A stretch of DNA of 64,000 nucleotides from Symmachiella dynata (lineage in GTDB: Bacteria; Planctomycetota; Planctomycetia; Planctomycetales; Planctomycetaceae), in assembly GCF_007747995.1 (NCBI RefSeq), contig NZ_CP036276.1:3897001-3961000 (forward strand), written 5' to 3'. The notes beneath the pieces were generated by a model. The model saw only the letters and a program-made list of their open reading frames with translations, was not told the origin of the DNA and did not search any database. The translations under genes were made by a program, and so were the position numbers. Below, piece by piece: positions 1-64,000 of this stretch; position 1 is the first letter of the stretch; every line of letters starts with the position of its first letter.

Positions 1-7
1 TCTGGCA

Positions 8-427
8 ATGGATCTTCATCTTGGGTGGTGCGTCGGTTCTCTTTTTTTGATCACAGCCGCCGAGAGAGCACGTTTACGCAAATTGCTTGATCGACCGTGT
101 GCCGGTATCCATTGGCATCGCCGGTTTCCAACAGTCAAGCATGACGACATCCGTGAATTTCTCGCCTTATTCACTGAGGCGTTTGCCTTCGATTCCATTC
201 ATCGAAGCAAGTTCTCCCCCGACGATCAGCCCATGGCGTTGTATGAGGCTCGGTACATCCCACATCTGTCGATGGACGACCATTTTGAGTTCGAGTCTCT
301 CGATGAAGTGCTGGATTCCCGTTATGGGATCGATTTGTCATCCGTGTGGCACCAAGACATAACCCTAGGCGAACTCTTTGCCCTGACGCAACTTACAAGT
401 ACGCCCCGAGCCACCAAACTCTCTTAG
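8..427 (+). CDS. Hypothetical protein, possibly 5'-truncated by window edge
   Basis: A 139-residue reading frame begins seven bases into the window, so the true start may lie upstream. No signal peptide or membrane segment is evident beyond a short hydrophobic stretch near residue 12. The acidic C-terminal half (residues 78-125, FEFESLDEVLDSRYGI and following) has the composition of a real globular protein, which is why I favour coding. I do not recognise the family. The neighbours downstream are two leucine-rich-repeat genes on the opposite strand, converging on it, and they give no functional hint. Confidence 0.45.
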   Translation: MDLHLGWCVGSLFLITAAERARLRKLLDRPCAGIHWHRRFPTVKHDDIREFLALFTEAFAFDSIHRSKFSPDDQPMALYEARYIPHLSMDDHFEFESLDEVLDSRYGIDLSSVWHQDITLGELFALTQLTSTPRATKLS

Positions 428-460
428 GGACGCTCATTTGTGCCAATGCCTTGGCTGGCG

Positions 461-1015
461 TTATTCCGCTGGTGGTGTCCATATGATGCGGCAATCAGGT
501 AGAGCTTTTTGGAGTTTATCGATTCCGGCTTGAGTGACTCGAGTGTTGTCGAGGTCCAGAACTTCAAGGTTGGTCAATCCTTGGAGATGTTCAAGGCCAG
601 CATCACTGACTTGGGTGTTTGAAAGTCTAAGATCATAAAGGTTGGTAAGCTCTCGGAAATGTTCCAACTCCACATCGCTGACATGAGTGGTTCCGAGCGA
701 AAGTACGTATAGTTTGGTCAATCCTTGAAGATGCTTTAAGCCGGCATCACTGACTTGGGTGCCAGCTAAATCAACTGTAAGGACTCGCTCGAACGCTCCC
801 AAATACTCATCATCCACTGCATCAGGAATCCAGAAAGGACGAATGATTTGTGATTGCGTCTCTCCGCCAAGCATTCTAACCTCAGCAATGACTGTTTGAT
901 TGCGATGATACGGCAACCAGACCATCAACGCCCCACCGCTAATCAGCAACACCACGGCGATGAGCACCAGCGTGCCCGTGCGTGGTAGGCGGCTTTTGGG
1001 GGCAGAGTCAGTCAT
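461..1015 (-). CDS. Membrane-anchored leucine-rich repeat protein (copy 1)
   Basis: 184 residues. A basic N-terminus (SRLPRTGTL) is followed by one transmembrane segment (about residues 14-35), then an extracytoplasmic domain. From about residue 78 it carries leucine-rich repeats with the recurring pattern NTQVSDAGLEHLQGLTNLEVL, roughly 24 residues each, about four repeats. Such repeats usually bind proteins; no enzymatic residues are seen. It is a tandem paralogue of the next gene: both share the N-terminal anchor, the VDDEYL motif before the repeats and the ending LPDC+I-WTP. The two genes lie 32 bases apart on the same strand and probably arose by duplication. Partner unknown. Confidence 0.85.
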   Translation of the reverse strand: MTDSAPKSRLPRTGTLVLIAVVLLISGGALMVWLPYHRNQTVIAEVRMLGGETQSQIIRPFWIPDAVDDEYLGAFERVLTVDLAGTQVSDAGLKHLQGLTKLYVLSLGTTHVSDVELEHFRELTNLYDLRLSNTQVSDAGLEHLQGLTNLEVLDLDNTRVTQAGIDKLQKALPDCRIIWTPPAE

Positions 1016-1047
1016 GATGTACGCTCATTTGTGTCAGTGGTTCGACG

Positions 1048-1686
1048 TTATTCGGATGATGGTGTCCACTCGATTTTGCAATCGGGTAAGGATTGTCGGA
1101 GTTTCTCGATTCCTGCTTGCGTTACTTGGGTGTCCCCTAGCGACAGATTTTTTAGGTGGGTCAACCCACGAAGATGCTCAAGCCCGGCATCACTGACTCG
1201 TGTGTTTGTGAGTCCCAGGGTCTTAAGGTTGGCAAGCCCTTGAAGGCTTTCAAGTCCTACATTGCTGACTTGAGTGCCGTTGAGAGATAGACCTCGAAGG
1301 TTGGAAAGCCCTCGAAGATACACAAGTCCCGCATCACTGACGTGGGTGTTGGTGAGTGACAGGATTTCGAGATCGGCAAGCCCTTCGAGATGCTCAAACT
1401 CTGCAGGACTGATTTGGGCACCGGTTAATCTAATTTGAGTAACTCTTCCGAATACACTCAAATATTCATCATCTACTGAATCCGGCATCCAACTGGGGGG
1501 AAAAACCTCGGTCACAACATCACCACCCAACCGCTCAATCACCGAGGTCGCCCGCTGCCCACGATGATATTTCCTATACGGTTGCCACACCATCAACACT
1601 CCATCGCCAATCAGCAACACCACGGCGATGAGCAATAGCGTGCTCGTGCGTGGCAGGCGGCTTTGGGGCGATTGTGATTCGGTCAT
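1048..1686 (-). CDS. Membrane-anchored leucine-rich repeat protein (copy 2)
   Basis: 212 residues, paralogue of the gene just downstream. The N-terminal anchor (about residues 15-35, LLLIAVVLLIGDGVLMVW) is followed by a linker with the shared SVDDEYLSVFGRV motif and about five 24-residue leucine-rich repeats of the form NTRVSDAGLEHLRGLTHL. It has one repeat more than copy 1, consistent with repeat gain or loss after duplication. The likely role is protein-protein recognition at the outer face of the inner membrane; that is inference from the repeat family. It is probably transcribed first and copy 1 second. Confidence 0.85.
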   Translation of the reverse strand: MTESQSPQSRLPRTSTLLLIAVVLLIGDGVLMVWQPYRKYHRGQRATSVIERLGGDVVTEVFPPSWMPDSVDDEYLSVFGRVTQIRLTGAQISPAEFEHLEGLADLEILSLTNTHVSDAGLVYLRGLSNLRGLSLNGTQVSNVGLESLQGLANLKTLGLTNTRVSDAGLEHLRGLTHLKNLSLGDTQVTQAGIEKLRQSLPDCKIEWTPSSE

Positions 1687-1776
1687 GGCGAACGATCCTT
1701 TCCGCTCGGATTGTATCAGGGTCCAATCTAGGAGGGCAGAGGAATTGCGTGAGCAATACTTTTGCGGAGATAATGA

Positions 1777-2085
1777 TCTGCAACGTTATTCGCCAAGAAG
1801 ATCAAAGCCGGTCCTCTGGACACCGTGCCGCTGGATGAGAATCCGTATGCCGACTGGTCAGCCCACCTGTTCACGGTGGATCGCACCCAATACATCATTC
1901 TGTCAAACACGAAGTCGCTTTGTTCGTGCGTGATATTCGGTAAAGGAATCCCTGATCGGCTATCGCCCAAAGAACCCCCGTTCGATTCTGAACTGGCTTA
2001 CCGTTTTGAATGCCGTACACGGGCAGGATGGACTTTGCATCTACGATGTTTCTCAGATCATGAATCAGCGATTGAATTCTGCTGA
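1777..2085 (+). pseudogene. Remnant resembling DUF6933
   Basis: The frame reads SATLFAKKIKAGPLDTV then DENPYADWSAHLFTVDRTQY and ILSNTKSLCSCVIFGKGI, the pattern I associate with the N-terminal half of DUF6933 proteins. Two stop codons (1771-1776) lie just before it, removing the usual start; the only in-frame start is a GTG at 1825. The conserved C-terminal half is not visible after GKGI. I read it as a gene remnant with both ends lost. The family assignment is from memory of the motif. Confidence 0.4.
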
Positions 2086-2092
2086 CTTCGCC

Positions 2093-2263
2093 CTAGGTTT
2101 CTTTTGCGGAGGCTGCCACCTCCTGAGTCGTCTGCTTTTCCTCAGTGGGCTGATCTTTCGGCTGACTTTTTGTCAGTTGCCCACAAACCGTAGCCGTCAT
2201 TGTCGTCATGCCAATGACGAAGAAGCCGACCAGCCTCGGAGAACAAAGTGTGGTGCAGTTCAT
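2093..2263 (-). CDS. Small secreted hypothetical protein
   Basis: 56 residues from the ATG at 2263. The N-terminus is hydrophobic (PRLVGFFVIGMTTMTATVCG), consistent with a signal peptide, followed by a short polar tail rich in K, Q, E and T. Planctomycetes encode many such short exported proteins. No ribosome binding site of quality precedes the start, and a longer start at 2347 would run through a dispersed repeat copy. Function unknown; it could also be spurious. Confidence 0.35.
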   Translation of the reverse strand: MNCTTLCSPRLVGFFVIGMTTMTATVCGQLTKSQPKDQPTEEKQTTQEVAASAKET

Positions 2264-2310
2264 CGAATGTCTTTCGCAGGACCTAAGCGAGCCGCGATCG
2301 GCACAGAGAG

Positions 2311-2335
2311 TTGGAAGAGGGTTTGGCACGGGGAG
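2311..2335 (+). repeat. Dispersed repeat copy A
   Basis: One of five copies in this window of a short intergenic repeat with the core GAAGAGGGTTTGGCACGGGG. This copy matches the core exactly. Similarity to the copy at 8295 can be followed a few bases to each side. It lies in the roughly 350-base gap between the small secreted protein and the truncated sigma factor; nothing else is recognisable in that gap. Confidence 0.6.
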
Positions 2336-2610
2336 GCCGGTCGCCAATTAAAACTCCCCCTGCCCCTCCCGCGTCTGACGTCCCGATTTCATGTCTCCCC
2401 TGCTCTGCTGCGTTTAGTTTCAGACGGGCCAAAGCCGTGCGCTATCAAAACGTGCGTATCAAGCGGGGCCTTTGACGGACTGATCGGTCAGCGTGACATT
2501 CAACTCGCGTGCGCCCTTAGCTGCGGAATTTAGAAAAATCCCAAATTATTGAGAATATTGTGTTAAGTTCGGGGCCGATTGGCTAATGCCTAATATTAGA
2601 AGGGATAAAT

Positions 2611-3132
2611 ATGGTCCAACAGATCAAAGAGCAGGCTTTCTGCATGAGTGATCCGACGGTACATGACGCCACTCCCGAGCAACTTGATGAGGACTTCTGT
2701 CAAAAATTAGCCTCGGTGCAGAACATATTGTTGAGCTATGTCATCTCGCTTGTTCGGGACGTCGACACGGCACGTGACATCACTCAAGAGACCAACTTAG
2801 CGCTCTGGCGGAAGCGCCGCTCGTATTCACCTGCTGAGAGCTTCAATAGCTGGGCGCTACGATTTGCTCATCTCCAGACACTGGCGGCCCTGAAATCGCG
2901 CCGACGTGATCGTTTGGCATTTGATCAGGAGTTAATGGGGCAGTTGGCCAGTGAGGCAGCCGATGTCTATGGGGATCTCGAAGATCGCGTTCTAAAGCTG
3001 CGGGAATGTTTATCCCGGTTGCCCAGGCACCAGCACGACATCGTCTTGCTGCGGTATCACAACGAGTCCCAATTGACTGCAGAAGTTTCCCCGGGGGCAA
3101 ATACCATTGATTTTGAACTGACGTCGTCCTGA
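2611..3132 (+). pseudogene. ECF sigma-70 factor, truncated in region 4
   Basis: 173 residues preceded by a good Shine-Dalgarno (AGAAGGGA). Sigma region 2 is clear: LLSYVISLVRDVDTARDITQ then ALWRKRRSYSP, and NSWALRFAHLQTLAALKSRR. Region 4 begins at about residue 136 (CLSRLPRHQHDIVLLRYHNE) but the helix-turn-helix expected next is missing; the last 20 residues are unlike the family and the frame stops. Region 4 recognises the -35 element, so this copy is probably non-functional. This ECF type often sits before a FecR-like gene in planctomycetes; none is present here. A sequencing error near 3060-3080 is an alternative. Confidence 0.7.
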
Positions 3133-3423
3133 CAGTCCTGGGAGGTCCGGACAACAGTAGGCTCCCGGCGGTTTGCCTTTTATTCGATCCCAGCTGGGTA
3201 CATAGTGATGAATGGGCGTGTTTCGTAACATTCAAACGTCAGCAGTGCCGGTTGACAGGTCGATGTCGATGCGGGAGAGGGAACGATTGATTCAGTTGTC
3301 CAAAGAGTCTGACTCAGTGCATCCCGAGAGTGTGCCAGCTTCTGCTCGGCACGTACGCTGCCGTTCCCGTTGATCGTTGAGACCTGACTCAACTGCAACA
3401 AGTTCGACAAGGAAAGTAACCCA
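3133..3423. other. Intergenic region, no gene recognised
   Basis: About 290 bases between the truncated sigma factor and the sulfatase. Short frames exist on both strands but none has family resemblance or a convincing start. It may hold the lost 3' part of the sigma gene and the promoter of the sulfatase gene. Confidence 0.4.
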
Positions 3424-4776
3424 ATGAGACGTTTGAGCTTCTGCATCGCGCTGATCACTTACTTGAATGCTCTTGCCGCACCCCAAGTCGTTCGCGGGGA
3501 GGAACAAACGGAGCTTTCTCAAACGGCAAAGCCGCCGAATCTGTTGTTCATTTTGACTGACCAACACCGACAGGACGGTGTGGGGGCATATGGCCTGAGT
3601 TCTGTCAAGACGCCACACATTGACCGTCTAGCTATCGATGGAATTCGTTTTGAGCTCGCCTATGCAGCTCAGCCTGTCTGTTCTCCCAATCGCGCTTCGA
3701 TTTTCTCGGGATTGTATCCGCATGGGCATGGCGTGCCGGAGAATAATATCCCTCTTCCCGAAAAAGTTGTGACGTTTGCAAATCGGCTGCAGTCTGCCGG
3801 CTACGAGACCGGCTACTTTGGAAAGTGGCATCTTGGTCGCCGCTTTGGAACGGGCTTTGAACAGTTCCCGGAATATCCAGCAGACGGACGTGGGAAGGAT
3901 CATTATTTCATCATGGCCGATGGCAGTCGACGATATGCACCTGACGTGTTGACGGATGATGCGATCGAATTTCTCCGCAAGAAACGGGACCGTCCTTTCT
4001 TTGCAATGTTGAGCTACTATCCCCCGCATCCACCTTATTCGGTTCCGCAGAAATATGAGGATCTTTATCTCAAGGACTATCCTGATGAGCCGTTGAGGCG
4101 TAGTTATTACGGAATGTGCACGAAAGTGGACGAACAGATCGGCCGTTTGCTGGATGTTCTTGATGAATTGGATGTGCGGGACAATACGCTCATCGTGTTC
4201 ACCACGGAACACGGACACTTCTTTCAGGGGGGAGGGGGACGAGGCGACCGCCTAGACAAACGGAGTCTCAAACGAGCCTGCTATGATGAAGCCGCTCGGA
4301 TTCCCCTAGTCATGTGTCTGCCCGGTGTGATTCCCGACGGGCAGACGAGCCGTCAGCTGATTTGCTCGGTGGATCTCAAGCCGACGCTGCTCAATCTACT
4401 TGGGCTTGAAATCCCTGAAAACCTGCACGGACATGACCTGAGTGAGGTTGTCCGGGGGCGCGTCAAGCAACTTCGCAACTATCTCGTCTTTGTCAATGTG
4501 CCGTTCGTCGAACAGCCTGAGCGCGGACTGGAGCGTTGCGTCCGCAATGACCAGTGGAAGCTCATTCTGTCCGATACGGTCAACCCCGAACTCTACGACA
4601 TGCACAACGATCCCCAAGAGCATCACAACCTTTATGAGCAGAGGCGGGACAGTCCAGTAGTTCGGGGGCTGGTCAATGACTTGGCCGAATGGTCCGACGA
4701 AGTTCATGATCCGCTGACGCCACAGCTGATCAATCAGCTCGCACCATCTGAGGCCGGCATCCAACAATCTCCCTGA
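3424..4776 (+). CDS. Secreted S1-family sulfatase
   Basis: 450 residues, close to the usual length of type I sulfatases, which hydrolyse sulfate esters on polysaccharides or small substrates after Cys is oxidised to formylglycine. A signal peptide covers residues 1-25. The metal-binding start NLLFILTDQHRQDG is near residues 39-52. The active-site motif CSPNR (residues 86-90) fits the C-x-P-x-R consensus, so maturation by a formylglycine-generating enzyme is expected. YFGKWHLG (near 120) is the second family signature and TTEHGHFF (near 260) replaces the usual D-H-G metal motif. ATGAGACGT at 3424 was chosen for the clean signal peptide. It probably forms a unit with the next gene 90 bases on. 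The substrate cannot be read from sequence. Confidence 0.93.
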   Translation: MRRLSFCIALITYLNALAAPQVVRGEEQTELSQTAKPPNLLFILTDQHRQDGVGAYGLSSVKTPHIDRLAIDGIRFELAYAAQPVCSPNRASIFSGLYPHGHGVPENNIPLPEKVVTFANRLQSAGYETGYFGKWHLGRRFGTGFEQFPEYPADGRGKDHYFIMADGSRRYAPDVLTDDAIEFLRKKRDRPFFAMLSYYPPHPPYSVPQKYEDLYLKDYPDEPLRRSYYGMCTKVDEQIGRLLDVLDELDVRDNTLIVFTTEHGHFFQGGGGRGDRLDKRSLKRACYDEAARIPLVMCLPGVIPDGQTSRQLICSVDLKPTLLNLLGLEIPENLHGHDLSEVVRGRVKQLRNYLVFVNVPFVEQPERGLERCVRNDQWKLILSDTVNPELYDMHNDPQEHHNLYEQRRDSPVVRGLVNDLAEWSDEVHDPLTPQLINQLAPSEAGIQQSP

Positions 4777-4866
4777 TATGGCGACGGATGGTTGGTTGGT
4801 GTATTCTGCCATATTGTCTATAGCGGGGCATTCCAGAATCGGCACTTTGAGGAAGCACAATATCTG

Positions 4867-6336
4867 ATGAAAAATTCTGAATCATCAACTCACCGGCGGC
4901 GGTTTCTGAAATCAGTCGTGGCCGGTGTTGCAATTGGATCGTCTGGTGTGCAGGTTCGTTTGGCAGAGGGAGCTGACAATCAGAAAGGCCAGACACCGGC
5001 GTCATTTCCAGAGATCGCCAAAGGTGAAGTCCTTCGCACAGATGGTGAGCTTGTTGCTGAGAATGCACTTCGTGAGTCAGCGCGCACGATTCCGGTCGCT
5101 GGCCGGAGCGATGTGCTCGTCTGTGGCGGCGGGCCGGCTGGAATTGGCGCAGCTCTGGCGGCGGCTCGTGCCGGAGCGAGTGTGCAGCTCATTGAAGTCG
5201 GCGGTTGTCTGGGAGGGGTTTGGACGGCCGGACTGCTGACCAAAATTCTCAATGGCGGGGGGAAAGCAGGAGTCATGCAAGAACTCCTCTCCGACTTGGC
5301 TGAGCGCGGTAGTTCCGTCGCGCGGGAGACATCCGGAACCGTCTACGACCCGGAGTTGATGAAGCTGCTGCTTGAGGAAAAGTGCATTGAAGCGGGTGTG
5401 AAAATCCAGTTACATACACGGCTCGTGGGAACCGTCACCAATCAGAAGAATCAGATTGTCGCGATCATCACGGAATCAAAATCGGGTCGGCAGGCCTGGG
5501 TGGCACAGCGATTCATCGATTGCTCCGGCGATGGCGATTTGGCTGCACAGGCGGGATGCCAGTTTGACGTTGGCATCGGCTCCCAGTGCGAATGCCAACC
5601 GATGTCACTGATCGCGCTGCTCACAGGGATTGAACCGTCGGAGGTTACGGAATTCATACGAGAAAATGGATCAGCGGCCAAATCTCGATTGCTAAAACTC
5701 ATGCGGGGGGCAGGAATCAAACCTTCCTATCGCGCTCCCACGCTTCGGCATCTGCATAGCGGCATCTTTTCGCTGATGACGAATCATGAGTACGGGGTTT
5801 CTGCGACAGATGCCGGCCAGGTTACCGAAGCGACGATTCGCGCCCGCGCCGAAGTGCATGCCATCGTTCATGATCTCAGAAAACTTGGCGGACCATGGAG
5901 CAATCTTGCAGTCGTGTCGTCGGCGGAACAAATTGGTGTTCGTGAAGGCCGCCGCATTCGCGGCCGCTACACCATTACCGGCAATGATATTATCACCGGA
6001 TTGCGACACAAAGATGCGGTCTGTCGGGCGAATTTTGCCATCGATGTTCACAACGTATTCCCCGATGGTTCGAATCCTGCTGACGTGAAGCGTTATCGAT
6101 CTGCGGGGGTCAAGGCATATGACATTCCGCTTCCCGCACTGATCGCGGCTGATGTGGACGGTTTGATGATGGCCGGCCGCTGCATCAGCGGTGACTTCAT
6201 CGCTCACTCAAGCTACCGCGTGACCGGGAATTCTGTGCCCATGGGCGAAGCAGCTGGTTTGACGTCCGTTGCGTCCCTCAAACAAGGAGTCATGCCACAT
6301 GAACTCTCCTGGGACACGGTCCAGAAGGCTACCTAA
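4867..6336 (+). CDS. Tat-exported FAD-dependent oxidoreductase
   Basis: 489 residues. A twin-arginine signal (RRRFLK, residues 10-15, then a hydrophobic run) indicates folded export with bound cofactor. The Rossmann dinucleotide motif VLVCGGGPAGIGAALAAARA lies near residues 83-102, followed by an acidic end of beta-2. The C-terminal part has MMAGRCISGDFIAHSSYRVT and NSVPMGEAAG, typical of the FAD_oxidored family (PF12831). Such proteins are common beside sulfatases and glycosidases in planctomycetes, suggesting oxidation of a sugar or related substrate; the substrate is inferred only. The ATG at 4867 was preferred because it places the Tat signal at the N-terminus. Confidence 0.88.
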   Translation: MKNSESSTHRRRFLKSVVAGVAIGSSGVQVRLAEGADNQKGQTPASFPEIAKGEVLRTDGELVAENALRESARTIPVAGRSDVLVCGGGPAGIGAALAAARAGASVQLIEVGGCLGGVWTAGLLTKILNGGGKAGVMQELLSDLAERGSSVARETSGTVYDPELMKLLLEEKCIEAGVKIQLHTRLVGTVTNQKNQIVAIITESKSGRQAWVAQRFIDCSGDGDLAAQAGCQFDVGIGSQCECQPMSLIALLTGIEPSEVTEFIRENGSAAKSRLLKLMRGAGIKPSYRAPTLRHLHSGIFSLMTNHEYGVSATDAGQVTEATIRARAEVHAIVHDLRKLGGPWSNLAVVSSAEQIGVREGRRIRGRYTITGNDIITGLRHKDAVCRANFAIDVHNVFPDGSNPADVKRYRSAGVKAYDIPLPALIAADVDGLMMAGRCISGDFIAHSSYRVTGNSVPMGEAAGLTSVASLKQGVMPHELSWDTVQKAT

Positions 6337-6364
6337 TTTCACGAGCTCGAGGATGGCGATGATC

Positions 6365-6600
6365 GATTGCGGTAGGGGCGACCCTTTCGGGCCGCCCGCC
6401 GTGCAAATCCGTATGTGAGGGATTACCGCATACGGCTCCTCCCTTGAGTCGGGCGCGAAACCGAACGTCGGGGTAGAGGTGAAAAATGCGGAACAGGTGC
6501 TTGCGAACCAAGCGTTGCTTGCGTTTCCAAGTCCAGCGCTGTCGGCCCCGCTGACTGCGCATGGAACGCTGTCTTACTAACACACCCTGAAATCGATCCG
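6365..6600 (-). mobile_element. Group II intron 3' remnant (RT C-terminus, domain V/VI)
   Basis: On the minus strand, 6438-6404 reads GAGCCGTATGCGG, a four-base turn, then a strand containing CATACGG. This is the domain V hairpin of bacterial group II introns with a perfect 7-bp CCGTATG/CATACGG stem. A second GC-rich hairpin follows (GGCGGCCC-GAAA-GGGTCGCC, about 6393-6374), in the place of domain VI. Just before domain V the frame encodes RIFHLYPDVRFRARLKG, which resembles the last residues of group II reverse transcriptases. The rest of the RT and the 5' intron domains are absent, so this is a dead 3' fragment. The exact 3' boundary is uncertain. Confidence 0.65.
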
Positions 6601-6612
6601 GCAGCGTGCCGT

Positions 6613-6935
6613 TTAGAACTCGCCGATGATTTCGCCACCCGAGCGAGTCCAGAGCGCGCGATAGAGTGTCTCGTCAATCGAATCTCCCGCTCCACGGACG
6701 CTCCCATCCATCAACAGGACATTGGCAATGCCGGAGTGATAGCTGCGGGCAGCGGTTAGTTTTGACGAGCCGGAGATCGCATCGGGGATCTGGCTGTTGG
6801 GCGTCAAGAATCCGTTCATCACCGGGCCAAAGGGAACAGTCCCTCGCAGCCAGGCGGTTAATCGAAAGCCTTCCGTATTCGCATAGGGAGGTGCGGCGGC
6901 AACTTCAGCGTAGCCCCCTTCGGCAACCATAATAA
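6613..6935 (-). pseudogene. C-terminal remnant of a DUF1559 (H-X9-DG) protein
   Basis: The frame ends with SYHSGIANVLLMDGSVR, RALWTRSGGEIIGEF and stop. The H-(9)-DG spacing and the terminal GGEIIGEF are the hallmarks of DUF1559 pilin-like proteins. Upstream similarity runs back to about MVAEGGYAE near 6930 and then stops. The N-terminal prepilin part and most of the body are missing; beyond 6937 the opposite strand encodes an unrelated transporter fragment. The frame stays open on this strand up to 7776, but that part is the shadow of the permease. Confidence 0.75.
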
Positions 6936-6936
6936 A

Positions 6937-8178
6937 ATGCATCGCCTCGGCGCTTCTGATGTGTGGTACGCCAGTTACCGCGTGCCGCGTACGGCTCGAA
7001 TCGGTTACAAGCTCGCACTGGATGCCATGGCACCCCGTTCGCAATCGGATACGGACCGGGCCTTCCCACTGCCGCTCGTCGTCCTGGGGTTGGGATTGAT
7101 TGGTGTCAATCCTGAACAATGCCTGCCCATTGTCGTCGAGCAACCACGGTTGTTGCAGGATCTGACTGAAAGTGCCGAACGCGCTTCGGTGACCCGCCAG
7201 GACAACATCGTAATTGTGGGCATCGATCCGGAACGCGGCTTCGGCACGGACCATCCGCTGTTCCAACTGGACTGGGTAGCCGGTTCGGCGGAAGAGGCGG
7301 TGAAACAAATGCGTCAAAGTCGTGCTTGCATCGTGCCCGATCACTTTCTGACTGAGACCGGACTGCAGGTGGGTGATGGGTTCGATCTCGTTCCGCCGGA
7401 CCGGCCCGAGAAACCAGTGCTCTATACCATTGCCGGAGCGGTTCGGCTTCCCGGTTGGCATTGGCAGACCAAACTCACTGGCTTTCGGTCTCGGACGCAT
7501 CGTGCGGCGGCACTGGCGTTTGCCAATTATGACCTGGTGGCTGAAGATTTTGACTTCCCTGTCGCGACACATGTCTGGTTGAACTATACCAATTCGCAGG
7601 CAGACCCCGATAAGATTGCTACTGCTGCCCAGACAATTCATGACAGCAGTTCGCAGCGCAATCCCTCGCAGATGAGCGGCAACGGCGAAGAACCAACAGT
7701 ACGCATCATGCCTGTAGAAGCCATACGCGACATGACAGGAACCAATGCCGCCAGGTGGATTTGGGCGATCAGCCAACTACCGATCCTGGCCACAGCCATT
7801 GCGGCGATTGGCGTGCTGAATGTTATTTTGGCTTCGGTGCGATCCCGGCAGTGGGAGCTGGGCGTGCTGCGCTCGATTGGGATTTCGCAATCGGAGATCA
7901 TCCGCTCCATTTTGGCCGAAGGCCTGTTGATTGGTATTGTGGCGAGCCTGCTCAGTCTTGGCTTTGGAATCATGGCTGGTTGGTGCGGTTGCGGGATAGC
8001 GCAATACGTCAGCTTTTTTGGAGGTCTGCATCCCGCGCTGCAAGTGCCGTGGCTGGCAATCGGTGTCGGTTTGTTGTTTGTTTGTGGGCTATCTGTGTTG
8101 GCCGCACTCTGGCCCGCCCTGGCAATCGGCCGCTTGCGCCCGCTGATGTTACTCGAACGTGGCGGAATCGCGGGGTGA
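6937..8178 (+). pseudogene. 5'-truncated FtsX/MacB-type ABC permease
   Basis: Open frame of 413 residues. From about residue 85 it reads like the periplasmic core of an FtsX-like permease (IVGIDPE, ETGLQVGDGFDLVPP, TIAGAVRLPGW). The C-terminus has three hydrophobic segments: about 278-300, then 326-350 after the ELGVLRSIGISQSEIIRSIL loop, and 378-400, which is the FtsX domain (PF02687). The N-terminal transmembrane helix that every such permease needs is absent; the first 40 or so residues have no similarity and begin exactly where the DUF1559 remnant on the other strand ends. No ATPase gene adjoins. I call it a remnant joined at a rearrangement junction near 6936; residual expression is possible. 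Confidence 0.7.
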
Positions 8179-8294
8179 GCCCAAGGTGGCAATTGTGCTC
8201 CAACGTGCGGTATGCAAAACCAGCGACGAGGCGACCGTCTCGTTGAGGCACTGAAATAGGCCCATCTGCGCGGTCGAAAAACCAACTTCAAAAA

Positions 8295-8319
8295 GTTCGA
8301 AGAGAGTTTGGCACGGGGA
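8295..8319 (+). repeat. Dispersed repeat copy B
   Basis: Copy of the intergenic repeat: GTTCGAAGAGAGTTTGGCAC followed by GGGGA. It sits between the end of the permease remnant and the 3' end (8387) of the minus-strand sigma factor gene. Confidence 0.6.
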
Positions 8320-8386
8320 ATGTATCGCACGAACTGAAGCGGGGCCGGCGTTTACCTGCGGGTGCTACGGGCGATCGGCTTTCTGG

Positions 8387-8944
8387 TTATTTACCCATCT
8401 CCCGTTGAAGCCACGCACGGGCGTAGGACCAGTTGCGTTTGGTTGTGCGCGGAGAAACTCCTAGAACCTCGGCTGTTTCTTCGATGGTTAGGCCGGTGAA
8501 GTACCGCAGCTCGACGAGCTTTGATAACTGACTGTCTTGTTGGGCCAGTTTTTCGAGTGCCTCGTCCAATGCGAGCAGGTCGTCGACATTCTCGGGATTG
8601 GTGATCGATTCATTGTCGTCTAAGTCGTGGCGATTGAGTTCGCCCCCCCGTTTGATACGGCCCTTGCGACGCGCGTTCTCAATCAGAATCCGACGCATTG
8701 CTTCGGCGGCGGCCGCAAAAAAGTGCCCGCGCCCGTCCCACTGCTTTGAGTTATCTCCCACAAGCCGGAGAAATGCTTCATGGACCAGGGCCGTTGGCTG
8801 TAGCGTTTGCCCCGATCTCTCTTGTTTCATGCGGCTCGCTGCCAATCGACGCAGTTCATCGTAAATCAGCGGCAACAGTTCGCTCGCTGCTGCCTGATCG
8901 CCCTGCTCGATGGCGGAAAGGATTTGAGTGACATCACGGTTCAT
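8387..8944 (-). CDS. ECF sigma factor, planctomycete Ser/Thr-kinase-associated type
   Basis: 185 residues from the ATG at 8944. Region 2 includes YDELRRLAASRMKQE, LQPTALVHEAFLRLVGD and FFAAAAEAMRRILIENARRK, and region 4 includes LSKLVELRYFTGLTIEETAE and VLGVSPRTTKRNWSYARAWL. This matches the Sig-70_X6 type of ECF factors (TIGR02999), very common in planctomycetes and usually near a Ser/Thr kinase. Here a kinase gene lies 840 bases away on the other strand (9783), with an EF-hand gene between, so the kinase may control this factor. A longer start at 8971 was rejected as it adds only ten basic residues without family similarity. Confidence 0.93.
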   Translation of the reverse strand: MNRDVTQILSAIEQGDQAAASELLPLIYDELRRLAASRMKQERSGQTLQPTALVHEAFLRLVGDNSKQWDGRGHFFAAAAEAMRRILIENARRKGRIKRGGELNRHDLDDNESITNPENVDDLLALDEALEKLAQQDSQLSKLVELRYFTGLTIEETAEVLGVSPRTTKRNWSYARAWLQREMGK

Positions 8945-9099
8945 TGCATACCTCTTTTTAAGCTGCGGCACAGTCTGGATGTCGATGCAACGAAGAAAAT
9001 CTAAATAATGTGGCCCTCGTTAATCGGAAATGGCGCATTATACCTTGTCCGGCAAATGTCTTGCACATCAACAATGCACGAAATCTAAGGAGTCGCAGA

Positions 9100-9651
9100 A
9101 TGTTTCAACGAAACCTCCAATGCGTTATCTTTTCTGGCATCCTCATGGGGTCCAGCCTGCTGTTTGCTCAGCCACCCGGCCGCGGTGGCCCTCCTGAAGG
9201 TCCGCCGAGGGAAGTGATTCTCCGAATCTTCCAACAAGCAGACAGTAATCGCGATGGCAGCGTAACAAGAGCGGAGTTAACGACTGCTTTGCAAAATCAG
9301 GCGCGCGGGAACCGGCGTGAGCGTGGAGGTGCGCCGCCTCAACAAGAGAACCAAGCAGACCACCCGCGTCGTGAGCGCGGAGAGCAAGGAGAGCACGGCC
9401 ATCACGGACCGCCGCAGCCGGGCCAGGTATTGCCCGAACCGGTTGCCGAATCTTTGGATTTGAACGAGAAACAGACGCGCCAGCTCGCTGCTTTGCAAGC
9501 CGACGTCGACAAACGTCTTGCGGCGATACTTACGGACGAGCAAAAAGAGCAACTCAAGAACGCTCGACCGCCGCATGGACCGGGTCAGTTCAAAGGAGAA
9601 AAAGGCGAGCAACCAGGCGGTCGTCCCCAACGCCCGCAGCGACCGGAATAA
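9100..9651 (+). CDS. Secreted EF-hand protein with proline-rich tail
   Basis: 183 residues from the ATG at 9100, preceded by AAGGAG at good spacing. Signal peptide residues 1-24 (cleavage likely after LFA-Q). One EF-hand calcium loop, DSNRDGSVTRAE, lies at residues 48-59. The middle is low complexity, rich in R, G, E, H and P. A later segment (SLDLNEKQTRQLAALQADVD, then LTDEQKEQLKNA) resembles the LTxxQ/Spy-like helices of periplasmic stress proteins of planctomycetes. Likely exported and calcium-binding; partner unknown. It is divergent from the sigma factor gene, sharing about 155 bases of promoter region. Confidence 0.8.
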   Translation: MFQRNLQCVIFSGILMGSSLLFAQPPGRGGPPEGPPREVILRIFQQADSNRDGSVTRAELTTALQNQARGNRRERGGAPPQQENQADHPRRERGEQGEHGHHGPPQPGQVLPEPVAESLDLNEKQTRQLAALQADVDKRLAAILTDEQKEQLKNARPPHGPGQFKGEKGEQPGGRPQRPQRPE

Positions 9652-9782
9652 CGCGGAGGGTGTTGACTCTTTCGCAATGTCAGGCAGCACGGTTGAGCCG
9701 GAGTCATGGAGTGGGCCAGCTGCCGACTGCAACGATTGTGTTTCGCTGGTAAGCCGAAATCGGAATGGATTAGAATGTGATA

Positions 9783-12149
9783 ATGGCCGATTTATCCGAA
9801 CGCACAATTTTCTTACAAGCGATCGAAGAGGAAAACCTCGACGATCGCTTGGCCTATTTGGACTCTGTGTGCGGTGATGATAAGGATTTGCGTGCCTCGG
9901 TCGAAGCCCTTCTTGCTGCCCACAACGGACCTGCTACGTTGTTGGACCACCCGATCGGTTCCGACGGCAGTCGCCCGTCGCCATCTCACTTCGAATTGGG
10001 CGAACCGATCGATCACATTGGCATGCAGATCGGTCCCTACAAATTGTTGGAGTTGATTGGCGAAGGCAGTTTTGGCCTCGTTTTCGTGGCCGAACAAGAA
10101 CACCCCATACGTCGCAGAGTGGCATTGAAAATCCTCAAGCCAGAACTGGGGTCGAAGGAGGTGCTCGCACGGTTCGAGGCCGAGCGCCAGGCCGTCGCGA
10201 TGATGAATCACCCGAACATTGCTCAGGTGTTTGATGCGGGTGTTACGCCAAATGGACGGCCCTACTTTGCGATGGAACTGGTCCGCGGGCTGCCGATCAC
10301 CCAGTTATGCGATAAACAGCGACTGAACATCCGCGAGCGACTGGAGGTCATGGTCGATGTCTGTTCGGCGGTTCACCATGCTCATCAAAAAGGCATCATC
10401 CATCGCGACTTGAAGCCATCCAACGTGATGGTGACACTGCATGACGGCAAACCGGTCGCCAAAGTCATTGACTTCGGGGTGGCCAAGGCGCTCGGTGAAA
10501 AACTGACCAACAAGACTGTCTATACTCGCTTTTTCTCCATGGTCGGTACACCATTGTATATGAGTCCTGAGCAAGCCGAAATGAGTGGCTTGGACGTCGA
10601 TACACGCAGTGACATATTCTCGCTGGGTGGGATCTTATATGAATTACTCACCGGCGACACTCCATTCGACCGCGAGCGATTGGACTCAGCTGGTTTGGAT
10701 GAGCTGCGGCAAATCATTCGAAAAGAAGAACCCCCTCGCCCCAGTTTGCGACTTTCCACCAGTCGCAACTCTCTAACCACGATCGCGGATCGGCGGCATG
10801 TCGATCCGCGCGGCCTTGCCTCGACCTTACAGGGCGACCTGGATTGGATCGTGATGAAGTCGCTCGATAAGGACCGGTCTCGCCGTTACGACTCCGCCGC
10901 ATCGCTTGCCCAAGATATTCGACGTTATCTCAACAGCGAACCGATCAATGCTCGCCCACCGAGCACCTTTTATCGACTCCAAAAGTACGCCCGGCGTCAT
11001 CGTGTGGCACTCGTGACCGCCGCGCTTGTCGGAATCACAATGATTTTTGGAACAGCCGCAAGCCTTTGGCAGATGTCGAATGCAATCAGCGAGCGGAACG
11101 ATAAGGACGCGGCACTGCAAGCGGCGACGCAAGCGAAAGCCGAAGCGATTGCGGCCAAACAAAAAGTTGAACAGTTTGCGGAGAACCTCGTCAAAGCCAA
11201 CGAACTGGTCGTTAGCGGTCAGTCACATGCCGATGCGGGGCGTTGGGCCTCCGCTTCGCGAGACTACGAAGCGGCTGTCACGATTCAGCCAAGTTACTAT
11301 CTGCCGCGCGTTCAAAGAGCACAGCTTTTTACAAGATTGGGACTTTGGCCCGAAGCAGCCAAGGATTTCGCCATGGCGATCGAAACCGGTGCCTCGACTT
11401 CGCAATCGCAGTGGTGGGGCGTTCCTGCGTTGTTTCTCTATACAGGCCAGAACGATGCATTTCGTCAAATCTCTGAGCAACGCCGGGATCAAATTGTTGC
11501 AGATACGACGCATCCACAATGGATGCTGTTGCGCGACATCGCGGTGAGCAGCGAAGCTGCGTCGACGGAGGACTATAAGACATTCCTTGCGATTGCCTTG
11601 GAGTGGCTGTCTGAGCAGAGGTCCGCTGGGAAGCCACCGCCGCCTGGCCCACCACCAGGCAGACGCGATCACGGAGAAGGACAGGATGGTCGGTCGGGGC
11701 GACCTCCAAGGCACGATGCATTTGGTCGCGTTGTGCAGCCCGATAGTACTCCGCGTTGTGTGTGTCAGTACATTACAGCGATGGTTTATCTTCGCGCCGG
11801 GGAGTCGGATGCCGCAGTGGACTTGCTGCAGAAGGCCGCGCAGGACCCTCGTTGGCCCGCAAAGTACTTGATTCACGCCCCCATCGCATTGGCCCACTAT
11901 GGTAGCGGCAATGTCAAACAAGCTAGAGAAGCGCTTGATCGATCCGAGGCGATGCTCCTGGAGCAGCTCTCAGCTTCCGGTGAGCGGCCATTGAACGGCA
12001 TGGTGTCCCCATGGTTCGACCAGATCGAAGGGTTGCAGATTTACCACGAAGCATCGCAAGTTATCGGCGGCACACCATCGTCTTTAACGTTAAAACTCGA
12101 TCAACGACGAGCAGCATCGCTAAAATTGCTCAAGGGGCGCCAACTGTAG
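9783..12149 (+). CDS. Transmembrane Ser/Thr protein kinase with TPR-like C-terminus
   Basis: 788 residues from the ATG at 9783. A short helical N-terminal domain precedes the Hanks-type kinase domain (about 82-370). Its ATP loop is LIGEGSFGLVF, the catalytic lysine is in VALKILK (near 116), the catalytic loop is IIHRDLKPSN, the metal motif is DFG in VIDFGVAK, and the P+1 region is GTPLYMSPEQ. One transmembrane helix follows (about 403-425, VALVTAALVGITMIFG). The exported C-terminal part carries tetratricopeptide-like helices (SRDYEAAVTIQPSYYLPRVQ, GLWPEAAKDFAMAIE), interrupted by a P/G-rich linker. All catalytic residues are present. This architecture often pairs with ECF sigma factors such as the one at 8387. 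The signal sensed is unknown. Confidence 0.93.
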   Translation: MADLSERTIFLQAIEEENLDDRLAYLDSVCGDDKDLRASVEALLAAHNGPATLLDHPIGSDGSRPSPSHFELGEPIDHIGMQIGPYKLLELIGEGSFGLVFVAEQEHPIRRRVALKILKPELGSKEVLARFEAERQAVAMMNHPNIAQVFDAGVTPNGRPYFAMELVRGLPITQLCDKQRLNIRERLEVMVDVCSAVHHAHQKGIIHRDLKPSNVMVTLHDGKPVAKVIDFGVAKALGEKLTNKTVYTRFFSMVGTPLYMSPEQAEMSGLDVDTRSDIFSLGGILYELLTGDTPFDRERLDSAGLDELRQIIRKEEPPRPSLRLSTSRNSLTTIADRRHVDPRGLASTLQGDLDWIVMKSLDKDRSRRYDSAASLAQDIRRYLNSEPINARPPSTFYRLQKYARRHRVALVTAALVGITMIFGTAASLWQMSNAISERNDKDAALQAATQAKAEAIAAKQKVEQFAENLVKANELVVSGQSHADAGRWASASRDYEAAVTIQPSYYLPRVQRAQLFTRLGLWPEAAKDFAMAIETGASTSQSQWWGVPALFLYTGQNDAFRQISEQRRDQIVADTTHPQWMLLRDIAVSSEAASTEDYKTFLAIALEWLSEQRSAGKPPPPGPPPGRRDHGEGQDGRSGRPPRHDAFGRVVQPDSTPRCVCQYITAMVYLRAGESDAAVDLLQKAAQDPRWPAKYLIHAPIALAHYGSGNVKQAREALDRSEAMLLEQLSASGERPLNGMVSPWFDQIEGLQIYHEASQVIGGTPSSLTLKLDQRRAASLKLLKGRQL

Positions 12150-12351
12150 CTTGTTGTGAATCTCTTGCCTGTGAGTATCAATGGCGACAAACGACTGTTT
12201 GCGGCGTTTGGGAGATTTTCTGCGGATTGGATGGCCCCTGGGTCCCATAAATGACGCATTGAACAACGGCGGTCGGAACCCGCTACCGAGCCCATTAAGA
12301 GGTTCAGGATCGGTCAAGACGTTTTCAGCCCAATCTAGGAACTTACATCCA

Positions 12352-13605
12352 ATGTTTCGCTCCCTCCTCGCCGTGGTTTGTCTTTTCAGTTTGAACGCTC
12401 AGCTATCTGCCCAAGACTGGCCGGAGTTTTTGGGGCGGGGAGGCACTGCGAAATCGTCGGACGTGGTTCCCACCTTTTGGAGCAACTCCAAGAACCTCAC
12501 CTGGAAAGTCGAACTGCCGGGGACCGGTTCGTCGAGCCCAATTGTGGTTGGCGATAAGCTGATTGTGACCTGCTATGTCGCTAGCGAGTCGGAGGCGAAA
12601 CGCCGAGTGCTGTGCTTTCACAAAGTTTCCGGCGAACGCCTCTGGTCCGTCGATTTTCCGATCGACTACAGTGAAGATCGCTTTCAGGGATACATCACCG
12701 AGCATGGGTACGCCAGCAACACGCCCGTCAGTGATGGTGAAAACGTCTACGTCTTTCTCGGAAAAGGAGGTGTGCACTCGATCACCTTGGAGGGAAAGAA
12801 ACTCTGGAGCGTCGACGTCGGCAAGGAATCGAGCAATCGACAATGGGGTTCTGCGGCGAGTTTGATCCTTTATCAGAATAGCGTTTTGGTAAATGCCTCT
12901 GAAGAGTCGCAGTCGATTATTGCGCTGGAAAAGGCCACGGGAAAGAAGCTTTGGGCTCAGGAAGCAGAAATGCTGGAGCTGACTTACGGTACTCCGCGCA
13001 TCGTCAATCTCGATGAGGGCGAGCGTGAAGTCGTCATTAGCGTGCCCGGTGAAATCTGGGCACTGAATCCCACGACCGGCAAGCTCAATTGGTATTGCCA
13101 GTCACCGATGACCGGCAACGTTTGCCCGTCAATAATCGTTGATGGGCAAACAATCTACAGCTTTGGCGGCTACCGGGCCTCCGGCAGTATCGCCGTAAAA
13201 GCTGGCGGGACGGGGGATGTCACGGACTCCCGTGTCATTTGGACCAACCGATCAAGTTCGTATGTTGCCACTCCGCTGTTGCACAACGATCGATTCTACT
13301 GGATCGATGACCGCGGAATCGCCTTCTGCACATCGGCTACCGATGGCGAAGTTATCTATCGCAAACGCGTGGACAACTTGGCAAGCGGTCGTCCCGTTTA
13401 TGCATCGCCTGTCCTGATCGGCGAACATATCTACGTCGTCACACGCCGGAGTGGAACGATTGTGTACAAACCGGGCGATTCGTTTCAGCCAATCGCACGA
13501 AACGTCCTTGCCAGTGATGATTCCGACTTCAATGCCTCACCCGCCGTGTCTGAAAACACACTGTATCTTCGCAGCAACAAAGCCCTGTACTGCATTTCAG
13601 AATGA
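12352..13605 (+). CDS. Exported PQQ/BamB-like beta-propeller protein
   Basis: 417 residues from the ATG at 12352, preceded by AGGA. Signal peptide residues 1-20 (AQLSA-QDWPEFLG). The mature protein starts with DWPEFLGRGG and carries repeated blades such as KLIVTCYVASE, RVLCFHKVSGERLWSVDF, IIALEKATGKKLWAQEAE and IWALNPTTGKLNWY, the PQQ-like/BamB propeller pattern (PF13360). No quinoprotein dehydrogenase catalytic domain is visible, so a binding or scaffold role is more likely than catalysis. It follows the kinase by about 200 bases on the same strand but probably has its own promoter. Function not inferable beyond the fold. Confidence 0.88.
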   Translation: MFRSLLAVVCLFSLNAQLSAQDWPEFLGRGGTAKSSDVVPTFWSNSKNLTWKVELPGTGSSSPIVVGDKLIVTCYVASESEAKRRVLCFHKVSGERLWSVDFPIDYSEDRFQGYITEHGYASNTPVSDGENVYVFLGKGGVHSITLEGKKLWSVDVGKESSNRQWGSAASLILYQNSVLVNASEESQSIIALEKATGKKLWAQEAEMLELTYGTPRIVNLDEGEREVVISVPGEIWALNPTTGKLNWYCQSPMTGNVCPSIIVDGQTIYSFGGYRASGSIAVKAGGTGDVTDSRVIWTNRSSSYVATPLLHNDRFYWIDDRGIAFCTSATDGEVIYRKRVDNLASGRPVYASPVLIGEHIYVVTRRSGTIVYKPGDSFQPIARNVLASDDSDFNASPAVSENTLYLRSNKALYCISE

Positions 13606-13919
13606 CGATAAGAAGTCCGTGCTCGGTCAAACAACTACAATCCGTCAATGACAAACGACGACAATCTGGCGTCACACGTTGGAAAACCTCTACTGATCGC
13701 GCAAGCTGTCAACCAATGGCTCAAAGGTTTTGTCACTTCCCTCCGGTTAACGCAAATCGAGAAGTATCTGTAAACCAAAAGTCGCGTGCGAGAAGGTCGA
13801 TTTTGTCCCGCGATGCCGATTTCGCGTCACCTACCCTGCCCCGCTCGCTCCGTAATCTGCGCTCGATTTATGTCTTTTTTACGGCGGGTACAGCAACTCC
13901 TGTTTAGAGGCGTGGCTGC
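13606..13919. other. Intergenic region, no gene recognised
   Basis: About 310 bases after the propeller gene. Around 13840 there is a CCCTGCCCCGCTCGC tract resembling one near 47813, so part of it may belong to the same dispersed intergenic repeat material. No frame of quality was found. Confidence 0.35.
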
Positions 13920-14154
13920 TTCAATGAGGTCCGTGGTGGCCCGGAAGCCTTACTGAAATGGCACGAAACGCAGTTAGGACTTCCAGTGCCTCCAATTCAC
14001 AAGGCGGATCGAATAACGGAGTACGCGGCTGCGGTGTCATCTATGGGGGCAGGTCAAGAAGCCGTTGCAAAAGATGATCTGGATTCGTCTCACCGACCAG
14101 AAGAGACAGACCATCCTCAATATGGCCCATTAATTCTTAGGGAAGTCCCTAGGA
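13920..14154 (+). pseudogene. Unidentified coding remnant ending at an IS
   Basis: The frame reads FNEVRGGPEALLKWHETQLG then LPVPPIHKADRITEYAAAVS and later ETDHPQYGPLI. The composition and sense look like a real protein but I do not recognise it. It has no start, and it ends at the left terminus of the insertion sequence (14155). I read it as an internal or C-terminal fragment of a gene damaged before or by IS insertion. Confidence 0.35.
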
Positions 14155-14169
14155 GCCCGTTGAAAAACC
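14155..14169 (+). repeat. IS left terminal inverted repeat
   Basis: GCCCGTTGAAAAACC, paired with the right end at 15627-15642; the first nine bases are identical and the next four differ at one. Confidence 0.7.
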
Positions 14170-14289
14170 TCGCTTGACACGCACGTTATATTGACGTCTG
14201 ACTTTGCTCCGCGGGTAACTTAACTCGACAGGGAGCGTGCAGCGATGGGCATGGGACGGCGGGTGCAGGAGCAGCAGGGGGAGTTTTGA

Positions 14290-15610
14290 GTGGCGACCGG
14301 GGCGCTGCCGAATGTGCCGCAACACATTTTCTACGACAAACTCAACGCGATCCTTGCTGCCGGCGACTTCGATGACTTTGTCGAGGAGTGGTGCGAACCG
14401 TTTTATGCCGACAACGTTGGTCGGGCGGGGATTCCGCCGGGGGTTTACTTTCGCATGCTGTTCGTTGGTTACTTCGAGGGCATCGATTCGCAACGCGGCA
14501 TCGCTTGGCGGTGTGCGGACAGCCGCTCGCTGGCGCGATTCTTGGGTTATGGCCAGAACGAAGCGACGCCGGATCATTCCAGCCTGACGCGGATCCGCGA
14601 CCGACTGCCGCTGGAAATTCACGAACAGGTTTGCCTTTGTGCTCTCGCTGGCCGACGATCACAAACTGTTGGCGAACAAAACGGCGGCTGTGGATTCGAC
14701 GTATCTAGAAGCCAACGCGGCGATGAAATCGATCGTCCGCAAAGAGACGGGCGAGGATTGGAAGGAGTATGTGCGGCGTCTCGCGGCCGAAGAGGGAATC
14801 GACATCGACAACGACGAAGACCTGCGCAAGTACGACAAAAACCGCTCCGGCAAGAAGGTTCCCAACGCCGAATGGGAATCGAAAACCGACGGTGAAGCCC
14901 GCATCGCCAAGATGAAAGACGGCCGCACGCACTTGGCGTACAAGGCGGAGCACACGATCGATTTGGATAGCGAATTCATCCTGGACGCGAGCATGTATCA
15001 CGCCGACGAAGCCGACAGCGCGACGTTGTTAACGAGCATCGAGGCGGCGCAACAGAACTTGTTTGAAGCCGAAGTGTATCGCGAGATCGAAGAGGTCGTG
15101 GCGGACAAGGGGTATCACAAAAACGAAACGCTGGCGGATTGTCGCCGCTGGAACTATTGGGGTTTGCGGACGTACATTCCCGAACCGGATTCGCAGTTTG
15201 AGAGGCGTTGGACCGACAAGCCGCCCGAATACAAGGAGGCGGTGTATGCCAACCGTCGACGGATGAGCGGCAATCGAGGCAAGCGTTTGCAGAAGAAGCG
15301 AAGCGAGTTTGTCGAGCGAAGTTTCGCCCACGTTTGCGAAACGGGCGGAGCACGGCGGACGTGGTTGTGTGGGTTGGAGAAGATTAACAAGCGTTACAAC
15401 ATACAGGTTGCTGCCCGCAATTTGGGTTTGCTGATGCGCAAGCTATCCGGCATCGGCAAACCACGTTGCCTGCAGGGGGGATGGGGGCTTATCGATCATT
15501 GCCAGCTTGCCAAAACAGCGATTCAAAACGCGCTGAGCCGGATCTGGAACTTGTACGCACCCCGACAACAGAAACTACATTGCATTCCACCAGTCGCGAC
15601 GGCGGTTTAA
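14290..15610 (+). pseudogene. IS transposase, frameshifted
   Basis: The N-terminal part (14290 to about 14630, frame 1) reads VPQHIFYDKLNAILAAGDFD, PPGVYFRMLFVGYFEGIDSQ and ATPDHSSLTRIRDRLPLEIH, the DUF772-type N-terminal domain. The catalytic part continues in frame 2 from about 14630 to 15610 with LLANKTAAVDSTYLEANAAM (first catalytic Asp), EEVVADKGYH (second Asp region) and SEFVERSFAHVCETGGARRT (Glu region). The join is at CAGGTTTGCC near 14627, where two bases appear missing relative to the expected Q-V-F-A-F-V. Programmed frameshifting is possible, but I see no classic slippery heptamer and the change would be +1, so inactivation is likelier. Confidence 0.8.
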
Positions 15611-15626
15611 TAATTGCGGTAAAGCT

Positions 15627-15642
15627 GACTTTCTCAACGGGC
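15627..15642 (-). repeat. IS right terminal inverted repeat
   Basis: On the minus strand GCCCGTTGAGAAAGTC, matching the left end at 14155. Confidence 0.7.
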
Positions 15643-16236
15643 AGTTAAGTCGTGTCTAAACTGAAAATGAAGAGTTTTCGGCCCCCTTCGAAGACACCAT
15701 AAAACAGACATTCGAAGGGGGGCCACAGCTCGGTCACAGACTCTCAAACGACTGGGGGTCAAGAGGTCGCAGGTTCAACTCCTGTCTTCCCTGCCCTCCT
15801 CGTGTCGATGCGGTCTTGGTCACTTAGAGTCACTGGAAGAGAGGTAGCGGTCTCCTGGCGACCGTTTACTGTGTCGAAAACAACCGTTACCACGAATGGC
15901 GTTGGCTTAAAAGTTGGTATCGTTCAGCGGTCACTTACACCAACGCAATTTAGATGCCCGGCTTCGCTTCCGGGATTTGTTCACCTGAGTACAGAGAACA
16001 AAATTACATACTGCGGACAGTGGATGGAGCCTCCGCGTTTCTGTTTATTCTGACGGGTGGGGGGCCCTCAAGCCATCTGTGCCGGGTAAACAATAAACCG
16101 TGCCTACCAAAACGGGGAAAATTTCCTTGCTTAGCAGCGATAACACGTGCTAGTTTGGCGATATTCGCGAATATTTCTCTCTTAACCGGTGTGGTCACGG
16201 TGCTGCGCCCGGTCCTTTTTCTGGAGGATCTGAGTA
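15643..16236. other. Intergenic region with tRNA-like 3' fragment
   Basis: About 590 bases between the IS and the PEP-CTERM gene. At 15769-15785 GCAGG-TTCAACT-CCTGT forms a five-pair stem with a seven-base loop like a tRNA T-arm, followed by CTTCCCT as a possible acceptor strand. No convincing D-arm or matching 5' acceptor strand is present, so it is not a functional tRNA. Near 15672-15718 the complementary tracts CCCCCTTCGAA and TTCGAAGGGG make a strong hairpin. No coding frame of quality was seen. Confidence 0.4.
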
Positions 16237-17445
16237 ATGTGGAGATCTACGGCGGGTTTGTTGATGGCATTCGTGGTCGGCGCCTCCAGTTGGCTGGGCC
16301 TCCCCCAGCAGGCGGAGGCTGCCATCATTAGCGCACTGGGTGGAACAGTGACGCTCGATGGTCAGACCGGCCTCGAATGGCTCGACATGACGGCCTCGAC
16401 CGGCTTTGGCTACCAGGAGATCCAGGCCGAACTGCTGCCCGGTGGGCAGTTTGAGGGCTTTCGACTGGCGACGCGTAACGAGGTGCGCACGCTCTGGGAG
16501 AACGCCGGCGCCACGACCATCGCGAACAGCGGCAACTCGTCGACCAACTATCAGCCTGGGAATTTTCCGGCGATCAATGCGCTCCAGACCCTGATGGGCG
16601 CGCCCGACGCTGGTTTCAACGTTGGGTTTGACTCGATCATGACCTATGGTTTGTCGGCGGACATTATCGATGTGCTGGGCAATGACCGCGTCGCGATGCC
16701 TGGTATGGGCGTCGACACGGCGGGGACGTTGGGGTATGCAACGCTCACTCAGTACGCCAACCCACTCGATGCGAGCGGCTACTCGAGCTTCGGCTCCTGG
16801 TTGGTGCGCGACACCAATCTGCCGCTGGTCATTCCGATTGGTGACGGTTCGCAATCACTGGACTTGGTGACGGGCAATGTGTGGCTCGACATGACTCTAT
16901 CCACTGGGCTCAGCTTCCAGGAAATACAGGCGGAAACAGCGGCAGGCGGCTTGTTCGAAAGTTATCGGCTCGCGACGCGCGCCGAGGTGGGGGAACTTTG
17001 GGAGCATGCGGGCATCGTCGATATTGCGGCGAGTGGCAACAGCTCTATCAACTACACGGCCGCTAACTTTCCGGGCGCCTCGTATTTGCAAGGCTTGATG
17101 GGCGCGCCCGACGCTGGTTTCAACGTTGGATTCGACTCGATCATGACCTATGGCTTGTCGGCCGACATCATCGATGTGCTGGGCAATGACCGCGTCGCGA
17201 TGCCTGGTATGGGCGTCGACACCGCAGGGACGTTGGGGTATGCAACGCTCACTCAGTACGCCAACCCACTCGATGCGAGCGGCTACTCGAGCTTCGGCTC
17301 TTGGCTCGTTAGCGACACACCGATCTCGGGTGTCTTCATCGATCAAGACGTAGTCGCCGTCCCTGAGCCTTCGTCACTTGCGTTGTTCGCGATCGGTGTG
17401 ATCGGCCTTGGCACGTTCGCTCGACGTGCCCGACGCTTCCGTTGA
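16237..17445 (+). CDS. PEP-CTERM exported protein with duplicated domain
   Basis: 402 residues, start chosen by GGAGG at good spacing. Signal peptide residues 1-28. Two copies of a roughly 168-residue domain follow, each containing (E/V)WLDMT-STG, F--(F/Y)RLATR-EV--LWE-AG and the block MGAPDAGFNVGFDSIMTYGL. The C-terminus is the PEP-CTERM sorting signal: VPEPSSLALFAIGVIGLG, then the basic end RRARRFR. Exosortase/XrtA-type systems process such signals to place proteins at the surface or in exopolysaccharide. The domain resembles the GLTWLD-type found in other PEP-CTERM proteins; its ligand is unknown. The C-terminal halves of the two copies are identical in protein (see the repeat entries). 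Confidence 0.9.
   Translation: MWRSTAGLLMAFVVGASSWLGLPQQAEAAIISALGGTVTLDGQTGLEWLDMTASTGFGYQEIQAELLPGGQFEGFRLATRNEVRTLWENAGATTIANSGNSSTNYQPGNFPAINALQTLMGAPDAGFNVGFDSIMTYGLSADIIDVLGNDRVAMPGMGVDTAGTLGYATLTQYANPLDASGYSSFGSWLVRDTNLPLVIPIGDGSQSLDLVTGNVWLDMTLSTGLSFQEIQAETAAGGLFESYRLATRAEVGELWEHAGIVDIAASGNSSINYTAANFPGASYLQGLMGAPDAGFNVGFDSIMTYGLSADIIDVLGNDRVAMPGMGVDTAGTLGYATLTQYANPLDASGYSSFGSWLVSDTPISGVFIDQDVVAVPEPSSLALFAIGVIGLGTFARRARRFR
16592..16797 (+). repeat. Internal gene repeat, copy 1
   Basis: This 206-base block recurs exactly 504 bases (168 codons) downstream within the same gene. By eye I count seven substitutions, all at third codon positions and all synonymous, so the encoded segment is identical. 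The N-terminal halves of the same domains differ in many residues. Confidence 0.85.
17096..17301 (+). repeat. Internal gene repeat, copy 2
   Basis: Second copy of the 206-base block at 16592, same orientation. Confidence 0.85.
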
Positions 17446-17696
17446 TTCTTGGAGAAACACTTCTGGGGGAACTGCTTGTCGCCAACGTAGCAAGAAGGTG
17501 CTACGGCGGCTCCGCTCTCTCAAGATGCTTGCAACCATTGCGAGTGCTTTGCTGGTTACCGCGCAGTCCCAAAACTGTGACGGACGGAAGTCGAACGACA
17601 AAAGAAGTTTCGCGAGAAAAATACGTGAAAGAAGAGATAGACCCGAGCGTCGATGGAGATTTCGGGAAGTGGCTTACATGTGGAGGGAAGCCAGGG

Positions 17697-17885
17697 TCAA
17701 TCCGTAGCGGAGACACGAGTTTCGCAAAATTGATGACGAAATGCGGACGGAGTCAGTCCGGCTTTCTTTCGGAATACGCGCGACAGGTATTGCACATTCG
17801 TAAATCCAACCTGAGTTGCTACTTCCGCGATTGTAAATGAAGTCGACGCAAGCAGGAACTTGGCTCGCTCGATGCGCACCAATGA
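17697..17885 (-). pseudogene. C-terminal remnant of an AraC-family regulator
   Basis: On the minus strand the frame ends with ERAKFLLASTSFTIAEVATQ, VGFTNVQYLSRVFRKKAG and LTPSAFR, the second helix-turn-helix of AraC/XylS regulators (PF12833). The similarity starts near 17885 and everything N-terminal is lost; upstream sequence is the shadow of an ABC ATPase fragment on the other strand. The frame ends at a normal stop, so only the 3' end of the gene survives. Confidence 0.75.
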
Positions 17886-17886
17886 A

Positions 17887-18208
17887 ATCTGTTCTGCGAT
17901 ACCTCGATCCAAAAGGCATGCGACAGAAAGTAGGCGTTGCGATTGCGCTCGCAAAAAGCGCCAAAGTGTTGCTGCTTGACGAGTCGACCTCCGGTCTTGA
18001 CCCCAGTGCAGCGAACGAGTTTTCGAAGATACTCGAATCGCTTCGCAATGATGGAGTTGCGATTCTGATGGCGACCCATGATCTGTTTCGTGCAAATGAA
18101 ATCGGTGATCGTATCGGCATCACGCGAGCGGGCCGATTGGTCGAAACCATCAAAGCCAAGGAGACGACTCTATCCGAACTGGAAGCGACGTACCTCCATC
18201 TTTCCTGA
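17887..18208 (+). pseudogene. C-terminal remnant of an ABC transporter ATPase
   Basis: The frame encodes KGMRQKVGVAIALAKSAKVL (signature loop and following helix), LLLDESTSGLDP (Walker B; the usual DEP is DES), the D-loop, and ATHD as the H-loop, ending with GRLVETIKAKETTLSELEAT. Walker A and the Q-loop are missing. The fragment begins exactly where the AraC remnant on the opposite strand ends, so a rearrangement junction lies at about 17886. Not expected to be functional. Confidence 0.75.
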
Positions 18209-18274
18209 GAATTCACCGTCGGTCATGCGGCCTGCTTATCAGGCCCCGATGCCTCTTTTTGCAAAGAGATATGT

Positions 18275-18300
18275 GGTTCCAAGAGGGCTTTGAACGGGGA
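18275..18300 (+). repeat. Dispersed repeat copy D
   Basis: GGTTCCAAGAGGGCTTTGAA followed by CGGGGA. Upstream of the core, AAAGAGATATG matches AAAAAGATAT at copy E (47891). It lies 43 bases past the 3' end of the minus-strand glycosidase gene. On the minus strand it is followed by a small CTCTTT/AAAGAG hairpin and by GGCCTG/CAGGCC. Confidence 0.6.
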
Positions 18301-18342
18301 GCATGCTCGCGGTTGATTGGTTAAAGGGCCATTGAGATGATT

Positions 18343-20799
18343 CTACGGGGCGGCGTCATCCGATTTGATGAGCCAGACTTCAGAAACCATACAGCCACGG
18401 CCGTCGACGAGGTTCCATTCTACGTCCAGAGTACCGCCTCGCGTTGCTGCCTGGGGCACGTGGTAGCTGACTGGCCAGATGGGGGCCGGTTGAGCGACAG
18501 GACCATGAATGCCGAACTCATCGTTCAAAGTGAGCGTCATGCTGGGGCGGAAACGACCGGCGTATGTGACTTTGAGTCGGTACTGGGCTTTCGGATCGAG
18601 ACCTTCGTACCTCATCTTGAGGGGCGTGCCGTAGAGAGTCGTGATTTGTGTTTGCCAAGACCCCCGCAATTCTTGACGTCCCGTGTGGGCTCCTGCCACG
18701 CGGGCCACTTCTTCTTTGAATGCCAAATCGTCCTTTTCCGTCTGTCCGGTCTGCTTTGCAATCGTCTTGGCGTCCGCCTTGTAATTCGGGAAGGCCACGC
18801 GAGAAGTGTGATTGCCTGAAGGGTCTTCTTCCCAGCTTCGTTGCGAAATTACGTGCGAGTACTTTCCGATTGTTCCCAAATCATCGTAGAACCCGCCGGG
18901 TCCTGGATCCTCCCAGTTCAGGATGGTATCGATCTGAGCGAGCTGATCTGCCTGGTTGGGGAGTGCCAGAATTGCTTCAAACCGCTGTTCCAGCCAGGGC
19001 CGGTTATTTAATGGCTGATCCAGCCAGTCCAGCATAGCGCCACGCTCCGAATTTCGGGCGAGATAGGGTGGCTCGACGCTCAGTTGATAGCCGATGCTCT
19101 CCAGCATCAGGGGCCCCAATGCCTCAAGTCCGGACCGCAGCGCAGGTGCTGCCGGCCGGTCAGCTTGAGCCAGCGCCGCACGGGCATTTTCGATGGCCTG
19201 GCTCACGCCAGTCTGTGAGGCATCGGCCAGTGCGGCGAGTGCCTGGGCTTCATAACCTTTTTGAGCACGGGTTTCTGCCTGGACGTTGGCATCAAATCGG
19301 GCGCGGAACAGATACATTTGTGCTCGCCAGTTTTTGTCAAATTTGGGAACGCGCTTCGCAATTTTTTCCCACAAGGCCAGCGTATGGGGAATTGCTGTGT
19401 TCTCCGCAATAGGTCCACTCCAATTGGCCTCCAGCCCGCGCAGTCCCTCTGCAACGTCTTTCGCCAAATCGACTCCAAACCAGACTTTGCCGTACTCCTC
19501 AAGGGCGGCATCCATGTCTGACTGCGGATCCCAGCCCAGGACGTTCCAGACCTGTTTGTTCAGATCATCATGGATTCCGTCTGAATACGTGCCGAAACCG
19601 TCGCTGACATTTAGGTATCTGCGGTAGATGTGAGACTGCATTTTGGGCATCGGCATTACGGGTTCTCGGCCAATGGTGTGCGCAAAGGCCGGGTCCCAGT
19701 TGGGGATCGGGTACTGGCAGCGCACCGTGTGGTTGATGTCCGGATACCGCCGGATGGGATAGCGGGTTGGTGTGCGTTCACGCATTTCCTCCCATCCCAT
19801 CTTGATCCATGGTCCGTAGACAAGTCCGGCGAGCCAGTCAGGACTGTTGGAGGCGAGGTAGTCGAAGAAGTAGTCGTTTTCTTCCAACGTGAAGGTCTGG
19901 TTGGAAACCCAGATTTTGGCATTGGGATGGATCTCCTTGAGAACGACCGACAGTTTCTCCAGGAAGGGCATCAGATGCACGGCCGGTGTATCGCCATCGT
20001 CACCACCGGGAATAAACAAGTGGTCGATCGCCGGATAATTCTTGAGAAATGTGCGGCGTAGTGCGAGCGCCTTCGCGGTGCCTTCAGGTGTTGTCACGTC
20101 TTCACCCTCGATTGCCATGACCGGCGACCAGACCCAGACGTCAATACCATACGACCGGATCAGCTCCGAGAGCGCCACGTTCCTCGAACGCATCGTCTCG
20201 GTCATAACGGGACCATCCTTGGCATTCGCGTCAAGGTTGCTGATGAGCTCCACACCATTGCACCCGAATATGATCAGATCGCGGATGTATTGCTCATACA
20301 TGCCCACCGTCCAGGCATCGTAGGTATTGGCCGTATTGCGGTATGCCAGCTGGTGCGCGCGAATCGGAACGTCCGGCGTCGAGACGATCGGTTGATCGAG
20401 CTTCAAGGTCAAAACTCCCGGCCGATACGTTGCGAGGCGAATCAGTCGCCCCGCAGCATAGAGTGCGCCCCGCGCGTCATGACCGACGAGGCAGACTTCT
20501 CCCTTGCGGACAGCGACCGCATAGGATTCAGGCTTTTGAGGTACCTCGACATCCGAGATATCTGCCGATGTTCCCAAACGGATGACCAAATCATCTGCGG
20601 GTGCGGATTTGGCAATCGGCAGTGTGATGCCGCTACGCTCAGCCAACTCTTCCTGCAGCATCACTGCCGCCTTCGCCACGACGGGCGACGGTGAGTCTGT
20701 CACGATTGTTGCCGTCGACAAATCGATCGTCGAAGCCGCCATCGCGGTAGCAGGACTGAGGACAAGGAACAGCAATCCGCCTATGATTCTGTGATACAT
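18343..20799 (-). CDS. Secreted glycoside hydrolase-like protein (GH67/GH20-type N-terminus)
   Basis: 818 residues from the ATG at 20799, which gives a clean signal peptide (MYHRIIGGLLFLVLSPATAM). Residues 25-130 (TIVTDSPSPVVAKAAVMLQE, LVIRLGTS, AGRLIRLATY) match the alpha-glucuronidase/hexosaminidase N-terminal domain. A TIM-barrel-like centre follows: VPIRAHQLAYRNTANTYDAW, QYIRDLIIFGCNGVELI, IDVWVWSPVMAIEGED and HLFIPGGDDGDTP. Acidic residues in these barrel strands are candidates for catalysis, but I cannot assign them. The C-terminus looks like a beta-sandwich. Likely a polysaccharide side-chain hydrolase acting outside the cytoplasm; specificity is unknown. A start at 20826 or 20865 is possible. 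Confidence 0.75.
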   Translation of the reverse strand: MYHRIIGGLLFLVLSPATAMAASTIDLSTATIVTDSPSPVVAKAAVMLQEELAERSGITLPIAKSAPADDLVIRLGTSADISDVEVPQKPESYAVAVRKGEVCLVGHDARGALYAAGRLIRLATYRPGVLTLKLDQPIVSTPDVPIRAHQLAYRNTANTYDAWTVGMYEQYIRDLIIFGCNGVELISNLDANAKDGPVMTETMRSRNVALSELIRSYGIDVWVWSPVMAIEGEDVTTPEGTAKALALRRTFLKNYPAIDHLFIPGGDDGDTPAVHLMPFLEKLSVVLKEIHPNAKIWVSNQTFTLEENDYFFDYLASNSPDWLAGLVYGPWIKMGWEEMRERTPTRYPIRRYPDINHTVRCQYPIPNWDPAFAHTIGREPVMPMPKMQSHIYRRYLNVSDGFGTYSDGIHDDLNKQVWNVLGWDPQSDMDAALEEYGKVWFGVDLAKDVAEGLRGLEANWSGPIAENTAIPHTLALWEKIAKRVPKFDKNWRAQMYLFRARFDANVQAETRAQKGYEAQALAALADASQTGVSQAIENARAALAQADRPAAPALRSGLEALGPLMLESIGYQLSVEPPYLARNSERGAMLDWLDQPLNNRPWLEQRFEAILALPNQADQLAQIDTILNWEDPGPGGFYDDLGTIGKYSHVISQRSWEEDPSGNHTSRVAFPNYKADAKTIAKQTGQTEKDDLAFKEEVARVAGAHTGRQELRGSWQTQITTLYGTPLKMRYEGLDPKAQYRLKVTYAGRFRPSMTLTLNDEFGIHGPVAQPAPIWPVSYHVPQAATRGGTLDVEWNLVDGRGCMVSEVWLIKSDDAAP

Positions 20800-21373
20800 C
20801 CGTTCAAACTTCTCACTCTCTGTCATGCGGTCTGACTTGGTTGTTGTAATGGATGGGCCGGGCACTCGTATCGTCCCGAATTATTGCAAACAAGACTCCA
20901 AACCAAATGGCGATCTATAAAACCGCTTTGTTCGAGAGTCTCCACATGAAATCGGTCCTGGTCACGTCTCAGGGCGATTTGTTGGAGTATATCTGGAACT
21001 TGACTACTCCGCCACAATTTCATTGCCATTGCGACTGTTCCTTCGTACGTGGGACGCCCCTCAACGCGCATCTCTCATCCTGCGTTCAGACCGTCCGCGC
21101 CTTCCTTCGTCTCAAGCTCCTCAATCGGTGCGGTGAGTGGTGTTCCTCCCCACTGGTGACCGACAAACGCCGTGCGAGAGTTGCGGCGTTTGTTCGTATA
21201 TGCTTGTAGCAGGCTTAAAAAACTTTGGGGCATGCGGCCCAACCCAATCAACCTCTCTGGTTTTGGGGGGCGGTTGGTTAACAGGCATCGTGGTACGAGA
21301 ATCAAGGAGACTGTTACAAGCCTCACGGTAATTTTGCCATCTACGTTCAGGTTTATCGAGGGCTGATCCGGAT
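20800..21373. other. Intergenic region with a perfect 10-bp hairpin
   Basis: About 570 bases between two minus-strand genes. No convincing coding frame. At 21163-21193 ACAAACGCCG and CGGCGTTTGT form a perfect 10-bp stem with an 11-base loop. The promoter of the glycosidase gene should lie near 20830-20950. Confidence 0.5.
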
Positions 21374-22231
21374 TTACTGTTCGGCGAGGTGTTTCTCGAA
21401 CCAAGCAGCCATTTCCGTAACGGCTTGCTGCATGTCCTCTGGTACGAAGCCGTGTCCCGAGTTTTCATACTCGATCAATTGGTTTGGAATTTTCTTAGCA
21501 TCGAACTCCGCTTGAATCTTACGGCTATGGTCGATCGGCACGAGGGCGTCCTTTGCCCCGGCAAGCAAGAGTGTCGGGGCGTCGTCGGGAGTGACATACT
21601 TCAAGGGGGAATGACTTTCCGCTTCCTTCATCCCCAGATCGAGCGCCGGGAAATTCGCGTAAGCTGGTAATCGCTGCGGGTGGTCTTTCACCATAATCGT
21701 CAAATCGGTGGGAGCCACAAACGCCACAACGGCCTGCACCCGGTCGCTGAATCTACCGACGGGGGCCTTGTCGTCCGGGTTTCCTTCGTCGGCCGTTGTG
21801 CCGAGCATCAAGGATAGGTGTCCTCCCGCGCTCATACCAAACACGCCCAGGCGATTCGGATCAATCTTGTACTTGTCGGCGTTTTTGCGAATGAAACGGA
21901 CGCTGCGGCGAACGTCGGAGACGGCATCGGGAATCCCGTAACGCGGACTGCTCCCATGCCGGACCGCGAAGACCGTGAATCCTTTGTCGGTCAGCGGCTT
22001 GAAAAGTCCCTGCACTTGCTCCGGGGGCGCCCAATGCGAGTACCACCCACCGCTGACCATAAACAGAATTCCAATGCCTTTTGCGTCGTGCTTTGGCGTG
22101 AATACGTCAAACGTCAGCGCGAGGCCGTCCTTGTGGCCGTACACGACGTCGGGCGTAATGCTCACGCCGGTATCCTCAGCAACAGCGATCGTCGGAACGA
22201 GCAGCAAGCAAACCGCGATGAACGTCCGCAT
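21374..22231 (-). CDS. Secreted alpha/beta-hydrolase (esterase)
   Basis: 285 residues from the ATG at 22231, giving a signal peptide MRTFIAVCLLLVPTIAVAED. The fold is the BD-FAE/esterase type: the oxyanion region is ILFMVSGGWYSH, the nucleophile elbow GMSAGG carries the catalytic Ser, AGAKDALVP carries the acid and ENSGHGF the His. A full triad suggests an active hydrolase, probably on acetyl or feruloyl esters of polysaccharides, given the glycosidase gene upstream. That substrate is inference. It lies on the same strand as the glycosidase, about 570 bases downstream of that gene's start, so probably a separate unit. Confidence 0.88.
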   Translation of the reverse strand: MRTFIAVCLLLVPTIAVAEDTGVSITPDVVYGHKDGLALTFDVFTPKHDAKGIGILFMVSGGWYSHWAPPEQVQGLFKPLTDKGFTVFAVRHGSSPRYGIPDAVSDVRRSVRFIRKNADKYKIDPNRLGVFGMSAGGHLSLMLGTTADEGNPDDKAPVGRFSDRVQAVVAFVAPTDLTIMVKDHPQRLPAYANFPALDLGMKEAESHSPLKYVTPDDAPTLLLAGAKDALVPIDHSRKIQAEFDAKKIPNQLIEYENSGHGFVPEDMQQAVTEMAAWFEKHLAEQ

Positions 22232-22704
22232 AGTGTCAATCCTCAAATGCAATCGTGGTTTAAGAGGGAGCGGTCAGCCGATTATCCATAATGGATTATG
22301 GCCAAGCTACGTCGGCAGTCAGTTCCACCGATGATACCCTCGTGCAGCGTCGTATTCCATGAAATGAAGTCGTTTTCACCCGACTCGACGCACCACGAGT
22401 GGCCGGAAAGGCCGACTAGCCTCTTTTCCACTCAAAGGATACCCCTGGTTCGAAGCGTTTGGGCCGTAGTCCGTTCGGGAATTTGGGCTTGGGGATTGGC
22501 CCCGTTCGGAACTCGCGAACTCTCTGAATTGGTGTAGGCTGGTGTTTTACTGGACAGGCAATAGTATGCTGATTTGCCCCGCCATGAAATGCTTTCGCTC
22601 TCGCATGGAGTTGACGCAGCGGTTATGATGTGAATGTGCCGAAGACTTTCAGAGTCATAGTCGAATGAATGTTAGGTGAGACACTCGTTCTTCGAGGTTG
22701 CTGG
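22232..22704. other. Intergenic region, divergent promoters expected
   Basis: About 470 bases between divergent genes. I see no reliable gene; one 79-codon plus frame at 22298 lacks family features. GTGGCCGGAAAGGCCGAC near 22399 makes a small hairpin. Confidence 0.35.
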
Positions 22705-24066
22705 ATGCTAGAGTTTGTTGATCCTTGGGCAGGATTCCACGACCGAGTGTCGCGGCGTGAGGTAGTCACGCTGGGTGGAATTGGCGCGCTGACTTTGACC
22801 GGCATGGCTGCCAACACAGCAGCTCAAGAATCCACGTCGCGAGGCACCGCGAAGCGATTGATTTTTCTATCGCTCTTCGGCGGACCTCCGCATCAGGAGA
22901 CTTACGACATCCAGGAAGAGGCTCCGGCGGATTTTCGTGGCGAGTTTCAATCAATCGCCACATCGCAGCCCGGGTTTCGGATTTGTGAATACATGCCCAA
23001 GCTGGCTAAGCTGGCGCACATGTATACTGTCATCCGTTCTATGACGCATCCAGACAACGGACACGAGTCGGCTTACTATGCGTTGATGACCGGTCGTCCT
23101 TATCCGCAGCCGAACACGGCCAACGCAAGACCCGCTCCGACAGATTTCCCCAACTATGGCTCCGCGATTAGCTACTTGCGGCCAATACAAAAACCGGTTC
23201 CCAGTTTTGTGCTCACTGGAGGGTTGATCTCGACACACATCGGCCAAACCGGCGGCTTTCTGGGACAAAGTTGGGCACCTTATGTTCTCAAGCAAGACGC
23301 CAATGAGCCGGATTTTAATGTGCCCGAATTTAAGCTATTGGACGACATTCCACTGACGAGACTTGATCGCCGTCAGGGACTGCTCGATAGTTTAAGTACA
23401 CGCGATAAGGCCTCGAAACAACAACCTGGCGCGAGCAACTTTGCGACCTACCAGGAGCGAGCGTTTGACATTTTGACCAGTGCCCGTACGCGGGCAGCGT
23501 TCAATATCGAAGCGGAGTCACCGGCAACGCGGGCCGCCTATGGGGATCATCCTTTTGGTCAGAATGTGTTGTTATCGCGGCGCTTGGTGGAGGCGGGCGT
23601 ACCCGTTGTGCAGGTGAATTATCGCAATCGGGGTGATGGCGGTCTGGATACGCACCACGACAATTTCAACATCTGCAAGGGCCATTTGCTCCCGAAACTA
23701 GATAGTTGCATTTCAGCCTTGCTAATAGACTTGGAAGAACGTGGCCTGCTCGACGAGACGCTGGTCGTGGCTTCAGGGGAATTCGGTCGCACACCAAGAA
23801 TCAATCACAATGCCGGCCGCGACCACTGGGGTGGCTGTTGCTCGCTATTAATTGCCGGAGGTGGCATCAAGCGGGGATACCTCTATGGATCGTCGAACCG
23901 GACGGGCGCTTATCCAGCAACTGACCCGATCGGACCTTGGGATCTGTACGCCACGATCATGCATTGTTGTGGTGTCGACCCTGAAACCATGATTCATGAT
24001 AGCGAGGGCCGGCCACATCGCCTTTGTGAAGGGACGGTCATCGACAACGTTTTACAGAAATCGTAG
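22705..24066 (+). CDS. DUF1501 protein
   Basis: 453 residues from the ATG at 22705. The N-terminus has an RRE motif (VSRREVVTLGGIGALTL), the twin-arginine-like export signal of this family. The alkaline-phosphatase-like fold follows: LIFLSLFGGPPHQETYD, YMPKLAKLAHMYTVIRSMTH, NVLLSRRLVEAGVPVVQVNY, VVASGEFGRTPRINHNAGRD and HWGGCCSLLIAGGGIKRGYL. DUF1501 proteins are plentiful in planctomycetes, usually paired with a PSD1 protein; here the partner is an FGE-like gene seven bases downstream. The biochemical role is not established. Confidence 0.9.
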   Translation: MLEFVDPWAGFHDRVSRREVVTLGGIGALTLTGMAANTAAQESTSRGTAKRLIFLSLFGGPPHQETYDIQEEAPADFRGEFQSIATSQPGFRICEYMPKLAKLAHMYTVIRSMTHPDNGHESAYYALMTGRPYPQPNTANARPAPTDFPNYGSAISYLRPIQKPVPSFVLTGGLISTHIGQTGGFLGQSWAPYVLKQDANEPDFNVPEFKLLDDIPLTRLDRRQGLLDSLSTRDKASKQQPGASNFATYQERAFDILTSARTRAAFNIEAESPATRAAYGDHPFGQNVLLSRRLVEAGVPVVQVNYRNRGDGGLDTHHDNFNICKGHLLPKLDSCISALLIDLEERGLLDETLVVASGEFGRTPRINHNAGRDHWGGCCSLLIAGGGIKRGYLYGSSNRTGAYPATDPIGPWDLYATIMHCCGVDPETMIHDSEGRPHRLCEGTVIDNVLQKS

Positions 24067-24073
24067 AGCCGAA

Positions 24074-24811
24074 ATGACACCGCGACTCACACGGATAAAC
24101 AGCAAAGATCGCACGACGCTGATCCACATTCCCGGTGGTGAATTCATCATGGGAAGTGATGAGTTTTCCGTTGAGCGACCGCCACATCGCGTGCGGGTTT
24201 CGCCGTTTTGGATGGGGCGAACCGTAGTCAGCAACGCACAATATCGACAGTTCCTGAAAGAAACAAACGGGACGCCATCGGAGTATAATAACAAAGCACT
24301 CTATGATCACCCGGACCAACCGGTGGTGGGAGTGAGCTGGGAAGAAGCGGCGGCATATTGTCGTTGGGCCGGCGGTCGTCTGCCGCGCGAAGCGGAGTGG
24401 GAATTCGCAGCACGTGGCAGTGACGGAAGGCGCTACCCGTGGGGAGATGAAGAGCCCAACCCAAGCCGGGCAGTTTACGGTCGCATCTTGGGCAAGGGAG
24501 GGAAACCGGAGGTGGTGGGGGCGACGCCCGGGGATGTCAGTCCCTTTGGGATCCTGGACATGGCGGGGAACGTCATGGAATGGTGCAACGATTGGTACGG
24601 TCCTTATCCGACTCATTCCGAATCACCGCTGATCGATCCGATCGGGCCTGCCGCGGGGGCCAAACGAATCATGCGGGGCGGTTGCTGGAACTTCCAGTCC
24701 ACATCCTTACGGGCAACTGGGCGGTGGCCAACCGTCCCCTCACTGCAAAGGGGAACAGAACATATTGGCATTCGTTTGGTCGTTGATGTCGATGCTCGGC
24801 ATGATGGGTAA
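24074..24811 (+). CDS. FGE/SUMF1-like domain protein without the catalytic Cys pair
   Basis: 245 residues from the ATG at 24074, seven bases after the DUF1501 stop, so probably translated in the same unit. The whole length is one formylglycine-generating-enzyme-like (FGE-sulfatase, PF03781) domain: IPGGEFIMGSDEF, FWMGRTVVSNAQYRQFL, VSWEEAAAYCRWAGGRLPRE, EWEFAARG, YPWGDEEP, DMAGNVMEWCNDWYG and RIMRGGCWNFQSTSLRATGR. True FGE carries two close cysteines in the last motif; only one Cys is present (GGCW), so sulfatase activation is unlikely. Such domains can also bind carbohydrates or act in non-haem iron enzymes. No signal peptide is seen. Confidence 0.88.
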   Translation: MTPRLTRINSKDRTTLIHIPGGEFIMGSDEFSVERPPHRVRVSPFWMGRTVVSNAQYRQFLKETNGTPSEYNNKALYDHPDQPVVGVSWEEAAAYCRWAGGRLPREAEWEFAARGSDGRRYPWGDEEPNPSRAVYGRILGKGGKPEVVGATPGDVSPFGILDMAGNVMEWCNDWYGPYPTHSESPLIDPIGPAAGAKRIMRGGCWNFQSTSLRATGRWPTVPSLQRGTEHIGIRLVVDVDARHDG

Positions 24812-25038
24812 TGGATGCCAAAGACGCATGAATATGCAACTTTTTGTGAAATGCAGCGAAGTTATGGCTGGCCTACGTTTATCAACCATGTGTTGGCCGG
24901 CCACCGCTGATTGGTCAAGTTCTGCTCCGCGGCGGGGCATGCAAGTCTGCTAACCACCTCGAACTTGTTGGCATTCAGTGGCAGTAGTATCATTCAACCT
25001 GCGTGGCTGTTTATCCCTAAGTTGAGCGAGTAGCCTAA

Positions 25039-26442
25039 ATGGCGAGAATGAATCATGTGAACCGTCGTCAACTTTTGCGAGTTGGCTTGACCGGTTTCAC
25101 CGGCCTAACATTGCCCGGTTTATATCGTGCTCGAGCCGAATCGAATCCCACGGCTCCGGCATCCGAAACCGCAATCATTCTGGTCTGGCTACGCGGCGGG
25201 CAAAGTCATCTCGACACATTTGATATGAAGCCGCTGGCCCCTTCCGACTATCGCGGGCCGTTCAACCCGGTCGATACGAACGTGCCTGGCATACAGATTA
25301 CGGAACTCTACCCGCGCCTGTCACAATGTGCCGATCGATTCGCATTGTTACGGTCGGTGGCTCACAACGCCGGCGGACATCCTTCGGGGTCATTGCGCGT
25401 CCTGGGCGGAGATCCCGCGACTGCTGACAAAACGACGCCGACCTATCCGGACTGGATGTCGATCGCAAGCTATCTGCGTCACAATTCTACGCAACAGCTT
25501 CCCAACTATATCGCTATCAATCCGGTCGACCGTTACGATTCGTTTCAAATCGCCGGCCCGGCGTATCTGGGGCCCTCCTACGAACCGTTTCAGGTGACGG
25601 GCGATCCGAACAAACCGGAGTTTACCGTACCCAACGTTGGGCTACGTGATCCCAACGCAACGCGGCGTCTCAACGAACGGGGCGAACTGAGACGCAATAT
25701 CGATCGTATGCGGCGTGATATTGACCAGACCGGACTGATGCGTGCCTTTGACGATTTTGACGCACAGGCACTACGACTGCTATCCAGCCCCGAAGCGGCC
25801 CGAGCGTTCGACCTTTCGTTGGAAGCGGACAAGCTCCGCGACCGCTACGGACGCAACTTATGGGGACAGCAATGTCTGATGGCGCGACGACTCGTTGAAG
25901 CGGGGGTCGATATTGTGGCCACGGAATTCGATGGCCCGTTGTGCGGACGTGTCGCCAACTGGGATGATCACGCCGTCAACCATCACGTGTTTGATGCCAA
26001 TGCCTATCGCGCCCCGTTCTTCGATCAAGCCATTTCTGCGTTGATCGAAGACGTCTATGACCGCGGGCTCGACAAGCGGGTCATGGTCGTTGTCACGGGT
26101 GAGTTTGGACGTACGCCGCGAATTTCACATGTTGCCAGCAGCGGCGGCGGAGTCGCCAGCGCGCCGAAAGGAACGGTTCAGCCCGGCCGCGATCACTGGC
26201 CGCGGGCCAACACCATGCTGTTTGCAGGGGGTGGAATTCAAACTGGCCAGGTGATCGGCGCCACAGATGCGCGGGGTGAAGACCCGATATCTCGACATGT
26301 CACGCCCTACGATTTTCTGATGACGATATTTCATCACCTCGGTTTCGACCACGTGCAACTCGGGCTTAAAAGCTTTGCCGGGCGGCGAAATCCAATTTTT
26401 ACTAAAGGCGACCCGATTCGAGAACTGTCGCGTACTGCCTAG
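25039..26442 (+). CDS. DUF1501 protein, Tat-exported
   Basis: 467 residues. The N-terminus NRRQLLRVGLTGFTGLTLPG is a twin-arginine signal. Family motifs: IILVWLRGGQSHLDTFDMKP, YPRLSQCADRFALLRSVAHN, GQQCLMARRLVEAGVDIVAT, VVTGEFGRTPRI, PGRDHWPRANTMLFAGGGIQ and TPYDFLMTIFHHLGFDH. It is the second DUF1501 gene here and differs clearly in sequence from that at 22705, so not a recent duplicate. No PSD1 partner is adjacent. Function not established for the family. Confidence 0.9.
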   Translation: MARMNHVNRRQLLRVGLTGFTGLTLPGLYRARAESNPTAPASETAIILVWLRGGQSHLDTFDMKPLAPSDYRGPFNPVDTNVPGIQITELYPRLSQCADRFALLRSVAHNAGGHPSGSLRVLGGDPATADKTTPTYPDWMSIASYLRHNSTQQLPNYIAINPVDRYDSFQIAGPAYLGPSYEPFQVTGDPNKPEFTVPNVGLRDPNATRRLNERGELRRNIDRMRRDIDQTGLMRAFDDFDAQALRLLSSPEAARAFDLSLEADKLRDRYGRNLWGQQCLMARRLVEAGVDIVATEFDGPLCGRVANWDDHAVNHHVFDANAYRAPFFDQAISALIEDVYDRGLDKRVMVVVTGEFGRTPRISHVASSGGGVASAPKGTVQPGRDHWPRANTMLFAGGGIQTGQVIGATDARGEDPISRHVTPYDFLMTIFHHLGFDHVQLGLKSFAGRRNPIFTKGDPIRELSRTA

Positions 26443-26614
26443 ACGAGGCGCAGGTAGACGAACGTCGTGTTCATTTCCGGTTTAAGCGCGCATGTGCATC
26501 TGACGGTTCACGACGGGACACCGGGGGATTTTTTTGCGTTTGCGAAACAGGCCGACGACGTTGGCCTGTGTCGCTGAATAGACGGGGTGCCGGGAAAAGT
26601 CCCTCCAACAAGAA

Positions 26615-26644
26615 AACGCCCCAACGCGGCCACCATGGGGCGTT
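26615..26644 (-). terminator. Candidate intrinsic terminator, minus strand
   Basis: AACGCCCC ... GGGGCGTT, an 8-bp stem. Read on the minus strand it is followed by TTCTTGTTGG, moderately T-rich; on the plus strand no T-run follows. No minus-strand gene clearly ends here, so it would end an unrecognised transcript. Confidence 0.35.
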
Positions 26645-26954
26645 AGTAGCGAAGCGGGTTGCTTCTTAATCGCAAACGACCCGCGATCCGCTTTCGCAAA
26701 CCGCGAGTCATCGCCCTTGCGTCCGATGTATTCCGCCGGGGCGGGCCCCACTTTTTCCATAGTCAGGGGCTGATGCACGGCATGGAAGGGTATGAGCAGG
26801 TCTCTGACGGTTTGCGTACTCGAATTTGCGCGACATCATAGGGTTGCAATATTCGAGAATAAAAATCGGACCTGAACGTCAATCGAAATCCTAACAAGGA
26901 TTTCAAAGGCTGATGGCAACTCGATGGCGAAATCGGTGAAGCGATCAACGCTTA

Positions 26955-26963
26955 ATGTCACCC
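26955..26963 (+). promoter_or_regulatory. Candidate phosphate-type half site upstream of the phytase gene
   Basis: ATGTCACCC followed by an AT-rich stretch, about 195 bases before the phytase start. CTGTCACCC occurs likewise upstream of the PhoX gene (30602). The PhoB half-site in other bacteria is CTGTCAT-like. Only one half-site is seen in each case. Confidence 0.25.
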
Positions 26964-27157
26964 TCATCATAATTTAACAATTTTATAACTTAATAACCGG
27001 GTGAGCTGATTTTCGATGCATGTCTTCTCGCTGCCACAGGCTTTACGATTCCACGGAGCGCAGTTTCGTGACCGCCTTCCTGTATCGCGTTGATACGAGA
27101 GACATCGTCGTAACCGAGGCAATTGAGACAGTTCCTGCCAATCCATAAGGACTCACC

Positions 27158-28219
27158 ATGAAGACTGACGATATGCATCTCCAAGCGGACGAATACTACG
27201 GGGCACGACGAACAGATGGTTGGCTGGTATTTTGTCTAGCAACTGCGCTGCTTGTGGTTGGGACACTACCGGTCGACGTATTGGCTGTTGAATCAACTGT
27301 CGTTTTGCGTGGTGCTGACTCGGTCGATCAGGATGACATGTGTTTTTGGCTGAACAAGAAGGACCCATCAAAAAGTACCGTGATCACGTCGGATAAAAGC
27401 GGCGATTCCCTGTTTGTGTATGATCTGCAAGGCGATTTACTACAAAAGGTCAGTATGCCGAAGCCGGGGAATATCGATATCCGCAGTGATTTTCCACTCG
27501 GCGAGAATCGCGTTGATATTGTAGCGGTCAATCAGCGTGAGGATGGATATCAGCTGAGGGTCTTTCAGGTTGATCCGGCAACGCGTCTGCTGACGCGCAT
27601 CGATGGCGGGATCCCGACAGGACCAAACTACGGCGGTTGCCTATATCACAGCCGGAAGAGTGATCGATTTTACTTCATCTGCACCTCCGATTCAGGCACG
27701 CTCGAACAGTATGAGTTAACCGCTTCTACCGATGGAAAAACCGTGACGGGAACAAAAGTCCGTCATTGGAAACTCGGAAAGTGCGAGGGAGCCGTTGCCG
27801 ACGACGAGCACGGAGTGGTGTACATCGGCGAGGAAAATAAGGGCGTGTGGAAACTCAATGCGGAACCCGATGGTGCGACGCCTGGTCAATTGGTAATTGA
27901 AATCGGACAGAACAAGCTTCAGGGGGATATCGAAGGTCTCACCCTTTATCGCTCGGAGGGTGGTGGTGGCTATCTGATCGTCTCGGATCAGGGCCGCAAT
28001 ACCTTTATGGTTTACGAACGAGGCGACAGCAACCGTTACGTCGGGCAATTTATGATCGATGGCGTTCAGGAGACGGATGGAATCGAAGTCCTGAGTATTG
28101 GTCTGGGAGATCACTTTCCCGATGGGGTGTTTGCCTGTCACAACGGCGCTGATCCGGAACCGCATCCCGTTGTGTTGACACCTTGGACAAACATCAAAGC
28201 CCAGCTGAAATCACGCTGA
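27158..28219 (+). CDS. Secreted 3-phytase (beta-propeller phytase)
   Basis: 353 residues, Shine-Dalgarno AAGGA. An N-terminal hydrophobic signal (WLVFCLATALLVVGTLPVDV, about residues 22-42) follows an unusually long polar start. The body matches phytase family PF02333: DDMCFWLNKKDPSKSTVITS, GDSLFVYDLQG, RVDIVAVNQR, KCEGAVADDEHGVVYIGEEN and GDIEGLTLYRSEGGGGYLIV, then SDQGRNTFMVYERG and QETDGIEV. These acidic clusters bind the calcium ions needed to cleave phosphate from phytate. Expected to act in the periplasm or outside to release phosphate. It fits the PhoX-like gene 2.5 kb downstream as a phosphorus-scavenging group. Confidence 0.92.
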   Translation: MKTDDMHLQADEYYGARRTDGWLVFCLATALLVVGTLPVDVLAVESTVVLRGADSVDQDDMCFWLNKKDPSKSTVITSDKSGDSLFVYDLQGDLLQKVSMPKPGNIDIRSDFPLGENRVDIVAVNQREDGYQLRVFQVDPATRLLTRIDGGIPTGPNYGGCLYHSRKSDRFYFICTSDSGTLEQYELTASTDGKTVTGTKVRHWKLGKCEGAVADDEHGVVYIGEENKGVWKLNAEPDGATPGQLVIEIGQNKLQGDIEGLTLYRSEGGGGYLIVSDQGRNTFMVYERGDSNRYVGQFMIDGVQETDGIEVLSIGLGDHFPDGVFACHNGADPEPHPVVLTPWTNIKAQLKSR

Positions 28220-28418
28220 TGGATGACTTGGCGGCACTTGCAATCCACTACAGCGGAATCGTTTCCGGCGTAGCTGGACCTATGAGTCTGGCAGAGGATT
28301 TTTCTCGAAAGCGATGTTGAGAACAAAGTCGGTTTACGGGGAATTGCTTAGCTCCCCCCTGCTCTGTGACTGGAAGCCTCGCATTCTCAGCAAAGTCATC
28401 AGCAGACATAGGCCAGCG

Positions 28419-30362
28419 TCATTTGACGGTTTGCGGTAGCAACGATCGCCGAATCCTATCTAACGAAGCTTTCCTCGATTCGCGGCCTAGCTGATAATAT
28501 TTGTAATTCAGCGTGTCGAGATCGATGTCCAGCATTGTTTCCAGGCCTTGCTGCGCGAATTGACGGTTGATGAGATACGGGTCATCGAGCGCGTTGATCA
28601 GGTCCGTTAAAGCCCACTGCGCATTGGCTTTCGTTAACGCATCGACACCAATCAGCCGAGTGGCTTCGCTTGATGAATTGCGTAACCAACCCAACGCGAC
28701 CGCTAGGTTGCGATCTGGGTAATTCTGTGAAAGCATTTGTTCCGAGTAGTCAGTATGTTCTTCGCCATACCATTTACGCAGATTGTGAATTGTCCAATCA
28801 ATGTTTTCCTCGACATGGCATAAATTGCAGGCGTTGGGTTGATTGGCTTCGATCATCTTGCGGTTGGTTGGGCTAAAGATCATGTGCGTTCGCACGACAT
28901 CCTGCAGCCCCTCGCTGATCTTCGGCATGTGGCAATTCATGCAGCGACTTCCAGCACTACCTGCGCTGTGGTGCGTATGCATGGCCCGCGCGTCTGGCTC
29001 GACAAATTGCTGATGACATTGCAGGCAGCTGGCATCATCCTCATCAGGTGTTCGTGCCCACTTTTGACCGATTGCCTGATGAGGATCGTGGCAGTGCACG
29101 CAACTCAGCGCGTTGCCCATCTCGTTATGGGCGACATCAGCATTCGTTGAGCCCCGGTAGCAATGGCCATTCATCGCATCGGTCGCTTCCTGAGAATTGA
29201 AGCAAGCCATGCCGCCTGCATACGTCACATTTTGGGCGGAATGGCAGCGTGCGCAGATGAAATTGATGTTCTCCTGCGTACGCCCCCAGATATCGTGCGA
29301 GGGTTGATCTTCTAAAACAGTCAGATGCGGGCTTGCGGGAAAGAATGAGGGCCGATGTTCTTTGGGTTGTGCGACATGGTCGCGGCAGCCATTGTGGCAT
29401 GCTTCACAACTGATCCCCAATGTCACAGCGAACTCGGGAGCCGGCAGACTTTCCAGCTTGTAACGTAGTGAAGCAGCGGCTTTCTTAGACGGCATTCGCC
29501 CGTCAGGGATCAAGGCCGCTAGCTTGGGGTGTGCTTCTGAAAAGTACCCGCGTGTGTCAAAAGCAAATGAGTGCGGCGTATAGATTTCCGCTCTCTTCCA
29601 AGACTTATAAGACCACAGCCAGTCGCCGATCGGACGTGTCGTATGGCATGACGCGCAGCCGGTGGAATAGACGCGGAGGGTCTTCGACTCGAAAGGGTCC
29701 ACGCGTTGCTCGTCTGGTGTTTCTTCGCTTAAGTGCGTTTCGGGGACCCATTCTTTTTGTTGGATCCAATACGTAAATGGAATATGGACGTCCAGTTGCC
29801 AAAGCGGGTCATTCTTAGGGTCCGGTCCATCAATCAAGCGGCCGACATACGACTGGTAAAACCGTCGACCAATTGTGCGTTCGATTCGAAATTCGCGAAC
29901 AACATCGTTGCGAGAAAGCCGAGCATGAAATTCGCCATTGGTTCGAAAGAACGAAGCGTCTCCCCCCATGTAGTTCGTTTTCGACGCGCCGGAAAAATCG
30001 CCTAGTACTGTCTCTTCTGTCGCATAGGCATTCATCCAGCGGTGGGAATGCTCAGACCAGTTATCGTGTTGCTCCTTATGGCAACTTTGGCAAGTATCCG
30101 GACCGACATAATCACTTCGACGGATGTTTGATGCCGGAGCTTGGACTTGAGATTTAGCAGAGGCCACCGCCGGGGGGTTACCCCATAGGAACACTGCGCG
30201 TTCATCAAAATAGTTCGTGACCCGCGGCGGTTTTGCACGGTCCTCAGCGCGCTGATTGCCTTGGGTTCGCGGTGTCCGAACCGACCGAAAGTAGGCCGTC
30301 GTAGCTACAGTTGAAACCACAACAAGCATACACACGGCAATAACTCGATAGCGGAATTGCAC
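28419..30362 (-). CDS. Octahaem cytochrome c, exported
   Basis: 647 residues with an N-terminal signal anchor (YRVIAVCMLVVVSTVATTAY). I count eight CxxCH haem-binding motifs: CQSCH, CASCH, CEACH, CARCH, CVHCH, CLQCH, CMNCH and CNLCH. The last part (DLINALDDPYLINRQFAQQG) resembles HEAT-like helices. It is of the broad multihaem/NrfA-like group, but the lysine-ligated CxxCK of nitrite reductase NrfA is not seen. Likely a periplasmic electron-transfer protein; the donor and acceptor are unknown. It is divergent from the PhoX-like gene with about 320 bases between. Confidence 0.9.
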   Translation of the reverse strand: MQFRYRVIAVCMLVVVSTVATTAYFRSVRTPRTQGNQRAEDRAKPPRVTNYFDERAVFLWGNPPAVASAKSQVQAPASNIRRSDYVGPDTCQSCHKEQHDNWSEHSHRWMNAYATEETVLGDFSGASKTNYMGGDASFFRTNGEFHARLSRNDVVREFRIERTIGRRFYQSYVGRLIDGPDPKNDPLWQLDVHIPFTYWIQQKEWVPETHLSEETPDEQRVDPFESKTLRVYSTGCASCHTTRPIGDWLWSYKSWKRAEIYTPHSFAFDTRGYFSEAHPKLAALIPDGRMPSKKAAASLRYKLESLPAPEFAVTLGISCEACHNGCRDHVAQPKEHRPSFFPASPHLTVLEDQPSHDIWGRTQENINFICARCHSAQNVTYAGGMACFNSQEATDAMNGHCYRGSTNADVAHNEMGNALSCVHCHDPHQAIGQKWARTPDEDDASCLQCHQQFVEPDARAMHTHHSAGSAGSRCMNCHMPKISEGLQDVVRTHMIFSPTNRKMIEANQPNACNLCHVEENIDWTIHNLRKWYGEEHTDYSEQMLSQNYPDRNLAVALGWLRNSSSEATRLIGVDALTKANAQWALTDLINALDDPYLINRQFAQQGLETMLDIDLDTLNYKYYQLGRESRKASLDRIRRSLLPQTVK

Positions 30363-30685
30363 GTCTCGAAGTTCTCCATACCGAATGAATCGCGGACCTA
30401 GGATACGTACCCAATGGAATGGGGCGCGAAGAAGCTTTCAACGATAAAGGCGATGGTCATTCTTTGGGGGCGGAAGGAGTCGCCCAGCTAAGAGATTATA
30501 AACAACCGTGAGCGATTCTATTGTTAAGAGTCAGTGAACTTGATGAATTCGTGATGATTACCGCGACGTACTGATTGCTATGAGTTTACGTGAGTTGCAT
30601 ACTGTCACCCGATTGGATTTCTGGAGCTCGAAGAATAAGCATCCAGGCTCGCCGTTAGGATTCCGTAATTGGGAACTTCGCTCGT
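30363..30685. promoter_or_regulatory. Divergent promoter region cytochrome / PhoX
   Basis: About 320 bases between divergent starts, AT-rich in 30490-30600. CTGTCACCC at 30602-30610 resembles a phosphate-box half site. No gene is seen inside. Confidence 0.4.
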
Positions 30686-32116
30686 ATGGCTACATTCAAT
30701 GCGTCAAAGTCTTCTTTAGAACACTCGACAATCCCGCGTAGGACGTTCCTACACGCATTAGGGGGCTTGGGAGTCTCCGGAACTCTTGGTGAATTTCTGA
30801 AGCGCTCCGCTTACGGAAAATCAGATTACACGATCGCTGGCTACGGCCCGCTGCAACCAGTTGCGGATCAAACGACGGGACTCAAACTACTGCAGCTTCC
30901 CGAAGGCTTCCGTTATTTGTCGTTTGGTTGGAACGGTGATGTGATGGCCGACGGGGGCCTGACACCGGGTGTACACGACGGAATGGGGATCATCGGCGAG
31001 CAAGACGGCGTGATCACGATGTGCCGGAATCACGAGTTGAAAGCCAAGTCCGGTCCTTTTGGAACGGATGCCATCCGTTACGACCCTGAGGCGGGCGGCG
31101 GATGTTCGTTGTTGACCTTCGATGCGAACGATGGAAGCTGGCTCGAAGCGAAACCGGCATTGGCAGGGACTGTCAAGAACTGCGCGGGAGGAACAACCCC
31201 TTGGGGCACTTGGCTGACTTGTGAGGAATCGGTCCTCGGTCCGGGAGGAGTCGATGGCGACGAACGCTTCGATTTCCAGCGCGACCACGGTTGGATCTTT
31301 GAGGTTACTGCCGATGGTGCGGCATCTCCTGTTCCTCTCAAAGCGATGGGCCGATTTGTTCATGAGGCGGTCGCAGTCGATCCGGTGAACGGATTCGTCT
31401 ACGAGACAGAAGACCGAGGAACCGCGGGGTTTTATCGCTTCAAACCCAATGAACCCGGGAAGCTTGCCGCAGGCGGGCAACTGGAAATGCTCAAGGTGCC
31501 TGGTGTTGGGGATCTTCGTCGCGGAGTCAAAGTGGGGCAACAATTCGATGTCGATTGGGTTGCGATTGAGGACGTCGAACGAGCGCATTCCCCAAAAGGC
31601 AGCGGTGGCGACAATCCCGCAGGGGACGAGTTGGGTGTCTTCATGCAAGGGAAGATGCAGGGCGGCGCGACATTCGCCCGCCTTGAAGGCTGCTGGTGGG
31701 GTAATGATCTAGTTTACATCGTCTCGACCTCTGGTGGTGAAAAAGATCTCGGACAGGTCTGGCAATACGATCCGCGCAACAACCGCTTGAAACTCATCTT
31801 CGAGTCTCCCGACTCAAGCGTCGTCGACAGTCCGGACAATATTTGCGTGAGCCCGCGCGGAGGTCTAGTGCTCTGCGAAGATGGCGACGTCATCCCGCAA
31901 CACCTGCGTGGCATGACCCAGGATGGTCGGATTTTCCCATTTGCCGCCAACAATGTCGTGCTTCACGGTGAGCACAACAATATCCGCGGCGATTTTCGAG
32001 GTGGAGAATGGGCGGGAGCCAACTTCTCCAAAGATGGACAATGGCTCTTCGCCAACATCCAAGATCCTGGAATCACGTTTGCGATTACCGGTCCCTGGGG
32101 AAATGAGTTGCTGTGA
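30686..32116 (+). CDS. PhoX-like phosphatase (DUF839), Tat-exported
   Basis: 476 residues. A twin-arginine signal (PRRTFLHALGGLGVSGTLGE) is at residues 18-37. Family (PF05787) motifs: GLKLLQLPEGFRYLSFGWNG, VHDGMGIIGEQDGVITMCRN, HE, NCAGGTTPWGTWLTCEES, GRFVHEAVAVDPVNGFVYET and EDRGTAGFYRF, then VDSPDNICVSPRGGLVLCED. The conserved NCAGG-PWGTW-TCEE and E-DR residues bind the calcium/iron centre of PhoX. The expected role is release of phosphate from phosphoesters outside the cytoplasm. Many DUF839 proteins are untested, so the substrate is inferred. Confidence 0.9.
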   Translation: MATFNASKSSLEHSTIPRRTFLHALGGLGVSGTLGEFLKRSAYGKSDYTIAGYGPLQPVADQTTGLKLLQLPEGFRYLSFGWNGDVMADGGLTPGVHDGMGIIGEQDGVITMCRNHELKAKSGPFGTDAIRYDPEAGGGCSLLTFDANDGSWLEAKPALAGTVKNCAGGTTPWGTWLTCEESVLGPGGVDGDERFDFQRDHGWIFEVTADGAASPVPLKAMGRFVHEAVAVDPVNGFVYETEDRGTAGFYRFKPNEPGKLAAGGQLEMLKVPGVGDLRRGVKVGQQFDVDWVAIEDVERAHSPKGSGGDNPAGDELGVFMQGKMQGGATFARLEGCWWGNDLVYIVSTSGGEKDLGQVWQYDPRNNRLKLIFESPDSSVVDSPDNICVSPRGGLVLCEDGDVIPQHLRGMTQDGRIFPFAANNVVLHGEHNNIRGDFRGGEWAGANFSKDGQWLFANIQDPGITFAITGPWGNELL

Positions 32117-32255
32117 TTCGCAAGCAACAGCGATTCAACACCCGCTCACATTTTTGATCGGGTGATCACCATATTTCGGACAGTTCTTCGTCAATTGGCT
32201 GGCGTTTTAGCGGAACCAAACACTCAGGATTAACTTTTACCAGTTGGAGAATTCT

Positions 32256-33236
32256 ATGCTCAATCGAAAAAACCGCGTCAAAGGCTTTACGCTGATCGAG
32301 TTGCTGGTGGTGATCGCGATCATCGCGATCTTGATCGCTCTGTTGCTTCCCGCTGTACAGCAGGCACGTGAAGCGGCCCGTCGCACGCAGTGCCGAAACA
32401 ACCTGAAGCAACTCTCGTTGGCAATGCACAACTACCATGACGTCTATGGATCATTTCCTCCCGGTCTTATTGCTGACCCTTGCGATGATATGTGTGCCAC
32501 CCAATTTCCGGGTGCCGGATATGCGGGTAACGACACGGATGGATTCTCGTGGGGGGCCTACCTGTTGCCGTACGTCGAGCAGACCGCCTTGTACAACGCA
32601 ATTGATGTCAACGGAATTTCAGGCCGGTTTGAAGCCGGGATTCCCGAGGCCAGAGTTTCACTGCGTGCGTTCAAGTGTCCCACCTCGACGCTCCCTTCCC
32701 AGGTCCAGGCGATAACCATCAATGGAACTGAATCGGGTAGCTATTACGGCGACGGCATTATTGTGAATTTTGCCGATGACCCCAGCGACTTTCCCGTCTC
32801 GACCCCTCCCGAAATGGTGGGCTACCCGACGTCTGACTACAAAGGCAACGTGGGGTTCACTGACCAGGGGGTTTTCATCAAACTGGAAGATTCAATTGGG
32901 GATCGGAGTAGCCCGGCGGTCGTTCAAATCAAACACATCACTGACGGCACGAGCAACACACTCGCCATTGGTGAGTCGTCCTACATGAACGATCCGGAGT
33001 CGTGGCCGCTGGCACTCGGTGCCATGCTGGAAGACGAATCGGTGCTCGCCAAGACCGATGCGAATGCGATCCCGAACACCACGTTCGACGACGACTCGTT
33101 CATGAGTTTCCATACCGGGGGAGTCTTCTTCGCCCTGTGCGACGGAAGTGCTCGATTCATCAGTGAAGACATCGATGCACAGGTCTATTTCAACCTCGGT
33201 GAGCGCAACGATGGCAACGTGCTGGGCGAATTCTAA
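32256..33236 (+). CDS. DUF1559 pilin-like protein (H-X9-DG)
   Basis: 326 residues from the ATG at 32256. The prepilin N-terminus is textbook: a short basic leader, then GFTLIELLVVIAIIAILIAL and LLPAVQQAREAARRTQC, cleaved between G and F by a type IV prepilin peptidase. The family motif near the C-terminus is HTGGVFFALCDG (H, nine residues, DG), and the end is GNVLGEF. DUF1559 proteins are assigned to a type II secretion/pseudopilus-like role in planctomycetes; function is not settled. A short lipoprotein gene follows, a usual arrangement. An intact counterpart of the remnant at 6613. Confidence 0.95.
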   Translation: MLNRKNRVKGFTLIELLVVIAIIAILIALLLPAVQQAREAARRTQCRNNLKQLSLAMHNYHDVYGSFPPGLIADPCDDMCATQFPGAGYAGNDTDGFSWGAYLLPYVEQTALYNAIDVNGISGRFEAGIPEARVSLRAFKCPTSTLPSQVQAITINGTESGSYYGDGIIVNFADDPSDFPVSTPPEMVGYPTSDYKGNVGFTDQGVFIKLEDSIGDRSSPAVVQIKHITDGTSNTLAIGESSYMNDPESWPLALGAMLEDESVLAKTDANAIPNTTFDDDSFMSFHTGGVFFALCDGSARFISEDIDAQVYFNLGERNDGNVLGEF

Positions 33237-33302
33237 ATCCACTCCGTATCGGGTTGAATTTGTTCTTACCGATTTCGTACCCCAAAAGTGGGCTTTGTTG
33301 TC

Positions 33303-33761
33303 ATGAGACTTTTGAAGAAGTGCTTTTTAATTGTGGCCGTCGTTCTGTCGGGGGCAAGTGTCCCCGGCTGCGGCGGCGGGGCGTTCGACACGGCCGAAGT
33401 CAGCGGTCGTGTGACTTGTAATGGCGAGCCAATTAACCGTGGCCAAGTCATATTTCGGCCTTTTGTCCAGAATTCCGAAGAGAGACCGGGCAAGTCGGCC
33501 ATCGGGCATCTGAATGAAAACGGCGAATTCAGCATGCTGACAACTTATGATCTCGGTGACGGCGCAGTCGTGGGCACTCACAAAGTGCAGGTGATTCCCA
33601 AGGGCTATGTGATCGATGATGACGATGAAGAAGAAGAGCAATCGTCCGCACCGGTGAAACGGTATCCCTGTATCCAGCGAGGCGGATTCACTGAGCATAT
33701 TGTTGAAGTCAAAGGTGGAGAGACCAACATTTTGGATATCGAACTATCGAGCACTAAGTGA
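33303..33761 (+). CDS. Small lipoprotein with carboxypeptidase-regulatory-like fold
   Basis: 152 residues from the ATG at 33303. The lipobox is in VAVVLSGASVPGCGGG (Cys near residue 23). After it comes VSGRVTCNGEPINRGQVIFR, the transthyretin-like/carboxypeptidase regulatory pattern common in planctomycete lipoproteins, then GENGEF-like HLNENGEFSML, VGTHKVQVIPKGYVIDDDDE with an acidic run, and GGETNILDIELS. It follows the DUF1559 gene by 66 bases, the usual pairing, so the two probably act together at the envelope. Function unknown. Confidence 0.85.
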   Translation: MRLLKKCFLIVAVVLSGASVPGCGGGAFDTAEVSGRVTCNGEPINRGQVIFRPFVQNSEERPGKSAIGHLNENGEFSMLTTYDLGDGAVVGTHKVQVIPKGYVIDDDDEEEEQSSAPVKRYPCIQRGGFTEHIVEVKGGETNILDIELSSTK

Positions 33762-33875
33762 GGTTCAGCTGAAATCACTTATGCTCTCCGTTCAGCGGGC
33801 CATGTTTGTACGATTTGTATTCATGTCCAGCAAATTGCAGGCCGGTTGGTACGTTCGTTTGCCGGGGATTGTGTG

Positions 33876-35414
33876 ATGACGAGAACAACCACGTCCTCGG
33901 TTCAGGCGCCACAACTCACTTCCGCTGAAAAAACATCGGCGGATTCTCCCGCGAATACTGCGGACAGTCGCGACGACAGTAAAACAAGCGAGCAGGGATT
34001 CAACCACGTTGGTCGTCACCGGATAAGCGAGCGGTTGCTTGAAGAATTGCTGTCCCCGGTTAATAACGCCAGCTTAATGGTGTTTCGGGTGGCTTTCGGA
34101 CTAGCGGTGGCGTGGTATGCACTCAGATCTCTGCTGAGCGGCTCAGTCGCCTATAACTACATCCAGCCCCCGATGCACTTTTCTTTTCAGGGGTTTGAAT
34201 GGATTCACCCTTGGCCCGGCGCGGGCATGTATTTCCATTTCACCCTGATGCTGACCGCCGCACTCTGTTTCGCCGCCGGGTTTTGCTATCGACTCAGCTC
34301 AGTGCTCGTCTTCCTGACGTTTACTTTTACATTCCTCTGTGAACGGTCGCTCTACAACAACCATTACTATTTGATGAGTCTGTTAGCGTTTCTCTCGATT
34401 TTCATTCCACTGCATCGTCGCTGGTCGGTGGATGTCTTCAGGTCACCGGAAATCGCTAGTACGTATGTCCCAGCCTGGACTGTGTGGCTCCTGCGATTTC
34501 AGTTGGGAATCGTGTATTTCTACGGGGCTGTGGCAAAACTCAACGCCGACTGGCTGCAAGGGCAGCCCATGCGGATGTGGTTGGTGAAACTCTCCGATTA
34601 TCCCGTCTTGGGGAGCTACTTCACTGAGGAATGGGCCGTCCAAACCTTTGTTTGGGGCGGTCTGTTGATTGACCTATTCGCGGTGCCGTTGCTGTTATGG
34701 CGGCGCTCGCGGCTTTATGCCTTTGCCGTGATCGTCCTGTTTCATGTCATCAATTCGACGTTGTTTGACATCGGCGTGTTTCCCTGGCTGATGATCGCTG
34801 TGACCACGTTATTCTTTTCACCAGATTGGCCGCTACGACTCGCGGGGCAGAAAAGCAGATCCGCTCCCAGCAGCTCTCCTCAAACGGTCCGTTGGACTCC
34901 GAAGCTAAGATGGGGCGTGGCTTTGTTGTCCGTCTATGTTTTACTCCAACTCGTCGTCCCGTTGCGGCATCATCTGTATGACGGCCAGACGAGTTGGACA
35001 GAGAACGGGCATTTCTTTTCCTGGCGGATGATGCTTCGCAACAAGATCGCAGCGGTCCGTTTTTATGCGCGGAATCCAGAGACGGGGCGGGAGGGGATTG
35101 TGGACCTTCGTCCCTATATCACTCCGTTGCAACTCTCTAAGATGGCCCGCGATCCCAACCACATCCTGCAGATGGCCCATTTCCTGGCTGATGATTTCCG
35201 GAAACAAGGCTTGGGGAACACCGAGATTCGCGTGAGGGCCTTGGCCTCGCTGAACGGCCGTAGGCCTCAGTATTTGATTGACCCGGATGTGGATTTGGTC
35301 AAGCAACAACTCGGCTGGTTGAAGAGCGATTGGATTGTGCCCTTGAAGGAACCGTTCCGACACGACGCCTGGGACCGTCCGGTACAGTACTGGGAAGAAG
35401 AACTCGGCCTGTGA
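33876..35414 (+). CDS. HTTM / vitamin K-dependent gamma-carboxylase-like membrane protein
   Basis: 512 residues from the ATG at 33876. A polar N-terminal 60 residues is followed by many membrane segments from about 70 to 330. The family (HTTM, PF05090) motifs are FRVAFGLAVAWYALR, YYLMSLLAFLSIFIPLHRRW and VYFYGAVAKLNADWLQGQPM. The C-terminal third is a soluble domain with YARNPETGREGIVDLRPYIT. Bacterial members are of unknown activity; the animal enzymes carboxylate Glu residues. Nothing here proves carboxylase activity. No operon partner. Confidence 0.88.
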   Translation: MTRTTTSSVQAPQLTSAEKTSADSPANTADSRDDSKTSEQGFNHVGRHRISERLLEELLSPVNNASLMVFRVAFGLAVAWYALRSLLSGSVAYNYIQPPMHFSFQGFEWIHPWPGAGMYFHFTLMLTAALCFAAGFCYRLSSVLVFLTFTFTFLCERSLYNNHYYLMSLLAFLSIFIPLHRRWSVDVFRSPEIASTYVPAWTVWLLRFQLGIVYFYGAVAKLNADWLQGQPMRMWLVKLSDYPVLGSYFTEEWAVQTFVWGGLLIDLFAVPLLLWRRSRLYAFAVIVLFHVINSTLFDIGVFPWLMIAVTTLFFSPDWPLRLAGQKSRSAPSSSPQTVRWTPKLRWGVALLSVYVLLQLVVPLRHHLYDGQTSWTENGHFFSWRMMLRNKIAAVRFYARNPETGREGIVDLRPYITPLQLSKMARDPNHILQMAHFLADDFRKQGLGNTEIRVRALASLNGRRPQYLIDPDVDLVKQQLGWLKSDWIVPLKEPFRHDAWDRPVQYWEEELGL

Positions 35415-35559
35415 AATGGGAGTTGCTCCATCCTGATGATTCAATGACAGTAATGGACGGCCGTCGAATACCCAAAGGAGATTCGACTTAACGGATTCGG
35501 GAAGTACGTGTGGCAGAATGAGCGTACCGAGCTGAAGTCGCGTGCGGCAGACCACAGCA

Positions 35560-35760
35560 TTTGGTTCGCCCTCAGCGAGGTCGCCCAACGCACCCCCAAT
35601 GGCAGATTCCCCAATGCCTGATGCGGCCGCTCCGTGTGATAGAGCTCGACGTATACAGCGATCAGGTAGTCGAAGTGCTTTGGCCCACATGTGATGAAGT
35701 AACCCAACGCTGGTCCGCAAAGCCTGCGCAAATTGCCGCAGTAAATTTGCCGCGCAGGTT
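35560..35760 (-). pseudogene. Integrase-core (rve) transposase remnant
   Basis: The minus frame reads GPKHFDYLIAVYVELYHTER then PHQALGN, the end of the retroviral-integrase-like core of IS3/IS481-type transposases. No start or upstream catalytic motifs remain. About 500 bases between the HTTM gene and the WD40 gene are otherwise non-coding. Confidence 0.6.
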
Positions 35761-35874
35761 GTTCACCCGTTGGAAATATCGAAGAGAATTCGTTACGTTC
35801 CGAGACAGCGTGTCGGTCTCGAATTCTTGTAAACCCTTGCAAATCCGGGGTTTCAAATCAGGTCCAAAGAGCAT

Positions 35875-35900
35875 GGTTACGAAGAGGTTTGGGCACGGGG
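35875..35900 (+). repeat. Dispersed repeat copy C
   Basis: GGTTACGAAGAGGTTTGGGC followed by ACGGGG. It ends 11 bases before the stop codon of the minus-strand WD40 gene. AAAGAGCATG just upstream of the core matches copies D and E. Confidence 0.6.
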
Positions 35901-35910
35901 CGGGGGCTCT

Positions 35911-38900
35911 TTATTTTGTCTGCAGCGGCGTCCAGGATTGTTTCCCGCTTGCTACATCCCATAAGGTCACTTGACCTCCACGTCCGCCAGTGGCGAGTCG
36001 TGTGCCGTCGGGGGAAAACGTGACCGTCGTCACGGCAGCAAGATGTCCTCCGGTGCATTCGTGAAGTTTCGTTCCCTGATCAAGGTCCCAGATCACGATC
36101 GTTTGCGCGTCTTTGCGGCAAAAAATAGTCGCTAACTTGTTTCCGTTGGGAGAAAAGTAACCAGCACAACCCTTTAACTCGTGAGCGACTGATTGCGTTG
36201 CCAGATCCCAGACCTTCAATCTGTCGTTGTCGTCTCCTGTTGCTAACCATTTTCCATCGGGTGAAAAGCGGAGACTGCGCACGCGATGTCCTTGTTCCAA
36301 CGTAGCTAGTAGTTTCAATGGTTGTGTTGCGGGGCGAGGGCGGTCTGACAGGTCCCATATTTGCACAATTCCCGATCGATCATCGCGACCCGAAGTCGCC
36401 AGCTGTCGACCGTCCTGTGAAAGCGCCGCATGATAAGGTTTCGACAGCTTTGCAGTCGCGATCAATAAACCGGAATTGACGTCCCAGACCCGAACCAGAT
36501 CGTCGCGGTAACAGGCGGCGACAATATTGCCATCCTGCGAGAACGTAACGCTGCCTTGAGGTCGAATGCCTTGTCCCAGAGTTTTTATGGTCTTGCCGTT
36601 CGACGCGTTGTACAGCAGAATGCCGTCGCCGATTGCGGCGAATCGTTTGCCGTCGGATGAGACCGCGTCCGGTTTGACATTGCGTCTGTAGGTCGTTTCC
36701 TCGCGCGGTTGCCAGTCCTGCGTATCAAACTCCGTCTCCCAACTATTGCTTGCACTGGCCACAACCAGCGATTTTGAATCACTGGTGAACGCCAGGTCGA
36801 TGATGCTCGATTGATAGTCGCCGTGCCGGTCACGTTCCTCTTGCCGGTTGTCGGTTGCGAATGAGTCCAGTCGCCAAACCGTAGGTTGATAGGCAATTGT
36901 TGCAAATCGAGTCCCGTCGGCTGAAATTGTCAATTGCCCACGCATATTCCGCCTGGAATCATTGCCGTAGAAGACCGGACCCATCAATTGCACAGCCTTG
37001 AGTGTCTGCGTCTTGATGTCCCACACCCGAATTGTTGAGTCAGCGCCGGCCGTGATGAGTTGTGATCCGTCCGGTGTGAATCGCATGGCGGTGATTTTGC
37101 GAGTGTGCCCGTCCAGATATCCCAGGTCTTCACCGGTGTGATAATTAACAAGCCTCACCCGGTACCGCGTTTGAAGGGGGTGCACGCCGTTGAATTCGGA
37201 TATGGCCAAAGTTTGATTGTCTGGAGAAAACGTGCGACCAAACATGCGGCGTTTCCAGGATGACCACGTATGGACCACTTTCTCGGTAGCGATATCCAAA
37301 AGCCGGACTTGGTGTCCGAACGAATATCCCTCTACGACTTGCACTCCAATGACCGCTAGGAATTTGCCATCCGGCGAAAACGAGAGCGCCTTTTCTAGAA
37401 AGTCCTCGGACTTGAGAACCTTGCGTCTCGATTTCGTCTCGACATCCCAGAGAATGATTTGACTTTTCTCCGCATGGTCATAGCGATCAATAATGGCCAA
37501 GGATTGACTATCCGGCGAAAACGCGGCATCGTCGGCCATGAAATTGATGTCCTCGATTTGCGCATGTAATCTTCGTTGGGGGATATTCCACAGGAATACT
37601 TCCGTCGCCGCGGTTCCCCGTGCGGCCAAAAACCGACCGTCGGGAGAGATCGAGAGCCAGGGATGGCCTGATGAGCCGACAAATGTTGCCAACTCGCGCC
37701 CCGTGTTGATCTCATGAAGATGAATCTGGTTCTTACTGTCGACGATCGCCACCATCGATCCATCGGGAGTCAGCGCCATATTTATCGCCGATTCGTCCGT
37801 CGGCAGTGTGACAGTCGGCGGGAGTTGGTTGATGATTTGTTCCACAGCCCAACTGCGGGGAACAATCACGAACGGCCGACTCGTTGTTTGTGTGAAAAAT
37901 CGCAATTCCTCCCCCGCCTCGACATACCGGCGAAAAAGCTCGTGCCGCGACAATTGGCCGTTGTCCAAGCGTCGCGTCACCGATCCCAACGGTTGCCAAT
38001 AGCGTTCGATGAGATGCTCGCGTGTCGTTCGTTTTGAAAATAGTGGGTGCTTGGGGCTTGGTGAGTGCTCCCACGATGCAGCCAGCATCAACAGACCCGA
38101 TTCTTTGACATGAAGATGCACCTCAGCAGGATTGGATGTTTGTTTGGCATTCGCGGCCTCGAAGGCAACGGCATGACCATCAAGCGTCTCGGGGATGTCT
38201 ATCCACCCGTTGGTATTCTGAAAGACCGCCCGAAATGCGTCCACCACATCGATCTTCGCCGGTGGAGGTGTTCCCACTTGGTCGTCGGCGCAGCGGCAGA
38301 TAATTAAGTTCCGCTCGAAGGGTGTTTTCATGCCAAGAACCCGCGCGACATCCTCGGCCGTTTTGGCGGGGGGATGGGTTCCGCTGGGAGCGAAAAAAAG
38401 GATGAGCTGCAGATCGACGGGAAGTGGAACTTGGTAGCTCTTTTTTGCATTGAACACGAACCACATCAAGTATTCCTGTTCCGGTTGGATTCGCCCTCCT
38501 TCAAGAGAGTCAAACCCAACGGTGCCGTTTTCGTCGAGTTGCACTCCTGCCAATTTCACATGGCTTACGATCTTCGATCCGCCCAGGTCCTTTTCACTCC
38601 CCTGTTCCGAAATGAAGCCGAGACGATGAAAGGTGTTGTTATTGACAACGGCCCAATACAAATCCGCCGGAACATCGAGCGGCGATTTGAATCGCAGGGC
38701 GTCGAAATTGGTGTTGTTTTGGTTGAGTCGGACAGTTTTCCATTGCACCTGCTCCGCCTCAGTCTGCCCCTCTACGGCGGGAAAAAGACTCATGTCCTCA
38801 CGCAGCGAAAGATAATATCGATCACGCTCCGATTCCTCTGTCGGCGCAATCCTGACATACTTCCAATAATCAACAAGTTTCTCCACGTGCGGCACGTCGG

Positions 38901-39924
38901 GCAAATCCCACAGGCGGATATCGTGATCGTCACCAGCCGAAGCGAACGACCGTCCATCAGGAGTCACGGCGACCGCGTGGATTTCTAGGGAATGGCCCAG
39001 AAAGGTTCTCGTGAGCAGTTTTTGTTCTACCTTGAGCAGCTTCGCGCGGTGGCTATCGGCTTTCACGACATATTTCGTTCCGGGAACGAAATCGCAAGCG
39101 GCGGTGATGCCGATCACACCCACCTCGTCCTTTTGAACCAGTTCACCCTGTGAGTTCCACTGGATATAAGTATTCACCATGTCGATGGTGCTGAGAACTT
39201 TGCCGTCCGCTGAAAACGACAAGCCGACCGGGGGAGCTTCGTGGCCTTCCAAGACTTTAATGAGCTGACCCGTCTCAACAGACCACATCCGCAGCAGCTT
39301 GCTCCCCGTTTTCCGCGAACTAAAATCCAGCAGCGGGGTGCCTTCACGCGCGACCAATGTTTTCCCATCCGGCGAAAACACAATTCCTGATACGGTCTCC
39401 TCGTGTCCGTCAATTTCGCGAATCTTGTTCCCCGTTTTAACATTCCACAGACGAATCTTGCGATCCGTGGCCCCTGTCGCCAGGGATTGTCCGTCGGGCG
39501 CAAACGCCAGCGATTGCACGGTGCCTGGATGTTGCAACACGATTGGCAATGCTGTGCCCGATTGCAGATCCCAGAAACGGACCGTCTTATCCGTGCCGCC
39601 CGACGCGGCGAGTTTTCCGTCGGGTGATACGGCGACGCACCGCACGACGTCGGTGTGTCCTGCGAGCTGATGCAATTGCTGACCGCCAGTGACATCCCAG
39701 ACACGCACCGTGTTGTCGGCTGCTGCGGAGACCAATCGTTGTCCATCGGGAGTAAAACAGAGATCCCACACCGGCTGGGTATGCCCGCTGAAAACGCGGA
39801 TTTGAAACGGCGGCGATTCGCTTGTCCCGTTCGCGGACTGTTCTTGGGCCGCATACAAGGGACTCACAGCTGTGGTCAGCAGTAACGCGGCGACGAGGCC
39901 GTTGACGGGTATTGATAAACTCAT
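35911..39924 (-). CDS. Large exported WD40-repeat protein
   Basis: 1337 residues. Signal peptide residues 1-25 (VAALLLTTAVSPLYA-A). The N-terminal propeller (about 40-350) has repeats such as GHTQPVWDLCFTPDGQRLVS then AAADNTVRVWD, and GHTDVVRCVAVSPDGKLAAS. The middle (about 380-700) is a non-repeat region with YQVPLPVDLQLILFFAPSGT and VTRRLDNGQLSRHELFRRYV, which I do not recognise. A second large set of WD repeats fills 720-1330. The start overlaps the stop of the upstream kinase gene by four bases (ATGA), indicating translational coupling. It probably binds partners of the WD40-bearing kinase in the periplasm; inference from coupling and shared domain. Confidence 0.92.
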   Translation of the reverse strand: MSLSIPVNGLVAALLLTTAVSPLYAAQEQSANGTSESPPFQIRVFSGHTQPVWDLCFTPDGQRLVSAAADNTVRVWDVTGGQQLHQLAGHTDVVRCVAVSPDGKLAASGGTDKTVRFWDLQSGTALPIVLQHPGTVQSLAFAPDGQSLATGATDRKIRLWNVKTGNKIREIDGHEETVSGIVFSPDGKTLVAREGTPLLDFSSRKTGSKLLRMWSVETGQLIKVLEGHEAPPVGLSFSADGKVLSTIDMVNTYIQWNSQGELVQKDEVGVIGITAACDFVPGTKYVVKADSHRAKLLKVEQKLLTRTFLGHSLEIHAVAVTPDGRSFASAGDDHDIRLWDLPDVPHVEKLVDYWKYVRIAPTEESERDRYYLSLREDMSLFPAVEGQTEAEQVQWKTVRLNQNNTNFDALRFKSPLDVPADLYWAVVNNNTFHRLGFISEQGSEKDLGGSKIVSHVKLAGVQLDENGTVGFDSLEGGRIQPEQEYLMWFVFNAKKSYQVPLPVDLQLILFFAPSGTHPPAKTAEDVARVLGMKTPFERNLIICRCADDQVGTPPPAKIDVVDAFRAVFQNTNGWIDIPETLDGHAVAFEAANAKQTSNPAEVHLHVKESGLLMLAASWEHSPSPKHPLFSKRTTREHLIERYWQPLGSVTRRLDNGQLSRHELFRRYVEAGEELRFFTQTTSRPFVIVPRSWAVEQIINQLPPTVTLPTDESAINMALTPDGSMVAIVDSKNQIHLHEINTGRELATFVGSSGHPWLSISPDGRFLAARGTAATEVFLWNIPQRRLHAQIEDINFMADDAAFSPDSQSLAIIDRYDHAEKSQIILWDVETKSRRKVLKSEDFLEKALSFSPDGKFLAVIGVQVVEGYSFGHQVRLLDIATEKVVHTWSSWKRRMFGRTFSPDNQTLAISEFNGVHPLQTRYRVRLVNYHTGEDLGYLDGHTRKITAMRFTPDGSQLITAGADSTIRVWDIKTQTLKAVQLMGPVFYGNDSRRNMRGQLTISADGTRFATIAYQPTVWRLDSFATDNRQEERDRHGDYQSSIIDLAFTSDSKSLVVASASNSWETEFDTQDWQPREETTYRRNVKPDAVSSDGKRFAAIGDGILLYNASNGKTIKTLGQGIRPQGSVTFSQDGNIVAACYRDDLVRVWDVNSGLLIATAKLSKPYHAALSQDGRQLATSGRDDRSGIVQIWDLSDRPRPATQPLKLLATLEQGHRVRSLRFSPDGKWLATGDDNDRLKVWDLATQSVAHELKGCAGYFSPNGNKLATIFCRKDAQTIVIWDLDQGTKLHECTGGHLAAVTTVTFSPDGTRLATGGRGGQVTLWDVASGKQSWTPLQTK

Positions 39925-42900
39925 GGCGAGGGCTTTCCGGCATCCGTTGGCGTAACGGGCGGGGGAGTATTGACAACGATGGGGAACTTGACCGTGATGT
40001 CGTAATGCCGCGATCCGTTTCTAGCGTCGTCCATATAAATAACGCACCAGTCTTTAGACTTTTTTATCGTGACTTTCCCACGCCCGCTGTTTTTCTTGAC
40101 TGTTGCATTTTCAAAGGAAACGGCCTTTGAGAGCAGGTCGACGAAACGCGGATCGGTGGAAACGGGTAACTTGTCAGGATTCCAGGGAACGCCATTGATC
40201 GTTAATTGACTGGGCCAGTTCCAAGCGCGATGCGTCCATTTCAGATGCGTTTTATAGAGCCGCAGTTCCTCCTTGCCGTCCAGGATGAGTTTAAGATGGA
40301 GCTCGGCAATTTCGCTACGTTGCGATCGGTTGAGGTTGCGTATGACAATCTGCGAATCAGACGCGATGAGCGCGAACTGATTGTTGGGCGTAAATGCAAT
40401 GTGTGCCGCCGTTAAATCGGCGAAAGAAATTTGTTTGACCTCTTGAGTCAACGCACCATCCCATTTACGAATCGTATCATCCAGAGAAGCGGAATAGACA
40501 TGTTTACCGTCGGGGGAAAACGAAGCTGAAGTCACTCCGCCTGCGTGTCCATAATAGCGACGGATCATCTCGCCGCTATTAATGTTCCAAAGCCGCATAA
40601 TGTTGTCATTGCAGGCGGCCAACAATTCTTCGCCGTTTGGGGAAAACTGCAAGGCATTGACCGTCGCGGGGATGCCACGCAGGGTGCGCAGTATTCCTGA
40701 CATCTTGAAATTCAAAATTCGCACGATTCGGTCCTCGCCAGCCATCGCGAAGGTTTGGTTATCACTGCTAACGGCAATCGCGGTCGCTTTGATGTCAATA
40801 CCTCTAAATCGCTTGATGAGTTCCCCAGTCTGTACGCTTCGTCGCGTTATGGTTCCAGCACCACTGGTGAAAATAATGGATTCTCCATCCGCGGCAAAAG
40901 CAACGTGATTCACTGGTTCGACTGGAAAATTACTCGCCGTGATCTCTTGTCCCGAATCGACACGCCACAGTTGCAGGCCTTTTATCGTCGCTGCGGCGGC
41001 CAATGTACCGTCCGGTGAGACAGCCAAGTTAGTGATCACTCCACTCGCTTGCCAACGGCGGATCTCTTTTCGTGTGTTTATGTCCCACAACACAATTGTC
41101 TTCTCGACATCGCCAGTGAGCGCATAATTGCTCTCCGATGATGTTGCAATCGAGGAGACGGTTGCAGAGTGTCCACGAAACGTCGCGTCGGTTTCGTCGG
41201 GCGCATCGGTTTCGTCTGTTTTATTGGGCGACTTGGGTGCGTCGATTTCTGGTTGGGTGGGAGCTATCTGTGGTGAGGAATCAGTTTGGCCCCCCGTCTG
41301 CGGCAGCCTCCAGATTCGCAAAGTCCCATCTGAATTTCCGGTGGCTGCAAGCTCGCCAGTCGGAGAGATCGCAAGAGCGGAAATGTTCGTCATCCCGTCT
41401 CTCCAAGTTTCCAAAACGCCAGGTCTTTCGCTGGCTGTGTTAAGGACCTCGACTTCGTTTCTTCCATCCGTGAGCAAAAATAACAGGCGGCCATCTGGGG
41501 AGATCGCAGATAATCGCGAACGGTTTGATATATACAACCGTTTGCCTGTTTCCAAATCAAACAGTTGTATCATCTGATTACCGCCACCGGCGGCGACAAG
41601 ATTTCTGATCGAAAACAAATTGCGCTCGCCACCTCTCATATCGGTGAAAACACGTTTTTTTTGGCCGCTCTCTATATCAAGGACATTTAGCGTGTCGTCA
41701 TTCGTACAGATAAGTAAGTTTCGGTTGTCTTGAGAAAATGCAAGGCCGTAGACATGGCCCGCATGATCCGAAAAGGTTTTTAGTTGTTCTCCCGTATTGG
41801 AATCCCACAAAACAACCAATCGGTTAAATCCACCGGCAGCGGCAAACCGGCCATTTGTGGAAAAACTGACGGCATAGATTGATCGCAAGCTCGTGGTTGC
41901 GAGTTGGCGTCCAGAATCCACGTCCCAAAGCCCGCCGTTGTCGTAACCACCAGTGAGTACGCGACGACCATCGGGAGAAATTTCTGCGACATTAACTTCA
42001 CGGCGATGTTCAAAGGTGGCGAGCTTGGCCCCCGTCTCCACGTCCCATACGATCGCTTGTTTATCTTTAAAGGAAGACGTCACAAATCGACGCCCATCCG
42101 CGGAAAAAGACTTGCCAATTTGTATCGTATTACCTTCCGCAAAATATCGTTTTATTACGACTTGTTTTTCGATATCCCACAGTCGCAACACCAGGTCATC
42201 ATGTAGAGACAAAAGACGTCTGCCGTCCGGTGTGAACACGACTTGGCGTACCAGACCTTCGCACCGGCCCAACAGGCATACCAAGGGGTCCTGTGTTGCG
42301 CCATCCAGCAACAAGCGCCTCGTGTTGGTTTTGGGCAAGGTGGAGTCGACGGGGGTCATTTCCGTAAAGGTCGAGCGTCCGTCAGATATCGTCCCTAACA
42401 CGGCTAACTCAGGTTCTGGCAATAAAAACGATCCCGCCACTAACATGCCCAAGCCAATCGCGACAGCTGCAACCACAAAGCGCAGTCGCAGCCATTTCCG
42501 TCGCTTTCCGCCGCCGCGCCCCACGTGCAAACGGGCCTCTGCCGTATTCAATCGTGCTACGAGCACTTCGCGCTCATTATTTAGCTGCTCATACTTGGCC
42601 CTCGCCTTCGCCTGCTGCAACCGCATCGTCTCGAGTTCTCGATCCTGCACGGCAATCTGTTCATCCAACTCGTCGGCAATACGATCCGCTTCGGCCGCAG
42701 CTTGCTCTGCCGGTTGCACGCCTGTCGCATCGGCAGTCGTTCCCTGTTTTTCCCGACACTGCTCGGCCTCTCGACGATAATCCTGGGCGTGGCTTGTCAA
42801 TTCGGCAAGGACCGATTCCGCTTCTTGGATGACTTTTGCCAACTGCGCGGCGCGCATTTTGTAAGTATGCAGTGCGCCGTCGATTTGTTGCCGTGTGTTT

Positions 42901-44696
42901 TGCAGGTTTTTGACGGCTTGGGGGGCATGTCTCTGAAACAATGAGAAAAAACGCTCCCGCTGATTCGCCCACCAGTTTGGGGAGTCGGGCTGTTCGAGCG
43001 CGGCTGGCAATTCCAGATCATCGTCGAATTGTGGGGCTGCAATGACTAAGCTCAGCGGATTCTCGTCCCCGCGGCTTTGCGAGAACATTGAACGGGGTTC
43101 CGTTTGAATGCGCGTCGGCGCGGCGGGCGGTTCGTCGCTATCGATTGCATGCGGCAACGGTTCACCCGATTGAAACGCGCGTAAATCCTCCAGGACCTCA
43201 TCGGCCGTTTGGTGTCGGTCTTCAGGGGCTTTGGACATCAGCTTGGCCACGATCGCCACCAAGGGGGCGGGGATGTCCGCAGCGGCATCTGATAACAATG
43301 GCGCCGCCTCGTAGACGTGCTGGAAGATCATCGCCGTCGGACTCTCCGCTTCAAACGGCAATTTTCCACTGAGCATCTGATACATCAGCACGCCAATGGA
43401 ATAAAGGTCCGACCGGGCGTCGATCTCCTGTCCACGTCCTTGCTCGGGCGAAATGTAATCAACCGTCCCCATGACCACGCCGGTCGCGGTTTTCGTGCTC
43501 GCATCATTGATACATTTCACCAAGCCAAAGTCCGCCAACAGCGCCCGTTTGCGTTTGCTGTCAATCAGAATGTTGCCAGGTTTGATGTCACGGTGGACCA
43601 GTCCTTGTTTATGTGCCTCCGACAGACCCGCCAGCGCTTGTTGGACCAATGCCAACGCATTATCAATGCCCAGTCGCGATGTATTTGTCAGAATATCTGC
43701 CAGGGATTTGCCGTTCACAAACTGCATGGCAAAAAAGTAATAACCCTGGTCTTCCCCGATGTAATAAATCTGAATGATATTCGGGTGCACCAACTTCGCC
43801 GCGGAACTGGCCTCGACGAAAAAACGCCTGACAAAGTCTTTTTGCCGCGCCAACCCTGCCGGGAGTACTTTGATCGCAACGGTCCGTTTCAGGTCCGGTT
43901 CAAAACCTTTGTACACATCCCCCATACCGCCATAGCCAATCCGCTCGAGGATTTCATAATGCCCGAGTCGGCTAGGAAGTTCCTCCCTGTCAGTTTCGTC
44001 GCCGGATTGCGTTTGGGGGGAAATGGTTTTTGTGTCTCGATTGACCGATTGAGAGATTGGCGTCGTGTCGGGCATCCGAGGCCTATCGACATCGACAGCA
44101 TCTTCATGAGGAATCGTTGCCGGCATCTCTGCGTCGTGCTGCGCAATTGCTGCGGTCAATCGCGCTACGAGCGTCTCGGCATCATTGAGAAGGTTGCGTT
44201 GATCAAATCCCAAGGCCGCATCAATCACTTTGCGGGCACCCGGTGGGACCTGTGCTACAATCCGCGGGCTACGTAGATAGTCATTCGGCGAACGCCCCGT
44301 AACCATCCGGCATAACAATGATCCCAATTGAAAAATATCAATCCGCCGCGGGTCGATACTCACGCCAGCTTGCTCAAGCAATTGGGCCGCTTTTTTCAAA
44401 TCTCGCGGTGCGTCCAATTGAAATCCCAACGGCCATCCTGGGGGATTCTGCCCGTCGTCGCCGACTCGGATGTTTTCGTCCGGGGACGGAGGCAATTGAG
44501 GAGTCTGATTGGCTGAGAATGTTATGGTGTCAGCGTCGATCCGTCGCTGGAATTCTCCCTTCGCATGACGCTGTGCCAACTGCTCCGCTAATGATTGTGT
44601 AATCCGCAGCGCGACCATTGCTCCCAACCGACGATGCTTGGAAATCGCGGCTGCGAGGTTCGTTCCGGCTTCCAAATCAAGGAGCGTGTCGGTCAT
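39921..44696 (-). CDS. Ser/Thr kinase with N-terminal pseudokinase-like lobe, coiled coil, TM and WD40 domains
   Basis: 1591 residues from the ATG at 44696. Residues 1-185 resemble a degenerate kinase C-lobe (IDIFQLGSLLCRMVTGRSPN, then PPGARKVIDAALGFDQRNL) without catalytic motifs. The active kinase spans about 245-508: IGYGGMGDVYKG, catalytic Lys in VAIKVLP (near 276), LVHRDIKPGNILID (near 367-380), ADFGLVK and GTVDYISPEQGRG. A coiled coil (about 595-725) leads to one transmembrane helix (about 740-762) and an exported WD40 part (about 800-1440). The C-terminal 100 residues form a conserved extension (LTINGVPWNP, VIYMDDARNGS). It precedes the coupled WD40 gene. Probably a membrane receptor kinase sensing a periplasmic ligand. 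Confidence 0.93.
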   Translation of the reverse strand: MTDTLLDLEAGTNLAAAISKHRRLGAMVALRITQSLAEQLAQRHAKGEFQRRIDADTITFSANQTPQLPPSPDENIRVGDDGQNPPGWPLGFQLDAPRDLKKAAQLLEQAGVSIDPRRIDIFQLGSLLCRMVTGRSPNDYLRSPRIVAQVPPGARKVIDAALGFDQRNLLNDAETLVARLTAAIAQHDAEMPATIPHEDAVDVDRPRMPDTTPISQSVNRDTKTISPQTQSGDETDREELPSRLGHYEILERIGYGGMGDVYKGFEPDLKRTVAIKVLPAGLARQKDFVRRFFVEASSAAKLVHPNIIQIYYIGEDQGYYFFAMQFVNGKSLADILTNTSRLGIDNALALVQQALAGLSEAHKQGLVHRDIKPGNILIDSKRKRALLADFGLVKCINDASTKTATGVVMGTVDYISPEQGRGQEIDARSDLYSIGVLMYQMLSGKLPFEAESPTAMIFQHVYEAAPLLSDAAADIPAPLVAIVAKLMSKAPEDRHQTADEVLEDLRAFQSGEPLPHAIDSDEPPAAPTRIQTEPRSMFSQSRGDENPLSLVIAAPQFDDDLELPAALEQPDSPNWWANQRERFFSLFQRHAPQAVKNLQNTRQQIDGALHTYKMRAAQLAKVIQEAESVLAELTSHAQDYRREAEQCREKQGTTADATGVQPAEQAAAEADRIADELDEQIAVQDRELETMRLQQAKARAKYEQLNNEREVLVARLNTAEARLHVGRGGGKRRKWLRLRFVVAAVAIGLGMLVAGSFLLPEPELAVLGTISDGRSTFTEMTPVDSTLPKTNTRRLLLDGATQDPLVCLLGRCEGLVRQVVFTPDGRRLLSLHDDLVLRLWDIEKQVVIKRYFAEGNTIQIGKSFSADGRRFVTSSFKDKQAIVWDVETGAKLATFEHRREVNVAEISPDGRRVLTGGYDNGGLWDVDSGRQLATTSLRSIYAVSFSTNGRFAAAGGFNRLVVLWDSNTGEQLKTFSDHAGHVYGLAFSQDNRNLLICTNDDTLNVLDIESGQKKRVFTDMRGGERNLFSIRNLVAAGGGNQMIQLFDLETGKRLYISNRSRLSAISPDGRLLFLLTDGRNEVEVLNTASERPGVLETWRDGMTNISALAISPTGELAATGNSDGTLRIWRLPQTGGQTDSSPQIAPTQPEIDAPKSPNKTDETDAPDETDATFRGHSATVSSIATSSESNYALTGDVEKTIVLWDINTRKEIRRWQASGVITNLAVSPDGTLAAAATIKGLQLWRVDSGQEITASNFPVEPVNHVAFAADGESIIFTSGAGTITRRSVQTGELIKRFRGIDIKATAIAVSSDNQTFAMAGEDRIVRILNFKMSGILRTLRGIPATVNALQFSPNGEELLAACNDNIMRLWNINSGEMIRRYYGHAGGVTSASFSPDGKHVYSASLDDTIRKWDGALTQEVKQISFADLTAAHIAFTPNNQFALIASDSQIVIRNLNRSQRSEIAELHLKLILDGKEELRLYKTHLKWTHRAWNWPSQLTINGVPWNPDKLPVSTDPRFVDLLSKAVSFENATVKKNSGRGKVTIKKSKDWCVIYMDDARNGSRHYDITVKFPIVVNTPPPVTPTDAGKPSP

Positions 44697-44904
44697 AGTA
44701 TCACTTTGAGAATGCTCCCTAGAGCGGGATAAGAGCCATCCTGAACCGGCTCGACGCACAGGTTGATCTTATCAGGAAATCACACCTAAACCGAATGGTT
44801 TGATACGAATCATACCAAAACAATGGACCAGCCACACCGGTATATTCAATTCGAAGCAAAGGCGAGGATCTTGCGATAACCACGATGGATCGACTCAACG
44901 GGTC

Positions 44905-45582
44905 TCATTGTAGGTCGCGTTTCATGGCATCCAGTTGATTGTCAATGCTGTCATTGACCGCCGTAGAGCAATTCGAGGCGGCTTTAAATGATTTGTCAGC
45001 CCCTCCCTCTAGTTCCGCTAACGCTTCCGCTTCGGCTTCGGTCCGTTCGACACGATCGCGCAGACGGTCGAATTTGGCGAAGGCTCCGTCGTCGAAACCC
45101 AATTCCTCATCGGCGGCTTGCAAGTGTATTTTCTTGCGGACATTGGCAGCGCGCTGACGGGCCGACAAGGTTGCCAGTGTCCGTTTCGCTTCCGCCAACT
45201 TAGCCTGCATTGCTTCGAACTGATGCCGAAGTGTCTGGCTCGCATCCTGAGCCGCTGCCAATTGATCGCGTAGAGCAACTGCCAATTTGTCGTGTTCTTG
45301 CTTACGCTGTAAAGCTTTGCGGGCGAGTTCGTCATCGCCTGCCTGCACCGCCTGCTGGGCACGATTCTTCCAGTTCAACGACTCCGATTCGTTACTGGCC
45401 AATTCACGCTCGACCAATTTGGTACTAGCCATTGCTTTGGCGGTTTGCTTGCGAGCTTCGGCAATGGAATCCTCCATTTCCCAAACGGCTTGTTTGAGCA
45501 TTTTTTCCGGGTCTTCGAATTGCTCTGCCATGTCATTGAAGTTCGCCGAAATGATGTCGCTAATACGATCAAATAGTCCCAT
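44905..45582 (-). CDS. pspA: PspA/IM30 family membrane-stress protein
   Basis: 225 residues, the normal length. MGLFDRISDIISANFNDMAE then FEDPEKMLKQAVWEMEDSI is the classic amphipathic N-terminus that binds stressed membrane. Nearly the whole protein is coiled coil, with ELASNESESLNWKNRAQQAV and EEL-type heptads. The family forms ESCRT-III-like rods that maintain the inner membrane. No pspF-like activator adjoins, and I found no sigma-54 promoter just upstream. It lies between a rhomboid protease gene 61 bases upstream and the kinase gene 208 bases downstream, all on the same strand, suggesting a membrane-stress group. Confidence 0.93.
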   Translation of the reverse strand: MGLFDRISDIISANFNDMAEQFEDPEKMLKQAVWEMEDSIAEARKQTAKAMASTKLVERELASNESESLNWKNRAQQAVQAGDDELARKALQRKQEHDKLAVALRDQLAAAQDASQTLRHQFEAMQAKLAEAKRTLATLSARQRAANVRKKIHLQAADEELGFDDGAFAKFDRLRDRVERTEAEAEALAELEGGADKSFKAASNCSTAVNDSIDNQLDAMKRDLQ

Positions 45583-45643
45583 TTTCGTTTCTCCGGTTTC
45601 TTAGATAAATTGCAATCGTTTTGCTCAACGCGCCAGGAACTGT

Positions 45644-46345
45644 TTATGTGCTCCAAGTTGTTGAAGATCGTCGGACAGTCAGCGATCTGGGAAACAGCAA
45701 CACCACACCGAGGCCAAACACAAATCCCAAAAGATGTCCAAAATGGCCCCAATGCCAACGACCTGAATTGAGCCACCAGCAGAACATCCCCACGGTTTCC
45801 ATAATGGGAACGAACAGCAGGCACCACACAACGGGGACCTGAAATTCGCCTCCACGGACAAACCAGAAGATGCCGTATTTGGGCCGACTGATCATGCCCA
45901 ACAAAATCGTGAATGGAAACACAGCGGCATAGATCACTGTCATCCGTGCCGCGGGAAGTAATAGGGCCGCGATTCCAATAACCGCATAGATCGCCCCTGA
46001 AGCGCCAACCAACGGCACTGCAAGGAACAGATACGCGAATAGCCCCAGGGTGAGGATCGCCCCCAAATAAGCTAATAGATAGTAGCCGTTACCGAGTCGG
46101 CGATTCACCGGATTGCCGAAGACCCATAAAACCCACATGTTGAATACCAAATGCCAAAAACCGGCGTGAGCGAAGCCGTGGCCTAGTATAGAAATCGGCG
46201 AAGCAGCTCGATGCACTCCCCAACTAAGCGGATCGAAAAGCAGGAAAACCACCACATTTAGGGCGATGATCACACCATTGGCGATCGGCAATTGTGTGCG
46301 TTGGAGGCGAGTTTCTGAGATTTGCACCGGCAACGGAAAAAACAT
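45644..46345 (-). CDS. Rhomboid family intramembrane serine protease
   Basis: 233 residues with about six hydrophobic segments. The family motifs are complete: HGFAHAGFWHLVFNMWVLWV (loop 1 and TM2), catalytic Ser116 in VGASGAIYA (G-x-S-G), and catalytic His in WGHFGHLLGFVFG (near 201). It should cleave transmembrane substrates within the inner membrane. The ATG at 46345 begins a polar leader before TM1. It probably shares a transcript with pspA downstream. Substrates may include the neighbouring single-pass kinase; that is speculation from position. Confidence 0.92.
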   Translation of the reverse strand: MFFPLPVQISETRLQRTQLPIANGVIIALNVVVFLLFDPLSWGVHRAASPISILGHGFAHAGFWHLVFNMWVLWVFGNPVNRRLGNGYYLLAYLGAILTLGLFAYLFLAVPLVGASGAIYAVIGIAALLLPAARMTVIYAAVFPFTILLGMISRPKYGIFWFVRGGEFQVPVVWCLLFVPIMETVGMFCWWLNSGRWHWGHFGHLLGFVFGLGVVLLFPRSLTVRRSSTTWST

Positions 46346-46750
46346 GGATGACTCCTTTGAAGTTGCTTGATATCACTGCCGCCCGTCTCCGAAGAGTTCT
46401 CCCGGGCACGGGGATTCGTAGTATGGGGCTCTTCACGAAAGCTGGATTGCCTGGCACGTCGCTCTCACTATGAATGTAGTCAACGTGCAGATTCTGCATG
46501 AAATTCTCAGCGTTTTTTAGAATTCTTCGCAACGCGGCCCCGCGATATCGGGGATCTTCGCAACCATGACCGTTTCCCGAGGAAATGCCGTTCTTGACAC
46601 CACACTGATCTTTGTGCCACTATTTCTTGTTAGAATGCCAACGTAGGCAAACAGTCTTTTCAATTGGCCTGTCGATTCCAGCTGTACGATTCGAGTCAGA
46701 TCTTCATCCCGTTGGCTAATGCTCACCCTTTCTCCTGGGGATTTAAACAA
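46346..46750. promoter_or_regulatory. Divergent promoter region rhomboid / ECF sigma
   Basis: About 400 bases between divergent genes. A 77-codon minus frame (46517-46750) lacks any family features. No specific promoter could be assigned with confidence. Confidence 0.35.
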
Positions 46751-47590
46751 GTGGCGTTTCCAAACACTCGCCTAACCTTAATCCAGCGGCTTGCAACTCA
46801 AAGTGATAATGCCGATTGGAACGAATTCCTGCGGGATTATTGGGGCCCGGTTTGCCGTTTTGCGCAGTGGCAAGGTGGATTGTCGCACGAAGATGCGGAG
46901 GATATTGCCTCGGCGACATTCGAAGTGATATTCAAAAATAATTTGCTGCAAAAATGGGTGACTGATAGAAATGCGAAGCTCCGCACGCTGCTTTGCGTCG
47001 TGTCCCGCAATCTCATCTCAAACCATCTCCGCGTGCGCGAAGGACGCAAGCGACTAAGGCGAGATCATGCGGATCGTTTTGATGAACGTTTTGTGCTCAA
47101 AGACATCGACGTTCCGGCCGATCAGCAAGATCAGTTTTATGCGGGATGGGCGGCTGACTTGATTCAGCAGGTGCTGGACCAGTTGATGCAGGAATACCAC
47201 GCTAAAGGGCGTGGTGACTACTTTCGCGTGCTGCATGGAAAATTGTGTGACCGCATGCCCATGCGTGAAATCGCCGAAAGTCTTGGCATGAGTGCAAGCA
47301 CAGCGGAAAACTATTACAAACATGTCCGTCAACGGTTAAGCGTTCTGTTGGAATCCGCTATTCGTCAGCATGTGCGACGGTACGCTGCTCCCTCCGAAGT
47401 GGATGAAGAGTTTGCCACTGAATGGGCCGATCTCGCGAAACATTTGCGTGGCCAGGGAGGATTGGAGTCCACCATCGAAAAGATGTGGAGCGGCGAAGAC
47501 GTCGATCAGTATGATTCACGGCAAAAGTCGCTCAACCGAGCAGTCGCGCAACTCGATTCATTAGTCCACGTTCCCCCAGCCCGGCCGTAA
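46751..47590 (+). CDS. ECF-like sigma-70 factor, planctomycete long type
   Basis: 279 residues from the GTG at 46751, chosen because related planctomycete sigma factors begin with the motif FPNTRLTLIQRL. Region 2: FLRDYWGPVCRFAQWQGGLS, HEDAEDIASATFEVIFKNN and LRTLLCVVSRNLISNHLRVR. Region 4: MPMREIAESLGMSASTAENY then YKHVRQRL. The C-terminal 60 residues are an extension. These factors often adjoin large Ser/Thr kinases; a WD40 kinase lies 2 kb away on the other strand. An upstream ATG at 46664 adds 29 residues of no similarity. Confidence 0.88.
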   Translation: MAFPNTRLTLIQRLATQSDNADWNEFLRDYWGPVCRFAQWQGGLSHEDAEDIASATFEVIFKNNLLQKWVTDRNAKLRTLLCVVSRNLISNHLRVREGRKRLRRDHADRFDERFVLKDIDVPADQQDQFYAGWAADLIQQVLDQLMQEYHAKGRGDYFRVLHGKLCDRMPMREIAESLGMSASTAENYYKHVRQRLSVLLESAIRQHVRRYAAPSEVDEEFATEWADLAKHLRGQGGLESTIEKMWSGEDVDQYDSRQKSLNRAVAQLDSLVHVPPARP

Positions 47591-47967
47591 CGCGGATATT
47601 CGGAATATACCAAGACATCAGCGCCGCGCGGTCCAAAACAATGACGGATTGTAGTCAAACGTTGAATTGAGGGTCGACGGAACAGTGCTTGGATAGCATT
47701 GTTTTTTGTACCTCGCTGGGATTCGTGCCACAACGATGTGGTGCCCAAACTCCCGCAGTGTTAACCGCTGTAAAAGTCTCTTCGTCGCGCAAAGAAGGTT
47801 TTTCTCGACTCCCCTGCCCCGCTCACGCCGTCACGTGCACTCGTTATCTGAACTTTCGGCGGTTAGTAGCTCCAATGTTTCTTTGCACAAAAAGATATTG
47901 GTTCAAGGAGGATTTAGAACGGGGAGAGGGGGATTTTATTTCAAGGCGACTATCACCCCACCGTGAA
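47591..47967. other. Intergenic region carrying repeat copy E
   Basis: About 375 bases between convergent genes with no gene of its own. CCCTGCCCCGCTCACGCCG near 47813 resembles 13838-13855. Repeat copy E lies at 47900. Confidence 0.45.
47900..47925 (+). repeat. Dispersed repeat copy E
   Basis: GGTTCAAGGAGGATTTAGAA followed by CGGGGA, most like copy D at 18275 including the AAAGATAT flank. It ends 43 bases before the 3' end of the minus-strand DUF1501 gene, the same distance as copy D from its gene. Confidence 0.6.
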
Positions 47968-49362
47968 TCAGGAGAACACTTCATGCACGACTCCGCCCCC
48001 TGTGACGCCCAGCGGGGTTTCTTTTAAACCGTGGTGATCGAAAATCAGCCGGTCGGAATCTAGGCCGGTTGCAGATAAGATGGTTGCGTGCAAATCGGTT
48101 GGTTTCACAGGGCGCTGCGTCACGACATAGCCGATCGGATCGGTTTCACCGATGATTTGTCCTCCCGTTACACCGCCGCCGGCAAGCCAAACAGAATAGG
48201 CGGCTGGCGAATGGTCGCGTCCTTTGCCTCGCCCCTCCATGGTCGGCGTGCGGCCAAATTCGCCTCCCCAGACCACGAGTGTGGAGTCGAGTAACCCCCG
48301 GCGTTTGAGATCTTGCAATAACCCGCCAATTGGCTGATCCGTTCGTTTGGCCATTCGTTTGTGATTTCCGGCGATGTTTCCATGTGCATCCCATCCGCCC
48401 ACACGAATCTGCACAAAGCGAACTCCCCGTTCCACCATGCGCCGCGCGAGCAGACAGCCACGACCGACGGTGCTTGAAGCGTCGTCACCTAGTCCGTACA
48501 ACTGCATCGTCTCCATGGTTTCGGAATCGATGTCAAACAACTCCGGAGCGGAGGTTTGCATCAGAAACGCCGTTTCGTAACTTCGAATGCGAGCCTCTAA
48601 TTCGCTGTGCTGGCCGATGGAATCCATAAACCGGCGGTTCAACTTGCGGATCACTGATAATTCTTGTTGCCGTCGTTCGTTCCCGACCCCTTCGGGCATT
48701 TCGATATTTTGGATTCCCTGGTTCGGGTCGACGACGGTGCCTTGAAAGCGTGCTGGAAGAAATCCACTCGACCACCCGGCCGCTTGCGGATGTTGCATGC
48801 CGTCGGTGTGTAAGTTCATGGTAATGTATGCGGGCAATTGCCGGTTGGCGGTTCCCAGGCCGTATAATGACCAGGCCCCCAAACTTGGCCTATGCCCCGT
48901 TGCATCCCCGGTCAGTGCAACGCACTCGCCTGGACCGTGAATTGGATTGCGATGGGTCATGGAGCGAATCACGCATAAGTCATCCGCGTGCTTGGCGATG
49001 TTTGGGAACAATTCCGAAATCGGCAGTCCGCTTTGCCCATGGCGATGAAACGCCCAGGGAGAGGCCATCAAGTTTTTCAAACCGGCACGTTTGATTTTGG
49101 GGACAGTCTTAGCGATCGACTCAGGCACATCTTTGCCTGCCAGTGCAGCCAAATCCGGTTTGGGATCGAAGGTATCGACTTGGCTAGGTCCCCCCGACAT
49201 GAATAATGAAATCACGCTGCGCGCTCGTGGCGGGCGATGCGGTGCCTGTACCGGCATCGCGGGAGCCGACTCGTCGGCCATCAATGCACGTAACGCCAAG
49301 GTCATGGCTGAGCAGCCGGTGGCCGTTAATACATTTCGACGTGTAATCATTGGGTTACTCAT
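47968..49362 (-). CDS. DUF1501 protein of a PSD1/DUF1501 pair
   Basis: 464 residues from the ATG at 49362, whose ATGA overlaps the stop of the upstream PSD1 gene. ITRRNVLTATGCSAMTLALR is the Tat-type signal. Family motifs: ARSVISLFMSGGPSQVDTFD, LFPNIAKHADDLCVIRSMTH, GRGCLLARRMVERGVRFVQI, VVWGGEFGRTPTMEGRGKGR and DHSPAAYSVWLAGGGVTGGQ. Coupled PSD1-DUF1501 genes are a planctomycete trademark; a role in handling exported polysaccharide has been proposed but is not proven. Confidence 0.93.
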   Translation of the reverse strand: MSNPMITRRNVLTATGCSAMTLALRALMADESAPAMPVQAPHRPPRARSVISLFMSGGPSQVDTFDPKPDLAALAGKDVPESIAKTVPKIKRAGLKNLMASPWAFHRHGQSGLPISELFPNIAKHADDLCVIRSMTHRNPIHGPGECVALTGDATGHRPSLGAWSLYGLGTANRQLPAYITMNLHTDGMQHPQAAGWSSGFLPARFQGTVVDPNQGIQNIEMPEGVGNERRQQELSVIRKLNRRFMDSIGQHSELEARIRSYETAFLMQTSAPELFDIDSETMETMQLYGLGDDASSTVGRGCLLARRMVERGVRFVQIRVGGWDAHGNIAGNHKRMAKRTDQPIGGLLQDLKRRGLLDSTLVVWGGEFGRTPTMEGRGKGRDHSPAAYSVWLAGGGVTGGQIIGETDPIGYVVTQRPVKPTDLHATILSATGLDSDRLIFDHHGLKETPLGVTGGGVVHEVFS

Positions 49363-52208
49363 GGGATATAAAGAAACTCGCTGCAGTTTAATATCGCTAG
49401 ACACGCGCTGTGCAAATCGGCCTGCTCAGCCAGAGCTTCGAGGTCCGTTAATTCCTCGGCAGTCGGTTTTCGCCCCAATGCCAGATGAAAGGCATTTTCC
49501 ACTGATTTCGCCCGCTGGGCAAATGCAGTGGCGTTTTCTTGGACGAAGTGACTATTGAGCAACCACAAGGGTTGCAACGCGGAAGTGGAGACGCGGCGAT
49601 GAGAGCAAACGGTAATACCATCGGCCCCGTCGAAAAGTATCTGTTGGACCGGCAGGGCGCCACGTTTTTGATGTCTATACAGACTGCGTCGTTTGGATTG
49701 TCCAATATCGCTGGGACCACCCGTTTCAGCGTCCAGACAGCCCGACACGGCCAGGATGGAATCGCGAATCGCTTCCGCTTCTAACCGCCGCGGCAGCCAC
49801 CGCAACAGCATGTTGTTGTCAGGATCGGTTTCAGAATTATGTGGTTGGAACTGTGAGGATTGACGATACGTTGCCGAATCGACGATCAACCGGTGGATGT
49901 GTTTGGTGCTCCAGCCGCTATCAATTAATTCGCTTGCTAAGAAGTCCAGCAATTCCGGATGCGTCGGTTTGCTTCCTTGTGTCCCGAAATCTGCGCTCGT
50001 CTCGACCAATCCACGACCGAAATGCCATTGCCAGAGACGATTCACCCAGACCCTGGCGGTTAACGGATTCGCGGGATCGGTCATCCACGCTGCCAACTGT
50101 GATCTGGGTTTCTCCGATCGGTCGGGCATGGGACCGAATAACGCCGGCCAGCCGGGTTGCACAACTGGGCCGCGTGACTGCACGTCCCCTCGTAACAAGA
50201 TGGCCGTCTCCATAAGCGGCGAATCTCCGTCGATGCGCGGGAGCGGCCAGCGCATGTTGAGCGGTGCGACCAGTGCTGGACGCTCTGAGGCGGAGGGTGC
50301 GTAGAACCCCCATGTTTGGGGAAATTCGGAAAGGGTCTTCCGCAATTCCTGAAAACGGGTCTTTTCGCTCTTGCGCATTCCATTGATGACACTTGTGGGC
50401 GTGACATAGATCGGCTCAGGATGTCCCTGTTTGCGTCGAACATTCACGATGCGGTCGTGGACACGATCAAATATTTGCCAATACTCGTCGATCAACGAGC
50501 GGACCGTTTCATCTTCGGCGATGATGACGTTTTCAGGTTGACCTTGTGCAAAGAACGCTTGGAAACGGTAGTAATCCCGTATTGAAACTGGATCGAACTT
50601 GTGACTGTGACATTGTGCGCATTCCATGGTCAGTCCCAGGAACACTTGCGCTGTCGTATTGGCTACGTCGACTAAAATGTCGTTGCGTTGAATCGACTTG
50701 TCCAACTCATTGCCGCTGTAGCGTGCCGCCGCCAAAAAGCCCGTGGCGATCACGCTTTCGTCGGACACCGGTTCCAATTCGTCACCGGCAATTTGTTCGA
50801 GTAGAAAGCGGTCAAACGGTTTGTCATCATTAAACGCGTCGACCACCCAATCGCGATATCGCCAAGCATGCGGCCGATTGCGGTTGTGTTGATGTCCGTT
50901 GCTTTCCGCCCAGCGCACGATGTCCAACCAATGCCGCCCCCAACGGGCCCCATATGCGGGACTGGCGAGGTAATCATCCATTGTCTGTTTGTTGTCAGAC
51001 GGTGGTAAACCCGTTAGATCGAGCGAAATACGACGCTCCAGGGTTTGCGCGTCCGCCTCCGGCGCTGGTGTTAGTCCGAGTTCTTCATGCCGACGGGCGA
51101 TAAAACTGTCGACCGGCGTCCGGACCCATTGCTGGTTCTTAACGTCCGGCACGTTGGGCCGACGGATCTTTTGAAACGCCCAATGATCGGTCACTGGGGG
51201 CGGCGTAGGCAGCAGCTTTTCATCCCAATCCAAACCCTCGTCAATCCATGCCTTCAGAATCGCTTTTTCATCGGCATCGAGCGGTTCGTCGTCTGGCGGC
51301 ATTTCTCCTTGTTCTACGACTTCAAACAGACGACTTTTCGCGGCGTTGCGGACTACAGTTTGGTTCAACACTTCATCAACCAAGTCGAGACGTACATCCG
51401 ATTCAGGCTCGTCTCCAGAGTGACACTCGAAACAGCGGGATTTCAGCAATGGCAGTACATGGGTTTCAAAATTGACGGTCCGTTGAACGACCGCTGGTTG
51501 TGCCGGGACCGATTTCTTTTTCGGCGGAAGATTGAGAATCGATTCCCATGTTGCAGCGAGATCGACGTCCCACACTTCGATCTGATCGCCCGCTTCTGTT
51601 TTTGCGCCGGTCGAGAAACCAATCCAATTCACAGCCGTGATCGACTTTTGACTATTTGTTGATGCACTGGGTTTGAATTCTTCGTTGTCTTGAGGATCCA
51701 CCCAGAGATCAAAGCGGTCAAATGGTTCATCGTCGCCGGAGGCCGATTTCCAAAGCCGCCCGACAATCAGAAATTCGCGATTGCCTTGCAGCGCAGGCCC
51801 GAATTTTTCACCCCCCGACGAATAGCGGACCATGAACCGGTTCTCGCCTTGAGAGACATGAAGCCCCAAGTTTGGCACGCCACCGCTATGTGTCGTCGTG
51901 TCACTCCCTTCCGCACTGTCCAACCACAACACGAAAAATTCACCGTTGCCCTCCTCCGGAGTGTCGATGGAGTCAGCGTCATATTGAATACGAAACCGGA
52001 CGAATAATTCATCGCTCGCAAACGGGGCGCGTAACTTCCGCCGCAGCGGATTGTTCCTGCTTCCCGTGCCGCTAATTTCGTATCGAGCGACGGCAAAGCC
52101 ATCACGCTTCCATTGGGAACCTTCCAGTAAACCATCGGCGGCGCATAAGGGGCGCTGAAATAGAATGAAAAATGTGATTACGATGAGCAATCGGAGTGTA
52201 ACAAGCAT
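49359..52208 (-). CDS. PSD1/PSCyt1/PSCyt2 (DUF1549-DUF1553) protein
   Basis: 949 residues from the ATG at 52208, giving a signal peptide LRLLIVITFFILFQRPLCAA. Residues about 25-230 look like a concanavalin-like lectin domain. The PSCyt1 haem motif is LLKSRCFECHSGD (near 255). PSCyt2/DUF1549 follows: VDSFIARRHEELGLTPAPEA, RRISLDLTGLPP and GRHWLDIVRWAESNGHQHNR, then TMECAQCHSHKFDPVSIRDY, a second CxxCH. The DUF1553/PSD1 C-terminus has RVWVNRLWQWHFGRGLVETS then DFGTQG, and LNCSEFLYIP at the end. Two c-type haems are expected. It is coupled to the DUF1501 gene. Confidence 0.93.
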   Translation of the reverse strand: MLVTLRLLIVITFFILFQRPLCAADGLLEGSQWKRDGFAVARYEISGTGSRNNPLRRKLRAPFASDELFVRFRIQYDADSIDTPEEGNGEFFVLWLDSAEGSDTTTHSGGVPNLGLHVSQGENRFMVRYSSGGEKFGPALQGNREFLIVGRLWKSASGDDEPFDRFDLWVDPQDNEEFKPSASTNSQKSITAVNWIGFSTGAKTEAGDQIEVWDVDLAATWESILNLPPKKKSVPAQPAVVQRTVNFETHVLPLLKSRCFECHSGDEPESDVRLDLVDEVLNQTVVRNAAKSRLFEVVEQGEMPPDDEPLDADEKAILKAWIDEGLDWDEKLLPTPPPVTDHWAFQKIRRPNVPDVKNQQWVRTPVDSFIARRHEELGLTPAPEADAQTLERRISLDLTGLPPSDNKQTMDDYLASPAYGARWGRHWLDIVRWAESNGHQHNRNRPHAWRYRDWVVDAFNDDKPFDRFLLEQIAGDELEPVSDESVIATGFLAAARYSGNELDKSIQRNDILVDVANTTAQVFLGLTMECAQCHSHKFDPVSIRDYYRFQAFFAQGQPENVIIAEDETVRSLIDEYWQIFDRVHDRIVNVRRKQGHPEPIYVTPTSVINGMRKSEKTRFQELRKTLSEFPQTWGFYAPSASERPALVAPLNMRWPLPRIDGDSPLMETAILLRGDVQSRGPVVQPGWPALFGPMPDRSEKPRSQLAAWMTDPANPLTARVWVNRLWQWHFGRGLVETSADFGTQGSKPTHPELLDFLASELIDSGWSTKHIHRLIVDSATYRQSSQFQPHNSETDPDNNMLLRWLPRRLEAEAIRDSILAVSGCLDAETGGPSDIGQSKRRSLYRHQKRGALPVQQILFDGADGITVCSHRRVSTSALQPLWLLNSHFVQENATAFAQRAKSVENAFHLALGRKPTAEELTDLEALAEQADLHSACLAILNCSEFLYIP

Positions 52209-52397
52209 ATGCGATGTTCCATTGAGTGCGGCGATCAACGGTTTCTGGGGCAATCTTCCATTCTAACCGTGACATTGGGAGATTGCACGCACTCAGCCTG
52301 GATTGAGAGTCAGGCTGGATTCGAAAACAAGTTGGACTTCCCCACGAATACTGGGCGCTCAATCAAGAGCTTATACTACTTGGGAGAAGGATGAAAG

Positions 52398-52833
52398 ATG
52401 TCGAAGCGGAAACAACATCCTACGAAGCAGGACTTTCGGAGGAGAAGCGGATGTTGCATGACGTTCAATAAAAGCGACGGCGTTCTTTGCCAACGAAAAG
52501 AACTGAGATTCGGCTTCATCGAAAGGCATCGAGAAGAATAGCCGATCACGGTCTGCGTGCTGCAGCCAGTCTACGAGGGGCGCGTTCTATGAGTTTTTGC
52601 ACGAAGAAAACAGCACGTTCAGCATGAGCCGCCTGGGGAACTGGCCGGACAATGCGAGAAAAGAGAGTTTCTTCGCGACGCTGAAGAAGGAGCGGATGTA
52701 TCGCGCGGTTTATGCGACGAGGTCAGCAGCGCGGGCGAGTGTGTTTGATGGCATTGAGCGATTTGCCAACCGGACGCGTCGTCATTCAGCGTTGGGTTCT
52801 ATGAGTCCGGAGCAAAACGCGGCGGTGGCTTGA
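52398..52833 (+). mobile_element. Degenerate IS3-family remnant
   Basis: MSKRKQH at 52398 resembles the start of IS3 OrfA. Around 52510 the frame reads RFGFIERHREE then PITV after a stop, like the OrfB start. From about 52600 it reads FSMSRLGNWPDNARKESFFA, TLKKERMYRAVYATRSAA and RRHSALGSMSPEQN, the OrfB C-terminus with the last catalytic Glu (ESFF). Most of the element, including the first two catalytic Asp, is deleted. Not mobile. Confidence 0.65.
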
Positions 52834-53101
52834 TGCTTGCTCGAACCTCACCGTCAAAGGCCATGGTCCGGGCTGGCCTTCCCGCCAAGAAGTTTGGGAC
52901 AGTTGCTCTGTTTTATCTAACCCAATAGATGCGCCAACTCGTGTTGGGGAAGTTCACGAGTCTGACTCGAGACCAGAGTCGTTCCGTGCGGTGGACTTTA
53001 GTGGCCGATCAGCGATTCCTGTGAGCTAACTGCGACCGTAGGGTAGCCCCAGGAATCGTCCTCAACAGACACGGGTCAATCGTTCCGTTCAATCCCAATG
53101 G
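52834..53101. other. Intergenic region, nothing recognised
   Basis: About 270 bases after the IS3 remnant. GACTCGAGACCAGAGTC near 52973 is a short palindromic tract. No coding frame. Confidence 0.35.
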
Positions 53102-53461
53102 CTACTCTTCAAGAGTGTCGCTATCGTTCCAACGGTTGCGTCGGTATCGCTCGCGCTGTGATCGCGGACGTTTGAGCTTAGTTAAAACCTTTCGCCTTGC
53201 GCGACGAGTTGCCTGAGCGACAGCGGCCCATGGACTCTCGTCTTTCGCCGTTGTCGCAATTTCGCCAATTCCGGGCATTCGCACGCTGACGCGACACTGT
53301 TTGTCGACGCCACCACGCAGTCCGTTTACGTCGGTTAAAGCAATGTCGACGCGAGCAATCCGATGAGAGAATCGTGAAAACATCCGCCGCAATCGTTCTG
53401 TAACGGAGTCACGGAAACCGTTGCGTTTGGATTTGGACGGGGCGGTGATTGTAATGTCCAT
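53102..53461 (-). CDS. HPF/RaiA-like ribosome hibernation or sigma-54-modulation-type protein
   Basis: 119 residues from the ATG at 53461 with a strong GAGGAG. MDITITAPSKSKRNGFRDSV, ERLRRMFSRFSHRIARVDIA then LTDVNGLRGGVDKQCRVSVR match the beta-alpha-beta pattern of the HPF/RaiA family, which binds the 30S subunit and stores ribosomes in slow growth. The AVAQATRRARRKVLTKLKR helix is the expected last basic helix, followed by a basic and then acidic tail. It lies 64 bases after the Rnk-like gene and is probably cotranscribed from the sigma-54 promoter at 54205. Remote homologue; ribosome binding is inferred. Confidence 0.75.
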   Translation of the reverse strand: MDITITAPSKSKRNGFRDSVTERLRRMFSRFSHRIARVDIALTDVNGLRGGVDKQCRVSVRMPGIGEIATTAKDESPWAAVAQATRRARRKVLTKLKRPRSQRERYRRNRWNDSDTLEE

Positions 53462-53525
53462 GGAAATCTCCTCATGGTCGAAATACGTGAGCCAGTCCGA
53501 GAATGTTGCATGTCGGTCAAATGTG

Positions 53526-53942
53526 TCAGACGACAACTCCATCGCGTTCAGGCTGAAACACAAGTTCTTCGATCTTAAACTGGATTGCTCCACTGGGCAC
53601 TTGCCATTCAACTCGGTCGCCGACGCGGTATCCAAGAATTGCGGTTCCAATTGGAGCCAGCACCGAGAGCTTGCCTTCCGCGATATTCGCATCGGCAGGA
53701 AAGACCAACGTGTAGGTTTCAATTTCTTTGCTGTGCAGCTGCCGCAACCGGATGGTTGAGTTCATCGTCACAATGTCTGGCGGGATTTCTTCCGGCAGCA
53801 GAATCCGTGCGCTGTCCAATTCGCCTTGTAGCGACTGAAGGTAGGGTTTGTCGCTGAAAGTGGCCGCGACACCGCTGAAGAAAAGATTCTTCAGCCGTTC
53901 GTGATCTCCTTTGCTTATAATAATTTGCCGTTTGGTCACCAT
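53526..53942 (-). CDS. GreA/GreB C-terminal-domain protein, Rnk-like
   Basis: 138 residues from the ATG at 53942 with AGGA at good spacing. The N-terminal half is a short helical segment (IIISKGDHERLKNLFFSG, PYLQSLQGELDSARILLPEE); the C-terminal half is the Gre C-terminal FKBP-like fold (VTMNSTIRLRQL, ETYTLVFPADANIAEGKLSV, LAPIGTAILGYRVGDRVEWQ then VPSG). The full GreA coiled-coil finger is absent, as in Rnk, the nucleoside diphosphate kinase regulator, which binds RNA polymerase. It follows a small membrane protein gene by 14 bases. Confidence 0.85.
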   Translation of the reverse strand: MVTKRQIIISKGDHERLKNLFFSGVAATFSDKPYLQSLQGELDSARILLPEEIPPDIVTMNSTIRLRQLHSKEIETYTLVFPADANIAEGKLSVLAPIGTAILGYRVGDRVEWQVPSGAIQFKIEELVFQPERDGVVV

Positions 53943-53956
53943 CGTGAAAATCCTGC

Positions 53957-54166
53957 CTAGTATGTTGTAATCGGAATCCAAAGAAAGTTCGGATAAAATA
54001 GATAGATAATGTGAAACAGGATCAGTGGAGTCACAGCAAGGACTGCCATCCAAAACACGGCTTTCTCGCTGAACCTCATTTCCTCGTCGTCTGTGACTGG
54101 AGGCAGTGAGTAGCGTTGGATTAGTTCCCGTCGCTTCCGTCGTTCTTTGATCAGGTTGACAGACAT
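53957..54166 (-). CDS. Small membrane protein
   Basis: 69 residues from the ATG at 54166 with GAGGTGG. A basic cytoplasmic start (LIKERRKRRELIQRYSLPPV) leads to one long hydrophobic segment (about 37-60, AVFWMAVLAVTPLILFHIIY). No family recognised. It is the first gene of a unit with the Rnk-like and HPF-like genes, starting about 40 bases after a sigma-54-type promoter. The charge pattern suggests an N-in topology. Confidence 0.75.
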   Translation of the reverse strand: MSVNLIKERRKRRELIQRYSLPPVTDDEEMRFSEKAVFWMAVLAVTPLILFHIIYLFYPNFLWIPITTY

Positions 54167-54204
54167 GATTCCACCTCGTTGCTGGAGTTCATGTTTGTAG
54201 CTAA

Positions 54205-54220
54205 TGCAATTAGCGGACCA
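54205..54220 (-). promoter_or_regulatory. Candidate sigma-54 (-24/-12) promoter, hibernation unit
   Basis: On the minus strand TGGTCCGCTAATTGCA. The consensus is TGGCAC-R-N4-TTGCW; the invariant GG and GC are ten bases apart as required, with two mismatches in the -24 box. The start codon of the small membrane protein lies about 40 bases downstream. Confidence 0.6.
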
Positions 54221-54319
54221 TTGAATCATCGAACGTCGGTTTTTCGCTTCGTAGCCTCGAAACGACAGGAAATCGCAGAGGAACCGACAGTTTAAGGCGA
54301 TCTCTGATCCTGTTTCCGG

Positions 54320-54673
54320 CTATACGGAGGCCGGAAGTGTCAACTGTGGGTGACGGTCGGAATCATGAGTAGACACTGTATTGCGAGCGTCATCGCTGGG
54401 AATATGGGGCACAACAAGCGCCAGCGTCGAACCGACAACACCCAGCAGCAACCGGGTTTCAGGAAATAATGGATGTTTGTCCGCAAACGACTTCGTTGCC
54501 TGAATCACTAGTTGAGCAACATGATAGTTGCGAGAAGTCGCGGATAAGACGACGCAGTTGTCATCGGTTAGATCAACCGAGAGGTCGGATATTAACCCAC
54601 GCGTGCTGTGCTGTATTGATTCACGAAAAGCATTGAGCAGCTCGTTGTGTTCGCTCCATTGCTCGAGAGACAT
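54320..54673 (-). CDS. Small BON-like hypothetical protein
   Basis: 117 residues from the ATG at 54673, chosen over 54682 because AAGG is then at proper spacing. The segment ISDLSVDLTDDNCVVLSATS then RNYHVAQLVIQATKSFADKH has the beta-alpha-beta pattern of BON-type proteins common in planctomycetes. No signal peptide. It sits alone behind a sigma-54-type promoter and ahead of the hibernation unit. Confidence 0.65.
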   Translation of the reverse strand: MSLEQWSEHNELLNAFRESIQHSTRGLISDLSVDLTDDNCVVLSATSRNYHVAQLVIQATKSFADKHPLFPETRLLLGVVGSTLALVVPHIPSDDARNTVSTHDSDRHPQLTLPASV

Positions 54674-54725
54674 AGATACCATCCTTGTAAAAGAAGCGGA
54701 GAATGAGGTTCCTCTCTCGCTTCAT

Positions 54726-54741
54726 TGCAAAGACTGTACCG
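54726..54741 (-). promoter_or_regulatory. Candidate sigma-54 (-24/-12) promoter, BON-like gene
   Basis: On the minus strand CGGTACAGTCTTTGCA; GG and GC are ten bases apart, with two mismatches to consensus. It overlaps the end of the regulator gene's 3' flank (stop at 54754). The start codon is about 52 bases downstream. The weakest of the four. Confidence 0.45.
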
Positions 54742-54753
54742 CCGGTCCAAGAT

Positions 54754-56146
<1,393 letters not shown>

Positions 56147-56154
<8 letters not shown>

Positions 56155-57364
56155 GGGTAGAAATCCGGCGTGGCAGCATGATTTTAACGCAGGCGCCTTT
56201 TGCACGTTCGTTCTCGATGACGATTTTTCCTCCCATCGCTTCGGCTAGGCTTCTCGAGACAGACAGGCCAAGCCCCATACCCTGACGCGTTCCAGTTTTT
56301 GTGCTGAAAAACGGTTCAAACATGCGGGCAGCGACTTCGTTTGAGATGCCTTTGCCTTGATCCGACACTGCGATCGTGACGAGATCAGTCGAGGTCGTAA
56401 CGTCAATCTGCACCACAGCAGACGACGGCGATGCCTGAATCGCATTGCGGATGACGTTCAACAGAATCTGCCGTAACTCGCTTTCCCGCAAAACGACTTC
56501 CGTCGCACCAAGTTCTTTGTCAGGAACACATCGATCGCTCTGCGATTTGACCTCCACGTTTGATTTCTCAGCCATCGGTTCTAGCAACACGACGACGCTT
56601 GCAATCACGCGGCAAAGGTCGAATTTGGCGGGCGACTGTTGGCTGGGCCGATAAAGCTGATACATCTGATGCGTGATTGAACTGATTCGTTCGATCTCAC
56701 CATCAATCAATTCCAGCAGTTCATAGTTTTCGTCATCGGCGGAGAGATTGCTTTTGAACAGAGCGAACGCATTGCGAATTCCGGCCAGTGGATTATTGAC
56801 TTCGTGAGCAACACCGGCCGCCATCTGACCGAGCGCAGCCAGCTTTTCCATTTTCAGTCGATGCTCTTCAAGTTGAGCGATCTTTGCCGTTCGTTCTTGA
56901 ACGAGTTGCTCCAGATGTTGGTTGTAGAGCCGCAACTCTTCACGAAATTGCTGACGCTCAGTGATGTCTCGCACGCTTGCTCGGAAGCCAAGATGCTTTT
57001 GCGATTCGTCATACATCGGTTGCCACGACACGGCTGCCCACCGCATCGAACCGTCGCGATGGAGAAGTTGAAACTCGACATCGTTTCCACTGCCCCCATT
57101 TTTCGCGTCTTGAAGAACGTTAGCCACCTTTTCACGGTCTTCTTCAGCGACCAATGCGAGTGGATAGTCCGGCATCTTCAAACACTCATCGCGCCGATAG
57201 CCTGTCATCCGTTCGACAGCCGCATTCAGCCACAGCAGCCTGCCGTCTGGTGCATGCCAACTCTCCCAGTCGTACGTGTAGTCCGCGATGGCGCGAAACA
57301 CGTAGCTATCGAGTTGACGATCGGTTGTCTGATCCTGTCGTTGCTCGTTGAACATCCTGTTCAT
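56147..57364 (-). CDS. PAS-domain sensor histidine kinase
   Basis: 405 residues from the ATG at 57364, preferred because GAGGG then has correct spacing; 57373 is an alternative. A PAS domain with a PAC-like motif occupies about 20-140 ([53 protein letters not shown]). A coiled-coil linker follows. The H-box is [20 protein letters not shown], the N-box [12 protein letters not shown], and the G-boxes are SDQGKGI and [12 protein letters not shown]. There are no transmembrane helices, so it senses a cytoplasmic cue. Encoded just before its response regulator, with overlapping ends. Confidence 0.94.
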
Positions 57365-57377
57365 TCTATGCATGCCC

Positions 57378-57518
57378 TCATTGGGACTGCAAGAAAATGG
57401 CTAGCAACAACATCAACAACAAAATCAGCATTCCGCCCAGCTGTTTGCGCGGAGTCATTTCATCGAAAGAAGTGTGATGTTCGTTGCTATCATGGTTATC
57501 AGAAAAAGTCGTCGACAT
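57378..57518 (-). CDS. Small single-pass membrane protein ahead of the kinase
   Basis: 46 residues from the ATG at 57518, Shine-Dalgarno GGAG. A polar His/Asp-rich start ([20 protein letters not shown]) leads to one hydrophobic segment ([16 protein letters not shown]). No family recognised. It is the first gene of the kinase-regulator unit, about 60 bases after a perfect sigma-54 promoter, and the kinase start follows within 14 bases. A role in signal input to the kinase is possible but unproven. Confidence 0.75.
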
Positions 57519-57577
57519 GATTCGGCTCTCCAGATCAAAAGGTTCGGAACGTCCGTATTGACATGTCGAACGATGAG

Positions 57578-57593
57578 AGCAATCCCTGTGCCA
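57578..57593 (-). promoter_or_regulatory. Sigma-54 (-24/-12) promoter, sensor-regulator unit
   Basis: On the minus strand TGGCACAGGGATTGCT, a perfect match to TGGCAC-R-N4-TTGCW. It lies about 60 bases before the small membrane protein start, in the gap after mrpG. A dyad TGTC-N10-GACA lies upstream at 57654-57671, where an enhancer-type activator could bind. Implies autoregulation of the NtrC-type regulator. Confidence 0.8.
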
Positions 57594-57704
57594 TTCAGGA
57601 ATCGGGCGAATCTGTCGCAATCTGTTCAGTGAAGTAGCAACCGTGGTCGGCAGTGTCAATTCGTAGCGACACTACTGTCTGACCGATATGCGCAACTGAT
57701 TGGG

Positions 57705-58064
57705 CTACATTTCTTCATTAGCATTGTCCACATCGGCTCCCGAATGCGCAAGGGGCGACTCATCAACGACCGTGCCTTTCCATTTGGGGATCCGCTGTTG
57801 ATGCGCGGCTCGGCCAATCATGTGTGCAGCCACCGGAGCAGTTAGGAACAGGAAGCCGATAACCAGAATGGCGACGGTGGTGGTTTCCGTGTCATTAAAT
57901 CGGATGGCAGTCGCAAGTATTGTGCACCCCACGCCCAACGTTGCACTTTTGGTGGCACCGTGCATGCGCGTGAACAGATCCGGCATGCGCACAATCGCAA
58001 TTGATGCCAATAGGGCGAAAGCCGTCCCGGCGACGAGCAGTATGATCGTTACGATATCGCTCAA
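57705..58064 (-). CDS. mrpG: Mrp Na+/H+ antiporter subunit G
   Basis: 119 residues; start overlaps the mrpF stop (ATGA). Three hydrophobic segments: [34 protein letters not shown]; and [20 protein letters not shown]. The motif [20 protein letters not shown] is diagnostic of MnhG/PhaG. The last subunit of the complex, needed for assembly. The acidic C-terminal tail is polar. Confidence 0.94.
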
Positions 58065-58390
58065 TGGTCAGGCCCTCGTTGCAGGTACCAGCAAAAACCG
58101 ATGGTCCCGATAAAACTAAACAATGCCGCCACCATGGCCACGCGCAGGAAAATCACGTCGCCCGTTTCGATTGCGCTGACCGCAATCATTCCCACCAGCA
58201 ATGTGGCGGCAAGATCTAGAGCGACTACGCGATCGGGTAGCGTCGGTCCCAGCACAAGTCGCAGGAACGCAAACCCCAGTGCAATCACCAACACAATCAG
58301 CGAAACTTGTGCCGTCACATTCACCAATGTTGTCGCCGCGAGCATCGGCGTGGCTAGGGTCAAGTCCGTTGTCAAGAAATTCATCGTCAT
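58061..58390 (-). CDS. mrpF: Mrp Na+/H+ antiporter subunit F
   Basis: 109 residues; start overlaps mrpE by four bases. Three transmembrane segments with [20 protein letters not shown] then [12 protein letters not shown], the MnhF/PhaF signature. Small subunit of the inner-membrane antiporter. Confidence 0.94.
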
Positions 58391-58860
58391 CGAATCAACT
58401 CCAGTAAACGCCGCTCGAATCCGTTCTTGATGCTATCGCGAACATTGTCGGGGCTGTCGACAAACATTGCATGCACGTACAGCGTACGACGGTCTTTCGA
58501 CACGTCTAGGCTCAGTGTGCCGGGTGTCAAGGTGATCAGATTCGCCAGCAAGGTGATTTCCAGGTCGGTTTTCGCGTCGAGCGGCACAGCGACGATTCCT
58601 GGTCGCATATATAACCGTGGCGTGATGACGTCGTAAGCGACCCGCAGATTGGACAACAGCAGTTGCCAGAGGAAATAACCAAAAAAACGCAGACCGACCG
58701 GTAATCTTTGGAAGTAGCGAGACGGCCCCATAATCGGTTGTGAAAACCACAAGATGCCGTATCCCAGGGCAAAGCCAACAACAAGGCTTGATAAGGAGAT
58801 TTGTCCGTTCGCCAGTCCCCAGACCAGCGCCAGAAAGATGTTGAAAAAGAAGTAATTCAT
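58387..58860 (-). CDS. mrpE: Mrp Na+/H+ antiporter subunit E
   Basis: 157 residues; start overlaps mrpD (ATGA). Two N-terminal hydrophobic segments then a cytoplasmic domain with [20 protein letters not shown] then [18 protein letters not shown], the MnhE signature. Confidence 0.94.
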
Positions 58861-60485
58861 CGCACTGCCCCTTCGCGGATTGATGCCAGAGGTCCATGCG
58901 ACTCAAGGTTCTGTGCAGCGACGGAAGCAACGTTTGTTTCCGGAACGAGAAACCCCGTTTGGCTCTCCGTCAAATGAGAATCCGGCAATACGGCTTTGAT
59001 GTAAATATCTGGATCGAGCAGTTGTTCGGCAGTGGCGAGGGAAGCAATCATCACCGGTCCCGCCATCACACCGATTCCCACGGTAATCGTCGCCAGAAGG
59101 AGTGTTGGTCCGAACAGGCTAACTTGCTCAGTCGTCGCGCGAGGGTTTCTAGACGCTTTCACCCCCGTTCCCTCAGGCGTCGGTTTCCAAAAGACTTCGG
59201 CCCAGATTTTCGTCATCGAAAACAGAGTCAGCAGACTCACCATCAATGCCGCCGCGACGATGGCGTAACGTTCCGCCTCCAGTCCGCCTTGGATCAAAGT
59301 CAGTTTCGCGAAGAAACCCGATAATGGCGGAACTCCGGCCAGGGACATCGCGGACACAAAGAACAATGTCGCCAGCACCGGCGCCGAGCGATACAGGCCC
59401 CCAACCTCCGCCAGACGGCCGGTACCAAAACGTCGTTCGACGATTCCACCAATCAGAAACAGATTCGTTTTCACAACGATGTGGTGAATGATGTAAAAGA
59501 TGGAACCAGCTAAGGCCAGCGGCGTGAACAAGGCAAGTCCCATCAGCATGTAGCCGATCTGGCTGACGATATGAAACGACAGAATACGGCGAATCTCGGT
59601 CTGAGCCATCGCTCCGAGCACGCCGGTCACCATCGTGAGCCCAGCAATCACTAACAGCAAATTGTGGGTGAATTCCAAATCGGTCACAAACAGCAGTGTG
59701 AACGATCGGATGAGTGAATAAACGCCAACCTTTGTGAGTAGACCGGCGAAGATTGCAGACACGGCGACCGGCGGAGTGTGGTACGACGCCGGCAGCCAGA
59801 AAAACAGGGGGAACACGGCTGCTTTGGTCCCGAAGGCAATCAGAAACAACATTGCGAGAACAGACACAATGCCTTCGTCTGGAAAGCTTCTTAGCTTCAG
59901 AGCGAGGTCTGCCATATTCAGCGTTCCGGTGGCAGCATAAATCACCCCGATGGCCGCCAAAAACACTGCGGAAGAGACCAGATTTAATGTAACGTATTTG
60001 ATGGCTCCTTCCAGTTGCCCACGTTCGCCGCCGAGCGTCAGCAGCACGAACGACGAAATCAGCATGACTTCAAACCACACATACAGATTGAATAGGTCTC
60101 CTGTCAAAAACGCTCCGCACACGCCCATGAGCAGCAACTGAATGAGTGGATGAAATCCAAAATCGATGCGGCGGTCGTCAATTGTTGCGATGGAATACAC
60201 CGACACGGCAAACACCATTAACCCTGCGAGCATCACCATGATCGAACTCAAACGGTCTGCTACCAATGTGATTCCAAACGGAGGGGGCCAGTTTCCCACC
60301 TGCAACACAAGGATTCCGTCACGGTCAACCAACCACATGAGCGCAGCGGCGGACAGTAGCAGCAGCGCCGAACCGACGACGCCGATCACTTTCTGAGCGG
60401 CAACGGAATTCCACGCCAGCAGCAGCATCGCCATCGTAGCTAGCGGCAGAGCGATCGGAAGTATAATGGCAACCTGAGCAATCAT
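58857..60485 (-). CDS. mrpD: Mrp Na+/H+ antiporter subunit D
   Basis: 542 residues with about fourteen membrane segments, related to complex I antiporter-like subunits (ND2/ND4/ND5). [17 protein letters not shown] and [20 protein letters not shown] carry the Lys and His of the proton path; [17 protein letters not shown] has the essential Glu in TM5. The C-terminal 60 residues are a soluble tail. The start overlaps mrpC (ATGA). Confidence 0.95.
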
Positions 60486-60829
60486 GTGTCGGTCGCCTTG
60501 AGTTGGTCCAAATCTTCCGTCCCCAAGGATTGGTACGTGCGGTAGATCAGAACGAGAGCAAACGCCAACACAGCGAAACTAATCACAATGGCTGTCAGGA
60601 TGAGTGCTTGAGGTAACGGATCGGCGACGGTTGTCAGCGGTTGGGATTCACCGGCTGGCACAACGGGAACACGGCCGCGCACGATTCCACCTGCGGTAAA
60701 CAGGAGTAGGTTGGCGGCGTGGCTTAGTAGGCCAAGTCCAATCAGCAGCTTGACGACGCTGCGCCGCAACATCATGTAGATGCCTGCTGCATACAATCCG
60801 CCGACAGTGATGGCTAAAACAATGTCCAT
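60482..60829 (-). CDS. mrpC: Mrp Na+/H+ antiporter subunit C
   Basis: 115 residues, three membrane segments, NuoK-like: [20 protein letters not shown] then [20 protein letters not shown], and [20 protein letters not shown]. It starts 11 bases after mrpB stops. Confidence 0.95.
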
Positions 60830-60840
60830 GGCGCTTATTC

Positions 60841-61256
60841 TTATTCTTCGAGTAGTGAAAAGACAAAGACGAGTGTGACTCCTGTCACGACGCAGAAAAC
60901 ACCGAGATCAAATAGCAATGGCGTCCCAAGATGTAGTTCTCCCAATCCGGTGATCGTTGTTGATGTCCACAGCCCGGTGAGAAAAGGTCGGCCCAAGAAT
61001 AACGGGACCAATCCACTGCTCAGCGACATCAGCAGCCCTGAACCAATAAGAACCCGCGGCGATACGCGTACCACTTGCCGAGCTGCCGCTGCATTGTATG
61101 TCATCGCGTACAACGCCATTGCACCGCTGGCCACCAAGCCACCAACAAAACCACCTCCCGGTTCGTTGTGCCCACGGAGAAACAGAAACACCGACGAGAG
61201 CAGCAGCAATGGCAATAGGAAGCGAATCGCTGTCTTTAGAATTACGGAATCCATGG

Positions 61257-61260
<4 letters not shown>
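60841..61260 (-). CDS. mrpB: Mrp Na+/H+ antiporter subunit B
   Basis: 139 residues with four membrane segments. [20 protein letters not shown] is the MnhB signature (PF04039). The start overlaps the mrpA stop (ATGA). Confidence 0.95.
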
Positions 61261-63617
<2,357 letters not shown>

Positions 63618-63672
63618 TCCTGATAAAATCTTCAGGGACGGACTTCATAGTGTCTGTAAACGAAACGAAAAA

Positions 63673-63688
63673 AGCAATTCCCATGCCA
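63673..63688 (-). promoter_or_regulatory. Candidate sigma-54 (-24/-12) promoter, mrp operon
   Basis: On the minus strand TGGCATGGGAATTGCT, one mismatch from TGGCAC-R-N4-TTGCW, GG and GC ten bases apart. The mrpA start is about 56 bases downstream, close to the spacing at the other sigma-54 sites of the cluster. Confidence 0.75.
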
Positions 63689-63788
63689 CTGGCCGCTACG
63701 AGACGTCCTGGCGACTCGAAAAACTGAACCGTCCAGTGAGAGCGGCAGTGCTATCACTGACGTGGTACACGACTTTGCTCGCGTTGAA

Positions 63789-63959
63789 ATGTTAGAGAAA
63801 CAGCTGACGAAAACAAACGCGTGGTACAGTCTGCATCAACACGATTGCGGCGAGGTCGCTTGGGTTCTGGTCACTCCTCTTGGTGACGAAACAATTGTTT
63901 TGGGATTGTACCGTTTAAAGTTTGGCATGACGATTGCATTTACGGCGGAACCGGTGTGA
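63789..63959 (+). CDS. Small hypothetical protein divergent from mrpA
   Basis: 56 residues from the ATG at 63789 (a GTG at 63762 would add nine). It reads NAWYSLHQHDCGEVAWVLVT then LGDETIVLGLYRLKFGMTIA, a beta-rich composition with complete start and stop. No family recognised. The remaining bases to the window end hold nothing I can name. Confidence 0.4.
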   Translation: MLEKQLTKTNAWYSLHQHDCGEVAWVLVTPLGDETIVLGLYRLKFGMTIAFTAEPV

Positions 63960-64000
63960 GTGATCGCGGGGCAATCGGCATGACATGCGATGTTTTCCGT

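Follow-up and report, generated by a model that had tools for sequence, protein, structure and literature searches.

A rhomboid protease, a PspA protein, a large receptor kinase and a second WD40 protein are encoded side by side on the minus strand of the window (the whole stretch of 64,000 nucleotides analysed here, from the Symmachiella dynata genome of 7.77 Mb in one contig), and the gene of an ECF sigma factor lies divergent from them on the plus strand. This block is conserved beyond what a single sequence could show, and the conserved set of neighbours looks like a new wiring from membrane-damage sensing to gene activation. Our preferred reading, to which we give a probability of about 0.55, is that the set would form a self-contained Psp-like circuit for envelope stress, with PspA regulating the receptor kinase by way of a PspA-like coil and the sigma factor under the control of the kinase. 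The observations behind it are the gene content, the conserved linkage, the co-occurrence of coil and PspA and an upstream motif common to the relatives, from which we infer the binding, the phosphorylation, the direction of the signal and which sigma factor reads the motif. The module bears on the perception of damage by the unusual membranes of planctomycetes and on the inputs of the kinase-linked ECF sigma factors in this phylum. It offers one such sigma factor a candidate signal, PspA or the state of the membrane, and candidates for its receptor and promoter, and the coil-less kinases without PspA provide a natural contrast.

Gene content of the block and anatomy of the receptor

Open reading frames and Pfam matches bear out the four same-strand genes that a sequence-only reading of the window had named (Table 1). 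The interval it drew, 35911-46345, covers all four and leaves out the sigma factor gene, which is part of the unit. Two starts differ from the frames as called: the kinase frame 39921-44759 gives 1612 amino acids from a GTG at 44759, and the alignment of homologues moves the start to an internal ATG at 44696, leaving 1591; the sigma frame, called as 46664-47590, is placed by its homologues at a GTG at 46751.

Table 1. Features of the block and of the divergent sigma factor gene, in window coordinates.
Feature	Position	Strand	Basis
Second WD40 protein	35911..39924	-	1337 aa; WD40 repeats (Pfam)
Receptor kinase	39921..44696	-	ATG start by homologues; Pkinase PF00069 166.5 bits
WD40 part of receptor, predicted exported	40320..42302 (borders approximate)	-	PF00400 195.4 bits
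Single transmembrane helix, kinase side basic	42423..42506	-	Sequence and AlphaFold2
Juxtamembrane helical hairpin (coil), PspA/Vipp1-like in relatives	42522..42974	-	AlphaFold2 helices; weak for window copy alone
PknB-like Ser/Thr kinase domain	43191..43958	-	Pfam and alignment of 24
N-terminal pseudokinase, C-lobe only	44127..44696 (borders approximate)	-	hhalign; AlphaFold2 helices
PspA	44905..45582	-	PspA_IM30 PF04012 144.2 bits (gathering score 33.9)
Rhomboid intramembrane serine protease	45644..46345	-	PF01694 71.5 bits (cut-off 22.6)
Candidate promoter of rhomboid operon	46470..46501	-	Diverged copy of TTACCGnA-N13-TACATnA
ECF sigma factor	46751..47590	+	GTG start by homologues, 279 aa; TIGR02937 52.4 bits (cut-off 42.9)

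The rhomboid catalytic motifs, GxSG(A) and a late His, were present in 9/9 aligned members when the alignment was read by eye. A four-base ATGA (39921-39924) contains both the stop codon of the kinase gene and the start ATG of the next gene, that of the second WD40 protein, which begins with a hydrophobic, signal-like stretch. Pfam WD40 repeats occur in both large proteins. PspB, PspC and PspF, one of which a classical Psp response would carry in the unit, do not appear among the Pfam and NCBIfam matches listed for the six proteins of block and flank, these being the best 25 of 56 Pfam matches in the case of the two WD40 proteins. Adjoining the block, at 33846-35414, is the gene of an HTTM / vitamin-K-dependent-carboxylase-like protein with five matches in the genome, itself included; at 58001-64000 the AT skew is strongly positive (0.17-0.21) over 6 kb, unlike that of the remaining window.

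From its N-terminus the receptor consists of a kinase C-lobe, a PknB-like kinase, a long helical hairpin (hereafter the coil), one membrane helix and the WD40 part; it is a predicted single-pass membrane protein with a cytoplasmic N-terminus. The degenerate kinase-like lobe reported from the sequence proved to comprise just a C-lobe: in a profile alignment it covers columns 91-274 of the 281 of the real kinase (hhalign 98.8%, E 4e-17), and the N-lobe and the catalytic motifs are lacking. In the second kinase domain the Lys, HRD and DFG are invariant across the alignment of 24, which identifies a PknB-type Ser/Thr kinase. The cytoplasmic part, modelled with AlphaFold2 (mean pLDDT 80.2, pTM 0.47), has helices at residues 575-588, 592-653 and 657-725 in the hairpin region, followed by the membrane helix at 731-758. 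Judged by profile search, the coil is particular to this kinase, since the coil profile matches one place in a genome with dozens of kinase matches.

The sigma factor passes the general ECF model and falls below the cut-off for all three Pfam sigma models that it matches. It carries DAED in region 2 and, in the alignment of 22 sigma factors, a C-terminal extension after region 4; the region 2 motif of the 22 reads DAED, DVED, DAEE or EAEE. None of the block's scanned proteins was recognised as an anti-sigma factor.

The coil, its probable likeness to PspA, and the rhomboid

We compared the surroundings of 41 non-duplicate kinases, 30 with the coil and 11 without it, the latter including two (L089 and L148) whose coil region is cut off at the contig end. 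PspA was encoded within 6 kb of 28/30 coil kinases versus 0/11 of the others, in a sample of which the loci L064-L094 had been fetched because they matched the kinase or PspA. The two coil kinases without it were L088, where the contig ends, and L083, in which coil, sigma and kinase are present and PspA is absent. For a table of coil against PspA restricted to 27/1/0/8 (leaving out L089, L148, the second kinase of L072, L088 and L093, where the flanking DNA was too short), Fisher's test gave 3e-7, a value that ignores shared descent. The tree implies four changes of the coil, of which well-supported branches require three; its deep branches lack support. For the three independent coil/PspA contrasts the mean agreement is 2.9 of 3, a number of contrasts too small to reach significance. 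A rhomboid gene was near 17/30 coil kinases versus 0/11 others, and among the 13/30 with none in the fetched locus one, L088, is at a contig end. The sigma gene lay in the fetched locus of 38/41 kinases, which makes it a kinase-linked ECF sigma factor; for the other three (L065, L066 and L093) a sigma gene was found on other contigs of the same genomes.

Some loci depart from the usual content. L130 (8144-17209) holds two coil kinases, two PspA genes, a sigma and a rhomboid gene, a duplicated module. Downstream of their main kinase, L065 (252-3599) and L066 (1078-4431) each encode a further WD40 kinase, which has no N-terminal lobe and matches the coil with 73 and 69 bits, respectively. Five loci (L079, L082, L084, L085 and L087) have a related PspA without the module kinase; its neighbour there is a multi-pass membrane protein (about 290-340 amino acids).

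We judge it quite likely, from comparisons of sequence and predicted structure, that the coil is PspA-like. When 18 coils were scanned singly against Pfam, 16 matched PspA_IM30 at E<=10 (the next families reached 9), and PspA_IM30 was the top family for 5/10 singly scanned coils. The best match had E 3.6e-8 and 33.7 bits, just below the gathering score for PF04012, which no coil among the 18 reaches; the coil of the window is weak, with 10.9 bits, E 0.35 and PspA_IM30 sixth of 19. Aligned profile to profile, coil and PspA scored 40.7 (hhalign, 77.6%), versus 19.7 for the reversed profile and at most 19.2 for 30 block shuffles; neither profile finds the other in the genome of the window at E<=10. 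A sequence search of the PDB returned Vipp1 or PspA in 7 of the first 12 places (E 0.012-0.10), the first match being an unrelated protein, and Foldseek with the coil model returned Vipp1 in its first six (E 0.007-0.018, none at E<=0.001). In VIA-align PspA came third, tied with unrelated hairpins. Shuffle tests with a narrow PspA model were divided: 8/18 coils beat all but at most one of 100 own shuffles, 4/18 were marginal and 6/18 were not distinct, 16 to 96 of their 100 shuffles doing as well or better; for the window coil 3/100 scored as high. The reverse test was weaker: for 8/21 PspA proteins no more than 2 of 50 shuffles did equally well. An amphipathic alpha-0 ahead of the coil, as in PspA, beat nearly all shuffles in 7/16 members, the window not among them, and we did not count it as evidence.

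A more specific idea, possible though tentative, is that this built-in PspA (ESCRT-III-like) segment of the receptor kinase co-assembles with free PspA, so that the state of the polymer would gate the kinase and the sigma factor. If so, membrane damage would be read directly as the state of a membrane-remodelling polymer.

The strongest competitor, which we hold to be somewhat unlikely, takes the coil for a plain coiled coil through which the receptor dimerises: kinase-ECF signalling would then control the pspA operon, and PspA would be an output and not a regulator of the kinase. The weak similarity of the window coil, the mixed shuffle tests and the generic hairpins that tie with PspA in VIA-align fit such a coil, as does L083 with its coil kept without PspA. 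Against it, no coil-less kinase of the same family (0/11, two of them cut at contig ends) is near PspA or a rhomboid, the coils match PspA_IM30 more often than any other family, and Vipp1 leads the Foldseek list. Considerably less probable is a proteolytic pathway, in which the rhomboid would cut the membrane helix of the receptor and the freed cytoplasmic kinase, with PspA bound, would act on the sigma factor. The single-pass receptor, the presence of a rhomboid near 17/30 coil kinases and 0/11 others, and its catalytic motifs in the nine aligned members suit this scheme, but the fetched locus of 13/30 coil kinases has no rhomboid, and the orientation of the receptor counts against it, an N-terminus in the cytoplasm being unusual for rhomboid substrates. 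The circuit in which PspA regulates the kinase through the coil is favoured over both.

Distribution of the unit and the motif upstream of it

In a sample of 170 genomes of the order, searched at E<=1e-80 for the kinase and E<=1e-25 for the sigma factor, the sigma factor was found in 25 and the kinase in 23, all of them among the 25. The remaining two sigma genomes (G108 and G148) have coil matches, so that a kinase or a coil is present in the same 25 genomes, and the divergent sigma factor belongs to the unit, as the sequence-only reading had suggested. One of the kinase genomes (G044) has only broken pieces of the module, the scored kinase lacking its N-terminal lobe; its locus L081 (9774-11123) carries broken PspA and pseudokinase-kinase pieces, a decayed module copy. 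The PspA of the module is distinct, with matches at E<=1e-52 in 16/170 genomes, all among the 23 with the kinase, and matches weaker than this are PspA proteins in other contexts. Neither kinase nor sigma factor was found in the two other sampled genomes of the genus, and the distribution is therefore patchy. An empty-site comparison with the sister species was uninformative because the best counterpart there of the adjoining HTTM gene, at 44%, does not qualify as a clear orthologue.

The grouping proposed from the one sequence extends beyond close relatives. A class-wide draw of 397 genomes placed the coil in two genomes of other families, the first with sigma, rhomboid, PspA and kinase on one strand and the second with sigma and kinase and a divergent PspA; at L120, which is from another family, rhomboid, PspA and kinase follow each other in this order on one strand. 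A coil search in a phylum-wide draw of 392 genomes added no new lineage, its 8 genomes all belonging to the family of the window. When named contigs were searched with the sigma factor only, 37 loci were obtained and the kinase was present in the fetched DNA of 25; 13 of the 37 were already sampled contigs, recognised by their length and left out of the counts as duplicates, and 14 of the 24 new loci hold the kinase. Chance adjacency was rejected, as sigma and kinase share genomes and the search by sigma only recovers the kinase. That the genes have separate functions and are kept together merely by shared descent is very improbable: most members come from one family, and the patchy distribution with its absence from the two other sampled genomes of the genus would agree with it, but gene order and strand vary between loci and the set stays together, other families included, and sigma and kinase share a genome even when they are on different contigs (G001, G076 and G078).

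The coil-kinase operons have a common motif, TTACCGnA-N13-TACATnA, ahead of their leading gene (rhomboid or pspA). Allowing three mismatches or fewer, it occurred in 17/24 operon-head regions versus 60/3000 random stretches, 0/22 regions upstream of sigma genes at coil loci and 1/10 at coil-less loci. At two mismatches or fewer it was present in 1/10 regions where the kinase comes first, in 2/4 upstream of a rhomboid gene inside a run, in 0/15 upstream of pspA inside a run and in 1/7 upstream of pspA genes without a kinase in the locus. When each region was scored with a matrix built without its own cluster, 24/24 ranked in the top 2.5% against 400 random stretches and 22 in the top 1%, in a test that is not fully blind because the seed and spacing had been chosen with all regions in view, on the same regions that were later scored. 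The sigma genes lack the motif, 1/32 of their upstream regions scoring above the 95th percentile. Motif discovery excluded six close relatives, which were kept, grouped in the leave-out, for the mismatch and matrix scoring.

The copy in the window is the weakest of the 24, its score being reached by 2.5% of 400 random stretches, and clearer copies exist in relatives. The exact TGACCGA form occurred in 5/11 genomes searched, once and at pspA in four of them and twice in G036, where one copy is at pspA. The genome of the window has two one-mismatch matches, neither at the block, and a regulon beyond the operon did not emerge from the 11 genomes, in which 23 one-mismatch matches compare with 17 for a reversed control pattern. 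Within 44600-46800 no sigma-70-type promoter was found, and terminator-like sites were at chance level (3 versus 2.8 in shuffles), one lying between PspA and the kinase. The sigma factor of the module may read this motif.

A proposed circuit and its known counterparts

In the circuit that we favour, the simplest to give every part a role, the receptor would have its WD40 part outside and the pseudokinase, kinase and PspA-like hairpin inside, and the hairpin would hold the receptor together with free PspA. Upon membrane damage PspA might be drawn to the lesion or polymerise, and receptors would be freed or clustered. The PknB-type kinase, once activated, would control the unit's own ECF sigma factor; phosphorylation is the likeliest means, given that no anti-sigma factor was recognised among the scanned proteins. 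The sigma factor could then drive the rhomboid-pspA-kinase-WD40 operon from the shared type of promoter, which would make the feedback positive. The outer part of the receptor probably has the second WD40 protein as its partner, and the rhomboid, near just over half of the coil kinases, would have an accessory role, perhaps in ending or tuning the signal.

Our literature search, which was not exhaustive, found no description of a PspA-kinase-rhomboid-ECF unit in planctomycetes, and we do not claim its absence from print. In the accessible portions of the main text of two Psp surveys (PMC9239133 and PMC11237479) the words planctomycet-, rhomboid and WD40 do not appear, nor do phage shock, pspA and rhomboid in that of a transcriptome study of Rhodopirellula baltica (PMC2754498). 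The accessible text of PMC11237479 links a sigma factor to Toastrack operons and describes PspA fusions as rare (<2% of homologues) and as involving other domains.

WD40 receptor kinases as such are already known in the phylum: the planctomycete WD40 membrane Ser/Thr kinases described in the part of PMC11032199 available to us share with the window's receptor the cytoplasmic kinase, the one membrane helix and the periplasmic WD40 part, to which the module adds the N-terminal kinase C-lobe, the PspA-like coil, a dedicated sigma factor and PspA. As in the kinase-linked ECF systems treated in the accessible text of PMC8999054 (ECF43 with its EcfP-PknT pair, and the planctomycete ECF59, ECF61, ECF62 and ECF217), the ECF gene is beside a Ser/Thr kinase gene and no anti-sigma factor is recognised. 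According to that text, control by phosphorylation is reported for ECF43 and predicted for the planctomycete groups linked to Ser/Thr kinases. ECF43 is defined there by the missing DAED in region 2.2, a definition that none of the 22 aligned sigma factors fits; unlike ECF43, the sigma factor of the module keeps a DAED-type region 2, so that the site and the sign of control would differ. The kinase, moreover, has a pseudokinase and a PspA-like hairpin in addition, and pspA, often with a rhomboid gene, is in the unit.

The module resembles the Psp response (pspF-pspABC, lia) in that PspA is central and tied to a membrane sensor and a transcription regulator, the gene of which is often divergent. 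It differs in that a Ser/Thr receptor kinase, an ECF sigma factor, a rhomboid and WD40 proteins stand in place of PspB/PspC/PspF or LiaFSR. The module would extend the Psp response to Ser/Thr kinase signalling and would place an ESCRT-III-like element within a receptor; as an arrangement, it is a variant that joins known kinds, the Psp response and the kinase-ECF pairs.
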